Origin: an uncultured Rubrobacteraceae bacterium
GTDB taxonomy: Bacteria > Actinomycetota > Rubrobacteria > Rubrobacterales > Rubrobacteraceae
DNA length: 48,260 bases
Assembly (NCBI GenBank): GCA_902806065.1
Contig: CADCVE010000020.1
Location: 1 to 48,260 of the forward strand
Direction: 5' to 3'
Positions within the stretch are counted from its first letter, which is position 1. Every line of letters begins with the position of its first letter. A program made the position numbers and the translations under genes. Positions 1-48,260 of this stretch are shown here, one piece after another. Under the pieces are notes generated by a model. The model was not told the origin of the DNA and made no database searches. It was given only the letters and a program-made list of their open reading frames with translations.

Positions 1-647
1 GGGGATGTCCACCTGACTTTGGGGTTATACAGACCCGCCTCCCGCGCCAGACGAGACCACAACCCGGGTGGCTGATGCTTGTCCCACTCTATCATCGGGA
101 CGATCGGGTTCCTCAAACCAAGCATCGGAAAGAAGTTGTACCGGGAGCAGTCCGTAATAATTGCGCTCCCCCCGCTGCTAGTCAGCGAACCGACCTTCTC
201 GAAGATGTCGCGGTACACGGCCACGGCCTTTTCGCTGCGATGGAGCCGCCGGCAGGCCTCCTCGTCGAGGTGGTTGACGGAGTTGTGCAGGAGCACGACG
301 TCGAAGGTGCTGGCCCCGGGCTCATACTCCTGCAAGGCGACGGGAAATATCTTTACCCTGTTTCCGGTCCCGAGCCGCGCCCTGAGCATCTCGAACCTAT
401 CCTCGATGCCTGCGTTTGATCCCGACTGTATTGGTTCGAGGATTACTACCTCTCTCGCTCCCTTGAGGACGGCGAAGAACGCGAACAGGCCACACCCGCC
501 GCCAATGTCGAGCATCGTCTTGCCCTCGAAAGAGATCCCCTTGAAGAGGTAACCCAGGTAGGAGGCGAGCCCATTCGTACCACTGGCGAACAGGTTCTCC
601 CGTTCGATAAGGTCGAAGTACTCTTCGAGCGTCTCGGCTGGGGGCAT
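1..647 (-). CDS. SAM-dependent methyltransferase, partial (3' end outside window)
   Basis: A minus-strand frame is open from an ATG at 645-647 to the window edge, giving about 215 residues with no stop. It contains a class I methyltransferase motif I, LDIGGGCGLF (about residues 47-56), followed by the acidic strand VVILEP that usually binds the SAM ribose and a later VVLLHNSVNHL strand/motif IV. It is therefore a Rossmann-fold methyltransferase; the acceptor cannot be told. The only in-frame ATG is used as the start. No strong SD precedes it, and the frame is closed by a TAG about 70 bases upstream. It is divergent from the polysaccharide operon starting at 797 and may modify a sugar or lipid intermediate of that pathway, which is inference. 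The reading frame is intact as far as seen. Confidence 0.75.
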   Translation of the reverse strand, partial: MPPAETLEEYFDLIERENLFASGTNGLASYLGYLFKGISFEGKTMLDIGGGCGLFAFFAVLKGAREVVILEPIQSGSNAGIEDRFEMLRARLGTGNRVKIFPVALQEYEPGASTFDVVLLHNSVNHLDEEACRRLHRSEKAVAVYRDIFEKVGSLTSSGGSAIITDCSRYNFFPMLGLRNPIVPMIEWDKHQPPGLWSRLAREAGLYNPKVRWTS

Positions 648-796
648 ATGGTGTGGTTTTCCGATCTTTGGTTCCCAGATGGAGCCATCCAGACTAGCAC
701 CACGGGAAGCGAAAGACTATCGCGTCCCGAGCTTGACTCCTTGGGGCGGTGCTGCAAGACTCTTCTTCTGTGCTCCGGGATAACATCGAGGCGCCG

Positions 797-1711
797 ATGA
801 AGGTGCTGGTTACCGGCGGTCTAGGGGCCGTTGGTTCCAGGTTGGCGAGCGAGCTCAGGCGCCGGGGACACGAGGTGTGTGTCCTGGACCTCCCGCACCA
901 GGGGCACCTCCCGAACTACGTCCGGTGCGACGTGGGTAACTTCCGCCAACTGGAGCGCGTCTTTGAGGCCCACCGCTTCGACTACGTCTACCACCTCGCC
1001 GCCGAATTCGGGCGGTGGAACGGGGAGGACTTCTACGAGACGCTGTGGACGACCAATGCGGTCGGTACAAAGAACATGGTACGCCTGCAGAAGCGGCATC
1101 GTTTTCGGCTCATCCAATTCTCGAGCTCTGAAGTCTACGGTGACCACGAAGGCACTATGTCCGAGGACGTAACGAACGAGTACCCCATAAAACAACTAAA
1201 CGACTACGCGATGACCAAATGGGTCAACGAGATGCAAGTCATGAACTCGGCGGAGATGTTCGGTACCGAGACTGTTCGGGTCCGCCTCTTCAACACCTAC
1301 GGCCCCGGCGAGTACTACAGTCCCTACCGGAGCGCGTTGTGCATCTTTATGTACCGTGCCCTGCACGACCTCTCCTACACCGTCTACACCGGCCACCACC
1401 GGACCTCCACCTACGTCACCGACACCGCTCGCACCCTCGCCAACATCCCAGACAACTTCGTCCCCGGCGAGGTCTACAATGTCGGCGGCCTGGAGTACCA
1501 TGACATGAAAGAAGCCTCCGATACGGTCCTGGCGTACCTCGGTAAGGACGACTCTCTCGTCACCTACGAGAAAGGCGAGCCTTACACTACCAGAGACAAA
1601 AAAGTGGACGTCTCCAGGGCTATACGGGACCTCGGCCACAACCCGCGAGTCTCCCTGGAAGAGGGTATCCCCCTGACTATCGAGTGGATGAAGGACGTCT
1701 ACGCGAAGTAG
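797..1711 (+). CDS. NAD-dependent sugar epimerase/dehydratase (extended SDR)
   Basis: This 304-residue protein starts MKVLVTGGLGAVGSRL, the GxxGxxG nucleotide-binding motif of extended short-chain dehydrogenases at the extreme N-terminus. An earlier in-frame ATG at 749 would add 16 atypical residues, so 797 is preferred. Residues near 113 give SSSEVYG, and the catalytic YxxxK is YAMTK near residue 137, so the Ser/Tyr/Lys set is present. The family (UDP-glucose 4-epimerase, dTDP-glucose 4,6-dehydratase and relatives) converts nucleotide sugars in the cytoplasm using bound NAD. The exact substrate cannot be read from the sequence. It is the first gene of a co-directional block with a glycosyltransferase, a UDP-GlcNAc 2-epimerase and WecA/CapD-type proteins, so a role in making a surface-glycan sugar precursor is likely. 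Confidence 0.88.
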   Translation: MKVLVTGGLGAVGSRLASELRRRGHEVCVLDLPHQGHLPNYVRCDVGNFRQLERVFEAHRFDYVYHLAAEFGRWNGEDFYETLWTTNAVGTKNMVRLQKRHRFRLIQFSSSEVYGDHEGTMSEDVTNEYPIKQLNDYAMTKWVNEMQVMNSAEMFGTETVRVRLFNTYGPGEYYSPYRSALCIFMYRALHDLSYTVYTGHHRTSTYVTDTARTLANIPDNFVPGEVYNVGGLEYHDMKEASDTVLAYLGKDDSLVTYEKGEPYTTRDKKVDVSRAIRDLGHNPRVSLEEGIPLTIEWMKDVYAK

Positions 1712-1747
1712 AGCTAAGACCGGCGGCGGGGCAGGCATTCGCCCGTC

Positions 1748-2995
1748 GTGAAGGTCCTCATCTACACCCACTGCTTCTACCCCGAACACCTCTCGGCCCT
1801 GAGCAAACGCATGGGCGACCTCGCCAGAGAACTGGTCCGCGCAGGTTACCAGATCACTATCGTCACCGCGTTCCCCAACCACCCGTACGGGAAAGTCTAT
1901 CCTGGCTACGGCGGCTATTTGATGCGCGAGGAAGAGTGGGAGACGGGAGTGAGGGTGTTGCGTTGCTGGTCGTACGTCCGGCCGTTCGAGTGGGGTCTCA
2001 CACGCGTCCTGAACCAGGTCACTCTCATGGCTTCGATGCTCACCCTGGGTGGTTGGAGGCTCAGAGGCTACCGCGCCGACGTGGTAGTCGGCATCTCCCC
2101 GCCGCTCACAGCGGCACTAGCCGGAGTTTTGACGGCGAAGGTGCGGCGGGTCCCGTTCGTACTCGACGTCCAGGACCTCTGGCCCGAAGAGGCCGTCGCC
2201 GTCGGTGGGGTGCGTAGTCCGGTAGTCGTTCGGGTCTCCACCGCCGTTGCCCGGTTTCTGTACCGCAACTCCGCAAGAACCGTAGTCATCTCCGAAGGCT
2301 TCGCCCGCGCCATCACCGCCCAAGGGGGAGCGGCGGCCACCCTGCGCGTGCTGCCTAACTGGGTGAGGGAGGACGCCTTTGAGGTACGTGCGCCGGCCCG
2401 GCTGCCCGGTACCGGCTTCAAGGTGCTCTTCGCCGGTACTATGGGGTTGGCCCAGGGGCTCGAAGTGGCAATCGAAGCAGCCGAGAGGTTGGCGAAACGT
2501 GGGGTCTCCTTCATCTTCGTGGGCGAGGGGGTAGAGAAAGAGCGCCTGCGAGATGAAGCCCTGCGCCGGAGACTGGCGAACGTTTATTTCCTACCCGCCG
2601 TAGCCCAGGAGCAGCCACCGGCGGTGCTCGCGGCCGCCGACGCCCTGCTCGTCCACCTGCGCCCCGATGAAGTCTTCGAGAAGGTCATACCATCCAAGAC
2701 CTACGAGTACCTGGCGGCCGGTCGGCCCATCCTCATGGGGGTCTCCGGGGAAGCGGCCCGGCTTGTAAAGGGGGTGGGCGCCGGCATGACGTTCTCCTCT
2801 GGAGATCCGAATTCTCTCGTAGGGGTGGTGGAGAAACTGGCTTCTCTAGAGGAGTGGGAGCGTCGCGCGATGCGCGAGCGGGGGAGAGTCTACGCCCGGA
2901 AGAACTTCACGGCCGGCATACTGACCGCTCGTTATGGGCGGACGATTAGTGAGGTGGTGCGCGAGGCCGCCGGGGAGCCGCAAGAGGGTGACTAG
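1748..2995 (+). CDS. Glycosyltransferase family 4 (GT-B fold)
   Basis: A 415-residue protein with a GTG start, 36 bases after the epimerase. The N-terminal MKVLIYTHCFYPE and HPYG loops are typical of WbuB/WbnE-like GT4 enzymes that use a UDP-amino sugar. The C-terminal half holds the donor-binding Rossmann domain (GTMGLAQGLEVAIEAA, about 226-241) and the PSKTYEYLAAGRPIL segment (about 315-329), which carries the conserved Glu of the EX7E-like motif. It probably adds a sugar to an undecaprenyl-linked acceptor on the cytoplasmic side. No membrane segment is evident. Its last codons overlap the start of the next gene, which implies translational coupling to the UDP-GlcNAc 2-epimerase. Donor and acceptor are not determinable here. 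Confidence 0.9.
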   Translation: MKVLIYTHCFYPEHLSALSKRMGDLARELVRAGYQITIVTAFPNHPYGKVYPGYGGYLMREEEWETGVRVLRCWSYVRPFEWGLTRVLNQVTLMASMLTLGGWRLRGYRADVVVGISPPLTAALAGVLTAKVRRVPFVLDVQDLWPEEAVAVGGVRSPVVVRVSTAVARFLYRNSARTVVISEGFARAITAQGGAAATLRVLPNWVREDAFEVRAPARLPGTGFKVLFAGTMGLAQGLEVAIEAAERLAKRGVSFIFVGEGVEKERLRDEALRRRLANVYFLPAVAQEQPPAVLAAADALLVHLRPDEVFEKVIPSKTYEYLAAGRPILMGVSGEAARLVKGVGAGMTFSSGDPNSLVGVVEKLASLEEWERRAMRERGRVYARKNFTAGILTARYGRTISEVVREAAGEPQEGD

Positions 2996-4067
2996 AGTCC
3001 TGCTCGTCGCGGGCGCCCGGCCCAACTTCGTGAAGGTCGCCCCGGTTCTGCGGGCACTCGGAGCGTACCCGAAGTTCGAGACGAAGCTCGTGCATACCGG
3101 ACAGCACTACGACGACGCTATGAGCAAGGTCTTCTTCGAGGAGTTGGGTCTCCCGGACCCGGACATCCATCTGAGCGCCGGACCCGGGACGCAGGCGAGG
3201 CAGACCGCCAAAGTCATGGTCGCTTTCGAGGAGGTCGTCGCCGCGCAGAGCCCGGACCTCGTCGTCGTGGCCGGGGACGTAAACTCGACGTTGGCGTGTT
3301 CCCTGGTGGTCTCGAAGGCGGTAGTCCCACTCGCCCATGTGGAGGCCGGACTGCGTTCCCACGACCGCTCGATGCCCGAGGAGGTGAACCGTCTCGTTAC
3401 CGACTCGCTCGCGCAAATACTCTTCACCACCTCCTCCGACGCGAACGAGAACCTCCTGCGCGAAGGACATCCCCTGGAGAGCATCCACCTCGTCGGTAAT
3501 ACCATGATAGATACCCTCTCAAAGCACGAAGCGGCCGCCCGGAAGCGTGCCATTCGCGCGGAGTTGGGCCTACCGCCTGGCGGCTACCTCCTTGTCACCT
3601 TGCACCGGCCCGCCAACGTGGACGGCCCGGAGAAGCTGCGGGCTATCCTCAGGGCGCTCGCCGAAGCTCCCTTGCCTGTGGTCTTCCCGTTGCACCCCCG
3701 CACGGAGAAGACTGCCCGCGACGCCGGATTGAGTAACTTACTAGACAAAGCCGGGGCGACGCGGCCGCTAGGTTACCTGGACTTTTTGAGCCTGCAGATG
3801 AGCGCGGCTGTGGTCTTGACCGACTCCGGAGGGGTGCAGGAGGAGACGACGGCACTTGGGGTAGCGTGCCTTACTCTCCGGGAGAACACCGAGCGTCCGG
3901 TGACGATAAGCCACGGTACCAACCGGATCATTGGCGCGAACCCGGCGCGGATACTACCCGAGGTAAACAGGGTGCTAGAGGAGCCGCCTTCTCCGAGAGA
4001 AAGGCCGCCGATGTGGGACGGGCGGGCCGGGGAGCGTATAGCGGCGGTGCTCGACCGGTTATTCTGA
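2988..4067 (+). CDS. wecB: UDP-N-acetylglucosamine 2-epimerase (non-hydrolysing)
   Basis: The 359-residue protein beginning VTRVLLVAGARPNFVKVAPV is a clear WecB/MnaA homologue; the family is usually about 360-380 residues. It interconverts UDP-GlcNAc and UDP-ManNAc. Conserved segments seen are GARPNFVK, TGQHYD, VVAGDVNS, HVEAGLRS and DSGGVQEE (active-site and UDP-binding loops). The GTG at 2988 is preferred over an ATG at 2934 because the family starts just before the first beta strand. A GGGGAG lies 10 bases upstream, and the start overlaps the stop of the glycosyltransferase gene by 8 bases. ManNAc made here could go into a teichoic-acid-like or capsular polymer whose first sugar is loaded by the product of the gene at 5088. 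Confidence 0.93.
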   Translation: MTRVLLVAGARPNFVKVAPVLRALGAYPKFETKLVHTGQHYDDAMSKVFFEELGLPDPDIHLSAGPGTQARQTAKVMVAFEEVVAAQSPDLVVVAGDVNSTLACSLVVSKAVVPLAHVEAGLRSHDRSMPEEVNRLVTDSLAQILFTTSSDANENLLREGHPLESIHLVGNTMIDTLSKHEAAARKRAIRAELGLPPGGYLLVTLHRPANVDGPEKLRAILRALAEAPLPVVFPLHPRTEKTARDAGLSNLLDKAGATRPLGYLDFLSLQMSAAVVLTDSGGVQEETTALGVACLTLRENTERPVTISHGTNRIIGANPARILPEVNRVLEEPPSPRERPPMWDGRAGERIAAVLDRLF

Positions 4068-4218
4068 GGACCGCGTATACGTTTGGCCGAAATGGTAGGA
4101 TGCACCGGGAACGCAAGGGCGGAACCTACCAACAGTTCGCGACCGTAAGGCAGGGGGACGTGCGAACCCGAACATCCCGCATAAGTCGCACGAGCTGCCG
4201 CGCCTCGGGTAGCAGCCC

Positions 4219-5091
4219 GTGAGAGTGCTGGTCTCCGGCGCTACCGGGCTACTCGGCCAGGGTCTTCTCCGCCTCCTCCGCGAGAGCGGGGAGCACGAGG
4301 AGGTCCGTTGTCTCGTTCGCCGGACCAGCCTTACCTCGCGTCTCGGTGAGCTAGATACCATCTATGGCGACGCCGGAGACGCCGCCTCCATGGTCCGGGC
4401 GCTGCGCGGAGTAGACGCCTTCGTTCATATAGCAGGTATACAGTACACACCGCAAGTCTTGGAGGCTATGCGGGCGGCGGGTGTGGAGAGGCTCGTGATG
4501 GTGAGTAGTACGAGCGCTCACTCGCGGTTCGAGCTCCGGTCCGCGCCGCGGCTCACGAACGAGGCGTTGTTGGTGGGGAGTGGGCTACGTTGGACGGTGG
4601 TACGTCCCACCATGATCTACGGCTCCGAGTTGGACCACAATATGCACAAGCTCCTGCGCTTCCTCGACCGTTCACCCGTCTTTCCACTCTTCGGCAAGGG
4701 CGAAAACCTCTGGCAGCCTGTCTACTACGAGGACCTCGCGCGCGGCCTCTATGCCGCCCTGACAGTACCTGGTACAGAGGGCCGGATCTACGACCTCCCC
4801 GGCGCCCGTCCCCTGATGTACCTGCACCTCGTTCGGACGGCTGCCGCCGCCCTTGGCAAGAGAGTGCGTATCGTCCACGTACCGGCCGAGCCGGTACGCC
4901 GGGCATTACTGCTGACCGAGAGGCTCAGAGTGCCGTTGCCGGTAAGCTCCGAGCAAGTCTTGAGGCTGCGGGAGGACAAGGCCTATCCCTACGATGAGGC
5001 GAGGGAAGAGTTAGGGTATTCACCTCGCGGCTTCGAGGAGGGGATAGCGCTGGAGGTTAGGCGGCTGCGTGAGATCGGGTTGGTGAGATGA
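4219..5091 (+). CDS. NAD(P)-binding SDR/epimerase-like protein
   Basis: A 290-residue protein with a GTG start. The N-terminus MRVLVSGATGLLGQGLLRLL shows the TGxxGxxG Rossmann motif, and VVRPTMIYG resembles the substrate-binding segment of extended and atypical SDRs. The catalytic YxxxK is not obvious where expected (the region reads STSAHSRFEL), so it may be a binding or quinone-reductase-like (NmrA/complex I NDUFA9-type) member rather than a true epimerase. About 150 bases separate it from wecB, with no convincing gene between. Its stop overlaps the next start in an ATGA arrangement, so it is coupled to the WecA-like gene. A role in sugar or lipid-carrier modification is inferred from context only. 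Confidence 0.8.
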   Translation: MRVLVSGATGLLGQGLLRLLRESGEHEEVRCLVRRTSLTSRLGELDTIYGDAGDAASMVRALRGVDAFVHIAGIQYTPQVLEAMRAAGVERLVMVSSTSAHSRFELRSAPRLTNEALLVGSGLRWTVVRPTMIYGSELDHNMHKLLRFLDRSPVFPLFGKGENLWQPVYYEDLARGLYAALTVPGTEGRIYDLPGARPLMYLHLVRTAAAALGKRVRIVHVPAEPVRRALLLTERLRVPLPVSSEQVLRLREDKAYPYDEAREELGYSPRGFEEGIALEVRRLREIGLVR

Positions 5092-6098
5092 CTTCGGGGA
5101 CTGTCGTTGTCGCTGTGGGGGTGTCTTTCCTGGTGACGCTCGCCCTGGTACCTGTACTAGTACGGTTCGCTATCGGGCGAAACCTGCTCGATGTGCCGAA
5201 CGCTCGCAGCTCGCACGAGATACCAACCCCGAGGCTCGGTGGGCTCGCTGTGATCGCCGGTGTCTGGGCCGCCGCACCGTTTATGAGCGGCGGCTTCCTG
5301 GTGCTCATCGTCGCTACCCTGGCAGGTCTCGTCGGTGCCTTCGACGACTTCGTGGACTTGCGCTTCTGGATGAAGGCCGCCGGACAGACGGCGGCTGCAT
5401 TCGTCCTCTTGTTCCTTGCGCCGCCTCCGATCTGCGAAGCCGCCGGCCCTCTCTGGCCCGGGGCGCTCTTCCTTGGCGTGTTCTGGATAGTAGCGGTAAT
5501 GAACGCCTACAACTTCATGGACGGTATAGACGGGATAGCCGGCGGGACGGCTATCCTGAACGCGCTCTTCCTGGCCACGCTCGTCGGGGCTTCGGGGCTT
5601 GGGGTGGGGCTCGCGGCCCTGGCGTCGGCGGCGGGCGGGTTCATACTGTGGAACCTCAGCCCGGCGAGGATATTCTTGGGCGATTCGGGCAGCCACTTTA
5701 TCGGGTTCTTTCTCGGGGCGGTGACCCTGTACACGGAGCCTATCGGGGAGACCGGCAGCGCCTACAGTCCCTATCTGGCCTTCGTGGTCGCGGCGGCGGT
5801 CTTCACACCGTTCCTCTTCGACACGGCGTTTACGCTGGTGCGGCGGACGATAGCGCGTAAGAACGTCTTCTCGGCGCACCGGGAGCACGTCTATCAGAGG
5901 ATCACACCAGACCCGGCCAGGCATCGTCAGGTGAGCAACATATATTTCGCCCTCTCCGCCTTTTGCGGGCTCGCGGTCCTTCTCGCCTCCGGTGGCACGC
6001 CTTTAAGACTCCTCGTTGGGGCTGCTTCGATCTTCGGTTGCTGCCTCTTTATGGTGTTCCTGCCGCGCCTCGCGGGCGAAAGGGATTACGCCCGGTAA
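5088..6098 (+). CDS. Undecaprenyl-phosphate GlcNAc-1-phosphate transferase (WecA/TagO type)
   Basis: A 336-residue polytopic membrane protein of the MraY/WecA superfamily. Family motifs seen include the early basic/aspartate loop PTPRLGG, the Mg-binding DDFVD (about 86-90), NAYNFMDGIDGIAGG (about 143-157), FLGDSGSHF and a C-terminal HREHVYQR motif, which marks the WecA/TagO branch. About ten hydrophobic segments are evident. The enzyme transfers GlcNAc-1-phosphate (or a related sugar phosphate) from the UDP sugar to undecaprenyl phosphate at the inner face of the membrane and starts lipid-linked glycan synthesis. The ATGA overlap with the upstream gene indicates co-translation. The downstream CapD-like gene begins 34 bases later, consistent with one operon for a cell-wall or capsular polymer. 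Confidence 0.9.
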   Translation: MTSGTVVVAVGVSFLVTLALVPVLVRFAIGRNLLDVPNARSSHEIPTPRLGGLAVIAGVWAAAPFMSGGFLVLIVATLAGLVGAFDDFVDLRFWMKAAGQTAAAFVLLFLAPPPICEAAGPLWPGALFLGVFWIVAVMNAYNFMDGIDGIAGGTAILNALFLATLVGASGLGVGLAALASAAGGFILWNLSPARIFLGDSGSHFIGFFLGAVTLYTEPIGETGSAYSPYLAFVVAAAVFTPFLFDTAFTLVRRTIARKNVFSAHREHVYQRITPDPARHRQVSNIYFALSAFCGLAVLLASGGTPLRLLVGAASIFGCCLFMVFLPRLAGERDYAR

Positions 6099-6132
6099 GT
6101 ATCCGTCCTCGATAGAGTTTAAAATAGAGCCT

Positions 6133-8043
6133 ATGAGACGTAGAGGAGCCTTTGGACAGGCTTTGATGGACAGGTTGAGGGGCCTTGCAAGTATCTCGTC
6201 GGCGGGCGCACGGCGCGTGGCGGCGATGCTCGTGGACGCGTTGATAGTCCTGGAGTCGCTGGTCGTGGCACTCCTGTTCCGCTTCGACGCCCAGGTGCCG
6301 TCGGAGTTCTGGAGCAGGTTCTGGCCGTTCGCGGTGTTCTCGGCGGTGGTCTTCGTGGCGCTCCTCTTCGAGGGCGGGGTTTACCGCAATGTGCTCCGCT
6401 ACACCGGGGTGTACCAGGGTGTGAGGGTGGGGAGCGCTACGATGTTCGCTACTGGAATTCTCCTCATCGTCAACCTCACGATCGGCTCCGTGTCGGACCA
6501 GCCGGTGCCGTTGTCCGTGATCCTGGTCGGGAGCGTACTCGCCTTCGTGCAACTCGTGGTGGTGCGCCTATACCCGCGGGTGTTCTACGAGCTCTCGCTA
6601 AGGGAGATCAAGCAGAGCAGCCAGCGGGCTCTTATCGTCGGGGCGGACGAGGCGGGGGTCTCGCTCGCGAGGCAACTCTGGCGGACGCCGGACGCGGAGC
6701 TCACGCCCGTGGGCTTCGTGGACCATTCAAACGGGCGTATGCGCGGTGGGCAGATAGAGGGCATCTCTGTTTTGGGCGGGGTCGAGGACATAGAGCGGCT
6801 AGTGGTCGAGGAGGGAGTCGACCAGATCCTCATTGCTCTCCCCGAGGCGTCCTCCGATGAGATAAACCGCATCTGGCGTGAGTGCATAAAGACGCCGGCC
6901 GAGGTAAAGGTGGTCCCGAAGCTCACCGAGTTCCTCGGCGGCGGAGCCCTCCGCCTGCGCGAACTGCAGATCCAGGACCTGCTGGGTAGACAACCCGTGG
7001 ACATCGACCTCGGCGCTTTGACGGAGTTCGTGAGCGGCAAGCGCGTCCTGGTAACCGGGGCGGGTGGCAGCATCGGGAGCGAGCTTAGCCGCCAGATCTC
7101 CCGCCTCAACCCCGCACAACTGGTCCTGCTCGACCGTGACGAGAGCGCCCTGCATTACCTGAACGAGGAGCTCTCCCGTGAAGACTTCACGGACGCCGAG
7201 CTCGTTGTCTGCGACGTGACCAACCGGGATAAGGTGCATTCTCTGTTCGCGCGGCTGCAGCCCCACCTCGTCTTTCACGCCGCCGCTTACAAGCATGTCC
7301 CACTCATGGAGACGCACGCCTCGGAGGCCGTCTCCAACAACGTCGGCGGGACCTTGAGCGTGGCGCGCGCCGCCGGCCAGTTCGGGACGGAGAAGTTCAT
7401 CAACGTCTCCACTGACAAGGCCGTGCATCCGGTAAACGTAATGGGGGCGACCAAGCGCCTCTCGGAGATGCTCGTGCGCTCGGCAGCGGAGGAGTACCCG
7501 GAGACACTCTACGCTTCGGTGCGCTTCGGAAACGTGCTCGGGAGCCGGGGAAGCGTCGTGCCGACCTTCCAGCGTCAGATAGAGGCTGGAGGGCCAATAA
7601 CCGTCACCCACGAGGAGATGACGCGGTATTTCATGATCATCTCCGAGGCCGTCTCCCTGATCCTGCAGGCCGGTGCGATGGCCGACTCCTACGGTATCTA
7701 CGTCCTGGAGATGGGGCGTCCCGTAAGAATAGTAGATCTCGCGACCAAGATGATCGAGGTAATGGGCGCGAGGGGCGTGAAGATCAAATACATCGGCCTT
7801 CGCCCCGGCGAGAAGCTGCACGAAACTCTCTCTGAAGAGTCCGAACGGCGCGCCCCAACCGACCACGCGATGGTCTTCCGCCTCCTCCCCAAGAACCCGC
7901 CTCCCTCCGACCTTCTCGACGCCGCCGAAGAGATGACCTTCCTGGCCCGCGAAGGCGACGACGAAAAGACCCTCGAACTTCTCCGACGCGCCGTCCCGAA
8001 CTACCCGGTAGTCGAGAGCGCCGCCCCCCCTGGAATGCACTAA
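6133..8043 (+). CDS. Membrane polysaccharide biosynthesis NDP-sugar dehydratase/epimerase (CapD/WbpM/FlaA1 family)
   Basis: A 636-residue protein with the full architecture of long CapD/WbpM proteins. It has an N-terminal membrane domain of about four hydrophobic segments (to about residue 150), a first Rossmann domain (RALIVGADEAGVSLARQL) and a C-terminal catalytic SDR domain starting KRVLVTGAGGSIGSEL near residue 303. The cytoplasmic domain of this family carries out 4,6-dehydration/5-epimerisation of UDP-GlcNAc and feeds deoxyamino-sugar synthesis. SxxK/MxxxK variants replace YxxxK in this family, and the segment STDKAVHPVNVMGATKRLSE matches. The ATG at 6133 is chosen because upstream in-frame codons overlap the WecA-like gene; ATG 6163 is an alternative. 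It is the last gene of the block and is followed by a hairpin at 8055-8076. Confidence 0.9.
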   Translation: MRRRGAFGQALMDRLRGLASISSAGARRVAAMLVDALIVLESLVVALLFRFDAQVPSEFWSRFWPFAVFSAVVFVALLFEGGVYRNVLRYTGVYQGVRVGSATMFATGILLIVNLTIGSVSDQPVPLSVILVGSVLAFVQLVVVRLYPRVFYELSLREIKQSSQRALIVGADEAGVSLARQLWRTPDAELTPVGFVDHSNGRMRGGQIEGISVLGGVEDIERLVVEEGVDQILIALPEASSDEINRIWRECIKTPAEVKVVPKLTEFLGGGALRLRELQIQDLLGRQPVDIDLGALTEFVSGKRVLVTGAGGSIGSELSRQISRLNPAQLVLLDRDESALHYLNEELSREDFTDAELVVCDVTNRDKVHSLFARLQPHLVFHAAAYKHVPLMETHASEAVSNNVGGTLSVARAAGQFGTEKFINVSTDKAVHPVNVMGATKRLSEMLVRSAAEEYPETLYASVRFGNVLGSRGSVVPTFQRQIEAGGPITVTHEEMTRYFMIISEAVSLILQAGAMADSYGIYVLEMGRPVRIVDLATKMIEVMGARGVKIKYIGLRPGEKLHETLSEESERRAPTDHAMVFRLLPKNPPPSDLLDAAEEMTFLAREGDDEKTLELLRRAVPNYPVVESAAPPGMH

Positions 8044-8054
8044 GAGCAGCGGCT

Positions 8055-8076
8055 GCGCGTGGCCTCTCTCACGCGC
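8055..8076 (+). terminator. Hairpin after the polysaccharide operon (possible terminator)
   Basis: A perfect 7-bp inverted repeat GCGCGTG/CACGCGC with an 8-base loop lies 12 bases after the last gene of the operon. There is no T-run, so it would be a non-canonical terminator of the kind often proposed in high-GC genomes. Confidence 0.45.
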
Positions 8077-8497
8077 CCGAACTGCTTATCTGGCGGTCCC
8101 CACAACGGTGTTCCTGTGGGACTCTCCGGCCAGTGCTCTATCGCCCGAGCGTTTGGCCACTTCACTTGTAGGTTCCATACGTCTCCCTGTTTGCTCATCT
8201 TTTAATATGCGGTAGGGTATCTGACGGGCCTTCGCAGATATCATGGTGAAACGGCAGCGGCGCTTTTCAGGGTTTAGAATCCCGGTAGCAATATGGTGGG
8301 TATTACGGGGCGCCGCATCGTTGTCAGTTGACGGATACTGTTGATAAGCTAGAGGTATGAGCTGTGGCACAGTACTCGAAAACGCGGTTACACGGACCGC
8401 CACAGGATGTATGGAAGCTCGTGCGCTGCTGTAAGTGAGCGTAAGTGGAGGACTGTCTGTAGGTGTAATGCAAGATGCAACGGGGGGAAGAGAGGAT
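8077..8497. other. Intergenic region, about 420 bases
   Basis: No convincing gene is seen. A minus-strand open frame crosses it but lacks a recognisable protein pattern and runs into the start of the next real gene. The stretch is noticeably less GC-rich than the flanking genes (for example around 8200-8350), as expected for a promoter region. I could not assign a clear -35/-10 pair. Confidence 0.4.
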
Positions 8498-9169
8498 ATG
8501 TTAGACAAAAAGTTAGTGGAGGATAGGATCGCCGCGATCATAAGGTCGGAGTTCGCGCAGATGATCGGGGCTCTTGAGAGGGATCATCTGGAGTACCGTC
8601 GCCGGTTGAAGCTCAAGGAGGAGACCCGAAGCACGCTGGAGAAGCAAGAGGTAGCGGTGCAGAGGTTGCGCTCGGCCAGGATAGAGTTGAAGAAGCGCTT
8701 TTGGCAGGCATACTACGAGGAGGACGAGGCTGCTCTCTCCGAGATCGAGTCTGAGCGTAGAATCCTCGAGCGCGCCGAGAAGAAGGCGGAGAAATCTCTG
8801 GAGACAGCCCGCGCGGACTTCGAGCGAGCTGATTTCGACGAGGTCGCGGAGGGTTTCTTGCTGCGAACGAAGGCAAATATCGCGGAGGACCAGGCTACCC
8901 GCCACATAGATGCTATCGAGGCGGCGCTCGAAGACCTGCTCTCCGGTACGAGACAAGACATCGAGAAGGCCAGCCAGGCCCTACGCGATAACTACGCAGA
9001 GCCCAGCTTCGACACCGTCGAAGAGCGAGACGCCCACGTAACAAAGACCATGGAGATCCTGAACGCCGTCACCGAGAGCTACGCTCCGGGCTCCCGCTGG
9101 CGACGCGCCCGGCACACCCGAAAAACCCCCAAGCGAAAGATCCTGGCAAAGATACTGCGCACCTCATAG
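8498..9169 (+). CDS. Coiled-coil protein of unknown function
   Basis: A 223-residue protein very rich in Glu, Arg, Lys and Ala with heptad-like spacing through most of its length (about residues 20-150), so a long coiled coil is predicted. The C-terminal about 25 residues are strongly basic (RWRRARHTRKTPKRK), suggesting contact with nucleic acid or the membrane surface. No signal peptide, membrane segment or enzyme motif is visible. The ATG at 8498 is chosen because AGAGG lies just upstream; earlier in-frame starts at 8435 and 8468 have no good SD. It stands alone between an operon end and a convergent gene, and a strong 10-bp hairpin at 9208-9234 follows. I do not recognise the family; a cytosolic structural or regulatory role is only a guess. 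Confidence 0.75.
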   Translation: MLDKKLVEDRIAAIIRSEFAQMIGALERDHLEYRRRLKLKEETRSTLEKQEVAVQRLRSARIELKKRFWQAYYEEDEAALSEIESERRILERAEKKAEKSLETARADFERADFDEVAEGFLLRTKANIAEDQATRHIDAIEAALEDLLSGTRQDIEKASQALRDNYAEPSFDTVEERDAHVTKTMEILNAVTESYAPGSRWRRARHTRKTPKRKILAKILRTS

Positions 9170-9207
9170 CTCTAAATACTGAACAGGCCACGATAATTAC
9201 CGTTAGT

Positions 9208-9234
9208 GACCGGTCGGCTCGCCCCCGACCGGTC
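9208..9234. terminator. Strong hairpin between convergent genes (bidirectional terminator)
   Basis: A perfect 10-bp stem (GACCGGTCGG/CCGACCGGTC) with a 7-base loop lies 38 bases after the coiled-coil gene and between it and the convergent membrane-protein gene at 9372-9593. There is no long T-run. Its location suits a shared terminator for both strands. Confidence 0.6.
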
Positions 9235-9371
9235 TAGACAGAGCCCCCATAAACCTCTGCCAAGCCTCCAGGGCCAGACGGGCCGGCAACACGAAAAGCC
9301 GCCCACAAAGCGTGCACCAGCGTACCTGAAAACCAGAGAGTGTCTCCTGAATTGGAACCCTACCGCAGTGG

Positions 9372-9593
9372 CTAGAGAGTTTGCCGGGTTGCCCTGCGGC
9401 CCTTGATGCCGAGGTAGGTAAGGTAGCCGCCGATAGCAAGCGAGATAGGGATGATCGGCAAGTGTATGAGGGCCAGATACGTCGATCCCTGCAGGTCATT
9501 GACGTACCAGGTAAAGGCGCGAGGTATCCAAAGAACGAGCATCAAGAGGCCTATCGCCAGCAAAATGTTCGACGTGCGCCTCGAAACCTTCAT
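9372..9593 (-). CDS. Small two-helix membrane protein, unknown
   Basis: A 73-residue minus-strand protein with two clear hydrophobic segments (about residues 9-27 and 39-62), a positively charged N-terminus (MKVSRRTSN) and a basic C-terminal tail (GIKGRRATR). The positive charges at both ends suggest both termini face the cytoplasm. No SD is seen before the ATG, but a TAGACT hexamer ends 9 bases upstream, so the mRNA could be leaderless or nearly so. It stands alone and converges with the coiled-coil gene. The 137 bases between its stop and the 9208-9234 hairpin carry a Cys-containing frame (WCTLCGRLF) with no start codon; I could not support that as a gene. No known family is recognised. Confidence 0.65.
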   Translation of the reverse strand: MKVSRRTSNILLAIGLLMLVLWIPRAFTWYVNDLQGSTYLALIHLPIIPISLAIGGYLTYLGIKGRRATRQTL

Positions 9594-9728
9594 AGTTACA
9601 TAAGTCTACCAGACGTGTCGCCTGACACTAGCAACACAAAGCAGCACGGGATATACTATCTCCACTGATTTTCTGACGATTGTAACTGCAAGTACCTCGT
9701 TGAGAGGCTTTTACGGAGGGTAACGTTT

Positions 9729-10844
9729 GTGGCTGAGTTGAAGAATCGTGGTCTTGAAGAGGTCAAGGCGCTGAGCCGGGAGGATGCGGTCGAGATCATG
9801 CGTCAGGCCGGCATCGTTGGCGCTGGGGGTGGTGGGTTCCCGACGTACTTCAAGTGGAAGAACCCGCAGCCGAACTTGATCGTGAACTGCACCGAGTCGG
9901 AGCCGGGTTACTGGGCGGACAAGATGGTCCACCGGGAGTACTTCGGCGAGTTCATGGAGCTCTTCGAGGCGATGAAGGCGATCTTCGGGATCGAGCAGGT
10001 CATACTGGGTGTTCACTTCAAGGACGAGGAGTGGTTCTCGCGTTACGCGGAGAACGCTAATGGGCTCTACGAGGTGAGCCTGGTCCCGGACAAGTACTCG
10101 ATGGGCGAGGAGAAGACGCTCATCAAGAACATCTTCAACGAGGACAAGGGCAAGTGGGTGCCGCGCCGGGTGGACATGCCCGACGGTTCCAAGCGTCCCG
10201 GCCTCCCGCTCGACGCCGGCCATATAGTCAACAACTCCGAGACACTCCTGAACATCTACAACGCGCTCTTCTTCGGCAAGCCCGTCACCACCAAGTTCCT
10301 TCAAGTCTTCGGCCCCGACTTAGAGCTCAAGCTCTTCGAGACACCTCTGGGCTCCTCGGCGACCGAGCTGATAAGGATCGCCGGTATGGACATCGAGGCT
10401 CAGACAGGCAAGTTCTCCGTCATAGATGGAGGCCCATACCTCAATGAGATGGGCATCGAGTCGCTCGGCGAGGGTGATGCCTACGTGCGCCGCACGACCA
10501 ACGGCTTCCTCGTTATCCCCAGGGACGTGGCGAGCAAGGAGTACGCCGACATCAAGACCAAGCAACCGGAAGAGATCATCTCCCTCGTCGGTAAGGTCTC
10601 GGGGGTGAACCTGCCCCTGGGTGGGCGCTTCCTCAAGCCCGCCACGCCGCTCATCTCCGAGGGCGACGAAGTTCGGTACGAGCAGAAGATCGGGGAACCC
10701 GTGGACGAAGGCTTTAGCATAGGCGTCTGGTCGAGCATGGAAGGCATGGTCTCCTTCATGGAGGACGATGTCGTCGCTATCGCCGGGGGCGCCGTACCTC
10801 AGGAGGACGTAAGGGTCGAGACCGAGGCCGAAGCCGCCCGCTAG
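9729..10844 (+). CDS. RnfC/NuoF-like flavoprotein electron-transfer subunit without an Fe-S cluster motif
   Basis: A 371-residue protein with a GTG start and an excellent SD (GGAGGG, 8 bases away). The N-terminus has a Gly-rich FMN/NADH-type loop, GIVGAGGGGFPTYFKW (about 28-43), followed by VNCTESEPGYWADKMVHRE, which matches the RnfC/NuoF (complex I 51-kDa-like) domain. Residues about 245-300 resemble an SLBB-type segment. The C-terminal about 60 residues (KPATPLISEGDEV and following) resemble the barrel-sandwich/lipoyl-like domain that is N-terminal in RnfC. No CxxCxxC motif is present, so it cannot by itself carry the usual 4Fe-4S clusters. It probably binds flavin and pyridine nucleotide and passes electrons to an unseen partner. 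It is a single-gene unit in this window. Its stop overlaps the stop of the convergent Uma2-type fragment. Confidence 0.72.
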   Translation: MAELKNRGLEEVKALSREDAVEIMRQAGIVGAGGGGFPTYFKWKNPQPNLIVNCTESEPGYWADKMVHREYFGEFMELFEAMKAIFGIEQVILGVHFKDEEWFSRYAENANGLYEVSLVPDKYSMGEEKTLIKNIFNEDKGKWVPRRVDMPDGSKRPGLPLDAGHIVNNSETLLNIYNALFFGKPVTTKFLQVFGPDLELKLFETPLGSSATELIRIAGMDIEAQTGKFSVIDGGPYLNEMGIESLGEGDAYVRRTTNGFLVIPRDVASKEYADIKTKQPEEIISLVGKVSGVNLPLGGRFLKPATPLISEGDEVRYEQKIGEPVDEGFSIGVWSSMEGMVSFMEDDVVAIAGGAVPQEDVRVETEAEAAR

Positions 10845-11140
10845 ACAACCGCGAAGCAAGCTGTAGCTGTCAGGAGGGTTGGGGCATCGCGCCCCGGCCC
10901 TCTCTCTATGTAAAAAAGCCCGGTAATGGGCACCGTCCATCCGGGGTAGACTCTCTCGAGGAGGTTGTTGGCCTTGACGTGGTTACTTAACAATCGCCCG
11001 ATCTCCATAGCTACGTAGCCGTACTCGTCTCCCGCCAGCGCCATCTTGCGCAACTCCTCCCTGACTAGTTCATAACTGAACCCGTCGTCCGGCTTCCAGG
11101 GAAGCGCTTCTGCTGTAACCGGCCTGGTCTTGAGGGTCAT
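10841..11140 (-). pseudogene. Uma2-family (DUF820) nuclease-like fragment, truncated
   Basis: The frame starting at ATG 11138-11140 has a strong SD (GGAGAGG, about 7 bases away). It gives 99 residues: DDGFSYELVREELRKMALAGDEYGYVA and the following region match the N-terminal half of Uma2-family endonuclease-like proteins (family pattern YELVxGELxxM...EHG..V). After VYPGW the sequence stops resembling the family (which normally runs to about 180-200 residues with a catalytic D...ExK-type core). The FYIERGP and RDAP pieces look like the continuation after one or more small deletions or frame changes. I therefore call it a degraded copy, probably inactive. Its TAG overlaps the stop of the convergent RnfC-like gene, so decay may have been set by that neighbour. 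A short intact relative is a less likely alternative. Confidence 0.65.
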
Positions 11141-11253
11141 GGGAACACCTCTCCTTCGCGTCTCACGGTCCTCATCATACTGACCAGGGCGTGCTGGTCC
11201 AGGACCACCGACGAACGCGGGCTGCTGCTTCTTTTTGGTCCGCGCTGAACGGG

Positions 11254-11610
11254 CTAGGTGGAGCCGGTGACTTGCTTCAGTGCTTCCACTACCCTCCACA
11301 GCTCCTGATCTTCTGGGTCCCCATCAAACGGGGCGATGGTGTAGCCGCCGTAGGACTCTACGAGGCACGGGGAGTCGTCCACGGTATAGTCCACCGTTAC
11401 GGGTGGCGGCGCTAACTTGGAGTGGCAACCAAGGATCAAGTCTTGCACCACGAGTAGCTCGGCCGCGGAGGCTGCGTAACCGGCCCCGGCGCTCGACCAC
11501 AGGTAGATGTCGTGCCCGGAGGCGGCTAGCCTGATAAAGACCTCGCGAGCCTGCGGGCGTGGGATGCCCCCGTCTAGCAAGGTGCCCTGCACGTCAAAGA
11601 AGACGTTCAT
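11254..11610 (-). CDS. HAD-superfamily hydrolase-like protein
   Basis: A 118-residue minus-strand protein. The N-terminal MNVFFDVQGTLLDGG has the first Asp of HAD motif I (DxxGTL), although the usual DxD is DVQ, so the second Asp, which acts as the acid/base in phosphatases, is replaced by Gln. Motif II is plausible (YLWSSAG), and VDYTVDDSP resembles motif IV with two Asp residues. The protein is short and has no large cap. It may be a degenerate phosphatase or a binding member of the family. It ends 113 bases before the Uma2-type fragment and begins 22 bases after the FabD-like gene on the same strand, so co-transcription with fabD is likely. The substrate is unknown. Confidence 0.75.
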   Translation of the reverse strand: MNVFFDVQGTLLDGGIPRPQAREVFIRLAASGHDIYLWSSAGAGYAASAAELLVVQDLILGCHSKLAPPPVTVDYTVDDSPCLVESYGGYTIAPFDGDPEDQELWRVVEALKQVTGST

Positions 11611-11631
11611 GGGTGAGAGACGCTATGTAAC

Positions 11632-12495
11632 CTAGAGGGTCTCATCTCCCACGTCCTTGCGGGGGAGCAAATTTTGGGCCTGTTGAGAGAGGCGGGCGCT
11701 CAGGTCCTCGAAGGTGACGCCTTTGAGCGAGGGTAGCTCGAAATCGTTGAGCATCCGGGTCAGGACACCGCCGCCACCCAACTCTATCCACTCCTCCACC
11801 CGCATCCGGGCCAGGGTCTCCACGACCTTGACCCACCGCACGGGTGCCTCCATCTGGCTCTTGAGCGCTTCTCTGACCGCCTCGGCCGTTTCGAGGACGC
11901 TGCCGTCTACGGCACTGACCATGGGGACCTCTGGCGCCTGGAACTCCACCGAATCGAGGACGCCGCGCATCTTCTCCCCAGCGGCGGCGACGTACGGCGA
12001 GTGGGCCGCGAACGAGACGTTCAGGCGGATGGCGCGGCCCCGTATCTTCGAGACCGCGTCCCCGAGGGCCCCCTTGAGCCCTGAGATGACGGTCTGGCGG
12101 GGCGAGTTGTAGTTGGCCACCACGGAGCCCTCCGAATCGTCGAGGACCTTCTCTACCTCCGCAGGGTCGGCTTTCAGGATGGCGACCATGCCACCGGGGG
12201 TATCCCTGGCTGCCTGGGAGAGAAAGCGATCGCGTTCAGAGACGAGCCAAAGCCCCGTCTCCAAGTCGAAGCACCCGGCGGCGTAGGCCGCGCCGTACTC
12301 ACCCAGGGAGTGCCCGGCGACCACGTCCGGGCGAAGCTCCAACTCACGGCTCTCGTCGGCGTCCGCTACCGCGCGCGCGAAGACTTTGACTTGATCCGGG
12401 ATACGCTCGCCGACTACCCGCCGAATTACCGGCAACAGCCGGGTTCCGGGTTCGACTACCTTGCCGCCCTGCCCTGGAAAAACGAAAGCCCTCAT
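11632..12495 (-). CDS. fabD: Malonyl-CoA:ACP transacylase (FabD-like)
   Basis: A 287-residue acyltransferase-domain protein. Family motifs are FPGQG (6-10), the nucleophile elbow GHSLGEY with Ser63, SERDRF with the conserved Arg near 88-90, FAAHSPY with His165 as the catalytic partner, and the C-terminal ELGGGGVLTRM loop. The reaction would be transfer of malonyl from CoA to the ACP phosphopantetheine in fatty-acid synthesis. Two oddities are seen: the spacing from FPGQG to GHSLGE is about 25-30 residues shorter than in typical FabD, and no other fab gene lies nearby, so it may be a paralogue with another acyl substrate. It is followed closely by the HAD-like gene and lies 106 bases downstream of the lipid-kinase gene on the same strand. 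Confidence 0.85.
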   Translation of the reverse strand: MRAFVFPGQGGKVVEPGTRLLPVIRRVVGERIPDQVKVFARAVADADESRELELRPDVVAGHSLGEYGAAYAAGCFDLETGLWLVSERDRFLSQAARDTPGGMVAILKADPAEVEKVLDDSEGSVVANYNSPRQTVISGLKGALGDAVSKIRGRAIRLNVSFAAHSPYVAAAGEKMRGVLDSVEFQAPEVPMVSAVDGSVLETAEAVREALKSQMEAPVRWVKVVETLARMRVEEWIELGGGGVLTRMLNDFELPSLKGVTFEDLSARLSQQAQNLLPRKDVGDETL

Positions 12496-12601
12496 ACTTC
12501 CTCGCCCGTTCCTATTAGTTCACCAATCTCCTTGTCGCCTCAACTCTGGGGCGAGAGAGGGTTTTATCATAGTTTCTGGGTTCTTTGAAGCTGGAGAGGG
12601 G

Positions 12602-13489
12602 CTACGGGGTCAACACGCGTAATGATCTGGGGAGCACTCGCGCCCGAAACTCGCGGGTAGGGGGCAGCATCTCACCGTCCACATGCGCCATGGCCGGTTG
12701 TTTTAGCAACACATCGACCTCCGCGGCGCGGGCGAAGTGTATCTTCGGATGCGTGAGATGAGTGCCCCGGAGCACGGCCGGCACGAGGCGCAAGACCTCC
12801 GCCCGGCTCAACTCCTCGCTCCACACGACATCGAATACGCCGTCCTCCAGGCTGGACTCTGGCGCGAGCCTGAAGCGCGCTCCATAAGTCGTACCCAGCG
12901 CCACCGCGACGAGGATGGTTTCGGCGAGGATCTCCTCTCCGCCACCGAGTCTCAGACGGACCTGATGGCATTCGAGACCCCACAGGAGCCGACCGACTGA
13001 CCATAGGTAGCCCCCAAATCCTCCAAGATAACCGGGCGCCTCGGCAACCCCCGCAGCGACCTCGGCATCGAAGCCGATTCCGAGCCCATTGTTGAATCGC
13101 ACCCCGTTGACCTCACCCGCGTCAACGACCCGCACCACGCCCCCGACAACGACCTCCAAAGCCCGCCGGAGATCCGTTCCGACCCCTAGCGCCTTGACGT
13201 AGTCGTTCCCGCTACCCACCGGCAAAACTCCCATCACCCGCTCGGTCCCGGCGCATTCCGCCGCCACTTCATGCACCGTCCCATCTCCCCCAACCGCCAC
13301 GACCAATGCCCCGTCTGGCAGTCCCGAGACGATCCTTCTCGCTTCCCCCGGACTCTCTGTTAAATGCCACTCGACTCCCACTCCCTGACTGTCGAGGTAC
13401 TCCGAGACCTTCGCCTGGCAGGCTGCCGCCCTACCCCTACCGGCAGCCGGATTCAACACGAGGTGTGCTACGCGCCGCTCTCCCATCAT
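12602..13489 (-). CDS. Diacylglycerol/lipid kinase family protein (YegS/BmrU/DagK-like)
   Basis: A 295-residue protein with the catalytic-domain signatures of DAGK-type lipid kinases: LNPAAGRGR (about 12-20), VGGDGTVHEV (about 66-75, ATP-binding and catalytic loop) and LPVGSGNDYVKALG (about 93-106), followed by the C-terminal beta-sandwich with NNGLGIGFDAEV. These cytosolic, membrane-associated enzymes phosphorylate diacylglycerol or related lipids with ATP, recycling lipids for phospholipid synthesis. There are two possible adjacent ATG starts (13489 and 13486). The 106-base gap to fabD may hold that gene's own promoter, or the two may be co-transcribed; a lipid-metabolism link is reasonable but inferred. 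Confidence 0.88.
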   Translation of the reverse strand: MMGERRVAHLVLNPAAGRGRAAACQAKVSEYLDSQGVGVEWHLTESPGEARRIVSGLPDGALVVAVGGDGTVHEVAAECAGTERVMGVLPVGSGNDYVKALGVGTDLRRALEVVVGGVVRVVDAGEVNGVRFNNGLGIGFDAEVAAGVAEAPGYLGGFGGYLWSVGRLLWGLECHQVRLRLGGGEEILAETILVAVALGTTYGARFRLAPESSLEDGVFDVVWSEELSRAEVLRLVPAVLRGTHLTHPKIHFARAAEVDVLLKQPAMAHVDGEMLPPTREFRARVLPRSLRVLTP

Positions 13490-13837
13490 GCCGCGTAGAG
13501 TATCATCAGCTCACAAGCCCGCTCGTCCCATACCAGTTGGGCTGACTCAAGCTCGACTACAACTTTAAACTCTACTGGCCCAGGCTCTCGCTCTGGCTCT
13601 GCAGGTAGTGGGGTACTCTGCTGGAGGAGACGGCTGCATACAATATGTGATCGCATGGTCGAAACAGGAACGTATAAGTACGCGCTTTTGTTAACGAGAA
13701 TCGTGCGGGGGAGCTTGCCGGGTTTCGGGAGGATGCTGGGTTTGGGGTGGGATCCCTCCCAGAATGTGACCTTGATGTTGAGGTGTAGTCTATCTTGAGT
13801 CCCCGGAAGGGTCGCGTTCCGCGTGGAAGCAGGTACA
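13490..13837. other. Intergenic region between divergent genes, about 350 bases
   Basis: This stretch separates the minus-strand lipid kinase and a plus-strand Cys-containing unknown protein, so it should hold two promoters. AT-rich patches such as TACAAT near 13640 are possible -10 boxes but no paired -35 is convincing. A minus-strand open frame across it has no protein-like pattern. Confidence 0.4.
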
Positions 13838-14392
13838 ATGCGCGGTTATATGGAGAGCACTAGGGAGAATTGCCCACATTCAGGAGGCTTGCAGGCGGTT
13901 GTAGGGTCGGGGTTCCGATGCTCGGTCTGCGAGACGCGTCTGGACCTCGAGGGTGTCGAGAGGTGGGTGCGAGATGCGGAGATAGCCCGCGACGAAGCTC
14001 ATCTTACCATCGAGGGTGACGACGAGTTTATGAGGATCGTGCTCGATGAGCGCCAGCGGGAGGTGTACAGGCGTCGGAAGGTGTTGTATGAGCTGCGAAG
14101 CGCTCCGCGCGTCGTGGCGACTCGTCCGGAGATGATCTTGATCTCCTACGACGCGGTGGAGGATAGTTACGAGTGCAGAATCTTCTACAAGGAGCCGCGC
14201 CCGGCGGGGGGGTTGGAGCGGGTTAGCATCGAAGCTGACCTGGAGCCTATCCTGGAGCTCCGCTCGCACCCGGACCCGAACGTCCGGCTCGCCTGTGACA
14301 AAGTCGAGGAGTTTCACGCCCTCCGCCGCCGGCTCGCCGAGCAGGACAACCCTCCACCACTCAGGCGGGTCTTCTACCAGAATGAACTCTAG
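13838..14392 (+). CDS. Unknown protein with N-terminal Cys pair motifs
   Basis: A 184-residue acidic, charged protein. The N-terminus contains Cys residues in CPHSGG and FRCSVCETRL, a treble-clef or zinc-ribbon-like arrangement (one CxxC plus an isolated Cys), then a helix-rich segment with many Arg/Glu and a beta-rich part (RPEMILISYDAVEDSYECRI). No signal peptide or membrane segment is present. The start is uncertain: GTG 13823, ATG 13838 (AGG 4 bases upstream) and ATG 13850 are all in frame, and 13838 is chosen for its spacing. I do not recognise the family. A small regulatory or RNA/protein-binding role is possible for such a Cys-box protein but is not shown. Confidence 0.65.
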   Translation: MRGYMESTRENCPHSGGLQAVVGSGFRCSVCETRLDLEGVERWVRDAEIARDEAHLTIEGDDEFMRIVLDERQREVYRRRKVLYELRSAPRVVATRPEMILISYDAVEDSYECRIFYKEPRPAGGLERVSIEADLEPILELRSHPDPNVRLACDKVEEFHALRRRLAEQDNPPPLRRVFYQNEL

Positions 14393-14522
14393 ATTGTCCC
14401 TGGCTATCAGGAATGAATCTGTCTCGAAAAAGGTTTGTATCTCGGGCGCGCTGGCGAGCCGCCCTACTAAAAGCTAGAATGTCGCCCCGTACAGTAACCT
14501 GGTCGAAAGGCGTAAGTCGGAT

Positions 14523-14612
14523 ATGAGCGGGACCAACTTTATAGTGATGGTCATCCTGATTTTGATACTGCTCTTCATCCTTATGAACGTTGGTCCCCTG
14601 GTCACCTTCTAA
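14523..14612 (+). CDS. 29-residue hydrophobic microprotein, single transmembrane helix
   Basis: An ATG at 14523 opens a 29-codon frame ending in TAA. The translation is MSGTNFIV, then about 14 almost uninterrupted Ile/Leu/Val/Met/Phe residues, then NVGPLVTF. This is one membrane-spanning helix with polar caps (N5 and N23). Such a composition is unlikely from random GC-rich DNA, since the codons ATA, ATT and TTG depart from the local GC bias. An AAAGG lies about 13 bases upstream, which is a weak SD. The gene sits in the gap between an unknown protein and the convergent thpR gene. It could be a small membrane-complex subunit, a KdpF-like stabiliser or a toxin-like peptide; no evidence separates these. 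Confidence 0.5.
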   Translation: MSGTNFIVMVILILILLFILMNVGPLVTF

Positions 14613-14622
14613 GGTCGATCCT

Positions 14623-15165
14623 CTAACTTCTCCCCGCCAGAGCGAAAGTGCCCAGAGTCTCATAGACAGGCCCTTCTGGGGAGAGCACGCTCTTCACTAG
14701 CTCGATGCTCCCCACCCTAATCTTAGAGTCGATGGAGACCGGCGGCAGTTGCAAACTCGCCGGTTTACCCTGCACGCGGCCGAGCGTCAGGTGTGGGGTG
14801 TAAGGATGCCTCTCACGCTCGAAACCCGAAGATGCCAGGCCGGTGTCGAGGCCGGTAGCCAGAGAGCGGAGACGCCCGGAGCCCTCGCCGACACCGGCCC
14901 ATAAAATCCGGGCTCGCCGTGCAGACGGAAAAGCCCCAAGCCCCGCCAGCGCGGCCTCAAAGGGCGCATGCCCGGCGCAGACTTCCGCCAGAATCGCACG
15001 GATGTCGTCCAGTAACTCCTCCCGGACGTCTCCCAGGAACTTCAAGGTTAGATGCACGTTCTCTGGTCTCGTCAATCTTATCCGGTCATCAAAAGATAGG
15101 CGGGCCGCCACTAGCGCCTCCTTTACAACCTCGGGTGGCGGGAAGACGGCGACAAAAGCTCGCAT
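14623..15165 (-). CDS. thpR: RNA 2',3'-cyclic phosphodiesterase (2H family)
   Basis: A 180-residue 2H phosphoesterase with both HxT motifs, HLTL at 38-41 and HLTL at 125-128, about 85 residues apart as in ThpR/LigT. The opening MRAFVAVFPP and the central AFPSARRARILWAGV are characteristic. The enzyme hydrolyses 2',3'-cyclic phosphate RNA ends to 2'-phosphate and historically was called 2'-5' RNA ligase. It is cytosolic. It begins 8 bases after the stop of larB on the same strand, so the two are almost certainly one transcript. The C-terminus ends 10 bases from the convergent microprotein gene. Confidence 0.9.
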   Translation of the reverse strand: MRAFVAVFPPPEVVKEALVAARLSFDDRIRLTRPENVHLTLKFLGDVREELLDDIRAILAEVCAGHAPFEAALAGLGAFPSARRARILWAGVGEGSGRLRSLATGLDTGLASSGFERERHPYTPHLTLGRVQGKPASLQLPPVSIDSKIRVGSIELVKSVLSPEGPVYETLGTFALAGRS

Positions 15166-15173
15166 CTATACGC

Positions 15174-15956
15174 TCAGGTTTCGCGGTAGCCGGCGGCGCG
15201 GTTGGCTACCAGGGCTGCGGTCACGCCGGCGCCGGTCCCATTGTCCACGTTGACGACCGAGAGTCCCGGGGAGCAACTCTGGAGCATCCCGAGGATGGCA
15301 GCGGTGCCGTCCCCACCGAGGCCGTAACCGGTCGAGGTCGGCAGGCCCACGACCGGAACGGCCACGAGAGCCGAGACCACGCTCGGGAGCGCGCCCTCCA
15401 TACCGGCGGCGACGACCACACAGTCCGGGTCGAAGGCGTGCATCTCTTCAAGAGGCCCGGCGAGACGATGGATGCCGGCAACGCCGACGTCGTGAAAGCT
15501 CTTTACTTCAACACCCATCTCCCGGGCCACGACGGCGGCCTCCTCCAGCACGGGCAGGTCGGAGGTGCCGGCGCTTATGGCGATGACGCGGCCGCCCGTC
15601 GGGGTAGGCTCTCCGGAGCCGGCGACAAGAGCTTTGCCCGTGCTTCGTATGGGCGTACCGGGGAGTGTATCGCGCAGGAGGCGTTCTTGCTCGGGGGTCG
15701 GGCCGCTGACTATTACGCGCTCAGAGCGCTCCAGGATGGTGGCGCAAATCTTCGCTACCTGGGTGGCGGTCTTGCCGGGGGCGTAGATGATCTCGGGTAC
15801 ACCCTTGCGGGCCGCGCGCCCGAGGTCGAGAACCGCGAACTCGTCGAGGTAGCGGACCTCACCCCGTCTCAGGCGTTCGGCGGCCTCTGAGGGTGAGAGG
15901 GCGCCGCGCGCGACGGCGGCCAGCGTTGCATCCAGGTCTTTCGGGGGCTTGTGCAT
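15174..15956 (-). CDS. larB: Nickel-pincer cofactor biosynthesis carboxylase/hydrolase LarB
   Basis: A 260-residue protein of the LarB family, related to AIR carboxylase PurE. LarB carboxylates and hydrolyses nicotinic acid adenine dinucleotide, the first step to the nickel-pincer nucleotide of lactate racemase. Seen here are AISAGTSDLPV (127-137), AAGMEGALPSV with Glu187 and SCSPGLSVVNVDNG with Cys228; these match the catalytic Glu and Cys known for LarB. A much longer frame extends upstream over the divergent exchanger gene, but MHKPPKDL at 15956 is the natural start. There is no SD; a TACACT hexamer lies 8 bases before the ATG, so the mRNA is probably leaderless. LarC and LarE are not in the window. 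Confidence 0.9.
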   Translation of the reverse strand: MHKPPKDLDATLAAVARGALSPSEAAERLRRGEVRYLDEFAVLDLGRAARKGVPEIIYAPGKTATQVAKICATILERSERVIVSGPTPEQERLLRDTLPGTPIRSTGKALVAGSGEPTPTGGRVIAISAGTSDLPVLEEAAVVAREMGVEVKSFHDVGVAGIHRLAGPLEEMHAFDPDCVVVAAGMEGALPSVVSALVAVPVVGLPTSTGYGLGGDGTAAILGMLQSCSPGLSVVNVDNGTGAGVTAALVANRAAGYRET

Positions 15957-15964
15957 CGGGCAGT

Positions 15965-15970
15965 AGTGTA
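15965..15970 (-). promoter_or_regulatory. Probable -10 box of larB (leaderless start)
   Basis: TACACT on the minus strand (four of six matches to TATAAT, including the key A and T positions) ends 8 bases before the larB ATG, and no SD is present between. The spacing places transcription start at or next to the start codon. No good -35 is seen. Confidence 0.4.
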
Positions 15971-16035
15971 ACCGCCTTTGTAGATGGGTAGAACCCCTTG
16001 CGCTACGAGACAGGCGATGCGGCGAAAGGAACCTT

Positions 16036-17073
16036 GTGGCGACTACTATAGAGATGGTTCTCTCCGTTGTGGGTATCCTCATCGCGGCTGCGCTGTTCAC
16101 GAACTCTATCGAGATGCTGGGCGACCGGATGAACCTCGGGCAGGGGGCGGTGGGGAGCGTGCTCGCTGCGGTAGGTACCGCGCTGCCGGAGACGATGATC
16201 CCGATTGTCGCCATCCTGGGCGCCTTGATCGTTGGTGGCGATCCCAGCGCGAGTGGCGAGATAGGCGTGGGCGCGATTCTGGGTGCGCCGTTCCTCCTGG
16301 CGACGCTCGCGGCGTTCGTCGTTGGTGCCGCCGCCATAGGCTACAAGGGACGCCGGGAGACGGGAACGGAGCTAGATGTAGACAAGGCGACCGTCCGGCG
16401 GGACATGGTGTTCTTCTTCATCTGCTTTGCGGTGGCCGCGGGAGTCGGGGTCGTGGGCAGCTTCTTCGCGGTGCCATTGTGGTTGAAGGTGGCCGTGGCG
16501 GTGGGGCTGGTCGCGGCTTATGTGATCCACGTCGTGCAGACGATACGCGCCGGGGGGGATGCCCTGGAGGAGGTGCCGGATGATCTCACCCTGTGGCCCG
16601 AGTCTCGTTTCGGGGAGGCGCCGACCTGGGCCGTCGTGGTGCAGGTCCTGGGGTCGCTCGTGGTGATGGCGTTGGGCGCACACTACTTCGTCGAGGCCGT
16701 GAAGAGCGGCTCGGAGGCTCTGGGGATACCAGCGGGTTTGATCGCGCTGGTGCTGGCGCCCCTGGCTACGGAGCTACCGGAGAAGTTCAATTCGGTGATC
16801 TGGCTGCGCGACAACAAAGACACCCTGGCCATCGGCAACATAACCGGCGCAATGGTCTTCCAGAGCACTGTACCGGTCTCTCTGGGCCTGGCGTTCACGC
16901 CGTGGAGCCTGGACGCCCTCAACGCCCTCTCGGCCGTGCTGGCCCTCGTCGGGGGCGCAATCATCATCGCGATGCTCCTGAGCAAGGGCGGGCTGCGGGC
17001 ACACTTTCTCCTGGGCGGCGGCGTCCTGTACGCCATATTCCTGGGCGCGGCGATCTACCAACTCGCCCTGTAA
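16036..17073 (+). CDS. Ca2+/cation antiporter-type membrane protein (sodium/calcium exchanger family)
   Basis: A 345-residue integral membrane protein with about ten hydrophobic segments and two alpha-repeats typical of the CaCA superfamily. The first repeat contains GTALPETMIPI (about 47-57) followed by GAILGAPF; the second contains LATELPEKFNSVIW followed by GNITGAMVFQST. The conserved Glu of each repeat (PET, PEK) is the ion-binding residue in this family. A hydrophilic stretch (about 105-130) separates the two halves. The GTG start has GAAAGGA 6 bases upstream. It should exchange a divalent cation against Na+ or H+ across the membrane; the ion cannot be fixed from sequence. It is monocistronic and divergent from larB. 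Confidence 0.88.
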   Translation: MATTIEMVLSVVGILIAAALFTNSIEMLGDRMNLGQGAVGSVLAAVGTALPETMIPIVAILGALIVGGDPSASGEIGVGAILGAPFLLATLAAFVVGAAAIGYKGRRETGTELDVDKATVRRDMVFFFICFAVAAGVGVVGSFFAVPLWLKVAVAVGLVAAYVIHVVQTIRAGGDALEEVPDDLTLWPESRFGEAPTWAVVVQVLGSLVVMALGAHYFVEAVKSGSEALGIPAGLIALVLAPLATELPEKFNSVIWLRDNKDTLAIGNITGAMVFQSTVPVSLGLAFTPWSLDALNALSAVLALVGGAIIIAMLLSKGGLRAHFLLGGGVLYAIFLGAAIYQLAL

Positions 17074-17094
17074 GCCTCGCGGCCTGGTTCTCCT

Positions 17095-17526
17095 TTAACT
17101 CCGGTTCAACAGCCGGGCCAGAAGTCCTCTGGCCCGCAGCCTCTCCAACTCCGACTCCGACTCGGCCAACGTTTGCTCGATGTGAGCGATACGCTCTATG
17201 CGCTCCATAAGCATCAGGCGCTCCTCGGCCGCCGCCCGTAGCTCCAGGACCTCCTCCATGAGCCGTCGACGCTCCTCCGTACCCTCCCTGACCTCCTTCT
17301 GAAGCCTCAGGTTCGTCGCGCGGATCTCCTTTAGCCGACCGGAGAGGAGGCCGACTTCCTCCCTAGCGTGGGCTAGCTCCCGCGCCAGGTCCACAGCAGT
17401 ATCGAGGTGCTCCCGGATGGTCTCCAGTGGTACGCGGCCGTTGGCGCGGACCAGTCCGGCGGCTTCACGCTCGGAGATTCGCAGAAAGCGTGCCGTCTCG
17501 ATTGGTGAGAGGGAGGTCTCTTCCAT
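17095..17526 (-). CDS. HTH (MerR/excisionase-like) plus coiled-coil protein
   Basis: A 143-residue protein. Residues 5-40 (LSPIETARFLRISEREAAGLV then NGRVPLETI) look like a helix-turn-helix of the MerR/excisionase type, in which a wing leads to the recognition helix. Residues about 45-135 form a continuous Glu/Arg/Leu-rich coiled coil. There is no enzyme domain. The ATG overlaps the TAA of the preceding HMA-like gene by one base (TAATG), so translation is coupled. This suggests the two proteins are made in fixed ratio. It could be a DNA-binding dimer or a polar/scaffold protein; the target is unknown. It converges with the cation exchanger gene with only 21 bases between stops. Confidence 0.7.
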   Translation of the reverse strand: MEETSLSPIETARFLRISEREAAGLVRANGRVPLETIREHLDTAVDLARELAHAREEVGLLSGRLKEIRATNLRLQKEVREGTEERRRLMEEVLELRAAAEERLMLMERIERIAHIEQTLAESESELERLRARGLLARLLNRS

Positions 17527-17762
17527 TAGCCCCCTGCGTTCTTCGCGCCGGGGGTGGGCTCGGGCTCGTACCCCGCGTCCCGGACAGCCTGCTCGATCCG
17601 GCCTAGCTCTGCCTCTCCACCTTCATAAGAGACGGCCAGAAGCTCCTTTTCCGGGTCTACATGGACGGTCTCCACGAACCCGAGCCGCGAGACCGCCTTC
17701 TCCAGCCGATCCGTCTCTCCGGCCTCCATGAGACCGTGTACCACCAGCGTTACATCCGGCAT
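17526..17762 (-). CDS. HMA-like ferredoxin-fold small protein lacking CxxC
   Basis: A 78-residue protein beginning MPDVTLVVHGLMEAGETDRLEKAV. The pattern beta-alpha-beta-beta-alpha with VETVHVDPEKELLAVSYEGGEAELGRIEQAVRDAGYEP matches heavy-metal-associated domains. However, the metal-binding CxxC in the first loop is replaced (GLMEAGE) and there is no Cys at all, so it should not carry copper in the usual way. The ATG at 17762 is fixed by a very strong SD (GGAGGGAGG just upstream). The gene is translationally coupled to the HTH/coiled-coil gene through a TAATG overlap. A binding or oligomerisation module partnering that regulator is my inference. Confidence 0.72.
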   Translation of the reverse strand: MPDVTLVVHGLMEAGETDRLEKAVSRLGFVETVHVDPEKELLAVSYEGGEAELGRIEQAVRDAGYEPEPTPGAKNAGG

Positions 17763-17907
17763 ATTCCTCCCTCCGTATTGTCGGCTAGCCACCAAGCGTG
17801 ATAGTCGCGACCTTTGGAGCCCGTTCATCATGCCCAATCGTGCTCTTCTGGTGAATTGCCAACAAGATCTTAGCTGATGCCTGAAAGCTGACTGCCATAC
17901 ACCTCTT

Positions 17908-18894
17908 CTACTCGGCGGGCTGCTCCCGGGGTCTGACGTCCACGGTCAGTTCGTTCTTGCCGCGTCGTATCCGTAGCTGTGTAACGCGGTCTATCGCCGA
18001 CTCGTCCAGTAGGTTCAAGAGGTCGTCTGTGGAACGCACGGTGCTCTGGCCGAAGCCAAAGATCACATCTCCAGAGCGTATGCCCGCCCTCTCCGCCGGA
18101 CTGTTCGATGCGACGCTCTCGACCTGCGCTCCGGCTTCGGCGTCGCCGCGCGCCTGGCGACTCTGCACCATTACCCCAAGGAAGGCCCGGCGGACGCGCC
18201 CCTCGGTTACGAGCGCGAAGACGACTCTTCTGAAAGCAGCCGAGACTGGAACGGCGAAGCCTATACCCTGCGCTCCGCCGATAATGGCCGTGTTGATGCC
18301 AACGACCCGTCCTTGAGTGTCGGCCAGAGGACCGCCGGAGTTGCCCGGGTTTATAGCAGCGTCCGTCTGGATGACGTTCTCGATCATACGCCCGGGACGC
18401 CCGCGTTCGTCCTGGCTCCGGATCGAACGCCCGAGCGCGCTCACTACACCCGCCGTTACGGTGCGCTGGAACCCGAGCGGGCTCCCGATAGCCACGACCA
18501 GTTGCCCCACGACGAGGTTCCGTGCCTCTCCCAAAGGGGCTACCTCCGGCGCCATCTCTTGCGGAGCCGCGAAACGTATCACCGCGAGGTCGCTCGCTGG
18601 ATCGTCGCCCAGAACTTCCGCGTCCGCCGTCGAGTCATCGGCGAGCGTCACTCTCAAGCCGCCGTCCTCGGCCCTGCGCAGCCCGCGCACGACGTGGCTG
18701 TTCGTCACGGCGGTGGCGGTCTTCCCGTCCGAGCCCAGGGTAACCCCGCTCCCGCCGCCGCGCCCCGAGCGAGTCCCGACAGAGATCACCGCCGGGCTCA
18801 ACCTTTCTGTTACCTCACGCACAGCCCGCGAGTAGGCGTCGAGTTCGTCTTGCTGCAGCCTGGAACTCGCGGACAAGTTCTCGAAGATCTCCAT
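17908..18894 (-). CDS. HtrA/DegP-family serine protease with C-terminal PDZ, no export signal
   Basis: A 328-residue trypsin-like protease with the full triad: His67 (VTNSHVV), Asp102 (ASDLAVI) and Ser186 (NPGNSGGPL). A PDZ domain covers about residues 225-322 (FLGVMV, SPAERAGIRSGDVI). HtrA proteins degrade or chaperone misfolded proteins and are normally exported or membrane-anchored. Here the N-terminus MEIFENLSASSRLQQ has no signal peptide or membrane helix, and no hydrophobic stretch fits upstream in frame. The mature protein therefore appears cytosolic, or is released by another route. It is transcribed divergently from murT, with a 106-base shared promoter region containing an ACCTGG/CCAGGT inverted repeat (18928-18947). 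Confidence 0.9.
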   Translation of the reverse strand: MEIFENLSASSRLQQDELDAYSRAVREVTERLSPAVISVGTRSGRGGGSGVTLGSDGKTATAVTNSHVVRGLRRAEDGGLRVTLADDSTADAEVLGDDPASDLAVIRFAAPQEMAPEVAPLGEARNLVVGQLVVAIGSPLGFQRTVTAGVVSALGRSIRSQDERGRPGRMIENVIQTDAAINPGNSGGPLADTQGRVVGINTAIIGGAQGIGFAVPVSAAFRRVVFALVTEGRVRRAFLGVMVQSRQARGDAEAGAQVESVASNSPAERAGIRSGDVIFGFGQSTVRSTDDLLNLLDESAIDRVTQLRIRRGKNELTVDVRPREQPAE

Positions 18895-18927
18895 ACACTG
18901 TTTTTACCTTATTCTTCGAGGAACACC

Positions 18928-18947
18928 ACCTGGACGAACGGCCAGGT
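18928..18947. promoter_or_regulatory. Inverted repeat in the htrA-like/murT divergent promoter region
   Basis: ACCTGG and CCAGGT are separated by 8 bases between the divergent genes. It could be an operator affecting one or both, but a 6-bp arm pair can occur by chance. Confidence 0.3.
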
Positions 18948-18986
18948 ACGGGAGTGGCTGAGTGCGAAAGTAGACTCCATCACTAA

Positions 18987-18992
18987 TATAAT
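18987..18992 (+). promoter_or_regulatory. Consensus -10 box of murT (leaderless transcript)
   Basis: A perfect TATAAT ends 8 bases before the murT ATG at 19001, and no SD is present upstream of that ATG. Transcription should start at or within two bases of the start codon, giving a leaderless mRNA as is common in actinobacteria. No good -35 is seen at 16-18 bases. Confidence 0.65.
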
Positions 18993-19000
18993 CCCGGCAT

Positions 19001-20428
19001 ATGTCCGAAGCCCTAGACAATCTTCGCCTCTCGGCGGCCATCCTCACTGCTAGATCGGCGCAACTGGCAAGCCGGACGCTGAGGAGGGGCGGGGGTACTA
19101 CGGTCCCTGGCGTAGTCGCCCGCAGGGTGGACCCGGAGGTCCTCGCAAAGCTCTCGCGTAAACTTCCGCGCGGGTCCGCTGCAGTTACGGGAACAAATGG
19201 CAAGACGACTACGACCCGGATGGTCTCCAAAATCTTGCAGATCGCCGGTGTCCACGCCGTGAATAACTCGACGGGCGCGAACCTCATCACCGGGGTCACT
19301 GCCGCTTTGATCTCGGACGCGTCCCTCATGGGGAAGCCCTCCTCGGAGATGGGGCTCTTCGAGGTGGATGAGGCTAGCGTCCCTAAAGTCGCCGCCGAAG
19401 CGGAACTCTCTCTTCTCGCGGTCTTGAACCTGTTCCGCGACCAGCTAGACCGCTATGGGGAACTTGCGTACACCGCGAAGGTGATCGCCTCGTCCTTCCC
19501 GGACCTGCCGCGAAGTGGCACCGTCGTCCTCAACGCCGACGATCCACTGGTCGCGAGCCTGGGCCGCGCCGCTAATAAACCCGTATTCTTCGGGGTGGAC
19601 GAGCCTTCCCTCGACACCGGCGTCCTTCAGCACATCGCTGACTCCAAGGACTGCCCGATATGCGGGGCCGCGCTCTCCTACGACGCGGTCTACTTCGGAC
19701 ATATAGGTATCTACCAGTGTCTGAACTGCGCTTTCGAGCGTCCTAAGCCCGCTTATACGGCGACGCGGGTCCGAATGGACGGACCTAAAGGGACGAGCTT
19801 CCTTCTTACTACGCCTGCCGGAGGGGTAGGGGTGAGGATAGGACTGCCGGGGCTGTACAACGTCTACAACGCTGTAGCGGCGGCGGCTGTGGCAGGGGAG
19901 ATGGGGGTGAGGCCGGCGGAGATAGCGCGGGGCCTCAAGGCGTTTGGCGGGGCTTTCGGACGGGTCGAGAGGGTGCAGGCGGGGGATAAGGAGGTCTTTT
20001 TGCTCCTGATCAAGAACCCCGTGGGCTTCAACGAGATCCTGCGCACCTTCGTCGCGAGCCCCACCGGCGAAGCGGGGGCCACGAACGCCGGACACGTCCT
20101 CATCGCCATCAACGACAACGACGCCGATGGACGGGACGTCTCCTGGCTCTGGGACGTGGACTTCGAGATGCTAACGAACGCGCGGGCTGCCCTGACAACA
20201 GGGTTCCACGTCAGCGGCGTTCGGGCACGAGACATGGCCGTGCGCCTGAAATACGCCGAGCTACCCGTGCGCAGCGTACGGGCTGACCGTGAAGAAGCCC
20301 TGCTGGCAGCCCTTGCAGCCACACCTCCGGGCGAGACGCTCTACGTCCTGCCGACCTATACGGCCATGTTGGAGCTTCGAAAAGTCCTGAGTGACCTCGG
20401 GTACACGCACCCCTTTTGGGAGGAATAG
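19001..20428 (+). CDS. murT: Lipid II isoglutaminyl synthase, MurT subunit (Mur ligase)
   Basis: A 475-residue Mur-ligase-like protein. The P-loop GTNGKTTTT lies at 64-72, followed by FEVDEAS and LNLFRDQLDRYGE (Mg/substrate region). An inserted Cys4 zinc ribbon, characteristic of MurT, has Cys218, Cys221, Cys240 and Cys243. MurT activates the D-Glu carboxylate of the lipid II stem peptide with ATP while its partner GatD supplies ammonia from glutamine, giving D-isoglutamine in peptidoglycan. The ATG at 19001 is preceded by a perfect -10 and no SD, so it is leaderless. In most Gram-positives murT and gatD are adjacent and coupled; here gatD is at 29582, about 9.2 kb away on the same strand. 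Confidence 0.93.
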   Translation: MSEALDNLRLSAAILTARSAQLASRTLRRGGGTTVPGVVARRVDPEVLAKLSRKLPRGSAAVTGTNGKTTTTRMVSKILQIAGVHAVNNSTGANLITGVTAALISDASLMGKPSSEMGLFEVDEASVPKVAAEAELSLLAVLNLFRDQLDRYGELAYTAKVIASSFPDLPRSGTVVLNADDPLVASLGRAANKPVFFGVDEPSLDTGVLQHIADSKDCPICGAALSYDAVYFGHIGIYQCLNCAFERPKPAYTATRVRMDGPKGTSFLLTTPAGGVGVRIGLPGLYNVYNAVAAAAVAGEMGVRPAEIARGLKAFGGAFGRVERVQAGDKEVFLLLIKNPVGFNEILRTFVASPTGEAGATNAGHVLIAINDNDADGRDVSWLWDVDFEMLTNARAALTTGFHVSGVRARDMAVRLKYAELPVRSVRADREEALLAALAATPPGETLYVLPTYTAMLELRKVLSDLGYTHPFWEE

Positions 20429-20654
20429 ATGAATCTCGCTATCCTTCCCACCGCACAACGCCACGCTCTGTGGCCACCTGAGTACTGATGGTAAGTTGCG
20501 GAGCCTCCAGGTCGAGGGGAGCCTCTGGGCTTAATGAGGGCGCTCGCCTCGATAGTGGAGTACAGCTTAGGGGCGCTTCGGGCTCAGGTACTTCGCGAAC
20601 AAGACCTGCTCAAGCACCTCCTGTGCGCTCTCGTGAGCGCCCGGAGGCTCCCTG

Positions 20655-21074
20655 CTACCCGCCGTCTTTCTGCTGGTTTCTCTGTGCCGGCCTGCCGGTG
20701 TAGAGCCGGAAGAAAGCGTCCATGTTGCGCTGGTACTGCTCCAGCGACTTGGCCCAGAAGTCCAGGTACGCCTCCCCAGCGTCGGTGATCGAATACACCC
20801 GGCGTGCCGGTCCTCCCCCGCTGGTCGTGTCCCACTCGGACTCGCAGAGGCCGTCCTTCTCCATGTGTCGGAGCGTCCTGTATAACGTGCCCGGGTTCAT
20901 TGCCTCGAACCCGAAGACCGCCGCCTGCTCCATGAGCTTGTACCCGTATGAAGTACACTCCCTGAGCGACAACAGAATCACCGGCACTAGCCAGTTCCTG
21001 GGCCGAACCTCGATCCCGTTGTTCTTTGCAGGGCGGGGCTTGTCTCCCTGATTCTTGCGTTCCTCGTCGGCCAT
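20655..21074 (-). CDS. PadR-family transcriptional regulator (PhaQ-like)
   Basis: A 139-residue protein. The N-terminal about 25 residues are hydrophilic (MADEERKNQGDKPRPAKN). The winged-helix domain follows (WLVPVILLSLRECTSYGYK, then GFEAMNPGTLYRTLRHMEKDGL about 57-78, then GGGPARRVYSITDAGEAYL), with the PadR signature in the wing and recognition helix. A C-terminal dimerisation helix follows. The short length and the LEQYQRNMDAFFRLYTGR ending resemble PhaQ, the poly-3-hydroxybutyrate-responsive repressor of Bacillus; this is by memory of the family and not a search. The ATG at 21074 has AAGGAG 4 bases upstream. The divergent 21075-21286 region, which holds a CTGAAC direct repeat, may carry its own operator. 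Confidence 0.85.
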   Translation of the reverse strand: MADEERKNQGDKPRPAKNNGIEVRPRNWLVPVILLSLRECTSYGYKLMEQAAVFGFEAMNPGTLYRTLRHMEKDGLCESEWDTTSGGGPARRVYSITDAGEAYLDFWAKSLEQYQRNMDAFFRLYTGRPAQRNQQKDGG

Positions 21075-21245
21075 GTCTCCTTCTCTACGCTCTCGGCCTT
21101 GTCTCGACCGTACTTTATTACAGTGTACTGAACTATGCTGCTGAACTGCACACAAAGATGCATGGTATCCCGAAGGCTACATGACATAATACAAACCTGG
21201 TAACTGCAAGGGATTATAGGGGAAGATCGCTCGTGTAGTTTTTAT

Positions 21246-21262
21246 TGTCGTTGCTGACGACA
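21246..21262. promoter_or_regulatory. Inverted repeat upstream of the small acidic protein gene
   Basis: TGTCGT and ACGACA, perfect 6-bp arms with a 5-base loop, lie 24 bases before the ATG at 21287 in the divergent region shared with the PadR gene. It could be an operator or a leader hairpin. Confidence 0.3.
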
Positions 21263-21286
21263 CTGCGTTGATGAGGGGAATTGTAG

Positions 21287-21547
21287 ATGGTGGACAAGGA
21301 CAAGATAGATCGGGAACTTGCGGACGCCGGGTGGGAGCCCGACGGCACCTTCTCGGATCATCTATCTATCGGTACTTCGGACGACTTGTGCGTACTGGTC
21401 CCTCGTAGCACTTGGGAGACCGAAGAGCCTGCTTATGAACTCTACGATGTGGCGCGACACATCTGCTACTGGGTACACGAGATCCCCACGCCCGAGCAAG
21501 CTGCCGTGCTGTTGAAGGAGCACGGGGAGCCCCCCGAGGAGGAGTGA
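21287..21547 (+). CDS. Small acidic protein, unknown
   Basis: An 86-residue acidic protein with no signal peptide or membrane segment. Residues 1-45 contain IDRELADAGWEPD and DDLCVLVPRSTW, then AYELYDVARHICYWVHEIPTPEQAAVLL. The mix of short strands and helices looks like a single small fold. A GAGGGG lies about 9 bases upstream of the ATG and supports translation. It sits between divergent padR and convergent alpha/beta hydrolase genes and has a likely promoter region to itself. I do not recognise the family. A role linked to the PadR regulator (target gene) is possible by position only. Confidence 0.65.
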   Translation: MVDKDKIDRELADAGWEPDGTFSDHLSIGTSDDLCVLVPRSTWETEEPAYELYDVARHICYWVHEIPTPEQAAVLLKEHGEPPEEE

Positions 21548-21601
21548 GCGCCTCTACAATCGTCGTGGGGTCGCGGACGTGATCCGTCTGGGTCCTCGCC
21601 T

Positions 21602-22456
21602 TTACCTTCTTGCCAGGAACTCCAACACCGCACTATCGAAATCTCCCGGTCTCTCCAGCGTGAGCCAGTGACCGCACTGCGGAAAGACGTGTAGCTCTGA
21701 GTCTTTGATCAGCGTGTGGGCTCTTCGCGCCCAGGAGACGGGCACGTACGTGTCTTCCGCTCCGTGAAGGATCAGCGTAGGTACCGCGAGCTCATGCAGC
21801 CTGTCGACGAAGTTGGTGCGGAGTCCTTCCCACCCGATCTCGTTCTTCTGCCAGGACCTCCAGGCTCTCCCCATCCCCGGTTTCTTTACCAGTTGGTAGA
21901 CCTCGTCCACGAGGTTCTCCGTAACCGCCCGGGGATCGTGGAAAGTGGTCTGCAAACTCGCCCTTACCATCTTGCGACTTCGGCTCAGGGCTGCCCACAC
22001 CAGCTTGTTGAGGAGCGGCAGCCGAACGAACGCGTACGACGCAACCCCTCCAGGGACTTCTCCTCCCAGACCGTGGCTGTCCACCAGGACCAGTTTGTCG
22101 ACCCTTTGGGGCGATCGGAGGCTGAAGCCCAGGGCTATAGCCCCGCCCATGGAGATGCCGACGAGGCTGGCCTTCTCCAGGCCTAGAGCGTCCATGAGGC
22201 GGCCCAAGAAGTCCACGTAGTACCCGGTGCTGTATTCCATATCTGGCTTGTCGCTCTCCCCGTACCCGGGCCAATCGGGGGCGAACACCCGATGGTGCTC
22301 GGAGATGGGGCCGATACCGTACTTGTACGAAAGGGAGGCGGAATCGTAACCCCCACCGTGGAGCAGTAGAACGGGAACGTTCCCCTCCCCGGCCTTTAGA
22401 CAATGGATACGAAGACCGTCTACTTCGCCCCATCCATCTTCGATATTGTTCTTCAT
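21602..22456 (-). CDS. Alpha/beta-fold hydrolase
   Basis: A 284-residue alpha/beta hydrolase. The oxyanion HGGG (about 33-36) and the nucleophile elbow GISMGG with Ser102 are clear. The acid is likely in LHGAEDTYVPV (about residue 236), and the base is the His of QCGHW near the C-terminus. The family includes esterases, C-C hydrolases and haloperoxidase-like enzymes; the substrate is not evident. The ATG at 22456 is chosen because AGGAG lies 8 bases upstream; another in-frame ATG 15 bases earlier overlaps that SD. Two palindromes at 22495-22519, just upstream, may be operators. The gene is a single unit on the minus strand. Confidence 0.85.
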   Translation of the reverse strand: MKNNIEDGWGEVDGLRIHCLKAGEGNVPVLLLHGGGYDSASLSYKYGIGPISEHHRVFAPDWPGYGESDKPDMEYSTGYYVDFLGRLMDALGLEKASLVGISMGGAIALGFSLRSPQRVDKLVLVDSHGLGGEVPGGVASYAFVRLPLLNKLVWAALSRSRKMVRASLQTTFHDPRAVTENLVDEVYQLVKKPGMGRAWRSWQKNEIGWEGLRTNFVDRLHELAVPTLILHGAEDTYVPVSWARRAHTLIKDSELHVFPQCGHWLTLERPGDFDSAVLEFLARR

Positions 22457-22494
22457 GTTTGTGCTCCTCATGCTGAGACGTACTTATGGAACCG

Positions 22495-22519
22495 GGTCTA
22501 GACCGGGAGCGATCGCTCC
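22495..22519. promoter_or_regulatory. Twin palindromes upstream of the alpha/beta hydrolase
   Basis: GGTCTAGACC (22495-22504), a perfect 10-bp palindrome, is followed one base later by GGAGCGATCGCTCC (22506-22519), a perfect 14-bp palindrome that contains GCGATCGC. They lie 38-63 bases before the ATG and look like a regulator binding site for the hydrolase gene. A chance 14-bp palindrome is unlikely. Confidence 0.5.
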
Positions 22520-22660
22520 TGTCGGTTCGTATATAGGGCAACCACAATAGGCTGTGCGACAGAGTTTACGCCTCGCACGATTCCTGTGTTTCGGCCCTCT
22601 GAGGATGCACGGTATTGCATAGGCGGCAAGCGAGCCGTTCCTGCTAGATACAGTGCGGGG

Positions 22661-24379
22661 TTAGCTTCGAGCCAGGGGAAGATGGTTCTTCAGTATCTGG
22701 GGGATCTCCGTATTGGGAAGCGGTTTGGAGAAGTAGAAGCCCTGGGCCATCTTGCAGCCCATCTTGCGCAGGCGAACAAGCTGCTCGCGGGTCTCGACGC
22801 CCTCGGCGATAGTCTTCAACCCCAGGGCATGAGAGAGACGAATCGTCGCCTCTACGATTGACGTGTCCCCGAACTCCTCCCCCATGCCGCCGATGAAGGA
22901 GCGGTCGATCTTGAGGTAGTCGGCCGGCAAGCGCTTGAGATAAGTGAGCGAAGAATAGCCCGTCCCGAAATCGTCTATCGCAATCTGGACCCCCATAGCC
23001 CTGAGCTCCTGCATGATAGCCATGGCAGAAGAAACATCGTCCATCACGACGCTCTCGGTTATCTCCAGGATCAGGCATGCAGGTTCCAGACCGGTATCCG
23101 AGAGGACCTGGCAGACCTCGTTAGCGAAGTTCTTCTGCCAGAGCTGCCGCGCGGAGACGTTGACGCTTATCTCTATCGCTGAATCTATCAGGTGCTCGTC
23201 GCGCCACTCCGCGGTCTGCCGGCAAGCTTCCTGCATCACCCAGTTTCCCAGAGGAACGATCAGGCCGGTCTCCTCGGCAATGGGAATGAACTCGTCCGGC
23301 AAGACGAGTCCCCGCTCGGGGTGCTCCCAGCGCACCAGCGCCTCGAAGCCGGTGGACTCGCCTGTTGCCAGCCGTACCTTCGGCTGGTAGTACACCCGTA
23401 ACTGCTCCTCGGCGATTGCCTTGCGGAGTTCGTTCTCCAGCAGTAGGCGCTCCCAGGCCCGAGAGTACATGCCCGCGTTGTAGAGCGCGTATTGGTTCTT
23501 GCCCCCGTCCTTGGCCTCGTACAGGGCAACGTCAGCGTTGCGCAAAAGATCTTCAGGGAGGTCCTTTTGGGCCGGAATACTCAAGGCTATACCGATGCTG
23601 CAGGTGACGACCATCCGGTGCTCACCGAGGGTAAAGGGCTCCTGTAACTCCTGCGTGATTCTTTCGGCCACGCGAACTGCCTGACCCGCCTCGACAAGAT
23701 TTTCGAGCAGGAATACGAACTCGTCCCCGCCGAACCGGGCGACGGTGTCACCGGGCCGTACGCAGACGGAGAAGCGCTCGGCTGCCTCGACCAGCATACG
23801 GTCTCCCATATCGTGGCCCAACGAGTCGTTCACGATTTTGAAGTTGTCCAGGTCCACAAAGAGCAACCCTACGAACTCGCTGCCGCGCCGGTCCCCTCGC
23901 GCCAGGGCTTGCTTGAGCCGTTCCGTCAGCAAGGCCCGGTTGGGCAGGTCGGTCAGGGGATCGTGGAAGGCCTGATGGTGCAGGGAAGCGATTTGTTCCT
24001 TGAGCTGCCGCGCGAGGTGGTTGACGGCGCTCCCGAGCTCGTTGAGCTCTCGGATTTTGCTGGGCTCGGCCCGGCGGGCGTAGTCGCCCCGTACGATATC
24101 TGTAGTCACCGCGACGATACTTGAGAGGGGCCGGGTGATGCTCCGCGTCAGAACCGTGACAACTGCGAGTAGAACGCCCAATAGCAGCAGGGAGCTCGCC
24201 AGCAACGTCAGGTCGCGCCACCAGGCAGCCTGTTTGAGATCTCTCTGGGGAACGAGGGCCAGAAGCTCACCTCCGTTGCCCAGGGACTTGACCGTAGGGT
24301 AGAATTCGAAGTAGTCCAGTTTCTGGTAAAGCTTCTCTGCACCTTCCGGCTCGGACTTGTACTCGCCCAGCAGTCTCAC
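22661..24379 (-). CDS. HAMP-GGDEF-EAL c-di-GMP protein (C-terminal part of a frameshifted gene)
   Basis: The frame, counted from ATG 24379, is 572 residues. It holds a transmembrane segment (about 57-78), HAMP (about 79-132), GGDEF with an intact GGDEF at 217-221 and an I-site RPGD at 208-211, and EAL with EAL at 346-348 plus intact ITESVVMDD, IDDFGTGYSS and AEGVET motifs. Both diguanylate cyclase and c-di-GMP phosphodiesterase activities look possible, with product feedback at the I-site. The reading frame is open upstream of 24379, and GRDDVELAAYRDSS continues the sensor domain of the gene at 24409-25014 in a different frame. One base is therefore gained or lost near 24447-24461. The real gene would run 25014 to 22661 (about 780 residues). 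Confidence 0.85.
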   Translation of the reverse strand: MRLLGEYKSEPEGAEKLYQKLDYFEFYPTVKSLGNGGELLALVPQRDLKQAAWWRDLTLLASSLLLLGVLLAVVTVLTRSITRPLSSIVAVTTDIVRGDYARRAEPSKIRELNELGSAVNHLARQLKEQIASLHHQAFHDPLTDLPNRALLTERLKQALARGDRRGSEFVGLLFVDLDNFKIVNDSLGHDMGDRMLVEAAERFSVCVRPGDTVARFGGDEFVFLLENLVEAGQAVRVAERITQELQEPFTLGEHRMVVTCSIGIALSIPAQKDLPEDLLRNADVALYEAKDGGKNQYALYNAGMYSRAWERLLLENELRKAIAEEQLRVYYQPKVRLATGESTGFEALVRWEHPERGLVLPDEFIPIAEETGLIVPLGNWVMQEACRQTAEWRDEHLIDSAIEISVNVSARQLWQKNFANEVCQVLSDTGLEPACLILEITESVVMDDVSSAMAIMQELRAMGVQIAIDDFGTGYSSLTYLKRLPADYLKIDRSFIGGMGEEFGDTSIVEATIRLSHALGLKTIAEGVETREQLVRLRKMGCKMAQGFYFSKPLPNTEIPQILKNHLPLARS

Positions 24380-24408
24380 GAGGTCCGGTTGTTCGACGCT
24401 GGTAGCGG

Positions 24409-25014
24409 TCAGGCTGCTATCCCGGTACGCTGCAAGCTCGACGTCGTCCCGCCCCTTAAGCCCTCCCCGTCGAGTATGACACCCACGATCATCACCCCCA
24501 CGATGCCTTGGGAACCTTTGATCGGGGTCGATGCGGAGACCTGAAGGCCCTCGTCCCCGACCACCGCCGAAGATTGCGTCAAGCCGGAGAGGGCGGAGTC
24601 GACAAGGGGAGGTACCATTAGCTCCTCGCTCGCTCCCAGCTTCGTGAACTCCTGTCCCTCTCTATCGTGCACGTCGATGAACCCCAGGCTCAGTTCCGTC
24701 TTGAGGGGCACCAGCACCTGGGCAGCACCGATCGTGTCGCCTGCTTCGACCGCGGAGACTAACCTATCGTCCCCGGCCAGCAACTGAGCAAAGACCTCTT
24801 TGGTACGCCGTCGCTCCTCGATCTGCTCGGTAATCCCCTCCAGCACCGTGTTTCCACGCTGGATCACCAAGCCTTCCGCTTGTCGGCGAGCCGAGAGGTC
24901 CCCGGTGAGGGCCAGGACTATAGTGGTCACCACCGCCAGGCCGAAGATGGGTACGAGCAGACGTGCTCGCAACCCCCACCCGTTGCCCCCGGCTTTAGAT
25001 TCCGGTGTAACCAT
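24409..25014 (-). CDS. N-terminal sensor part of the frameshifted GGDEF-EAL gene (transmembrane/Cache-like)
   Basis: A 201-residue frame. A transmembrane helix (about 19-39, LLVPIFGLAVVTTIVLALTG) leads to an extracytoplasmic region with GFIDVHDREGQEFTKLG and IKGSQGIVGVMIVGVILDGE, resembling a Cache-type or CHASE-type sensor. In the last about 20 residues the frame changes (GLRGGTTSSLQ) and ends in TGA, while another frame continues GRDDVELAAYRDSSLTATSV, as the family expects. The site is in the TTAAGGGGCGGG stretch (minus strand) near 24450-24461. Its start codon overlaps the end of the PstS-like gene by 20 bases, so the binding protein and the sensor are translationally coupled. Without a frame correction the cytoplasmic part is not made. 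Confidence 0.75.
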   Translation of the reverse strand: MVTPESKAGGNGWGLRARLLVPIFGLAVVTTIVLALTGDLSARRQAEGLVIQRGNTVLEGITEQIEERRRTKEVFAQLLAGDDRLVSAVEAGDTIGAAQVLVPLKTELSLGFIDVHDREGQEFTKLGASEELMVPPLVDSALSGLTQSSAVVGDEGLQVSASTPIKGSQGIVGVMIVGVILDGEGLRGGTTSSLQRTGIAA

Positions 25015-25879
25015 TTTCCTCTGCTATCCGGCGGCCTTCCGGTCCGGACGCGAACGCGACGAACTCACGCACCTCTTCCAAAATATTATCATTGTGGATC
25101 AGGCCGAAGGTCAAGTACCAGGGGTACTCGCCGTCTTCGACGGCCTCGGGGGTAGGCACGACGCCGTCGAGGGCCAGGATCTGCAGATTAGGGTCCTGCT
25201 CTTTTAGTATGAGACCCAGAGAGGAGTAACCTATCGAGTTGGGAGTGGTCTTTATCGCCTCGACCATCTCTCCAGCCCTGTCGAGGACCACGGTTCGGGC
25301 CTCGACCGGACGGTCATCCATGAACGGCACCAACACCAGCTTTCGCGCCGACTCGTCCGCGTCCCGGTCCAGCACCACGATCTCTCCCGCGGAGCCGCCG
25401 AGCTCACTCCAATCTGTCACCTTTCCACTGTAGACGTCCTGGATCTGTTGCGTGGACAATCCCTCGACTTTTTCGTTCCGGTACGCTACGAACACCACCG
25501 CATCCTGGGCGAAGGTGGAATACACAAGCGGTTCTTCGGCCTCATCCTCCTCAAGCGGACGGTTCGCCACGGCGAGGTCGAGGTTACCCGCGAGCAAGCC
25601 CTCGATCGCGCCACTCGAGTTGGTGCCCGGGTCGAATTGGAACCCGATCTCCGGGTGCTCCTGACTGTACGCCTCGGCCAGCTTCTCGACCAACGGGAGG
25701 GCCGTCCCCGAACCCGAGACGCGCAGGGACACCTCCTCCGAGGGCGAGGCATCCTTTTCCTCCTGCTCACCAGCCGTAGCACAACCCACCACCGCCAGCG
25801 CAACCATCAGCATGAGTACGGGTAAACGATATATTGTCGTCGGCCTCTTCTCCCTTTTGTAATGTCCTAGATAGTTCAC
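24995..25879 (-). CDS. PstS-like solute-binding lipoprotein
   Basis: A 294-residue protein. GTG 25879 is chosen because GGGAG lies 7 bases upstream; GTG 25909 (in frame, 10 residues longer) has no SD. The N-terminus has a basic n-region, a hydrophobic core LPVLMLMVALAVVGC and a lipobox ending in Cys33, so it is a lipoprotein anchored outside the membrane. The mature part resembles PstS/phosphate- or sulfate-type binding proteins: VSGSGTALPLVEKLAEAY, DPGTNSSGAIEGL, ANRPL and SIGYSSLG. No PstC/A/B transporter lies nearby. The 3' end overlaps the sensor-GGDEF-EAL gene by 20 bases, so it may be a signal-sensing partner rather than a transport component. Confidence 0.85.
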   Translation of the reverse strand: MNYLGHYKREKRPTTIYRLPVLMLMVALAVVGCATAGEQEEKDASPSEEVSLRVSGSGTALPLVEKLAEAYSQEHPEIGFQFDPGTNSSGAIEGLLAGNLDLAVANRPLEEDEAEEPLVYSTFAQDAVVFVAYRNEKVEGLSTQQIQDVYSGKVTDWSELGGSAGEIVVLDRDADESARKLVLVPFMDDRPVEARTVVLDRAGEMVEAIKTTPNSIGYSSLGLILKEQDPNLQILALDGVVPTPEAVEDGEYPWYLTFGLIHNDNILEEVREFVAFASGPEGRRIAEENGYTGI

Positions 25880-26522
25880 GCTATGCTCCCATTCGTTGAG
25901 GGGTCTCACTTGTTTATCGACCGAGAAGCCGGAACACTTTAGCCACAGTCGAGTAAATCTAACGAAACGGGGTAGCGGGTATAACGATGGTACCGGTGAC
26001 TAGTTAGAGTGGATGCTGTCATGGCTGAACCGCTACCGGCGGCCGAAGGTACGCTGTCGAAAGGCGACCCGATACTCACCAGGCGTTGTTCCTCGGTCTC
26101 GGCGCACGGTTGAGCGCATTACGCTTTGTCCCGGTATGAGGCTGGGGCGTAGCAGAAGAGAGAAGTAGATAGCGGTACCCATTCCCCAAGCCGTACCCCG
26201 AGGGAGGTGAAGGAGAAGGCACACCGGAACGTCGAGCGCGGTTTCTCGCCGCCGAAACGAAGCTGGGGATGGCGCGGATGCAGCAGAGCTTAGGAGTTCA
26301 AGGGCGGGGTTGAGATCTGCGGTGCGGAGGGGTCAGACGTCGACTGATAGGTGATACGGTGGCCCGGGCGAATCGCAAGAAAGCTTTCCACAGGGCGTAG
26401 CGCACGCCGTCGGTGCCTTCCTCGCGCAGTACCCCCACGAAGCCGGAGATACCGCCTGTTCTATCTCTTCGAGGGCTTGGAGATGCGGGGTTATTGTGGG
26501 GCTCGTGGCTTCGCCGTTACGC
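25880..26522. other. Intergenic region, about 640 bases, with a possible coding relic
   Basis: No intact gene is supported. On the minus strand, about 26361-26457, a frame reads GFVGVLREEGTDGVRYALWK and continues with an Arg/Ala-rich helix, which looks like real protein, but it has no start and is cut by stops on both sides. The 25920-26000 part is AT-richer, as expected for the promoter of the PstS-like gene. Nothing else is seen. Confidence 0.35.
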
Positions 26523-27710
26523 TCAGTAGGTATCGTCGCAGCCGTAAAACTTGGATGAGCGTTCGCCTCTCAAAGGCGGGAACCTCCCATCGATCCGCAA
26601 GACCGGCTCGGGGTGTCCCATCAGAGCGCGTTGAAGGGCGTTCTCGCTACCCTCTTCGCACCACCTCTCGGCGAACACGCTCTTGAAGACGCGATCCTCC
26701 GGGTAGGCGGGCGCGTTCAACTCTTCTTCGGCCAGGTCCCCTATCCGGGCACTTTGCCACTCCGAACCGTCCCACGTTAGCACGTACCCGCGTTTGCCGG
26801 CACCGGAGTACAGGCTGGAGGAGAGGTAGGAATCCCACAACCCGAAGAAGCTGAACAGCGGCATGAGGGCGAACAGGACGAGTACCACGGTTCGGAGGGC
26901 GAAGCCGGGAGAGAAACCCCGGCCGGGGTACAGGATCGCCGAAAGAGAAGGAGCGTCTGTAGGCCGCCAGAACAGGAGCAAGACGAAGGCCGACATCGCT
27001 AAGTTCCAGGGCCAGACCACCGAGTTGAAGTTGTTGCCGAAGGGTCCCACGCAGAGCATGATGAAGGCGTGCATGAGGAGGGCGCCGATCACCGCCGGCT
27101 TGCGGAAACGGCGCGTCAGGAGCCCGAGACCGATCGTCGCCTCGACTGCGGGTACGGCGTAGGCCCCCAAGAGCAGCGCGCCTCCCGCTCAGTCCGGCAG
27201 CCGCGCGGTCAAAGGCCCGACGAGCCACGGGTAAAGGCTGTGGAAAAAGCCCATATTGGCCTTCTGCAAGCCGCTCCAGAAGTACGTGGCAGCGACGATC
27301 AGGCGGCATGCGTTCAGCGCATCCAAGACACCGATACGGCCCCACCCGAAGAGACACAAAGCCATAAGCATGAATGAGTATTGGTAGAACCACGGTTGGA
27401 GCCTGGACGTGTCCCCTAAAGCGAAGAACACGGCCAGGGCCAGCGCGGTGGCCGCCAGCCACCCCACAGCGCGCCCCCGCGCGACTCCTACGCCAGTGAC
27501 CAGCGCCAAAAATAGGCCAAAAAGCGCGTAATCCGCCGGATACGGCAGGGGTGGGACCGCGTCCCAGAGGGGCGTAAGCGGGTAGGAGCGTGCCGACACC
27601 CAGAGATTCGGGGAGAGGAGCATCCCCATGACCAGGCCGGCCGCGAGCGCGAGCCGTAGCCAGGCGAGGCGGCTTACATCCTCCCGCCACGTCCTATCCG
27701 GGTCACCCAC
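26523..27710 (-). pseudogene. Polytopic membrane protein interrupted by one in-frame TGA
   Basis: Two open frames in the same reading frame are separated by one stop: TGA at 27191-27189 on the minus strand. Upstream are about five hydrophobic segments (for example YALFGLFLALVTGVGVA and LAATALALAVFFALG) and RLIVAATYFWSGLQKAN, resembling HTTM/vitamin-K carboxylase-like or DoxX-like proteins. Downstream are LGAYAVPAVEATIGLGLL, three or four more helices and a soluble tail of about 90 residues. The reading across the stop is LTARLPD-stop-AGGALLLGAY, so a single TGG-to-TGA change would explain it. The start could be GTG 27710 (AGGA 7 bases upstream) or TTG 27803. It may be a true nonsense mutation, an assembly error or programmed readthrough. 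Function is unknown. Confidence 0.7.
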
Positions 27711-27986
27711 CCGGGCTTCCTCGTGTCCAGTGACCTTCCGGTCAGAGGTCCCTTTACTCGATTCCGTGACTTCCTCCGCAGCAGCTTGCCAGTAACAGCC
27801 CAACCGCGAGTGCGGACACCACCAGCACGAAAAGTCTCTCGATCCCTCGTTCCTTCATACGGGAAGCATAGCGTTAGGTTTGGCTTCTCGCTACGCTATA
27901 TACTCGGCCGCCACGGTGCCCAGAAGGTATGGCAGGCGATACAGGGCCAGCGGAGACGCAGCAGAAAGGCCGGAGCCCCGAAGGTC

Positions 27987-29021
27987 CTAGTTCCGAAGTA
28001 GCCTTCTTACTACGTCGGTCGAAGACCATGACCGGGCAAGCCTGAGGCCCGCATAGCCACCGACCGAGAGTAAGGCGACCCCGCCGAGTAGAAGGGGAGC
28101 ACCGCTCCCTGTGGATGTGCTCGGCGTGTCCCCGCCACCGGCCCCGCTGTTATCTCCGCTGGTGACAACCTCCTCGTTGGTAGTCTCCTCTTCGCTGGCG
28201 CCATCGTTGCTTGCCTTGCCCTTGCGTGCCTTATCTTTGCGGTCCTCGCCCTTGCCGTCGTCGCTCCTGCTGGCCCGGTCCTTACGATCCTTCTTGCCCT
28301 CGGCAGCGGTGGTGCCCCCACCCTTGCGAACCTTGCTGGCTTTGTTGGCCTTGCTCGTGGCCGACCTGTCAGCGGAGCTAGTGGCCACGTCCGAGCGGAG
28401 GTCGGCGACGGCCTGCTCGGCGGCCTCCCGCGCGGTCTCGTCGTCTGCTCCAGCCTCCTTGGCAGCCTCGAACGCGGCCTGGTAGGCGGCGGTGTCTTCC
28501 ACGGGGGTTCCGGCCTCCTCGGAGGCAGCGGCTTCCCTCGTACCTCCGGTATCTCGGGCGGCGTCCAGGGCCGCGCCGAACGTCTCCTCGGGGCTGGTAC
28601 CGCCGTCGGATCCGCCTTTGGTAATGGCTTCTTTGGCCGCCGTCAAGACGTCTTGGGCGCACGTGGCGCACGCGGGCGAGATGCCATACTGCGCGGCGCT
28701 CGCGCTCTGCAAATTGCCGGCGCTGTTGACCTTCTGGCTGCCGTTGCTGCCCGGGAAGTCCTCTAACGATTGGTCTACCTCGTCGCACTCGGGGTCCTGG
28801 ATTGGGTTGGACATTTCCTGGTCCGCTGGCAGGCCCTCGCACCCTATCCCGGACACGGAGGGTATGTCTTCCTCTCCGTTCGCGATCTGCTGCTCTTCTG
28901 GCGTGTCCAGGCAAGCGTCTTGAATCTCGCAGGTGGGGAACTCGTCCTGCGCGAGGGCGGGCGTAGTCATGCTCAAGACCGCTGCGAGCACCGCCGCGAG
29001 GACCGCCAGCTTCTTTGGCAC
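27987..29021 (-). CDS. Secreted/anchored low-complexity protein
   Basis: A 344-residue protein with a classical signal peptide (MPKKLAVLAAVLAAVLSMTTPALA, cut about after residue 24). A Cys-containing region follows (Cys at about 31, 37, 60, 79, plus CATC near 118-121), then an Ala/Glu-rich stretch (about 150-210), then a Lys/Arg/Asp/Ser-rich charged linker (about 215-290). A C-terminal helix GAPLLLGGVALLSVGGYAGL precedes a basic tail, so it is probably anchored to the membrane with the rest outside. No LPxTG is present. This architecture suits a cell-wall-spanning or surface protein of unknown role. It is monocistronic. The repetitive charged linker resembles a stalk. Confidence 0.75.
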   Translation of the reverse strand: MPKKLAVLAAVLAAVLSMTTPALAQDEFPTCEIQDACLDTPEEQQIANGEEDIPSVSGIGCEGLPADQEMSNPIQDPECDEVDQSLEDFPGSNGSQKVNSAGNLQSASAAQYGISPACATCAQDVLTAAKEAITKGGSDGGTSPEETFGAALDAARDTGGTREAAASEEAGTPVEDTAAYQAAFEAAKEAGADDETAREAAEQAVADLRSDVATSSADRSATSKANKASKVRKGGGTTAAEGKKDRKDRASRSDDGKGEDRKDKARKGKASNDGASEEETTNEEVVTSGDNSGAGGGDTPSTSTGSGAPLLLGGVALLSVGGYAGLRLARSWSSTDVVRRLLRN

Positions 29022-29581
29022 CGTTCTCCCCCTTCAAGAATCGCAAAGATCAATAACAAATCTAATCATGCGAGTAGAGATTACGCAATCCTCCGAAAGG
29101 TCGGGTACGGTGACCGAAAGGATGACTGACGTGGTGCGGGAATACCGGGGGATGGCGAGGCTGCGGGAGAAGTCGCCGGCTTTGCCGAGGAGTGGGGTGC
29201 GTGGCTCGTAGTGCTCAAGGCTGTGAGACCGGGCTGTGGGAGCTCGGTGCCTTGCCGTCTCTCGTCGAGGCACATCTCCGCGATCTGCCTCACCTCGTGG
29301 GGCGGGATTTTCCATGTTGAGCGAGCACGAGGCCGGCCCAGTGTAGCGCACCGAGAATAACCCGCTCGTGAAGGATACGCTTTCGCCTGAGAACGTTCGC
29401 AGCCTCTCTAGCAGCCTCTCCAAAGAGGGCCTGGCCGAGAGGCGCCTCGATGCCAATGCCGCTCGTGTCGCGAGGTTTACGCTATGATTGGTTTGCAGGT
29501 AGCGGTCCACCCGAGCGGCGCTCTGGACATTAGCTTGGGCGCGAATGCAGGCTCCAGCCCAGGCTCGAAGGGAGTTCTATC
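29022..29581. other. Intergenic region, about 560 bases
   Basis: No gene is supported. Short frames (for example a plus-strand NVRSLSSSLSKEGLAERRLD piece near 29390-29480 that ends in TGA and is cut upstream by TAG) look protein-like but have no start, so a decayed gene is possible. The 3' part must hold the promoter of gatD. Confidence 0.35.
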
Positions 29582-30334
29582 GTGGGACGAACAAGGCTGA
29601 CCATTCATCACCTCTACGCCGATATGATGAACCTCTATGGCGACCGCGGAAACGTCATCGCTTTGAGGAAGCGCGCTGAGTGGCGGGGTATATCCGTGGA
29701 GGTCCTGGACGTGGGGCTTGGTGAAGGCTTAAGGCCCACCGGGTGCGATCTGTTCCTCTTCGGCGGGGGGCAGGACCGCGAGCAGGCGCTCCTGGCCTCG
29801 GACCTCTCGGGGACGAAGGGCGCGGATCTCCGGGCCATCGTCGAGAACGGAGGCGTAGTCCTCGGCGTCTGCGGTGGGTACCAGCTCATGGGTCATCACT
29901 ACGAGACGTTAGAGGGAGAGAAGTTGCCTGGTGTCGGCATCTTCGATATGTACACGAGGCCGGGCAGGCCCGGTGAGGCGCGTTTGATCGGGAACGTCCT
30001 CGCCCGCGTCCGCAGCCCGGAGGGCGGCGATGTTCACGAGATAGCCGGCTTCGAGAACCATGGTGGACGCACCGAGCTAGGTGAGACGGAGCCCTTTGCG
30101 CAGGTCATCGCCGGTCACGGCAACAACGGCCGTGACGGTGCCGAGGGTGCTCGCCGCCTCAACGCCTACGGCACCTACCTGCACGGCTCGCTCCTGCCTA
30201 AGAACCCCTGGCTCACCGATCAACTCCTCCTGAACGCCCTGCGCCAAGTAGATGAAAACATAGAGCTCGAACCGCTCGACGATGCGGTGGAGCTGGATGC
30301 GTTCTCGTCCATGGCCGAACGGCTGAGAGGCTAG
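29582..30334 (+). CDS. gatD: Lipid II isoglutaminyl synthase, GatD glutaminase subunit
   Basis: A 250-residue class I glutamine amidotransferase-like protein of the CobB/CobQ type. The nucleophile is Cys97 in GVCGGYQL, and the catalytic His201 lies in YGTYLHGSLLPKNPWL. The N-terminal LYADMMNLYGDRGN is characteristic of GatD. GatD hydrolyses glutamine and channels ammonia to MurT for amidation of the D-Glu in lipid II. GTG start with GGGAG 7 bases upstream. In most genomes gatD directly follows murT; here murT ends at 20428, so the subunits must be made from separate transcripts. No other peptidoglycan gene adjoins it. Confidence 0.92.
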   Translation: MGRTRLTIHHLYADMMNLYGDRGNVIALRKRAEWRGISVEVLDVGLGEGLRPTGCDLFLFGGGQDREQALLASDLSGTKGADLRAIVENGGVVLGVCGGYQLMGHHYETLEGEKLPGVGIFDMYTRPGRPGEARLIGNVLARVRSPEGGDVHEIAGFENHGGRTELGETEPFAQVIAGHGNNGRDGAEGARRLNAYGTYLHGSLLPKNPWLTDQLLLNALRQVDENIELEPLDDAVELDAFSSMAERLRG

Positions 30335-30372
30335 CCTGAAGCCGTCTGGAGACGTCTTGCAAGCCGGAACTG

Positions 30373-30537
30373 CTAGTCTTCTTCCTCTCGCCTGATCCGG
30401 AACAACATCCGCGACTCGCGATCCGAGGTGTAGTAGCTGTAGGCTAGAATATTCTCTTCCTGCTGCGTCAGTTTCTCGCCGCGGGTCCGTTTGAGGAGTA
30501 TCTCGTCCACGCGCTCTTCGAGCTCTTTCGGATTTAT
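30373..30537 (-). CDS. Small charged protein with a possible ATA start
   Basis: The 54-residue C-terminal frame is highly charged and helical (ELEERVDEILLKRTRGEKL, then QQEENILAYSYYTSDRES) and looks like real protein. It lies directly after the GCS2-type ligase gene (stop at 30588) on the same strand. No ATG, GTG or TTG occurs in frame between the ligase stop and the conserved-looking start. An ATA at 30537-30535 preceded by GAGGG (4 bases spacing) would give (M)NPKELEERVDEI. Rare ATA starts exist, or a base error may have changed ATG to ATA. A much longer upstream in-frame extension overlaps the ligase and is Arg/Pro-rich noise. Family not recognised. Confidence 0.55.
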   Translation of the reverse strand: MNPKELEERVDEILLKRTRGEKLTQQEENILAYSYYTSDRESRMLFRIRREEED

Positions 30538-30587
30538 GGTGCCCTCACTTTCGCGCGGCGCCCCCGAAGACCGGGAGGCTGGTCTTT

Positions 30588-31715
30588 CTACGCCGGGTCT
30601 GTACCCTGGGCCGTCTCTTCGATCAGCATGTCCACTACGTCCTGGAGCCGTCCGGCTTTCTCGTAAGCCCGGCGTTGGCGGGTCGCGCCGTTGCCGTGCG
30701 CGAGGGTGTCTCGTACCCGGGCCGAGACCTCTTCCCAGTCTCCGCTCTCTTCTAGGGCCGGTCGGGTGAAGTTGAGTAGCTTCTCGATCACCTCCCACGC
30801 GGGTATGGCGCGTTCGTTTTGCACGTCGAAGAGCTTCGCGTCGAGCCCATGGCGCGAGGCGAGCCAGTGAGTGGCGCGCAGGAGCTCTAGGCGGGGCCGC
30901 GGGTAGGGCTCCTCGCGTTCGGCTTGCTCGTGGCAGGTGCTCACCAGGGCGCGAGCGAGGCCTGCCATCATCACGGCTTCGTCCACCGTGGCGCACATAT
31001 CCATCACCCGGATCTCGATAGTATCCAGGTCCTCCGGGAGCCGCGCGTCCCAGTAGATTTTAGTCGAGTCCGCCACGGCGCCTGACGCGACCAGAGCCTC
31101 GACGAGGGCGTCGTGTTCGTCGAGCGACTCGAAGGTCCCCGGTGGACCCGAGACCGGCATGCGCCCCCAGACCTGAGTGCGGAAGCTGGCGTAGCCGGAG
31201 TCCTCGCCGAGCCAGAAGGGGGAGTTGGCGGAGAGCGCGAGCATCGGCGCGAGCCACAGCCGAAGCCGGTTTACCACCTGGATCGCCGCCTCGCGGTCGG
31301 CCAGCCCGACGTGCACGTGGAAACCGAACGCGGCCTGCTCCCGGGCCAGCCGCTGGTAGTTCTCCAGAATCCCCTTGTAGCGATCTTTCGGCGTGATCCG
31401 CTGGTCCCGCCAGTCCGAGAAAGGGTGCGTGCTCGCGGCGGCGATCCTGGCTCCCTCTTTTGCCGCCGCTTTGCTGACCTCCTGTCGCAGTCGCAGAAGC
31501 TCGGCGCGTACCTCCTCCAACGTACGGCAGATGGGGCTGACAGCCTCGACCTGCGAGGTTAGAAGCTCGGGCACCACCTCCTCGCCCATGGTGGCGCGCT
31601 GCGCCCTCTGCTGAACCGCGTGGCCACCCTGAGCGAGCAACTCGCGAGACTCTGTGCCCAGGATCTGGTACTCCTCCTCGACCCCGAGAGTGTAATCTTG
31701 TGTCCGTCCCGACAT
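30588..31715 (-). CDS. GCS2-family carboxylate-amine ligase (YbdK-like)
   Basis: A 375-residue protein of the glutamate-cysteine ligase type 2 (YbdK) family. Typical motifs are YTLGVEEEYQIL (about 8-19), FGFHVHVGLADREAAI (about 130-145), NSPFWLG and DTIEIRVMDMC. Members ligate a carboxylate (often glutamate) to an amine, using ATP; some have weak gamma-glutamylcysteine synthetase activity and others make mycothiol-like or unknown conjugates. It is cytosolic. The SD AAGGAG lies 8 bases from the ATG. A small charged protein gene follows on the same strand. A gamma-glutamyltransferase gene at 39885 is not adjacent, so a gamma-glutamyl link is only suggestive. Confidence 0.88.
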   Translation of the reverse strand: MSGRTQDYTLGVEEEYQILGTESRELLAQGGHAVQQRAQRATMGEEVVPELLTSQVEAVSPICRTLEEVRAELLRLRQEVSKAAAKEGARIAAASTHPFSDWRDQRITPKDRYKGILENYQRLAREQAAFGFHVHVGLADREAAIQVVNRLRLWLAPMLALSANSPFWLGEDSGYASFRTQVWGRMPVSGPPGTFESLDEHDALVEALVASGAVADSTKIYWDARLPEDLDTIEIRVMDMCATVDEAVMMAGLARALVSTCHEQAEREEPYPRPRLELLRATHWLASRHGLDAKLFDVQNERAIPAWEVIEKLLNFTRPALEESGDWEEVSARVRDTLAHGNGATRQRRAYEKAGRLQDVVDMLIEETAQGTDPA

Positions 31716-32124
31716 GCCCTTTTTCTCCTTAGATCACGTATCGTCGCAAAATCAAACGCTCGCTGGCAAGACCCGCTGTAGACCTTTCTATCAAGCGGAG
31801 CATCCCCGGTTCAAGGTAACTTATCTCTATCCCAACGGCCACCGGCCGCCTGTCTGCGCGGTCATCCTTAAAGTTCCCGCTATCGAGATGTCCGCCAGAG
31901 TGTAGACGACTTTCTGTGAACGGCGCCGTCAGGGTCGAGGCAAAGACTTTTTTGGTCTCAGAAGGCTCACGAAGCCCCGCGCCCTTACTTCCTTACTTAT
32001 GAGGCGGGACTCTCACCAGACCTCGGAGCGGGTACGACACAAAACCCCGAACGTAGGCGGTGTTTGGTGACTGTAGAGGACGATCATAATGTCAGTGGGT
32101 CAGTGGGAAGGAGGTTGGCTCCCG
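31716..32124. other. Intergenic region, about 400 bases, between divergent genes
   Basis: The region should hold the promoters of the GCS2 gene (minus) and the phosphoribosyltransferase gene (plus). On the minus strand a TTGAAC (31809-31814 on the plus strand as GTTCAA) followed after 16-17 bases by GATAGA is a weak promoter candidate. I see no gene in it. Confidence 0.35.
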
Positions 32125-32784
32125 ATGAGTAAAGAGATACTTTTCGAGGACCGCGAGGACGCCGGGCGGAGGTTGGCTGAACGGTTGGCGCGTTACGCGG
32201 GCGAACGTACTGTGGTGTTTGCGCTGCCCAGGGGAGGGGTGCCGGTGGGAGCCGAGGTCTCGCGGTCTTTGGGCGCGCCATTGGAGGTCATAGTCTCACG
32301 CAAGCTCGGTGCCCCCGACCAGCCGGAGTTCGGCATCGGAGCCGTGGCCCCCGGGGGCGTACGGGTGCTCAACGAACGCGCCGTAAGCTCTTTGGGCATC
32401 GAAAGAGACTACCTGGACCGCGTCTCCGCCCGGGAGACCGAGGAGGTTACGCGCCGGATGAGGCTCTTTCGCGGAGACCGCCCCTACCCCGATCTCGTGG
32501 GAGGTACGGCCATCCTCGTGGACGACGGCCTCGCCACCGGCGTCACGGCTCGCGCCGCTCTGCTGGCCCTTCGCCGCCTGCACCCTCTAAGGCTCGTCCT
32601 CGCGGCTCCGGTCTGTGCCTTGCAGACCGCCGAACTGCTACGCCCCGAGACGGACGAGTTGATCTGCCTGCTCACTCCCTCCGACCTGCGCGCAGTCGGC
32701 CTCTGGTACCGAAACTTCGAGCAAGTCCTCGACGAAGAAGTCATACGCCTGCTCGAAGAGGCTCGCGACCCTACAAGACAGTAG
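32125..32784 (+). CDS. Phosphoribosyltransferase-fold protein
   Basis: A 219-residue type I PRTase-like protein. The PRPP-binding signature ILVDDGLATGVTARAAL lies about residues 130-146, and an early LPRGGVPVGAEV plus VSRKLGAPDQPEFGIGAV are typical of the ComF/PRTase-like group often annotated as phosphoribosyl transferase. The substrate base is not identifiable, and many of this subgroup lie in stress or dienelactone hydrolase operons. The ATG at 32125 is preferred over ATG 32089; GGAGG is about 10 bases upstream of it. It is followed by a hairpin at 32841-32856, then an RTX-type gene on the same strand. Cytosolic. Confidence 0.82.
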   Translation: MSKEILFEDREDAGRRLAERLARYAGERTVVFALPRGGVPVGAEVSRSLGAPLEVIVSRKLGAPDQPEFGIGAVAPGGVRVLNERAVSSLGIERDYLDRVSARETEEVTRRMRLFRGDRPYPDLVGGTAILVDDGLATGVTARAALLALRRLHPLRLVLAAPVCALQTAELLRPETDELICLLTPSDLRAVGLWYRNFEQVLDEEVIRLLEEARDPTRQ

Positions 32785-32840
32785 CCTCGCCTGCTCGTAG
32801 CAGGTTCGTACGCAGCCGCTCATACTTTCGGTCGAAAAAT

Positions 32841-32856
32841 TCCTCCTTTCGGAGGA
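32841..32856 (+). promoter_or_regulatory. Hairpin that would mask a possible SD
   Basis: TCCTCC-TTTC-GGAGGA is a perfect 6-bp stem with a tetraloop. Its 3' arm is an SD 10 bases before an in-frame ATG at 32867. Either it acts as a terminator for the phosphoribosyltransferase gene or it controls an upstream start of the secreted protein gene. Confidence 0.35.
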
Positions 32857-32932
32857 TTGTCTAGCAATGCCTCGGTTAGTTGGTATCCATTCAGAAGTGT
32901 TCGGACAGGCTAAAGAGATGGAGGGAGGATCG

Positions 32933-33412
32933 ATGAGACGTTTCGGCATGGTTTTGGTGGTAGGGACGTTGCTCCTCGCGCTAACGGCGGGGGTAGCATT
33001 CGCGGCGCTTGAGTTGAGCACCTCTGGCGAGGACGAACTCAACGGTACCAAGGGAGATGACGAGGGCCAGGACACCTTGATCGGCTTTGGCGACGACGAC
33101 ATTTTAAAGGGCAAGAGCGCAGCGGACCAGCTCTCCGGTGGCGATGGCGACGATACGCTCAGGGGCGGGGGCGGTAACGACACCATGGACGGTGGTCCGG
33201 ACAACGACGAAATCTTCACGGGTCCCGGCTTCGACTTCGTCTTTGCCGAGGATGGAGAACAGGACCTCATAAACTGCAACGACGAGGGGCTCTTCAGGCT
33301 TGAAGTCGACCCGGGCCTCGACATAATCGAAGACTGCCCCAGGAGCTCGTCAAGAAGCGCGACCTCCGCCGACACCAGCGAGAACTCCGAGAACATAATA
33401 ACCAACTACTAG
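32933..33412 (+). CDS. Secreted small RTX-type calcium-binding protein
   Basis: A 159-residue protein with a signal peptide (MRRFGMVLVVGTLLLALTAGVAFA, cleaved about after residue 24). The mature chain is very acidic and carries RTX-like nonapeptide repeats, GGDGDDTLR, GGGGNDTMD and GGPDNDEIF (about 65-92), which bind Ca2+ in beta-rolls. No catalytic domain is visible, so it is probably an extracellular calcium-binding or surface protein. GGAGG 5 bases upstream fixes the ATG at 32933; an in-frame ATG at 32867 with a hairpin-masked SD would give an unusually long n-region. A terminator hairpin with a T-run follows at 33433-33457. Confidence 0.82.
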   Translation: MRRFGMVLVVGTLLLALTAGVAFAALELSTSGEDELNGTKGDDEGQDTLIGFGDDDILKGKSAADQLSGGDGDDTLRGGGGNDTMDGGPDNDEIFTGPGFDFVFAEDGEQDLINCNDEGLFRLEVDPGLDIIEDCPRSSSRSATSADTSENSENIITNY

Positions 33413-33432
33413 AGCGTCTACGGAGGTCACCG

Positions 33433-33457
33433 GGCTGGGGTTCTTACCCCGGCCTTT
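33433..33457 (+). terminator. Rho-independent terminator of the RTX-type gene
   Basis: GGCTGGGGT and ACCCCGGCC form a 9-bp stem (one G-U pair) with a 4-base loop, followed by TTT. It lies 20 bases after the stop of the RTX-type gene. Confidence 0.7.
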
Positions 33458-33499
33458 GCGTATCCGATTTTCGGAGTATGCACAGGTAGAACGATGGAT

Positions 33500-33541
33500 G
33501 CGCGTCCGGCGGTTTGACTACGGACGCGCGTCCGGTATACT
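33500..33541 (+). promoter_or_regulatory. Sigma70-like promoter embedded in a palindromic operator
   Basis: TTGACT (33514-33519) and TATACT (33536-33541) are separated by 16 bases, a good vegetative promoter. Perfect 9-bp arms GCGCGTCCG (33500-33508) and CGGACGCGC (33521-33529) flank the -35 box and lie in the spacer. GCGCGTCCGG also recurs as a direct repeat at 33526-33535. A repressor bound to these arms would block the polymerase. Confidence 0.65.
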
Positions 33542-33547
33542 TGGTTG

Positions 33548-33616
33548 GCTGCGTAATCGAGAAATACGTCCACAACAAGCGAGATGCTCGAACATCTAGA
33601 GCGCATCTCTTTTTTT
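33548..33616 (+). ncRNA. Predicted ~69-nt terminated transcript (sRNA or attenuator leader)
   Basis: A promoter at 33514-33541 predicts initiation near 33548, and a classical terminator ends at 33616, so a short RNA of about 69 nt would be made. No convincing ORF lies within it. The next gene is the DEAD-box helicase, 100 bases on, with no other promoter seen. The element could be an independent small RNA or an attenuator that controls read-through into the helicase gene. Inference from sequence only. Confidence 0.5.
33581..33616 (+). terminator. Rho-independent terminator ahead of the DEAD-box gene
   Basis: GAGATGCTC pairs with GAG-CG-CATCTC (two-base bulge) around a 9-base loop, followed by seven T residues. 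This is the best intrinsic terminator in the window, yet it follows no gene directly. It ends 99 bases before the helicase start. Confidence 0.75.
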
Positions 33617-33715
33617 GTGTCTTGTGCAAGTCCTCTCCCGTTGAGTGGTCGCCCATGACGTAGGCTCCTTATGGTGGCGACTACTATAAGCAACAATTGG
33701 AAGGAATAGCACATT

Positions 33716-34864
33716 TTGGTAACAAGCATTCTGCACGAGGCCCCGCGGGTCTCATTCGACGATCTATCTTTCTCCAGAGGCACACAAAGGGCCGTGGCTG
33801 ATCAGGGGTGGGACGCTCCGACCCCGATACAGGCGCTGGCGCTGCCCCCGCTTTTGGAGGGAGAGGACGTCGTCGGTCTCGCACAGACCGGCAGCGGCAA
33901 GACGGCCGCTTTCTCCATACCTCTGATCGAGGCTCTCAACCCGAAGACGCGGGGTGTGCAGGCGATAGTGCTCGTGCCCACGCGGGAACTCGCCGCGCAG
34001 GCGGCGGCCGAGCTTGCAAACCTCTCCCGCTACGAGCCGGTTCGCCCGGTCGTCCTGTGCGGTGGCACGGCGATAGGGCCCCAGATCAAAGCTCTCAAGG
34101 GCCGGGCTTCGGTGGTCGTGGGCACGCCCGGACGTATCCTGGACCACCTGAACAGGGGCACGTTGCGGCTCGGTTCGGTAAGCTACCTCGTGCTCGACGA
34201 GGCTGACCGGATGCTCGACATGGGCTTCGCGCCGGATGTCAAGCGCATCCTCTCGTACACGCCAGACGGCAGGCAGACCGCTCTCTTCTCAGCCACGATG
34301 CCGGATACAATACGCGGCATAGTCAAGCAGCACATGCGCTCCCCGCGGTGGCTCGCGGTGGAGTCCGAGGCGCCCACGGTCGATACTGTCGAACAGGTCT
34401 ACTATCGCCTTGACGGGCGTGACAAGACGCGTGCGCTGCGCTCCCTGATCGACGCCGAAGAGAACCCTCTGGCGATCGTGTTTCGCCGGACCAAGCACGG
34501 GGCGACCAAGCTACACCGCCAGCTAGAGAGAGACGGCTACAAGGCGGGCTTGCTGCACGGCGGGAAGACGCAGGCGCAGCGTAACAAGACGCTCGCCACG
34601 TTCGTCGGAGGCCGGACCCGTATCCTCGTCGCGACGAACGTCGCTGCGCGTGGACTCGACGTCCCGAACGTCTCGCACGTCGTCAACTACGACCTCCCCG
34701 AGGATGTGGAGACCTACGTGCATCGCATAGGGCGCACGGCGCGTGCCGGCAAGGACGGGGTGGCGGTAACGCTGGTGGGCGAGAACGAGATCAAGGAGTT
34801 CAACAAGATCAAACGCGGCCTGCCCGTGGAGGTGCGCGAGAGCAAGCTACCCATCTCCGCCTGA
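33716..34864 (+). CDS. DEAD-box RNA helicase
   Basis: A 382-residue ATP-dependent RNA helicase with all core motifs: Q-motif region APTPIQALALP (34-44), motif I AQTGSGKT (56-63), Ia PTRELA (88-93), GTPGR (136-140), motif II DEAD (161-164), motif III SAT (192-194), motif V ARGLDVPNVSHVVNYDLP and motif VI HRIGRTARAG. It has almost no C-terminal extension. It unwinds RNA, for example in ribosome assembly or mRNA decay, in the cytoplasm. The start is TTG 33716 (AAGGA 10 bases upstream). The upstream promoter, operator and terminator suggest attenuated expression, as known for cold-shock helicases in other bacteria. A hairpin follows at 34920-34943. Confidence 0.9.
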   Translation: MVTSILHEAPRVSFDDLSFSRGTQRAVADQGWDAPTPIQALALPPLLEGEDVVGLAQTGSGKTAAFSIPLIEALNPKTRGVQAIVLVPTRELAAQAAAELANLSRYEPVRPVVLCGGTAIGPQIKALKGRASVVVGTPGRILDHLNRGTLRLGSVSYLVLDEADRMLDMGFAPDVKRILSYTPDGRQTALFSATMPDTIRGIVKQHMRSPRWLAVESEAPTVDTVEQVYYRLDGRDKTRALRSLIDAEENPLAIVFRRTKHGATKLHRQLERDGYKAGLLHGGKTQAQRNKTLATFVGGRTRILVATNVAARGLDVPNVSHVVNYDLPEDVETYVHRIGRTARAGKDGVAVTLVGENEIKEFNKIKRGLPVEVRESKLPISA

Positions 34865-34919
34865 GGGGAACAGCTATTTAGCGTGAGCCAGAGGTCGGCA
34901 GGCGAGAAGAGAGAGTCCC

Positions 34920-34943
34920 GCCCCCGGGGTATTTGCCGGGGGC
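34920..34943 (+). terminator. GC-rich hairpin after the DEAD-box gene
   Basis: GCCCCCGG and CCGGGGGC form a perfect 8-bp stem with an 8-base loop. There is no T-run. It lies 55 bases after the helicase stop and 15 bases before the HNH gene start. Confidence 0.55.
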
Positions 34944-34958
34944 GCCTCGCGTAGCGGT

Positions 34959-35303
34959 ATGAGCGAGACGAACGGCGGCGCGGGGGGTGAAGCCTGCGGG
35001 CTCTGCGGGCGGGAGGTGCAAAAGCTCACCCGGCATCACCTCGTCCCCAGGACGCGCCATAAGAACATCAAAAACAAGCGCAATAACAAGGCACTCGATC
35101 GCCAGGCGCTCCTCCAGACGGTGGGCCTCTGCGCTCCCTGTCACCGTCACGTACACGCCACGATCCCTAACAAGGAACTCGAACGCGAGTACAACACGCT
35201 CGAAGCCCTCAAGGGTCACCCCGAGATCGACAAGTTCGTCGAATGGATAAAGCGTAAGCCGCACGGCACTGCGGCGGCAAGAACCCGGCGCCGCGCTGGA
35301 TAA
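34959..35303 (+). CDS. HNH-type nuclease-fold small protein
   Basis: A 114-residue protein with the HNH/treble-clef core. CGLCGREV (Cys at about 13 and 16) provides two Zn ligands. HHLVPRTRHKN resembles the HNH first-His region (about 26-36). CAPCHRHVHA (about 58-67) supplies two more Cys and the final His. The C-terminus is basic. HNH domains nick or cut DNA, but short stand-alone forms often have unknown roles. It has no obvious restriction, phage or toxin partner here. The gene follows a hairpin after the DEAD-box gene; co-regulation with it is possible but not shown. I cannot see an SD, so the start at ATG 34959 is provisional. Confidence 0.75.
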   Translation: MSETNGGAGGEACGLCGREVQKLTRHHLVPRTRHKNIKNKRNNKALDRQALLQTVGLCAPCHRHVHATIPNKELEREYNTLEALKGHPEIDKFVEWIKRKPHGTAAARTRRRAG

Positions 35304-35569
35304 GGAGAGCGGTAGTCGCCAGCACGTTTGTCTCGAACCCTCGCACCAGCCTCGAATCGCATTGACGGCGCTAGTACGTGGGGGACGGCGAGCAAGAAAG
35401 AGAGCCGCTAGACTTTCTTTGGAGCGTCTCCGGGTATAAGTTCCGCTATGATTCGAAGTCTGCTTTCGGGGTTGATCCGGGTGTTCTTCAAGTTTCGGTT
35501 GGCAGGCGCGAACTATGCTGAGTAGCTAGAATTATTGTGGTCTTGACTTGCGAGTAAGGAGGGTCCGCC

Positions 35570-36685
35570 GTGATCCGAACCACGCCGCCGTTTCGCGCCG
35601 ATCATGTCGGCAGTTTGCTTCGCTCGCCTGAGCTGCTCCGGGCTCGTGAGGACTTCGCCGCGGACCGTATCCCGGTCGAAGAGCTGCGCGGGGTCGAGGA
35701 TGATGCTATCCGTGAAGTCGTGCGGATGCAGGAGGAGGTGGGCCTTCAGGCCGCGACCGACGGTGAGTTCCGCCGCGCCTCCTGGCACATGGACTTTATC
35801 TATCAGCTCGACGGCATCTCCAAGGCGCCCGGAGACCTCAAAGTCGAGTTCCGCAATAAAGAGGGCACTATCGAGTTCACGCCGGCGGCGTTGCACATCG
35901 ACGGCAAGCTGGGTGTCAGTGAGACTATCTTTGGCGCGGACTTCGAGTACCTGAAGTCGCTAACGACCACGGCTACGCCGAAGCTAACCATACCGTCGCC
36001 GAGCATGGTTCACTATCGCGGTGGCCGCGCGGCTATCGACGAAGACGTCTACCCAGATCTGGACGCGTTCTGGGATGACCTGACGGCGGCCTATTCCGAA
36101 GAAGTGTGGCGCCTGGGGGAGATCGGGTGTACCTACCTGCAGTTCGACGATACGAGCCTCGCCTACCTCAACGACCCGCGCCAACGCGAGCACATAGCAT
36201 CTCTGGGCGGTGACGCCGAACACCAGCACGAGACCTACATACGCAACATTAATCGGGCGCTGAGCGGCAGGCCCGAGGGCATAAGCATCACCACCCACAT
36301 GTGCCGCGGCAACTTCCGCTCCTCCTGGGCGGCCGAGGGCGGTTACGATTTCGTCGCCGAGGCTCTGTTCGGCGAGCTCGATGTCGACGGCTTCTTCCTG
36401 GAGTACGACGATGCCCGCTCGGGCGGCTTCGAGCCTTTGCGCTTCGTGCCCGAAGGCAAGATGGTGGTCTTGGGTCTCGTAACGACCAAGCGGGGAGAAC
36501 TAGAGTCCAAGGACGTCCTCAAGCGCCGCATCGAGGAAGCCTCTCGCTTTGTGGACGTAGACCAGCTCTGCCTCTCCCCCCAGTGCGGCTTCTCCTCTAC
36601 CTCCGAGGGGAACGACCTCACCCGCGACCAGCAGTTCGACAAGCTCCGTCTCATCGTCGAGACTGCCCAAGAAGTCTGGGGCTGA
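35570..36685 (+). CDS. Cobalamin-independent methionine synthase-like protein (MetE C-terminal domain, YxjG/YxjH type)
   Basis: A 371-residue protein. GTG start with AGGAGG 7 bases upstream. FRADHVGSLLRSPELLRARED at the start, TDGEFRRASWHMDF, HMCRGNFRSSW (with the zinc His and Cys) and LSPQCGFSS (second zinc Cys) match the family of MetE C-terminal-domain proteins. MetE transfers a methyl from a folate or other donor to homocysteine, with Zn holding the thiolate. The N-terminal folate-binding half of MetE is absent, as in YxjG/YxjH proteins, so the methyl donor is not certain. It is monocistronic. Confidence 0.87.
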   Translation: MIRTTPPFRADHVGSLLRSPELLRAREDFAADRIPVEELRGVEDDAIREVVRMQEEVGLQAATDGEFRRASWHMDFIYQLDGISKAPGDLKVEFRNKEGTIEFTPAALHIDGKLGVSETIFGADFEYLKSLTTTATPKLTIPSPSMVHYRGGRAAIDEDVYPDLDAFWDDLTAAYSEEVWRLGEIGCTYLQFDDTSLAYLNDPRQREHIASLGGDAEHQHETYIRNINRALSGRPEGISITTHMCRGNFRSSWAAEGGYDFVAEALFGELDVDGFFLEYDDARSGGFEPLRFVPEGKMVVLGLVTTKRGELESKDVLKRRIEEASRFVDVDQLCLSPQCGFSSTSEGNDLTRDQQFDKLRLIVETAQEVWG

Positions 36686-37143
36686 AGCTGTCTTCGGGCT
36701 CCGCCTTGCAGCGCTCCTTGCCCATCTCTCCACGCAACATGCCCCTTGCGGTTCTGCTTCTTTACCGGCACTGCCGCTGACGATGGCGGCGGAGTCTCTG
36801 CTCTCGCCGATCTATGCGTCGGCTCCCTTGGCTCCTGTCAACGGAACAGAGCCCTCGCTGCCATAAACGGTGTCGTTGCCGCCACCATCGTGGATTACGT
36901 CCTGACCGGAGGTATCTGCAACGCCTGCAGAGCTCCAAGACGCCCTCGCTGATATCCGAGATCGCCGCGGGCGAACTTACCCTCTGCTAGACAAGCGGAG
37001 TTTGCGGCGGCTGTACCTTTTAGCGTAGGGTCTAGATCTCTTTGTAAGCCGGCCTCTGTATTTGTGTACTTCGCCTCCGCGCAAGGTGTACTCAGGTGAA
37101 GCCTTGTCACACGCGCGCGTCTTCCGCGGTCGTCTGGAGCAAG
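36686..37143. other. Intergenic region, about 460 bases
   Basis: No intact gene is supported. It follows the MetE-like gene and should contain the 5' regulatory region of the solute-binding protein gene. No terminator with a T-run or tRNA-like structure was found. Confidence 0.4.
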
Positions 37144-37166
37144 CCGGTTGCTATACTTGCAACCGG
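37144..37166 (+). promoter_or_regulatory. Palindrome around a -10-like TATACT
   Basis: CCGGTTGC (37144-37151) and GCAACCGG (37159-37166) are perfect 8-bp arms. The loop TATACTT contains TATACT, a good -10 hexamer. No -35 is seen at the right spacing, so initiation may need an activator. The site lies 120 bases before the Tat-exported solute-binding protein gene. Confidence 0.5.
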
Positions 37167-37285
37167 TTCACGGTGAGGCCAGAGGTGGTATCAGAGACGG
37201 CGCCGCGGCGTGATGAGGAGATATAAGGTGTTGCGGATCGGCGGTATTAGTCTCGGCGTCTTTCGGTCGGGGGACAAGGAGAGGG

Positions 37286-38530
37286 ATGAGGAGAAGAGGA
37301 GCAGCGGTGGGTTCGAGGATCAGCCGCCGGAAGTTCCTGATCGGGGCGGGTTCGTCGGCCGCACTCTTGGGCCTCGGGGCGTGCGGCCCGCAGTCGCAAG
37401 TCTCCCCCGAACCCGCTCCGGACGAGGGCGTGCCGGAGATGCCCGACCAGCCGGTGAACCTCACGGTCATCGACGCCGCAGGGAACCTGCAGCTCACCAG
37501 GGCCGCGATAGAAGACTACGAGAGTAGCCACCCCGACACCGTCCGCAACATAAACTTCACGACCGCCGCCACGGCAGCCGAGCTTACCAGCGAAGTGCAG
37601 GCCCAGCAGGACGCGGGTCAGGTAGAGATAGCCATCGCTCTTACGGGCGTAGATGGGCTCTTTGCCGGGCTAGAGCAGGGCATCTGGCTCACGATTACTC
37701 CCAACTTCGAGGAGGCGTTCCCAGACCTCGAACAGAACTATGTAAACCCCGCCGCCCAGGAGCTAGTGCAGGGGCAGGGCGTCTTGATCTCCTACGGCAA
37801 CTTCGGCCCCGTGTTTACTTACAACCCCGAAAAGGTCCCCACCGCCCCGAGGAACACCAACGAACTACTAACCTACACGAGGGAGAACCCCGGACAGTTC
37901 ATGTACGCGCGTCCGGCAACCTCCGGCCCCGGACGAATCTTTCTAATGGGCCTCCCATACATCCTCGGTGACCCGGATCCCAAAGACCCTGAGACCTGGA
38001 ATAACACCTGGAGCTATCTGGAGCAACTCGACCGGTACATCGAGTACTATCCCTCCCAGACCGCGGACACAATGGAGGAACTCGGCGAGGGCGTCCGGGC
38101 GATCCTCGCTTCGAGCATGGGCTGGGATATGAACCAGAGGGTCGTGGGCACCATACCGACGAACTTCGAGGCTTTTACGCTGGAGAGCACCACCCTGATC
38201 TCTGATGGCCACTACGCGGCCATCCCAAGCGGCCTGGACGCCGGACGCCTCGCGGTAGCCCTCGACCTTATCGCAACACTGCTACAACCAGAGCAACAAG
38301 CGCTCGCCTACGATAACGTCTACTTCTACCCCGGCCCTGCGGTAACGGGTGTGCCTCCGGAGATGGCGCCGGAGGAGAGCCAGAGAACCATAGCCGCCGT
38401 CGGGCGTGCTCGCTTCGACCAGCTCATCGAGACGCTCCCGATAGAGACGCAGCTAGACGCCACGGCTCTAACAAGGGCGTTCGAGATGTGGGACGAACGC
38501 ATCGGTGGCAGCAAGGTCCGAGGAGAATAG
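37286..38530 (+). CDS. Tat-exported extracellular solute-binding lipoprotein
   Basis: A 414-residue protein with a twin-arginine signal (SRRKFLIGAGSSAALLGLGAC) ending in a lipobox Cys at about residue 33, so it is exported folded and lipid-anchored. The mature region resembles the family 1 solute-binding proteins related to YnjB and iron/thiamine-type binding proteins (for example PATSGPGRIFLMGLPYILGD and MEELGEG). AAGGAGAGGG is close upstream of the ATG. No permease or ATPase lies next to it, so a partner transporter is elsewhere or has been lost. A palindromic -10 region at 37144-37166 precedes it. The ligand cannot be told from sequence. Its 3' end is followed by a lutA relic. Confidence 0.85.
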   Translation: MRRRGAAVGSRISRRKFLIGAGSSAALLGLGACGPQSQVSPEPAPDEGVPEMPDQPVNLTVIDAAGNLQLTRAAIEDYESSHPDTVRNINFTTAATAAELTSEVQAQQDAGQVEIAIALTGVDGLFAGLEQGIWLTITPNFEEAFPDLEQNYVNPAAQELVQGQGVLISYGNFGPVFTYNPEKVPTAPRNTNELLTYTRENPGQFMYARPATSGPGRIFLMGLPYILGDPDPKDPETWNNTWSYLEQLDRYIEYYPSQTADTMEELGEGVRAILASSMGWDMNQRVVGTIPTNFEAFTLESTTLISDGHYAAIPSGLDAGRLAVALDLIATLLQPEQQALAYDNVYFYPGPAVTGVPPEMAPEESQRTIAAVGRARFDQLIETLPIETQLDATALTRAFEMWDERIGGSKVRGE

Positions 38531-38613
38531 TGGCCGGAGAACAGGCTATTGCTATACTTCCGCCCCGGATTCTGGGGTAAGGGAGAAGCTTCAAGGCAGG
38601 AGGTTTACCGGCG

Positions 38614-38891
38614 GTGAGGGCAGCCTTGTTCGTACCGTGCTACGTGGACCTATCAACCCGGAGGCGGATGTGAGCATGGCACGAGTTTTGAGGAAGCTCG
38701 GCGTTGACCTGATCTACTCTGAAGGCCAGACCTGTTGCGGACAACCAGCCTTCAACTCCGGCTTCTTCGACGAAGCCCGTACCGTCGCTCGCTACTTCCT
38801 GGACGTCTTCGAGAAAGAGAGCTGGGACTGCCGTCGAACGTTTGCTTTCATACGGGACCGAGCCGTTCGGGGGATATTGAGATGTCGCTGA
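38614..38891 (+). pseudogene. LutA/LldE (lactate-utilisation Fe-S protein) relic
   Basis: A GTG at 38614 (AGGAGG upstream) opens MRAALFVPCYVDL, the N-terminus of LutA/LldE, then hits a stop. One frame over, from about 38650, the sequence continues INPEADVSMARVLRKLG, then EGQTCCGQPAFNSGFFDEAR and ARYFLDVFEKES, the first CCG domain, before losing similarity. About 80 of the normal ~240 residues remain; the second Cys-rich domain is absent. One base was lost near 38649-38652, so this is a decayed copy. LutB and LutC are not present. It lies immediately before the HpcH/HpaI aldolase gene. Confidence 0.8.
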
Positions 38892-38942
38892 CTATAGGGG
38901 TGCATGGTCCGGGGGACATATACGTGGTTTTGGTGGGTTAGG

Positions 38943-39707
38943 GTGACGATTAGCAACCCCATAAGAGAGGTTTGGGCTGAAGAGCGGACGGCGTTCGGGC
39001 TGTGGCTGACGATACCGGACTCTTTTAGCGCCGAGATCATGGCCGGCGCTGACGTAGACTACGTGTGCGTGGACCAGCAGCACGGGGTCGTGGACTACAC
39101 TGCTATGGTGCCGATGCTGCAAGCGGTGAAGGCGGCGGGAGCGGCGCCGATTGCACGCGTACTCTCCAACGATCCGTACCAGGTCATGAAATCACTGGAC
39201 GCCGGTGCTCTAGGCGTCATCGTGCCGCTGGTCAACAACGCCGAAGAGGCAGCCCGCGTAGTTGCCGCCTGCCGATACCCGCCGCGCGGCATCCGCTCCT
39301 ACGGGCCTATCCGGGCCGCGGGCGTCATTGGGTCCAAGGACCCCGAGGATCTGACTAGAGAGGTATTGTGCATCGTTATGGTCGAGACGTTGGAGGGACT
39401 GGAGAAGGTCGAGGAGATCGCCGGAACACCCGGCGTGGACGGCATCTACATCGGTCCCGCCGACCTGGCGCTCTCCCTCGGGCTGCCACCCACCGCGAAG
39501 ATAGCGGAAGAAGCCCACGTCGAGGCGGTGCGCAAGATAAGGGAAGTTTGCAAGGAGCATGGCATTGCGGCGGGGATACACGCTACTTCTGGGGAGTGGG
39601 CGAGGAAACACGCGGAGGCGGGGTTCGATATGGTGACCGTAGCGGCTGACGCGTCCCTGCTCGAAGACGCCGCCCGTCGGGAGGTGGCGGCGGCCCGCGG
39701 AGAGTAG
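38943..39707 (+). CDS. HpcH/HpaI class II aldolase
   Basis: A 254-residue TIM-barrel aldolase. REVWAEERTAFGLWLTIPD near the start, VDQQHGVVDY, IARVLSNDPYQVMKSLDAGA, PPRGIRSYGP, MVETLEGLEKV (metal-binding Glu) and GIYIGPADLALSLG (metal-binding Asp) match the family. It cleaves 4-hydroxy-2-oxo acids to pyruvate and an aldehyde, with a divalent metal. GTG 38943 is chosen because upstream in-frame codons are Trp-rich noise. The gene follows a lutA relic and precedes the gamma-glutamyltransferase gene. The substrate is unknown. Carbon metabolism of the area is otherwise decayed, so the gene may be a survivor of a broken cluster. Confidence 0.88.
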   Translation: MTISNPIREVWAEERTAFGLWLTIPDSFSAEIMAGADVDYVCVDQQHGVVDYTAMVPMLQAVKAAGAAPIARVLSNDPYQVMKSLDAGALGVIVPLVNNAEEAARVVAACRYPPRGIRSYGPIRAAGVIGSKDPEDLTREVLCIVMVETLEGLEKVEEIAGTPGVDGIYIGPADLALSLGLPPTAKIAEEAHVEAVRKIREVCKEHGIAAGIHATSGEWARKHAEAGFDMVTVAADASLLEDAARREVAAARGE

Positions 39708-39738
39708 TACTTCCGGCGCACGATGGATGTGACCGGCT

Positions 39739-39872
39739 GCCCGTAATCCGGGCCTGGTTCTGAGGAACCCCTGTTCAAGAAACGAAAGCGTTCCAGTACG
39801 CTCTAGTAGAAACGCTTACGGTTGTTTTTAGTGGCTGGTGGTATAGCCTCTTGTGGTATCAACCACTTTTTT
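39739..39872 (+). promoter_or_regulatory. Structured leader with terminator-like hairpin before the GGT gene
   Basis: Several inverted repeats occur in about 135 bases: GCCCG/CGGGC (39739-39753), GGTTC/GAACC with TGAG loop (39756-39769), AAGCGTT/AACGCTT (39786-39817), GGCT/AGCC (39833-39848) and GTGGT/ACCAC (39853-39866) followed by six T. GTGGT also occurs at 39838-39842 and could pair with the same ACCAC, giving alternative structures. The last T is immediately before the SD AGGAG. Confidence 0.5.
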
Positions 39873-39884
39873 AGGAGCCCGTTT

Positions 39885-41777
39885 TTGAAGAAGATAATTT
39901 TCGCGGCCCTGCTCGTCGTGGTCCTTAGCGGTTGTAGCGGTGGCCGGGCGGCAAGCCCCGACGATTCTCCCCCGGCGGCTGCCCAGGAGACTATCTCCGT
40001 GCAAGAGAGTGCCTCTTCAGAAGCTTCTGAAGAGACCACTTCCGCGGACGAAGCAGTAGTTTCCGAGGAGGGCGCACAGCCGTCTGTCCCGGATATAGAG
40101 GCCGTACAGAACACGGCGAGCAGCCCGGCCGTCGCCGGATCGGGGATGGTGAGTTCGGCTAACCCGTACGCCACGCGGGTGGGTACGGAGATACTGGCCG
40201 AAGGTGGGAACGCCTTCGACGCCGCCGTCGCGGTAGCCGCCGCCCTGAACGTCGCCGAGCCGATGATGAGCGGCATCGGCGGTTACGGGGCGATAGTAAT
40301 CTACGATGCCGAAGCGGGCGAGACGCGTTTTCTGGATACCGGCAGCAGGACGCCCGAAGCCCTGGATCCGAGCGCGTTACGCGCGCCGACGCCCAACTTT
40401 ATAGATAACCGTTGCGGCGCCGGCGCCGTGGTCGCGCCGGGCAACCTCAATGCTTGGGAGCGGATGTCGGAGGACTACGGCGAGATGGAGTGGCGGCGTC
40501 TCTTCGAGCCGGCTATAGAGCTGGCCGACGAGGGGGTCGTCCTCGATGGGGTCACAGCCGGTTGGATCGACGCCGCCTGGCCCGCCTTCCCGGCGAACGC
40601 CAGAATTTTCTATGGCAACGACGGCGTTCCTCTAAGAGCCGGTGATGCTCTGGTCCAGGAGGACCTGGCAAACTCCTTCGGCCTCATCGCCGAAGAGGGG
40701 GCCGGGGTGTTGTACGAAGGCGCTTTGGCCGGGGCCATCGACGCCTCCATGCAAGAGAACGGTGGCTTTCTGAGCCTCGACGACCTGAGTAACAACCAGG
40801 CCCGGTGGCGGGATACTATCAGCATGGATCACCGCGGCTATGAGGTAGTCACGGCCTCACCCCCGTCCACGTCGTGGAACTCACTCCTCCGGCTGGGCGT
40901 GATGGGCCAGTTCGACCTGAACGAGTACGCTCACAACAGCGCCCCGTACCTGCACACTGTTGCGGAGGTCAACAAGCAGGCCTCACAGGCGGCCCGCAAC
41001 TACGCCGCCGACCCGGAGATAGCCGAGACGCCGCTCGACCTGATACTCTCGCAGGAGTTCCTGGCCGAGGCGGCCGCGCAGGTAAATCCCTTCCAGGCCG
41101 CCCCGAACTCGCCGACCTCCCCGTTTGGTACACCCACGCGCTGCATACCCCAGAGCTATCAGCCCACGTATGGACCAGCGGATGCCCCCGCGACCGCTAC
41201 CCCCGAGGCGCAGTCGCACACTACGCACTTCGTCATAGCGGACGAGGAGGGTAACGTGGTCAGCGCGACGCAGACCCTGGGCAATATCTTCGGGAGCAAG
41301 GTGATGCCGGAAGGAACGGGTATCTGGCTCAACGACGCGATCGCGTGGAGCCGCTTCGAGCCCGCCGGTAACGTCTTCGATGCCTTCCCCGGTCGCCAGA
41401 GCCTCTATGCGCTGTGTCCGACTATAGTGATGAGTGATGGGAGACCGTATATCGCGCTTGGGACTCCGGGTGGGCGGACTATACCGCAGACGACGCCGCA
41501 GATGCTCACGAACCTCATAGACTTCGACATGGACGTTCAGCAGGCGATCTCCGCCCCCCGCATAAGCTTCGCATCCCCGAACGCGCTCGTAGTCGAGACC
41601 GGCATACCGCAGTCCGTACGTGGCGAGTTATCCGCCCTGGGCCACAATGTACGGGTAGATGAGATCGGGCTAGGCAACGCCCACGGCCTGACCATCGAGT
41701 ACGATTCAGCGGGCCGCCCGTCTAGGTTCACCGGTGGCTCCGACCCGCGCGGCGTAGGAGCCGCTGCCGGGTACTGA
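39885..41777 (+). CDS. Gamma-glutamyltransferase, lipoprotein form
   Basis: A 630-residue protein. TTG 39885 is chosen because AGGAG lies 7 bases upstream and the N-terminus becomes MKKIIFAALLVVVLSGC, a lipobox signal. A Ser/Glu-rich linker (about 20-75) leads to the Ntn-hydrolase chain: GTEILAEGGNAFDAAVAVAA and EPMMSGIGGYG. The autoprocessing and catalytic Thr is Thr446 in SHTTHFVIADEEGN, and LGTPGGRTIPQTTPQML lies in the small chain. GGT cleaves the gamma-glutamyl bond of glutathione-like substrates and transfers or hydrolyses it, here outside the membrane as an anchored protein. A structured leader lies upstream. A 12-bp terminator follows at 41916-41943. Confidence 0.9.
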   Translation: MKKIIFAALLVVVLSGCSGGRAASPDDSPPAAAQETISVQESASSEASEETTSADEAVVSEEGAQPSVPDIEAVQNTASSPAVAGSGMVSSANPYATRVGTEILAEGGNAFDAAVAVAAALNVAEPMMSGIGGYGAIVIYDAEAGETRFLDTGSRTPEALDPSALRAPTPNFIDNRCGAGAVVAPGNLNAWERMSEDYGEMEWRRLFEPAIELADEGVVLDGVTAGWIDAAWPAFPANARIFYGNDGVPLRAGDALVQEDLANSFGLIAEEGAGVLYEGALAGAIDASMQENGGFLSLDDLSNNQARWRDTISMDHRGYEVVTASPPSTSWNSLLRLGVMGQFDLNEYAHNSAPYLHTVAEVNKQASQAARNYAADPEIAETPLDLILSQEFLAEAAAQVNPFQAAPNSPTSPFGTPTRCIPQSYQPTYGPADAPATATPEAQSHTTHFVIADEEGNVVSATQTLGNIFGSKVMPEGTGIWLNDAIAWSRFEPAGNVFDAFPGRQSLYALCPTIVMSDGRPYIALGTPGGRTIPQTTPQMLTNLIDFDMDVQQAISAPRISFASPNALVVETGIPQSVRGELSALGHNVRVDEIGLGNAHGLTIEYDSAGRPSRFTGGSDPRGVGAAAGY

Positions 41778-41788
41778 AAACTCCGGGC

Positions 41789-41913
41789 TACAAGGGCGTG
41801 AACGCCGCCGCGCAGGCGATTCGAGAAGGCTTCCCAAAACCGGAGACGGCCATATCGGCTCCGTGCTCGACCCCGGCTACTATGAACCGTCGGCCGGCAC
41901 CTAAGGCCGGGAG
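41789..41913 (+). other. Possible protein-coding relic after GGT
   Basis: From about 41789 the plus strand reads GYKGVNAAAQAIREGFPKPE, then shifts frame to GSVLDPGYYEPSAGT and a stop. It looks coding but is short, has no clear start and I do not recognise it. It may be the remainder of a gene disrupted with the hydrogenase copy that follows. Confidence 0.35.
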
Positions 41914-41915
41914 TA

Positions 41916-41943
41916 AAGGGGGCGCGTCGCCACGCGCCCCCTT
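41916..41943 (+). terminator. Strong 12-bp terminator hairpin
   Basis: AAGGGGGCGCGT and ACGCGCCCCCTT form a perfect 12-bp stem with a four-base loop (CGCC). There is no long T-run, only TT at the 3' end. It follows the GGT gene by 138 bases and is the longest perfect stem in the window. Confidence 0.65.
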
Positions 41944-42225
41944 CTCGACCCGTGGAACGCCAGCCCCAGAGACTACTACGGTACGCCGGGATCCTACGAG
42001 GATGCGGTGACGGGAGCCCAGATCTTCGAAGAGAACGGCCGTAAGGACTTCAAGGACATCGACGTCATGCGCACTGCGCGCGGCTTCGACTCGTGTCTGC
42101 CCTGCAGGGTCCACATGTACCTCGGCAAGGGCAAGACACTCGAAAAACGCCACTCCCCAGAGAATCGTTTAGGGCATTTCGCTTTTACCCCAAGAGGTGG
42201 TTTACGAAGCGCTTCCTCCTTATGA
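41941..42225 (+). pseudogene. [NiFe]-hydrogenase large subunit, C-terminal relic
   Basis: In one frame from about 41941 the sequence reads DPWNASPRDYYGTPGSYEDA, then FEENGRKDFKDIDVMRTARG, then DSCLPCRVHMYLGKGKT and EKRHSP. This matches the C-terminus of a [NiFe]-hydrogenase large subunit, with the L2 motif CxxC plus His and the terminal His before the maturation cleavage site. The consensus DPCxxC is DSCxxC here. About 75 residues of about 560-600 remain. The 5' part is missing and the strong hairpin at 41916 borders it, so it is inactive. The last part (to stop 42225) overlaps the next minus-strand gene. This implies that a hydrogenase once lay here. Confidence 0.8.
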
Positions 42226-42580
42226 GGTTAGCGCGGGTATGACTGTCTCCGAGGTGCATGCCTGAGGGAGGATCGAACAATATCCAATCAATGCCCTCGT
42301 AAGGCCCGAGTAGAAGCGAGGCTAACTCGCCAGCGGAGCATTCCCTAGCGTACCAATCTTCGCTGAAAACGTTGGAGAGGAAGAAGTTTTGAGCTGCCTC
42401 CCAAGAAGAGAACAGCACCAGCGCCTCTTTGCCGAGCCTCAAAGGCATGTGGAGCAGCATCATACCTTTGCACCCATATCGAGCTATCGCGTAGTGCAGC
42501 AATACCGGACGTATCGGGCGATACTCAGCCGTATCGGGCGTTCCGGGATGTTGGCGGTCTTTACTGGTAGCCTCAGCCAT
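42185..42580 (-). CDS. Unknown small protein, third gene of the minus-strand set
   Basis: A 131-residue protein with no clear signal peptide. The middle (YGCKGMMLLHMPLRLGKEAL and VLFSSWEAAQNFFLS) looks like a mixed alpha/beta fold, and later comes ELASLLLGPYEGIDWILFDP. A strong SD, AAGGAGG, precedes the ATG at 42580. The two upstream genes on the same strand at 42640-42969 and 43022-43297 lie 52-59 bases apart and each has its own SD, so they likely form one transcript. The function is not known. The 3' end overlaps the hydrogenase relic on the other strand. Confidence 0.65.
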   Translation of the reverse strand: MAEATSKDRQHPGTPDTAEYRPIRPVLLHYAIARYGCKGMMLLHMPLRLGKEALVLFSSWEAAQNFFLSNVFSEDWYARECSAGELASLLLGPYEGIDWILFDPPSGMHLGDSHTRANLIRRKRFVNHLLG

Positions 42581-42639
42581 TTACTGACCTCCTTCTCGAC
42601 TCTCGCTCGGACCTGGTCATCATTGCGTTTGTAGGGGGA

Positions 42640-42969
42640 TTAGGCTCTAATACGCCGCTGCTTCCTCGTCACGCAGGTTCCGAATGTGTAGCCAGGAGGC
42701 GTTGGGTCGGGCTCTCGCAGGACCCCGGAACCAACGAGTGTGCTCCGTTCCCACCAGGGTGGTGTCTGCTTCAACCACGCGAGATGACTGCGATGTGCTT
42801 CTTCACCTTCGAGCCACGTGAGGTAGTCTTCTAACCACGGGTAGTAACGACCTCGTTCCGGGCGCCGGTCAAGCAAGAGGTCGGCCACGGTGGATTCGGT
42901 TGCGGCGGTGCGAGCCGGCTCGTTTGGCTCGCCATATGCCGCGATTCCGCTCCTTGCTGGATCATCCAT
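42640..42969 (-). CDS. Unknown small protein, second gene of the minus-strand set
   Basis: A 109-residue hydrophilic protein, rich in Glu, Arg and Trp (YPWLEDYLTWLEGEEAHRSH, WLKQTPPWWERS). No membrane segment, Cys motif or enzyme motif is seen, except a single Cys in TFGTCVTRKQ. A good SD (AAGGA) precedes the ATG at 42969. It lies between the zinc-ribbon gene and the 131-residue gene on the same strand. I do not recognise the family; an interaction partner of the others is a guess. Confidence 0.6.
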   Translation of the reverse strand: MDDPARSGIAAYGEPNEPARTAATESTVADLLLDRRPERGRYYPWLEDYLTWLEGEEAHRSHLAWLKQTPPWWERSTLVGSGVLREPDPTPPGYTFGTCVTRKQRRIRA

Positions 42970-43021
42970 TCAGTCCTTCTCTCGTCGCGTCTTTCGCCGC
43001 GTCTTCTCGCCTTATGCCTTC

Positions 43022-43297
43022 TCAGAAAGGTAGTCCTGAATTTGGCTGATCTTCAGCGTAGCGCCAGGGGTGTAGGGTCTCGTCACCCAATCGCCCGGCA
43101 GCCGACCTTTCTCCGATACTGGCCTTATGGTCCGCTCCGCAACGGCGGCAGGTGGTGGTGGAGGTAGTGGTGAAGACCAACCTCTGGCCGCAGGCACAAT
43201 CGACGATGGTGCGCTCTGGACACCACCTGTAGACTTTGCCGAACTCCACCTCTTGGACGTCGTAGTGCCCCTGTACATGCTTGACTATTGTCTCCAT
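43022..43297 (-). CDS. Zinc-ribbon small protein, first gene of the minus-strand set
   Basis: A 91-residue protein. RWCPERTIVDCACGQRLVF, then TTCRRCGADHKASIGE, contain Cys residues in C-x7-CxC and CRRC pairs (four to five Cys), which form a zinc ribbon or rubredoxin-like knuckle. This type of small ribbon is common in nucleic-acid-binding or protein-protein interaction factors. An AAGGGG lies close upstream of ATG 43297. A 10-bp inverted repeat (43325-43359) upstream probably contains the promoter/operator. It starts the three-gene minus-strand set. The function is not recognised. Confidence 0.68.
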   Translation of the reverse strand: METIVKHVQGHYDVQEVEFGKVYRWCPERTIVDCACGQRLVFTTTSTTTCRRCGADHKASIGERSAAGRLGDETLHPWRYAEDQPNSGLPF

Positions 43298-43324
43298 CAG
43301 TTCCCCTTTCGCCTATCGGACTTA

Positions 43325-43359
43325 CCGATGGCGACCCTATTAATTAGAATCGCCATCGG
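43325..43359 (-). promoter_or_regulatory. Inverted repeat ahead of the small-protein operon
   Basis: CCGATGGCGA (43325-43334) and TCGCCATCGG (43350-43359) are perfect 10-bp arms around a 15-base AT-rich loop (TAATTAAT inside). It lies 28 bases upstream of the zinc-ribbon ATG (minus strand) and probably overlaps a -10 region. It looks like a repressor operator. Confidence 0.6.
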
Positions 43360-43761
43360 CCACCCCTTTCCCCAACGGGCATCTGTCACTGCGTAGGCTC
43401 CGAAGCCCTATGATCACCCGAAGACATGATCGCTCAAAGGTGTTCAACTGTCATGAGGTAGAGGAACCATCTTTTTATAGTTACAAATGACTACGCCTGC
43501 CTGGCTGAACTGTCCGTGTTTGCTACGCTGGGAGATGCTAATATCATTGAAATATGGTCAGTTCCGGAGAGGACTGCCATACGCTGAGGAGGAGCTTTGG
43601 CAAGAGTGGCTCTGGGAGATCCAAAGTATTACTGTGTTGCATACGCATCTCCGGTTCGGTGCCGTACGTTGAGGGCTGGGTGGCCCGCTCTACGTCACCT
43701 TGAATGTGACTCTGGCTCTGAGGGTGACACTACTCTTGCGACCTAACGAGGCGATCCTGTT
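43360..43761. other. Intergenic region, about 400 bases, before the LOV kinase gene
   Basis: It lies between divergent units (small-protein set and LOV kinase). A 61-residue plus-strand frame at 43487-43672 has no SD and no recognisable pattern, so it is not called a gene. AT-rich tracts (43460-43490, 43540-43560) are likely promoter DNA for the kinase operon. Confidence 0.4.
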
Positions 43762-46700
43762 ATGATCGGGCGCAAGAAATACGAGAACGAACCGCAGCTG
43801 CGGGACCGGGCCATTGCTGTTAACCGCAGCGGAATAGTCATCACCGACCCGAACCTGCCGGACAACCCCATCGTCTACGCTAATCCGGGCTTCGAGCAGC
43901 TTACCGGTTACGTCACGGAAGAGGTGGTCGGCCGGAACTGCCGATTCTTGCAAGGTTCTGATAGGGATCAACCAGCTCTGGAGGAGCTGCGTATTGCGCT
44001 ACGGGAGGGGCGGGATTGCAATGTGGTGCTGCGAAACTACAAGAAGGATGGCACCCCTTTCTGGAACGAGCTTAGCGTTTCGCCATTGCGCGATGAGAGA
44101 GGGCGTCTCGCCAACTTCGTCGGGGTGCAAATCGACGTCACCGAGCGCAAAGAAGCCGAACGCCGCGTGGCGGCGCAGCACACCATCACGCGAACACTGG
44201 CGGAGTCCCTTACGCTTGGTGATGCTGCCTCAGAGATGCTTCAGACCCTCTGCGAGAGTCTGAGATGGGAGTTCGGTGAACTCTGGACTCTAGACCGTCA
44301 AGCGAGCGTACTGCGATGCGTCCAAACGTGGAACGCGCCCTCGGTCGAAGCTGCGGAGTTCGGCGAGATCACCCGTGGACACACCTTCGCTCGCGGTGTG
44401 GGGCTGCCCGGTCGTGTCTGGAACAGCGGGGAGCCTACCTGGATCACCGATGTGACCAAGGAGGCCAATTTCCCCCGGGTATCCGCTGCAGCGAAGGCAG
44501 GCCTGCGCGGAGCGGTTGCCTTTCCGATCCTCCTTGGAGGGGAAGTCCTGGGGGTTGTGGGCTTCTACAGTCGGGAGATCCGGGAACCTGATGAAGAAGT
44601 CCTTCAGATGATGTCGAGCATCGGTAGCCAGATCGGCCAGTTCGTAGAGCGCAAGCATGCGGAGGAGGCGCTACGGAGGAGCGAGCAGCATCTGCGCAGC
44701 ATTGTTACCAACGCGCCCGTCGTCCTGTTCGCGTTGGACCACGAGGGTATCTTCACGCTGTCCGAGGGAAAGGGCCTCGAAGCCCTGGGGCTCAACCCCG
44801 GTCAACTCGTCGGATCGTCGGTCCTGGAGGTATATCGAGAGACGCCGCAAATTACGGAGGCTATACGGCGCGCGCTCGCCGGTGAGGAGTTCAGCGCGCT
44901 CACGGAAACTGGTGGGCTGATCTTTGAGACGTGGTTTTCTCCCGTCCTCCTGGAGGGGAGCGGCGAAGTGGCGGGCGTCATTGGCGTCGCTACGGACGTC
45001 ACCGAGCGCAAGAAAGCTCAAGAGGAGCGTGAACGGCTTAGCCATCAGAGCGAGCTAATCTTGAACTCTGCTGGAGAAGGAATTTTTGGACTGGACCGGC
45101 AAGGGAGGACTAGATTCGCCAATCCAGCGGCGGCAGCCATGCTTGGATATCAGCCCGGAGAACTCATAGATCGTTGTCAGCACGATCTCATTCATCACTC
45201 TCACCCCAATGGGAGCACATACTATGTAGAGGATTGCCCCATCTACATGGCGCTCCGAGATGGCATCGTCCACCAGGTAGACGACGAGGTGTTTTGGTGC
45301 AAAGATGGTACTAGCATCCCTGTCGAATACACAAGCACTCCCATATTGGAGAACGGGGAAGTTACCGGCACGGTGGTCATCTTCTCCGATATAACCGAAC
45401 GTAAGAAGGCCGAGGAAGACTTGCGCAAGAGCGAGGCGAGGTTGGAAGAGGCCCAGCGCATCGCTCATCTGGGCAACTGGGAGTGGTATGTAAATACCGG
45501 GCGAGTGTGGTGGTCAGCCGAGACTTACCGTATCTACGGCTTGGAACCCGGAGAGTTAGTTCCCACCCTCGATACGGTAATGGAAGTTTTCCACCCGGAC
45601 GATAGGCACTTGCTAGGGTTAGCCATCCACCGTGCTTTTCACGAAGACGAGGCCTACGGTTTCGAGCACCGCATAGTCAGGCCGGACGGCGAGGTGCGGT
45701 GGATATATAGACAGGTCAAGGTCGTTCGTGGCAAGGGTGAAGAGTCTCTACGGCTGTACGGTACCGTCCACGACATCAGCGAGCACAAGAGCGTAGAGCG
45801 CGAGCTGATCGAAGGAGCCCGCCAGGCGGCGTTGGGTGAGGATGTGGGTGCCGCTGTCAACGAGAGCGGCACCTTGCAAACGATCCTGCAGCAATGCACG
45901 GAGGCCATGGTCCGGCACCTCGATGCGGCATTTGCCCGCATCTGGATTCTGAAGGAAGAGCACAACGAGTTAGAGTTGCAGGCCAGCGCGGGGATTTACA
46001 CTCACCTCGATGGTGCTCATAGTCGTGTGCCTGTCGGAAAGTTCAAGATTGGTCTCATCGCCCAAGAGCGGCGGCCGTGCATGACAAATGATATTTTGAG
46101 CCATCCTCGCATCCACGATAAGGATTGGGCCAGACAAGAGGGGATGGTGGCTTTCGCTGGCTACCCGCTGGTCGTCGAAGGCCGACTAGTGGGGGTAGTG
46201 GCGATGTTTGCCAGGCAACAACTCTCGGAAGCTACGCTAAACGCGCTGGCATCGGTGGCTGGGACGATAGCCCAGGGTATCGTGCGCAAGCAAGCCGAGG
46301 AAAATTTGATGGCTTACGCCGCAAGGCTAAACCGGAGCAACCGCGATCTTCAAGACTTCGCTTACGTAGCTTCGCACGATCTGCAGGAGCCGCTGCGCAA
46401 GGTTCGCACCTTCGCCGATCGTCTCAATGTGAAGTATGCCGAGGTTTTAGGCGAGCAGGGGCGCGACTACCTGGAACGAATGGAGGGCGCCGCGGCACGT
46501 ATGCAGGACCTGATCGACGACCTGCTCCAACTCTCGCGGGTTACGACCAAGGCGCAACCCTTCACTCCGGTCGATCTCAACGAGGTAGTCCAAGAGGTCG
46601 TCTCCGACTTGGAGTCCCGCATAGATCAAATAGGGGGGCAGGTGAAGGTGAGCACTCTACCGACTGTAGAGGCCGACCGGCCGCAGATGCGTCAGTTGAT

Positions 46701-47067
46701 GCAGAACTTGATCGGCAACGCCCTCAAGTTTCACCGGGAGAAAGAAGCCCCAATCGTCAGGGTTTACGGTGAACTCCTACAGGAGCGGAAGGAGAACGCT
46801 AACGGTAGGGCTGTGCATAGCAGAGTCTGCCAGATCCTGGTCGAGGACAACGGTATAGGATTCGACGAAGAGCACCTCGACCGTATATTCGTGCCGTTCC
46901 AGCGGCTACACGGTCGCACCGCCTACGAGGGAACGGGTATGGGGTTGGCGATCTGTCGTAAGGTAGCCGAGCGTCACGGAGGTAACATAACAGCCAAGAG
47001 CGCTCCTGGGCGGGGAGCCACGTTCATGGTTACGCTGCCCGTCAAGCAGTCCGAAGGGAATCCGTGA
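43762..47067 (+). CDS. LOV-PAS-GAF multi-sensor histidine kinase (blue-light sensor)
   Basis: An 1101-residue soluble-looking kinase without transmembrane segments. An N-terminal LOV domain (about 20-125) has the photoactive motif GRNCRFLQG with Cys60, Asn92 and Asn102 in NYKKDGTPFWNEL and Gln in GVQIDV, so it should bind FMN and form a cysteinyl adduct on blue light. Then come GAF (about 133-297), PAS (about 305-425), PAS (about 430-550), a PAS_3-type domain (about 560-665) and a second GAF (about 704-840). The HisKA box AYVASHDLQEPLRKV has phospho-acceptor His872, and the HATPase has N-box Asn986, EDNGIGF and GTGMGLAIC. HDLQEPLR is typical of bacteriophytochrome-like kinases. It is coupled by a 4-base overlap (GTGA) to a response regulator. 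Confidence 0.93.
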   Translation: MIGRKKYENEPQLRDRAIAVNRSGIVITDPNLPDNPIVYANPGFEQLTGYVTEEVVGRNCRFLQGSDRDQPALEELRIALREGRDCNVVLRNYKKDGTPFWNELSVSPLRDERGRLANFVGVQIDVTERKEAERRVAAQHTITRTLAESLTLGDAASEMLQTLCESLRWEFGELWTLDRQASVLRCVQTWNAPSVEAAEFGEITRGHTFARGVGLPGRVWNSGEPTWITDVTKEANFPRVSAAAKAGLRGAVAFPILLGGEVLGVVGFYSREIREPDEEVLQMMSSIGSQIGQFVERKHAEEALRRSEQHLRSIVTNAPVVLFALDHEGIFTLSEGKGLEALGLNPGQLVGSSVLEVYRETPQITEAIRRALAGEEFSALTETGGLIFETWFSPVLLEGSGEVAGVIGVATDVTERKKAQEERERLSHQSELILNSAGEGIFGLDRQGRTRFANPAAAAMLGYQPGELIDRCQHDLIHHSHPNGSTYYVEDCPIYMALRDGIVHQVDDEVFWCKDGTSIPVEYTSTPILENGEVTGTVVIFSDITERKKAEEDLRKSEARLEEAQRIAHLGNWEWYVNTGRVWWSAETYRIYGLEPGELVPTLDTVMEVFHPDDRHLLGLAIHRAFHEDEAYGFEHRIVRPDGEVRWIYRQVKVVRGKGEESLRLYGTVHDISEHKSVERELIEGARQAALGEDVGAAVNESGTLQTILQQCTEAMVRHLDAAFARIWILKEEHNELELQASAGIYTHLDGAHSRVPVGKFKIGLIAQERRPCMTNDILSHPRIHDKDWARQEGMVAFAGYPLVVEGRLVGVVAMFARQQLSEATLNALASVAGTIAQGIVRKQAEENLMAYAARLNRSNRDLQDFAYVASHDLQEPLRKVRTFADRLNVKYAEVLGEQGRDYLERMEGAAARMQDLIDDLLQLSRVTTKAQPFTPVDLNEVVQEVVSDLESRIDQIGGQVKVSTLPTVEADRPQMRQLMQNLIGNALKFHREKEAPIVRVYGELLQERKENANGRAVHSRVCQILVEDNGIGFDEEHLDRIFVPFQRLHGRTAYEGTGMGLAICRKVAERHGGNITAKSAPGRGATFMVTLPVKQSEGNP

Positions 47068-47525
47068 GAGAGGCCAAGCTGAATACCACCCTGCTGTTAG
47101 CCGAGGACGATCCTGACGACCGCTTGCTGGTCAAGGAGGCCCTGGAAGAAAGCCGTTTGGGAGCAGATCTGCGCACGGTGGAGGACGGTGAAGAGTTAAT
47201 GGACTACCTGCACCGCCGTGGCAGGTACGCAGACCCGAACGACTCGCCGCATCCAGATTTGATCTTACTGGATCTAAAGATGCCCAGGAAAAGTGGGCAC
47301 CAGGCGCTCGAAGAGATCAAAAGCAATCCCAGGTTAAGGTGTATCCCTACAGTGATTCTAACGACCTCCAAGGCGGAGGAGGACATCATACGTGCGTACA
47401 GCTCAGGAGCCAACTCGTTCATAGTCAAGCCGACGAACTTCGGGGCATTGACCGAGACGATGAAGACCCTGGAGACATACTGGTTCAAGCTCATCGCGCT
47501 TCCGCCCGGAGAGATGGGATGCTAG
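47064..47525 (+). CDS. Single-domain response regulator (Rcp1-like)
   Basis: A 153-residue receiver-only protein with GTG start overlapping the kinase stop. The acidic pocket is AEDDPDDR (about 12-19). The phospho-acceptor is Asp in ILLDLKMPRKSG. The conserved Thr/Ser is in TVILTTSKAEED and the Lys is in SFIVKPTNF. The insertion RGRYADPNDSPHPD before the acceptor is typical of response regulators partnered with bacteriophytochrome-like kinases (Rcp1). It has no output domain, so it relays or competes for phosphate from the LOV kinase. It is followed directly by the REC-PAS gene. Confidence 0.92.
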   Translation: MREAKLNTTLLLAEDDPDDRLLVKEALEESRLGADLRTVEDGEELMDYLHRRGRYADPNDSPHPDLILLDLKMPRKSGHQALEEIKSNPRLRCIPTVILTTSKAEEDIIRAYSSGANSFIVKPTNFGALTETMKTLETYWFKLIALPPGEMGC

Positions 47526-48260
47526 ATGCATAGCGTGGATAACGTTCGGCTAAAGGTACTTCTCGTCGAGGACGACGAGGACGACTACGTAATAATACGT
47601 GACTTGCTCTTCGAGATGGAGAGGTTCGATCTCGATTGGGTAACCAACTACAATGACGCCGTGGAAGTGATCGAACGTGAAGAGCACGACGTTTGTCTTC
47701 TCGATTACCGTCTCGGAGAACGCAGCGGGTTGGATCTGTTGCGCGAAGCTTTGAAGAGAGGGTGCAAGGGTCCGATTATCCTGCTGACCGGTCAGGGTGA
47801 CCGCGAATTAGACTTGGAGGCTATGCAAGCTGGGGCGGCGGACTACCTGGTCAAGGGCCAGATCGATGCGCCCCTATTGGAGCGCTCTATTCGCTACGCC
47901 TTCACGCGCACGCTGAGGATTCTTGGAGAGAGCGAGAGGCGATTCCGCTCGCTCGTGCAGAATATTTCGGACATCATCACTATAGTAGATGCCGAAGGCA
48001 TCACACGCTACCAGTCTCCCTCTGTCGAACGGGTGCTGGGGTACCGACCCGAAGATACGGTAGGACCAAGCGCCTTTGATTATGTTCATCCCGACGACCT
48101 CGAGCGAGTGCGAAGCATGTTTGCTGGCATAACGGAGAGTGCCGGGGTTGGCGGACCCCTGGAGGTAAGGGCTCGCCATGCGGATGGCTCCTGGCGTCAC
48201 ATCGAAGCAACATTCAACAACCTTCTGGACGATCCGGCGGTGCGGGGGATAGTAGTCAAC
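47526..48260 (+). CDS. Response-regulator receiver plus PAS protein, partial
   Basis: The ATG at 47526 directly follows the TAG of the previous gene. About 245 residues are visible: a receiver domain (VLLVEDDEDDY at about 11-21, acceptor Asp in VCLLDYRLGERSG, Lys in ADYLVKGQI) and then a PAS domain starting about residue 138 (ESERRFRSLVQNISDIITIVDAEG, ending in a PAS core SPSVERVLGY and HPDDLERV). The frame runs off the window. This REC-PAS combination often continues into GGDEF/EAL or histidine kinase domains; the end cannot be seen. It is the second output candidate of the LOV kinase. Confidence 0.88.
   Translation, partial: MHSVDNVRLKVLLVEDDEDDYVIIRDLLFEMERFDLDWVTNYNDAVEVIEREEHDVCLLDYRLGERSGLDLLREALKRGCKGPIILLTGQGDRELDLEAMQAGAADYLVKGQIDAPLLERSIRYAFTRTLRILGESERRFRSLVQNISDIITIVDAEGITRYQSPSVERVLGYRPEDTVGPSAFDYVHPDDLERVRSMFAGITESAGVGGPLEVRARHADGSWRHIEATFNNLLDDPAVRGIVVN

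Follow-up and report, generated by a model that had tools for sequence, protein, structure and literature searches.

The DEAD-box RNA helicase gene of this uncultured Rubrobacteraceae bacterium is preceded by an mRNA leader of ~165 nt (about 33548-33715), and such a leader lies upstream of the helicase in 22 of the 22 Rubrobacteraceae genomes with readable upstream DNA. In our moderately confident view, it is a cis-acting element in which transcription attenuation would be followed by sequestration of the Shine-Dalgarno (SD) sequence, with a co-transcriptional antisequestor, and it probably controls the amount of helicase made. The leader is a new, uncatalogued family of a known general kind. 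Conservation, cis-only occurrence, the terminator, the SD pairing and the complementarity of the 5' end to a loop come from sequence comparison and fold prediction, while where transcription starts, whether it terminates early, how the switch works in cells and what triggers it are what the model proposes beyond them. The features, all within the 48,260-nucleotide stretch of DNA analysed (the window), are collected in Table 1.

Table 1. Features of the helicase leader and its surroundings, with positions in the window.
Feature	Sequence	Position	Strand	Remark
Sigma-70-type promoter	TTGACT-16-TATACT	33514..33541	+	TATACT kept in most relatives
Palindrome (14 bp) in promoter spacer	CGGACGCGCGTCCG	33521..33534	none	Weakly conserved, function doubtful
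5' leader segment	GCTGC...TACGTC	33548..33570	+	Complementary to apical loop and P4 3' strand
Invariant block	TACGTCCAC	33565..33573	+	Invariant in all leaders
Intrinsic terminator	GAGATGC / GCATCTC + T7	33581..33616	+	Conserved stem
Invariant triplet	GTG	33617..33619	+	In read-through RNA, a possible partner of CAC in the invariant block
P1 5' strand	TGTGC	33623..33627	+	Pairs with 33709-33713 (single-sequence folds)
Anti-Shine-Dalgarno strand	TCCTCTCC	33631..33638	+	From folds
P3 5' strand	GTTG	33640..33643	+	Pairs with CAAC 33691-33694
P4 5' strand	GTGGTCGCC	33645..33653	+	From folds
Apical loop and start of P4 3' strand	GACGTAGGCTCCTTATGGTGGC	33657..33678	+	Target of the 5' leader segment
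P4 3' strand	GGCGACTAC	33676..33684	+	From folds
Shine-Dalgarno	GGAAGGA	33699..33705	+	Predicted paired with 33631-33638
DEAD-box RNA helicase, 382 aa	TTG start	33716..34864	+	DEAD and Helicase_C domains (Pfam)

The promoter proposed by the sequence-only reading was recovered, with TTGACT at 33514-33519, a 16-bp spacer and TATACT at 33536-33541 (10 of 12 matches). Promoter-like sites of such quality numbered two in the 4 kb scanned, against 0.6 expected. In the aligned leaders, TATACT is followed by ~6 variable bases, and strong conservation then sets in at GCTAC, where transcription is predicted to start; 33548 would be the +1 of the leader RNA. No gene was said to lie between promoter and helicase, and on the plus strand no sizeable one lies before the helicase TTG at 33716. 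No second conserved promoter was seen between this promoter and the helicase gene.

The promoter had also been read as embedded in an operator made of 9-bp arms, and this did not hold. The arms exist (GCGCGTCCG at 33500 and 33526, CGGACGCGC at 33521); they are mostly not conserved and nothing special, as the window contains 16 short-gap 9-bp inverted repeats (2-9 in shuffles). A repressor bound to the repeats at 33500-33534 would control the promoter and make the RNA folds incidental. The repeats do overlap the -35/-10 spacer, and the palindrome is exact or nearly exact in a few genomes from three genera, being exact in G051 and G013 and differing at its last base in G008. Most relatives, however, are without it, the upstream arm at 33500 was absent in the relatives compared, and no second exact copy of the palindrome occurs in the bacterium's own genome, where its near copies are outnumbered by those of the reversed control. 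A palindrome kept at orthologous promoters or common to a regulon, as a repressor operator would be, was thus not found; we rejected the operator reading and regard a repressor as highly improbable.

Twenty-one leaders were taken from the DNA upstream of the family's helicase orthologues, and the 22nd (G046) came from an RNA-model search; the 22 species are related and hence are not independent tests. All 22 leaders have a common architecture and are conserved all the way from +1, across the terminator, up to the SD, a larger part than had been described before. A DNA search matched the stretch in 14 of 41 genomes, from several genera. Built from leader and terminator, an RNA model gave one strong match per genome, always at the helicase gene, and did not find the leader outside Rubrobacteraceae when 396 genomes from the phylum were searched. 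Scanned for an exact pattern, the GTDB r220 genomes returned 15 Rubrobacteraceae or actinobacterial-bin records, R. marinus among them, and two matches in unrelated sequence that look like chance. A wider spread was rejected, as the pattern matches in Cutibacterium and Rhizobiales have no promoter, stem or downstream block and look like chance. Against the 4227 families of Rfam 15, the window gave nothing that reached the gathering score, and 33450-33750 gave nothing even at E<=10. No paper describing the leader was found in the literature searched, outside which most subscription journals lay, and the same literature yielded no description of its arrangement, a 5' end antisense to a sequestor loop with a terminator between. 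An RNA regulon was also considered and rejected, the weaker model matches (L063-L066) resembling ordinary terminators at unrelated genes. L064 401-476, L065 1501-1571 and L066 1501-1581 are canonical hairpin and U6-7 terminators next to unrelated Rubrobacteraceae genes; the family, this suggests, uses ordinary intrinsic terminators.

The first layer of control would be attenuation, with many transcripts ending at the intrinsic terminator ~70 nt past the start to give a short RNA. The hairpin previously claimed here is present (GAGATGC 33581-33587, GCATCTC 33603-33609, seven T at 33610-33616), and conservation in relatives, checked for stem and arms alike, proved real for the stem and mostly lacking for the arms. 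In the leader alignment, 97.3% of cells are paired in helix 2, the terminator stem (GAGAUGC/GCAUCUC), and the alternative pairs across species include two U-A to C-G changes. A conserved terminator between promoter and first codon, as in terminator-type attenuators, occurs in all leaders. The suggestion of an attenuator controlling a helicase is therefore well supported by the conserved stem between conserved promoter and gene, by the constant location in cis at the same gene and by the lack of a conserved second promoter between them. Since the U-run after the stem is interrupted in G003, G007 and G008 (L020, L018, L019; CTTTCTTGTG, CTTTCTT), termination may be weaker there. As to an antiterminator, neither consensus nor single-sequence folds showed a conserved pairing that excludes the terminator stem; this part could be played by a protein. 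A leader peptide was rejected, as no reading frame is conserved (there are indels, and no start codon is common to the leaders).

The new small RNA envisaged by the sequence-only reading is possible only as an attenuated by-product of this layer, and a terminated RNA of ~70 nt is indeed expected as such. Were it a functional sRNA, its unpaired 5' segment (UACGUCCAC) would target in trans either other mRNAs or the loop of the helicase mRNA itself. A layout in which a terminator follows an unpaired and conserved 5' segment is common among sRNAs, and a complementary target exists within the helicase leader in all 22 species. On the other side, no instance of the RNA was found away from the helicase gene and conservation extends beyond the terminator up to the SD, so that we judge a trans-acting sRNA distinctly unlikely. 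Its putative trans targets would be of the GTGGACGTA type near start codons.

The second layer would act on read-through RNA, which would hide its SD in a long hairpin with CCUCUCC. Each leader alone is predicted to fold into such a hairpin, in which an upstream CCUCUCC-type strand pairs with the SD, and predicted SD paired probability was 0.63-0.99 across the 22 species, so that sequestration is seen in the folds of all 22. The P3 pairing varies among species (GUCG:CGAC and others), and the hairpin is more stable than dinucleotide shuffles (mean z -2.16). As indels defeat an RNAalifold consensus, the hairpin was assessed by chimera and single-sequence tests. Native halves outdid 5'/3' chimeras made between species (mean -36.1 versus -33.0; z -4.1, p 5e-5), also when the two insert-bearing species were left out (z -2.8, p 0.003). 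A column count of SD-hairpin pairing on the alignment was not above shuffles, probably due to register shifts and indels that break columns.

The first 23-24 nt of the RNA would be antisense to the apical loop and 3' strand of this SD hairpin. In all 22 leaders the 5' segment is complementary, in collinear fashion, to the apical loop and the adjoining 3' strand through GCUAC:GUGGC, a variable middle and UACGUC:GACGUA, with a predicted duplex energy of -13.5 to -21.5 kcal/mol. On the alignment 90.6% of cells pair, a value that 0 of 500 shuffles attained and that fell to 25-68% when the partner was slid. The covariation score was matched by 3 of 500 shuffles, four pairs having changed on both sides; the ACGUC:GACGU core hardly varies and hence gives no covariation. 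Swapping leaders against loops gave a trend only (p 0.09, or p 0.19 without the core).

Partial transcripts suggest how the two pairings could follow each other. Transcripts of intermediate length had a mean of 16.2 predicted leader:loop pairs versus 3.2 with shuffled leaders, and only 4 of 1320 shuffled leaders reached the observed pair count. When the transcript ends ~21 nt beyond GACGU, loop pairing of the 5' segment is predicted in nearly all species, most weakly in G003, and the predicted ensemble flips to the SD hairpin once the 3' strand and SD emerge. The leader:loop pairing encloses the terminator stem. During synthesis, the pairing of 5' segment and loop would thus form first and act as an antisequestor (ON), to be displaced by the emerging hairpin 3' strand and SD (OFF); the level of translation would be set by how long the first fold persists. 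At equilibrium the SD hairpin is favoured at every temperature in 21 of the 22 species, leader:loop pairing being dominant in one species only, and we infer that the switch would be kinetic and not an equilibrium thermometer.

The folding predictions covered pseudoknot-free structures, so the 5' segment may alternatively dock, as a pseudoknot, onto the apical loop of the intact SD hairpin and stabilise the OFF state, control then lying with the terminator and with a protein or ligand recognising the compact structure. GACGUA and CUC, among the most conserved parts, are wholly within the apical loop, as docking would have it. GCUAC:GUGGC, however, which is kept in 95% of cells and has changed on both sides, involves the P4 3' strand and would be in competition with P4. 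We consider docking unlikely beside the co-transcriptional antisequestor that we prefer.

The gene behind the leader had been called a DEAD-box helicase, and both its domains confirm this; it scored 433 bits against the NCBIfam CshA equivalog NF053631 and so did not reach the cut-off of 646. Five leader-bearing genomes tested had one strong DEAD-domain match each (E about 1e-47 to 1e-49), at the leader's gene; other matches in them were weaker and mostly within much longer frames. Fifteen genomes had no helicase match at 1e-30. G046 gave none at that threshold, yet it keeps the leader at a contig end, and absence from fragmented genomes is hence no proof. Near-complete Rubrobacteraceae genomes without a DEAD-box RNA helicase of such type are G045, G016, G012, G010, G018, G019 and G022, and among those whose 16S could be read most are higher in 16S G+C. 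The G+C content of 16S (first 850 nt) was 57.3-59.9% with the helicase and 57.8-62.6% in near-complete genomes without it; a link of helicase absence to growth temperature, or loss with thermophily, is suggestive, with G012 as an exception and few genomes. The helicase is flanked directly upstream by an RTX calcium-binding-repeat protein (32867-33412, Pfam HemolysinCabind) and directly downstream by a small HNH protein (34959-35303), HlpB-like at 64.6 bits versus the NCBIfam cut-off of 130. A conserved operon partner was rejected, as neither gene adjoins the helicase in the relatives checked.

Cold-shock-type regulation had been thought a fitting role for the element, and it would suit the gene type, precedents and helicase absence in several genomes of higher 16S G+C, but an SD predicted to be hidden from 5 to 50°C speaks against a simple RNA thermometer. 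In an RNA thermometer, cold would move the equilibrium from an SD-hidden to an SD-open fold. Constrained energies did shift towards ON on cooling in most species, and genomes without the helicase tend to higher 16S G+C. The constrained comparison was biased, however, as leader pairs were disallowed altogether in the OFF state, and the apparent cold shift came from this unfair constraint, unconstrained ensembles being without it. In the latter the SD was about 0.80 paired throughout 5-50°C (an equilibrium prediction, kinetics being outside its scope), so that the change of SD accessibility with temperature expected of an RNA thermometer or a cspA-type leader was absent from the prediction. With leader:loop pairing dominant in just the one species, an equilibrium thermometer was rejected and seems to us very unlikely.

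Terminator attenuators and SD-sequestering leaders in general likewise have a premature terminator and an SD hidden by an upstream pyrimidine strand. The Rubrobacteraceae leader differs from this class in combining the two layers in tandem with a 5' end that is antisense to the loop of the sequestor, and neither a ligand nor a leader peptide was identified for it. The Escherichia coli cspA leader is not known to carry an intrinsic terminator. E. coli cspA mRNA is described as a thermosensor whose leader fold controls ribosome binding (PMC9947658), whereas the predicted equilibrium folding of the Rubrobacteraceae leader is not switched by temperature. In Caulobacter crescentus, according to PMC5472812, cold induction of cspA combines attenuation at optimal temperature with better translation in the cold, and rhlE, a cold-induced DEAD-box helicase gene whose structured leader is 186 nt long, shows signs of self-control. 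C. crescentus cspA encodes a cold-shock protein, unlike the helicase here (sequence relation was compared through Rfam only), and in the sections consulted no 5'-end antisequestor is described for cspA or rhlE (PMC5472812). The cyanobacterial Synechocystis crhR, also encoding a DEAD-box RNA helicase, has temperature-dependent and partly self-controlled expression; this control reportedly goes through transcript and protein half-life, and no matching leader was shown (PMC3485376).

Gene type and precedents are also the grounds on which cold or the helicase level could be proposed as the trigger of the kinetic switch. Slow refolding in the cold would favour the ON fold; the helicase would speed refolding and favour OFF, giving negative feedback. 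A self-sensing switch of this kind, in which the encoded helicase speeds the ON-to-OFF refolding, the mRNA gauges the cell's RNA-unwinding capacity and cold turns expression on by slowing refolding, is a tentative extension of the model and by itself rather unlikely. How bacteria set the level of their DEAD-box RNA helicases is poorly known beyond a few models, and here an uncatalogued leader, for which two alternative folds are predicted in 22 species, precedes the only strong DEAD-box RNA helicase of a stress-tolerant family. Should the helicase act on its own leader, that leader would sense unwinding activity directly.
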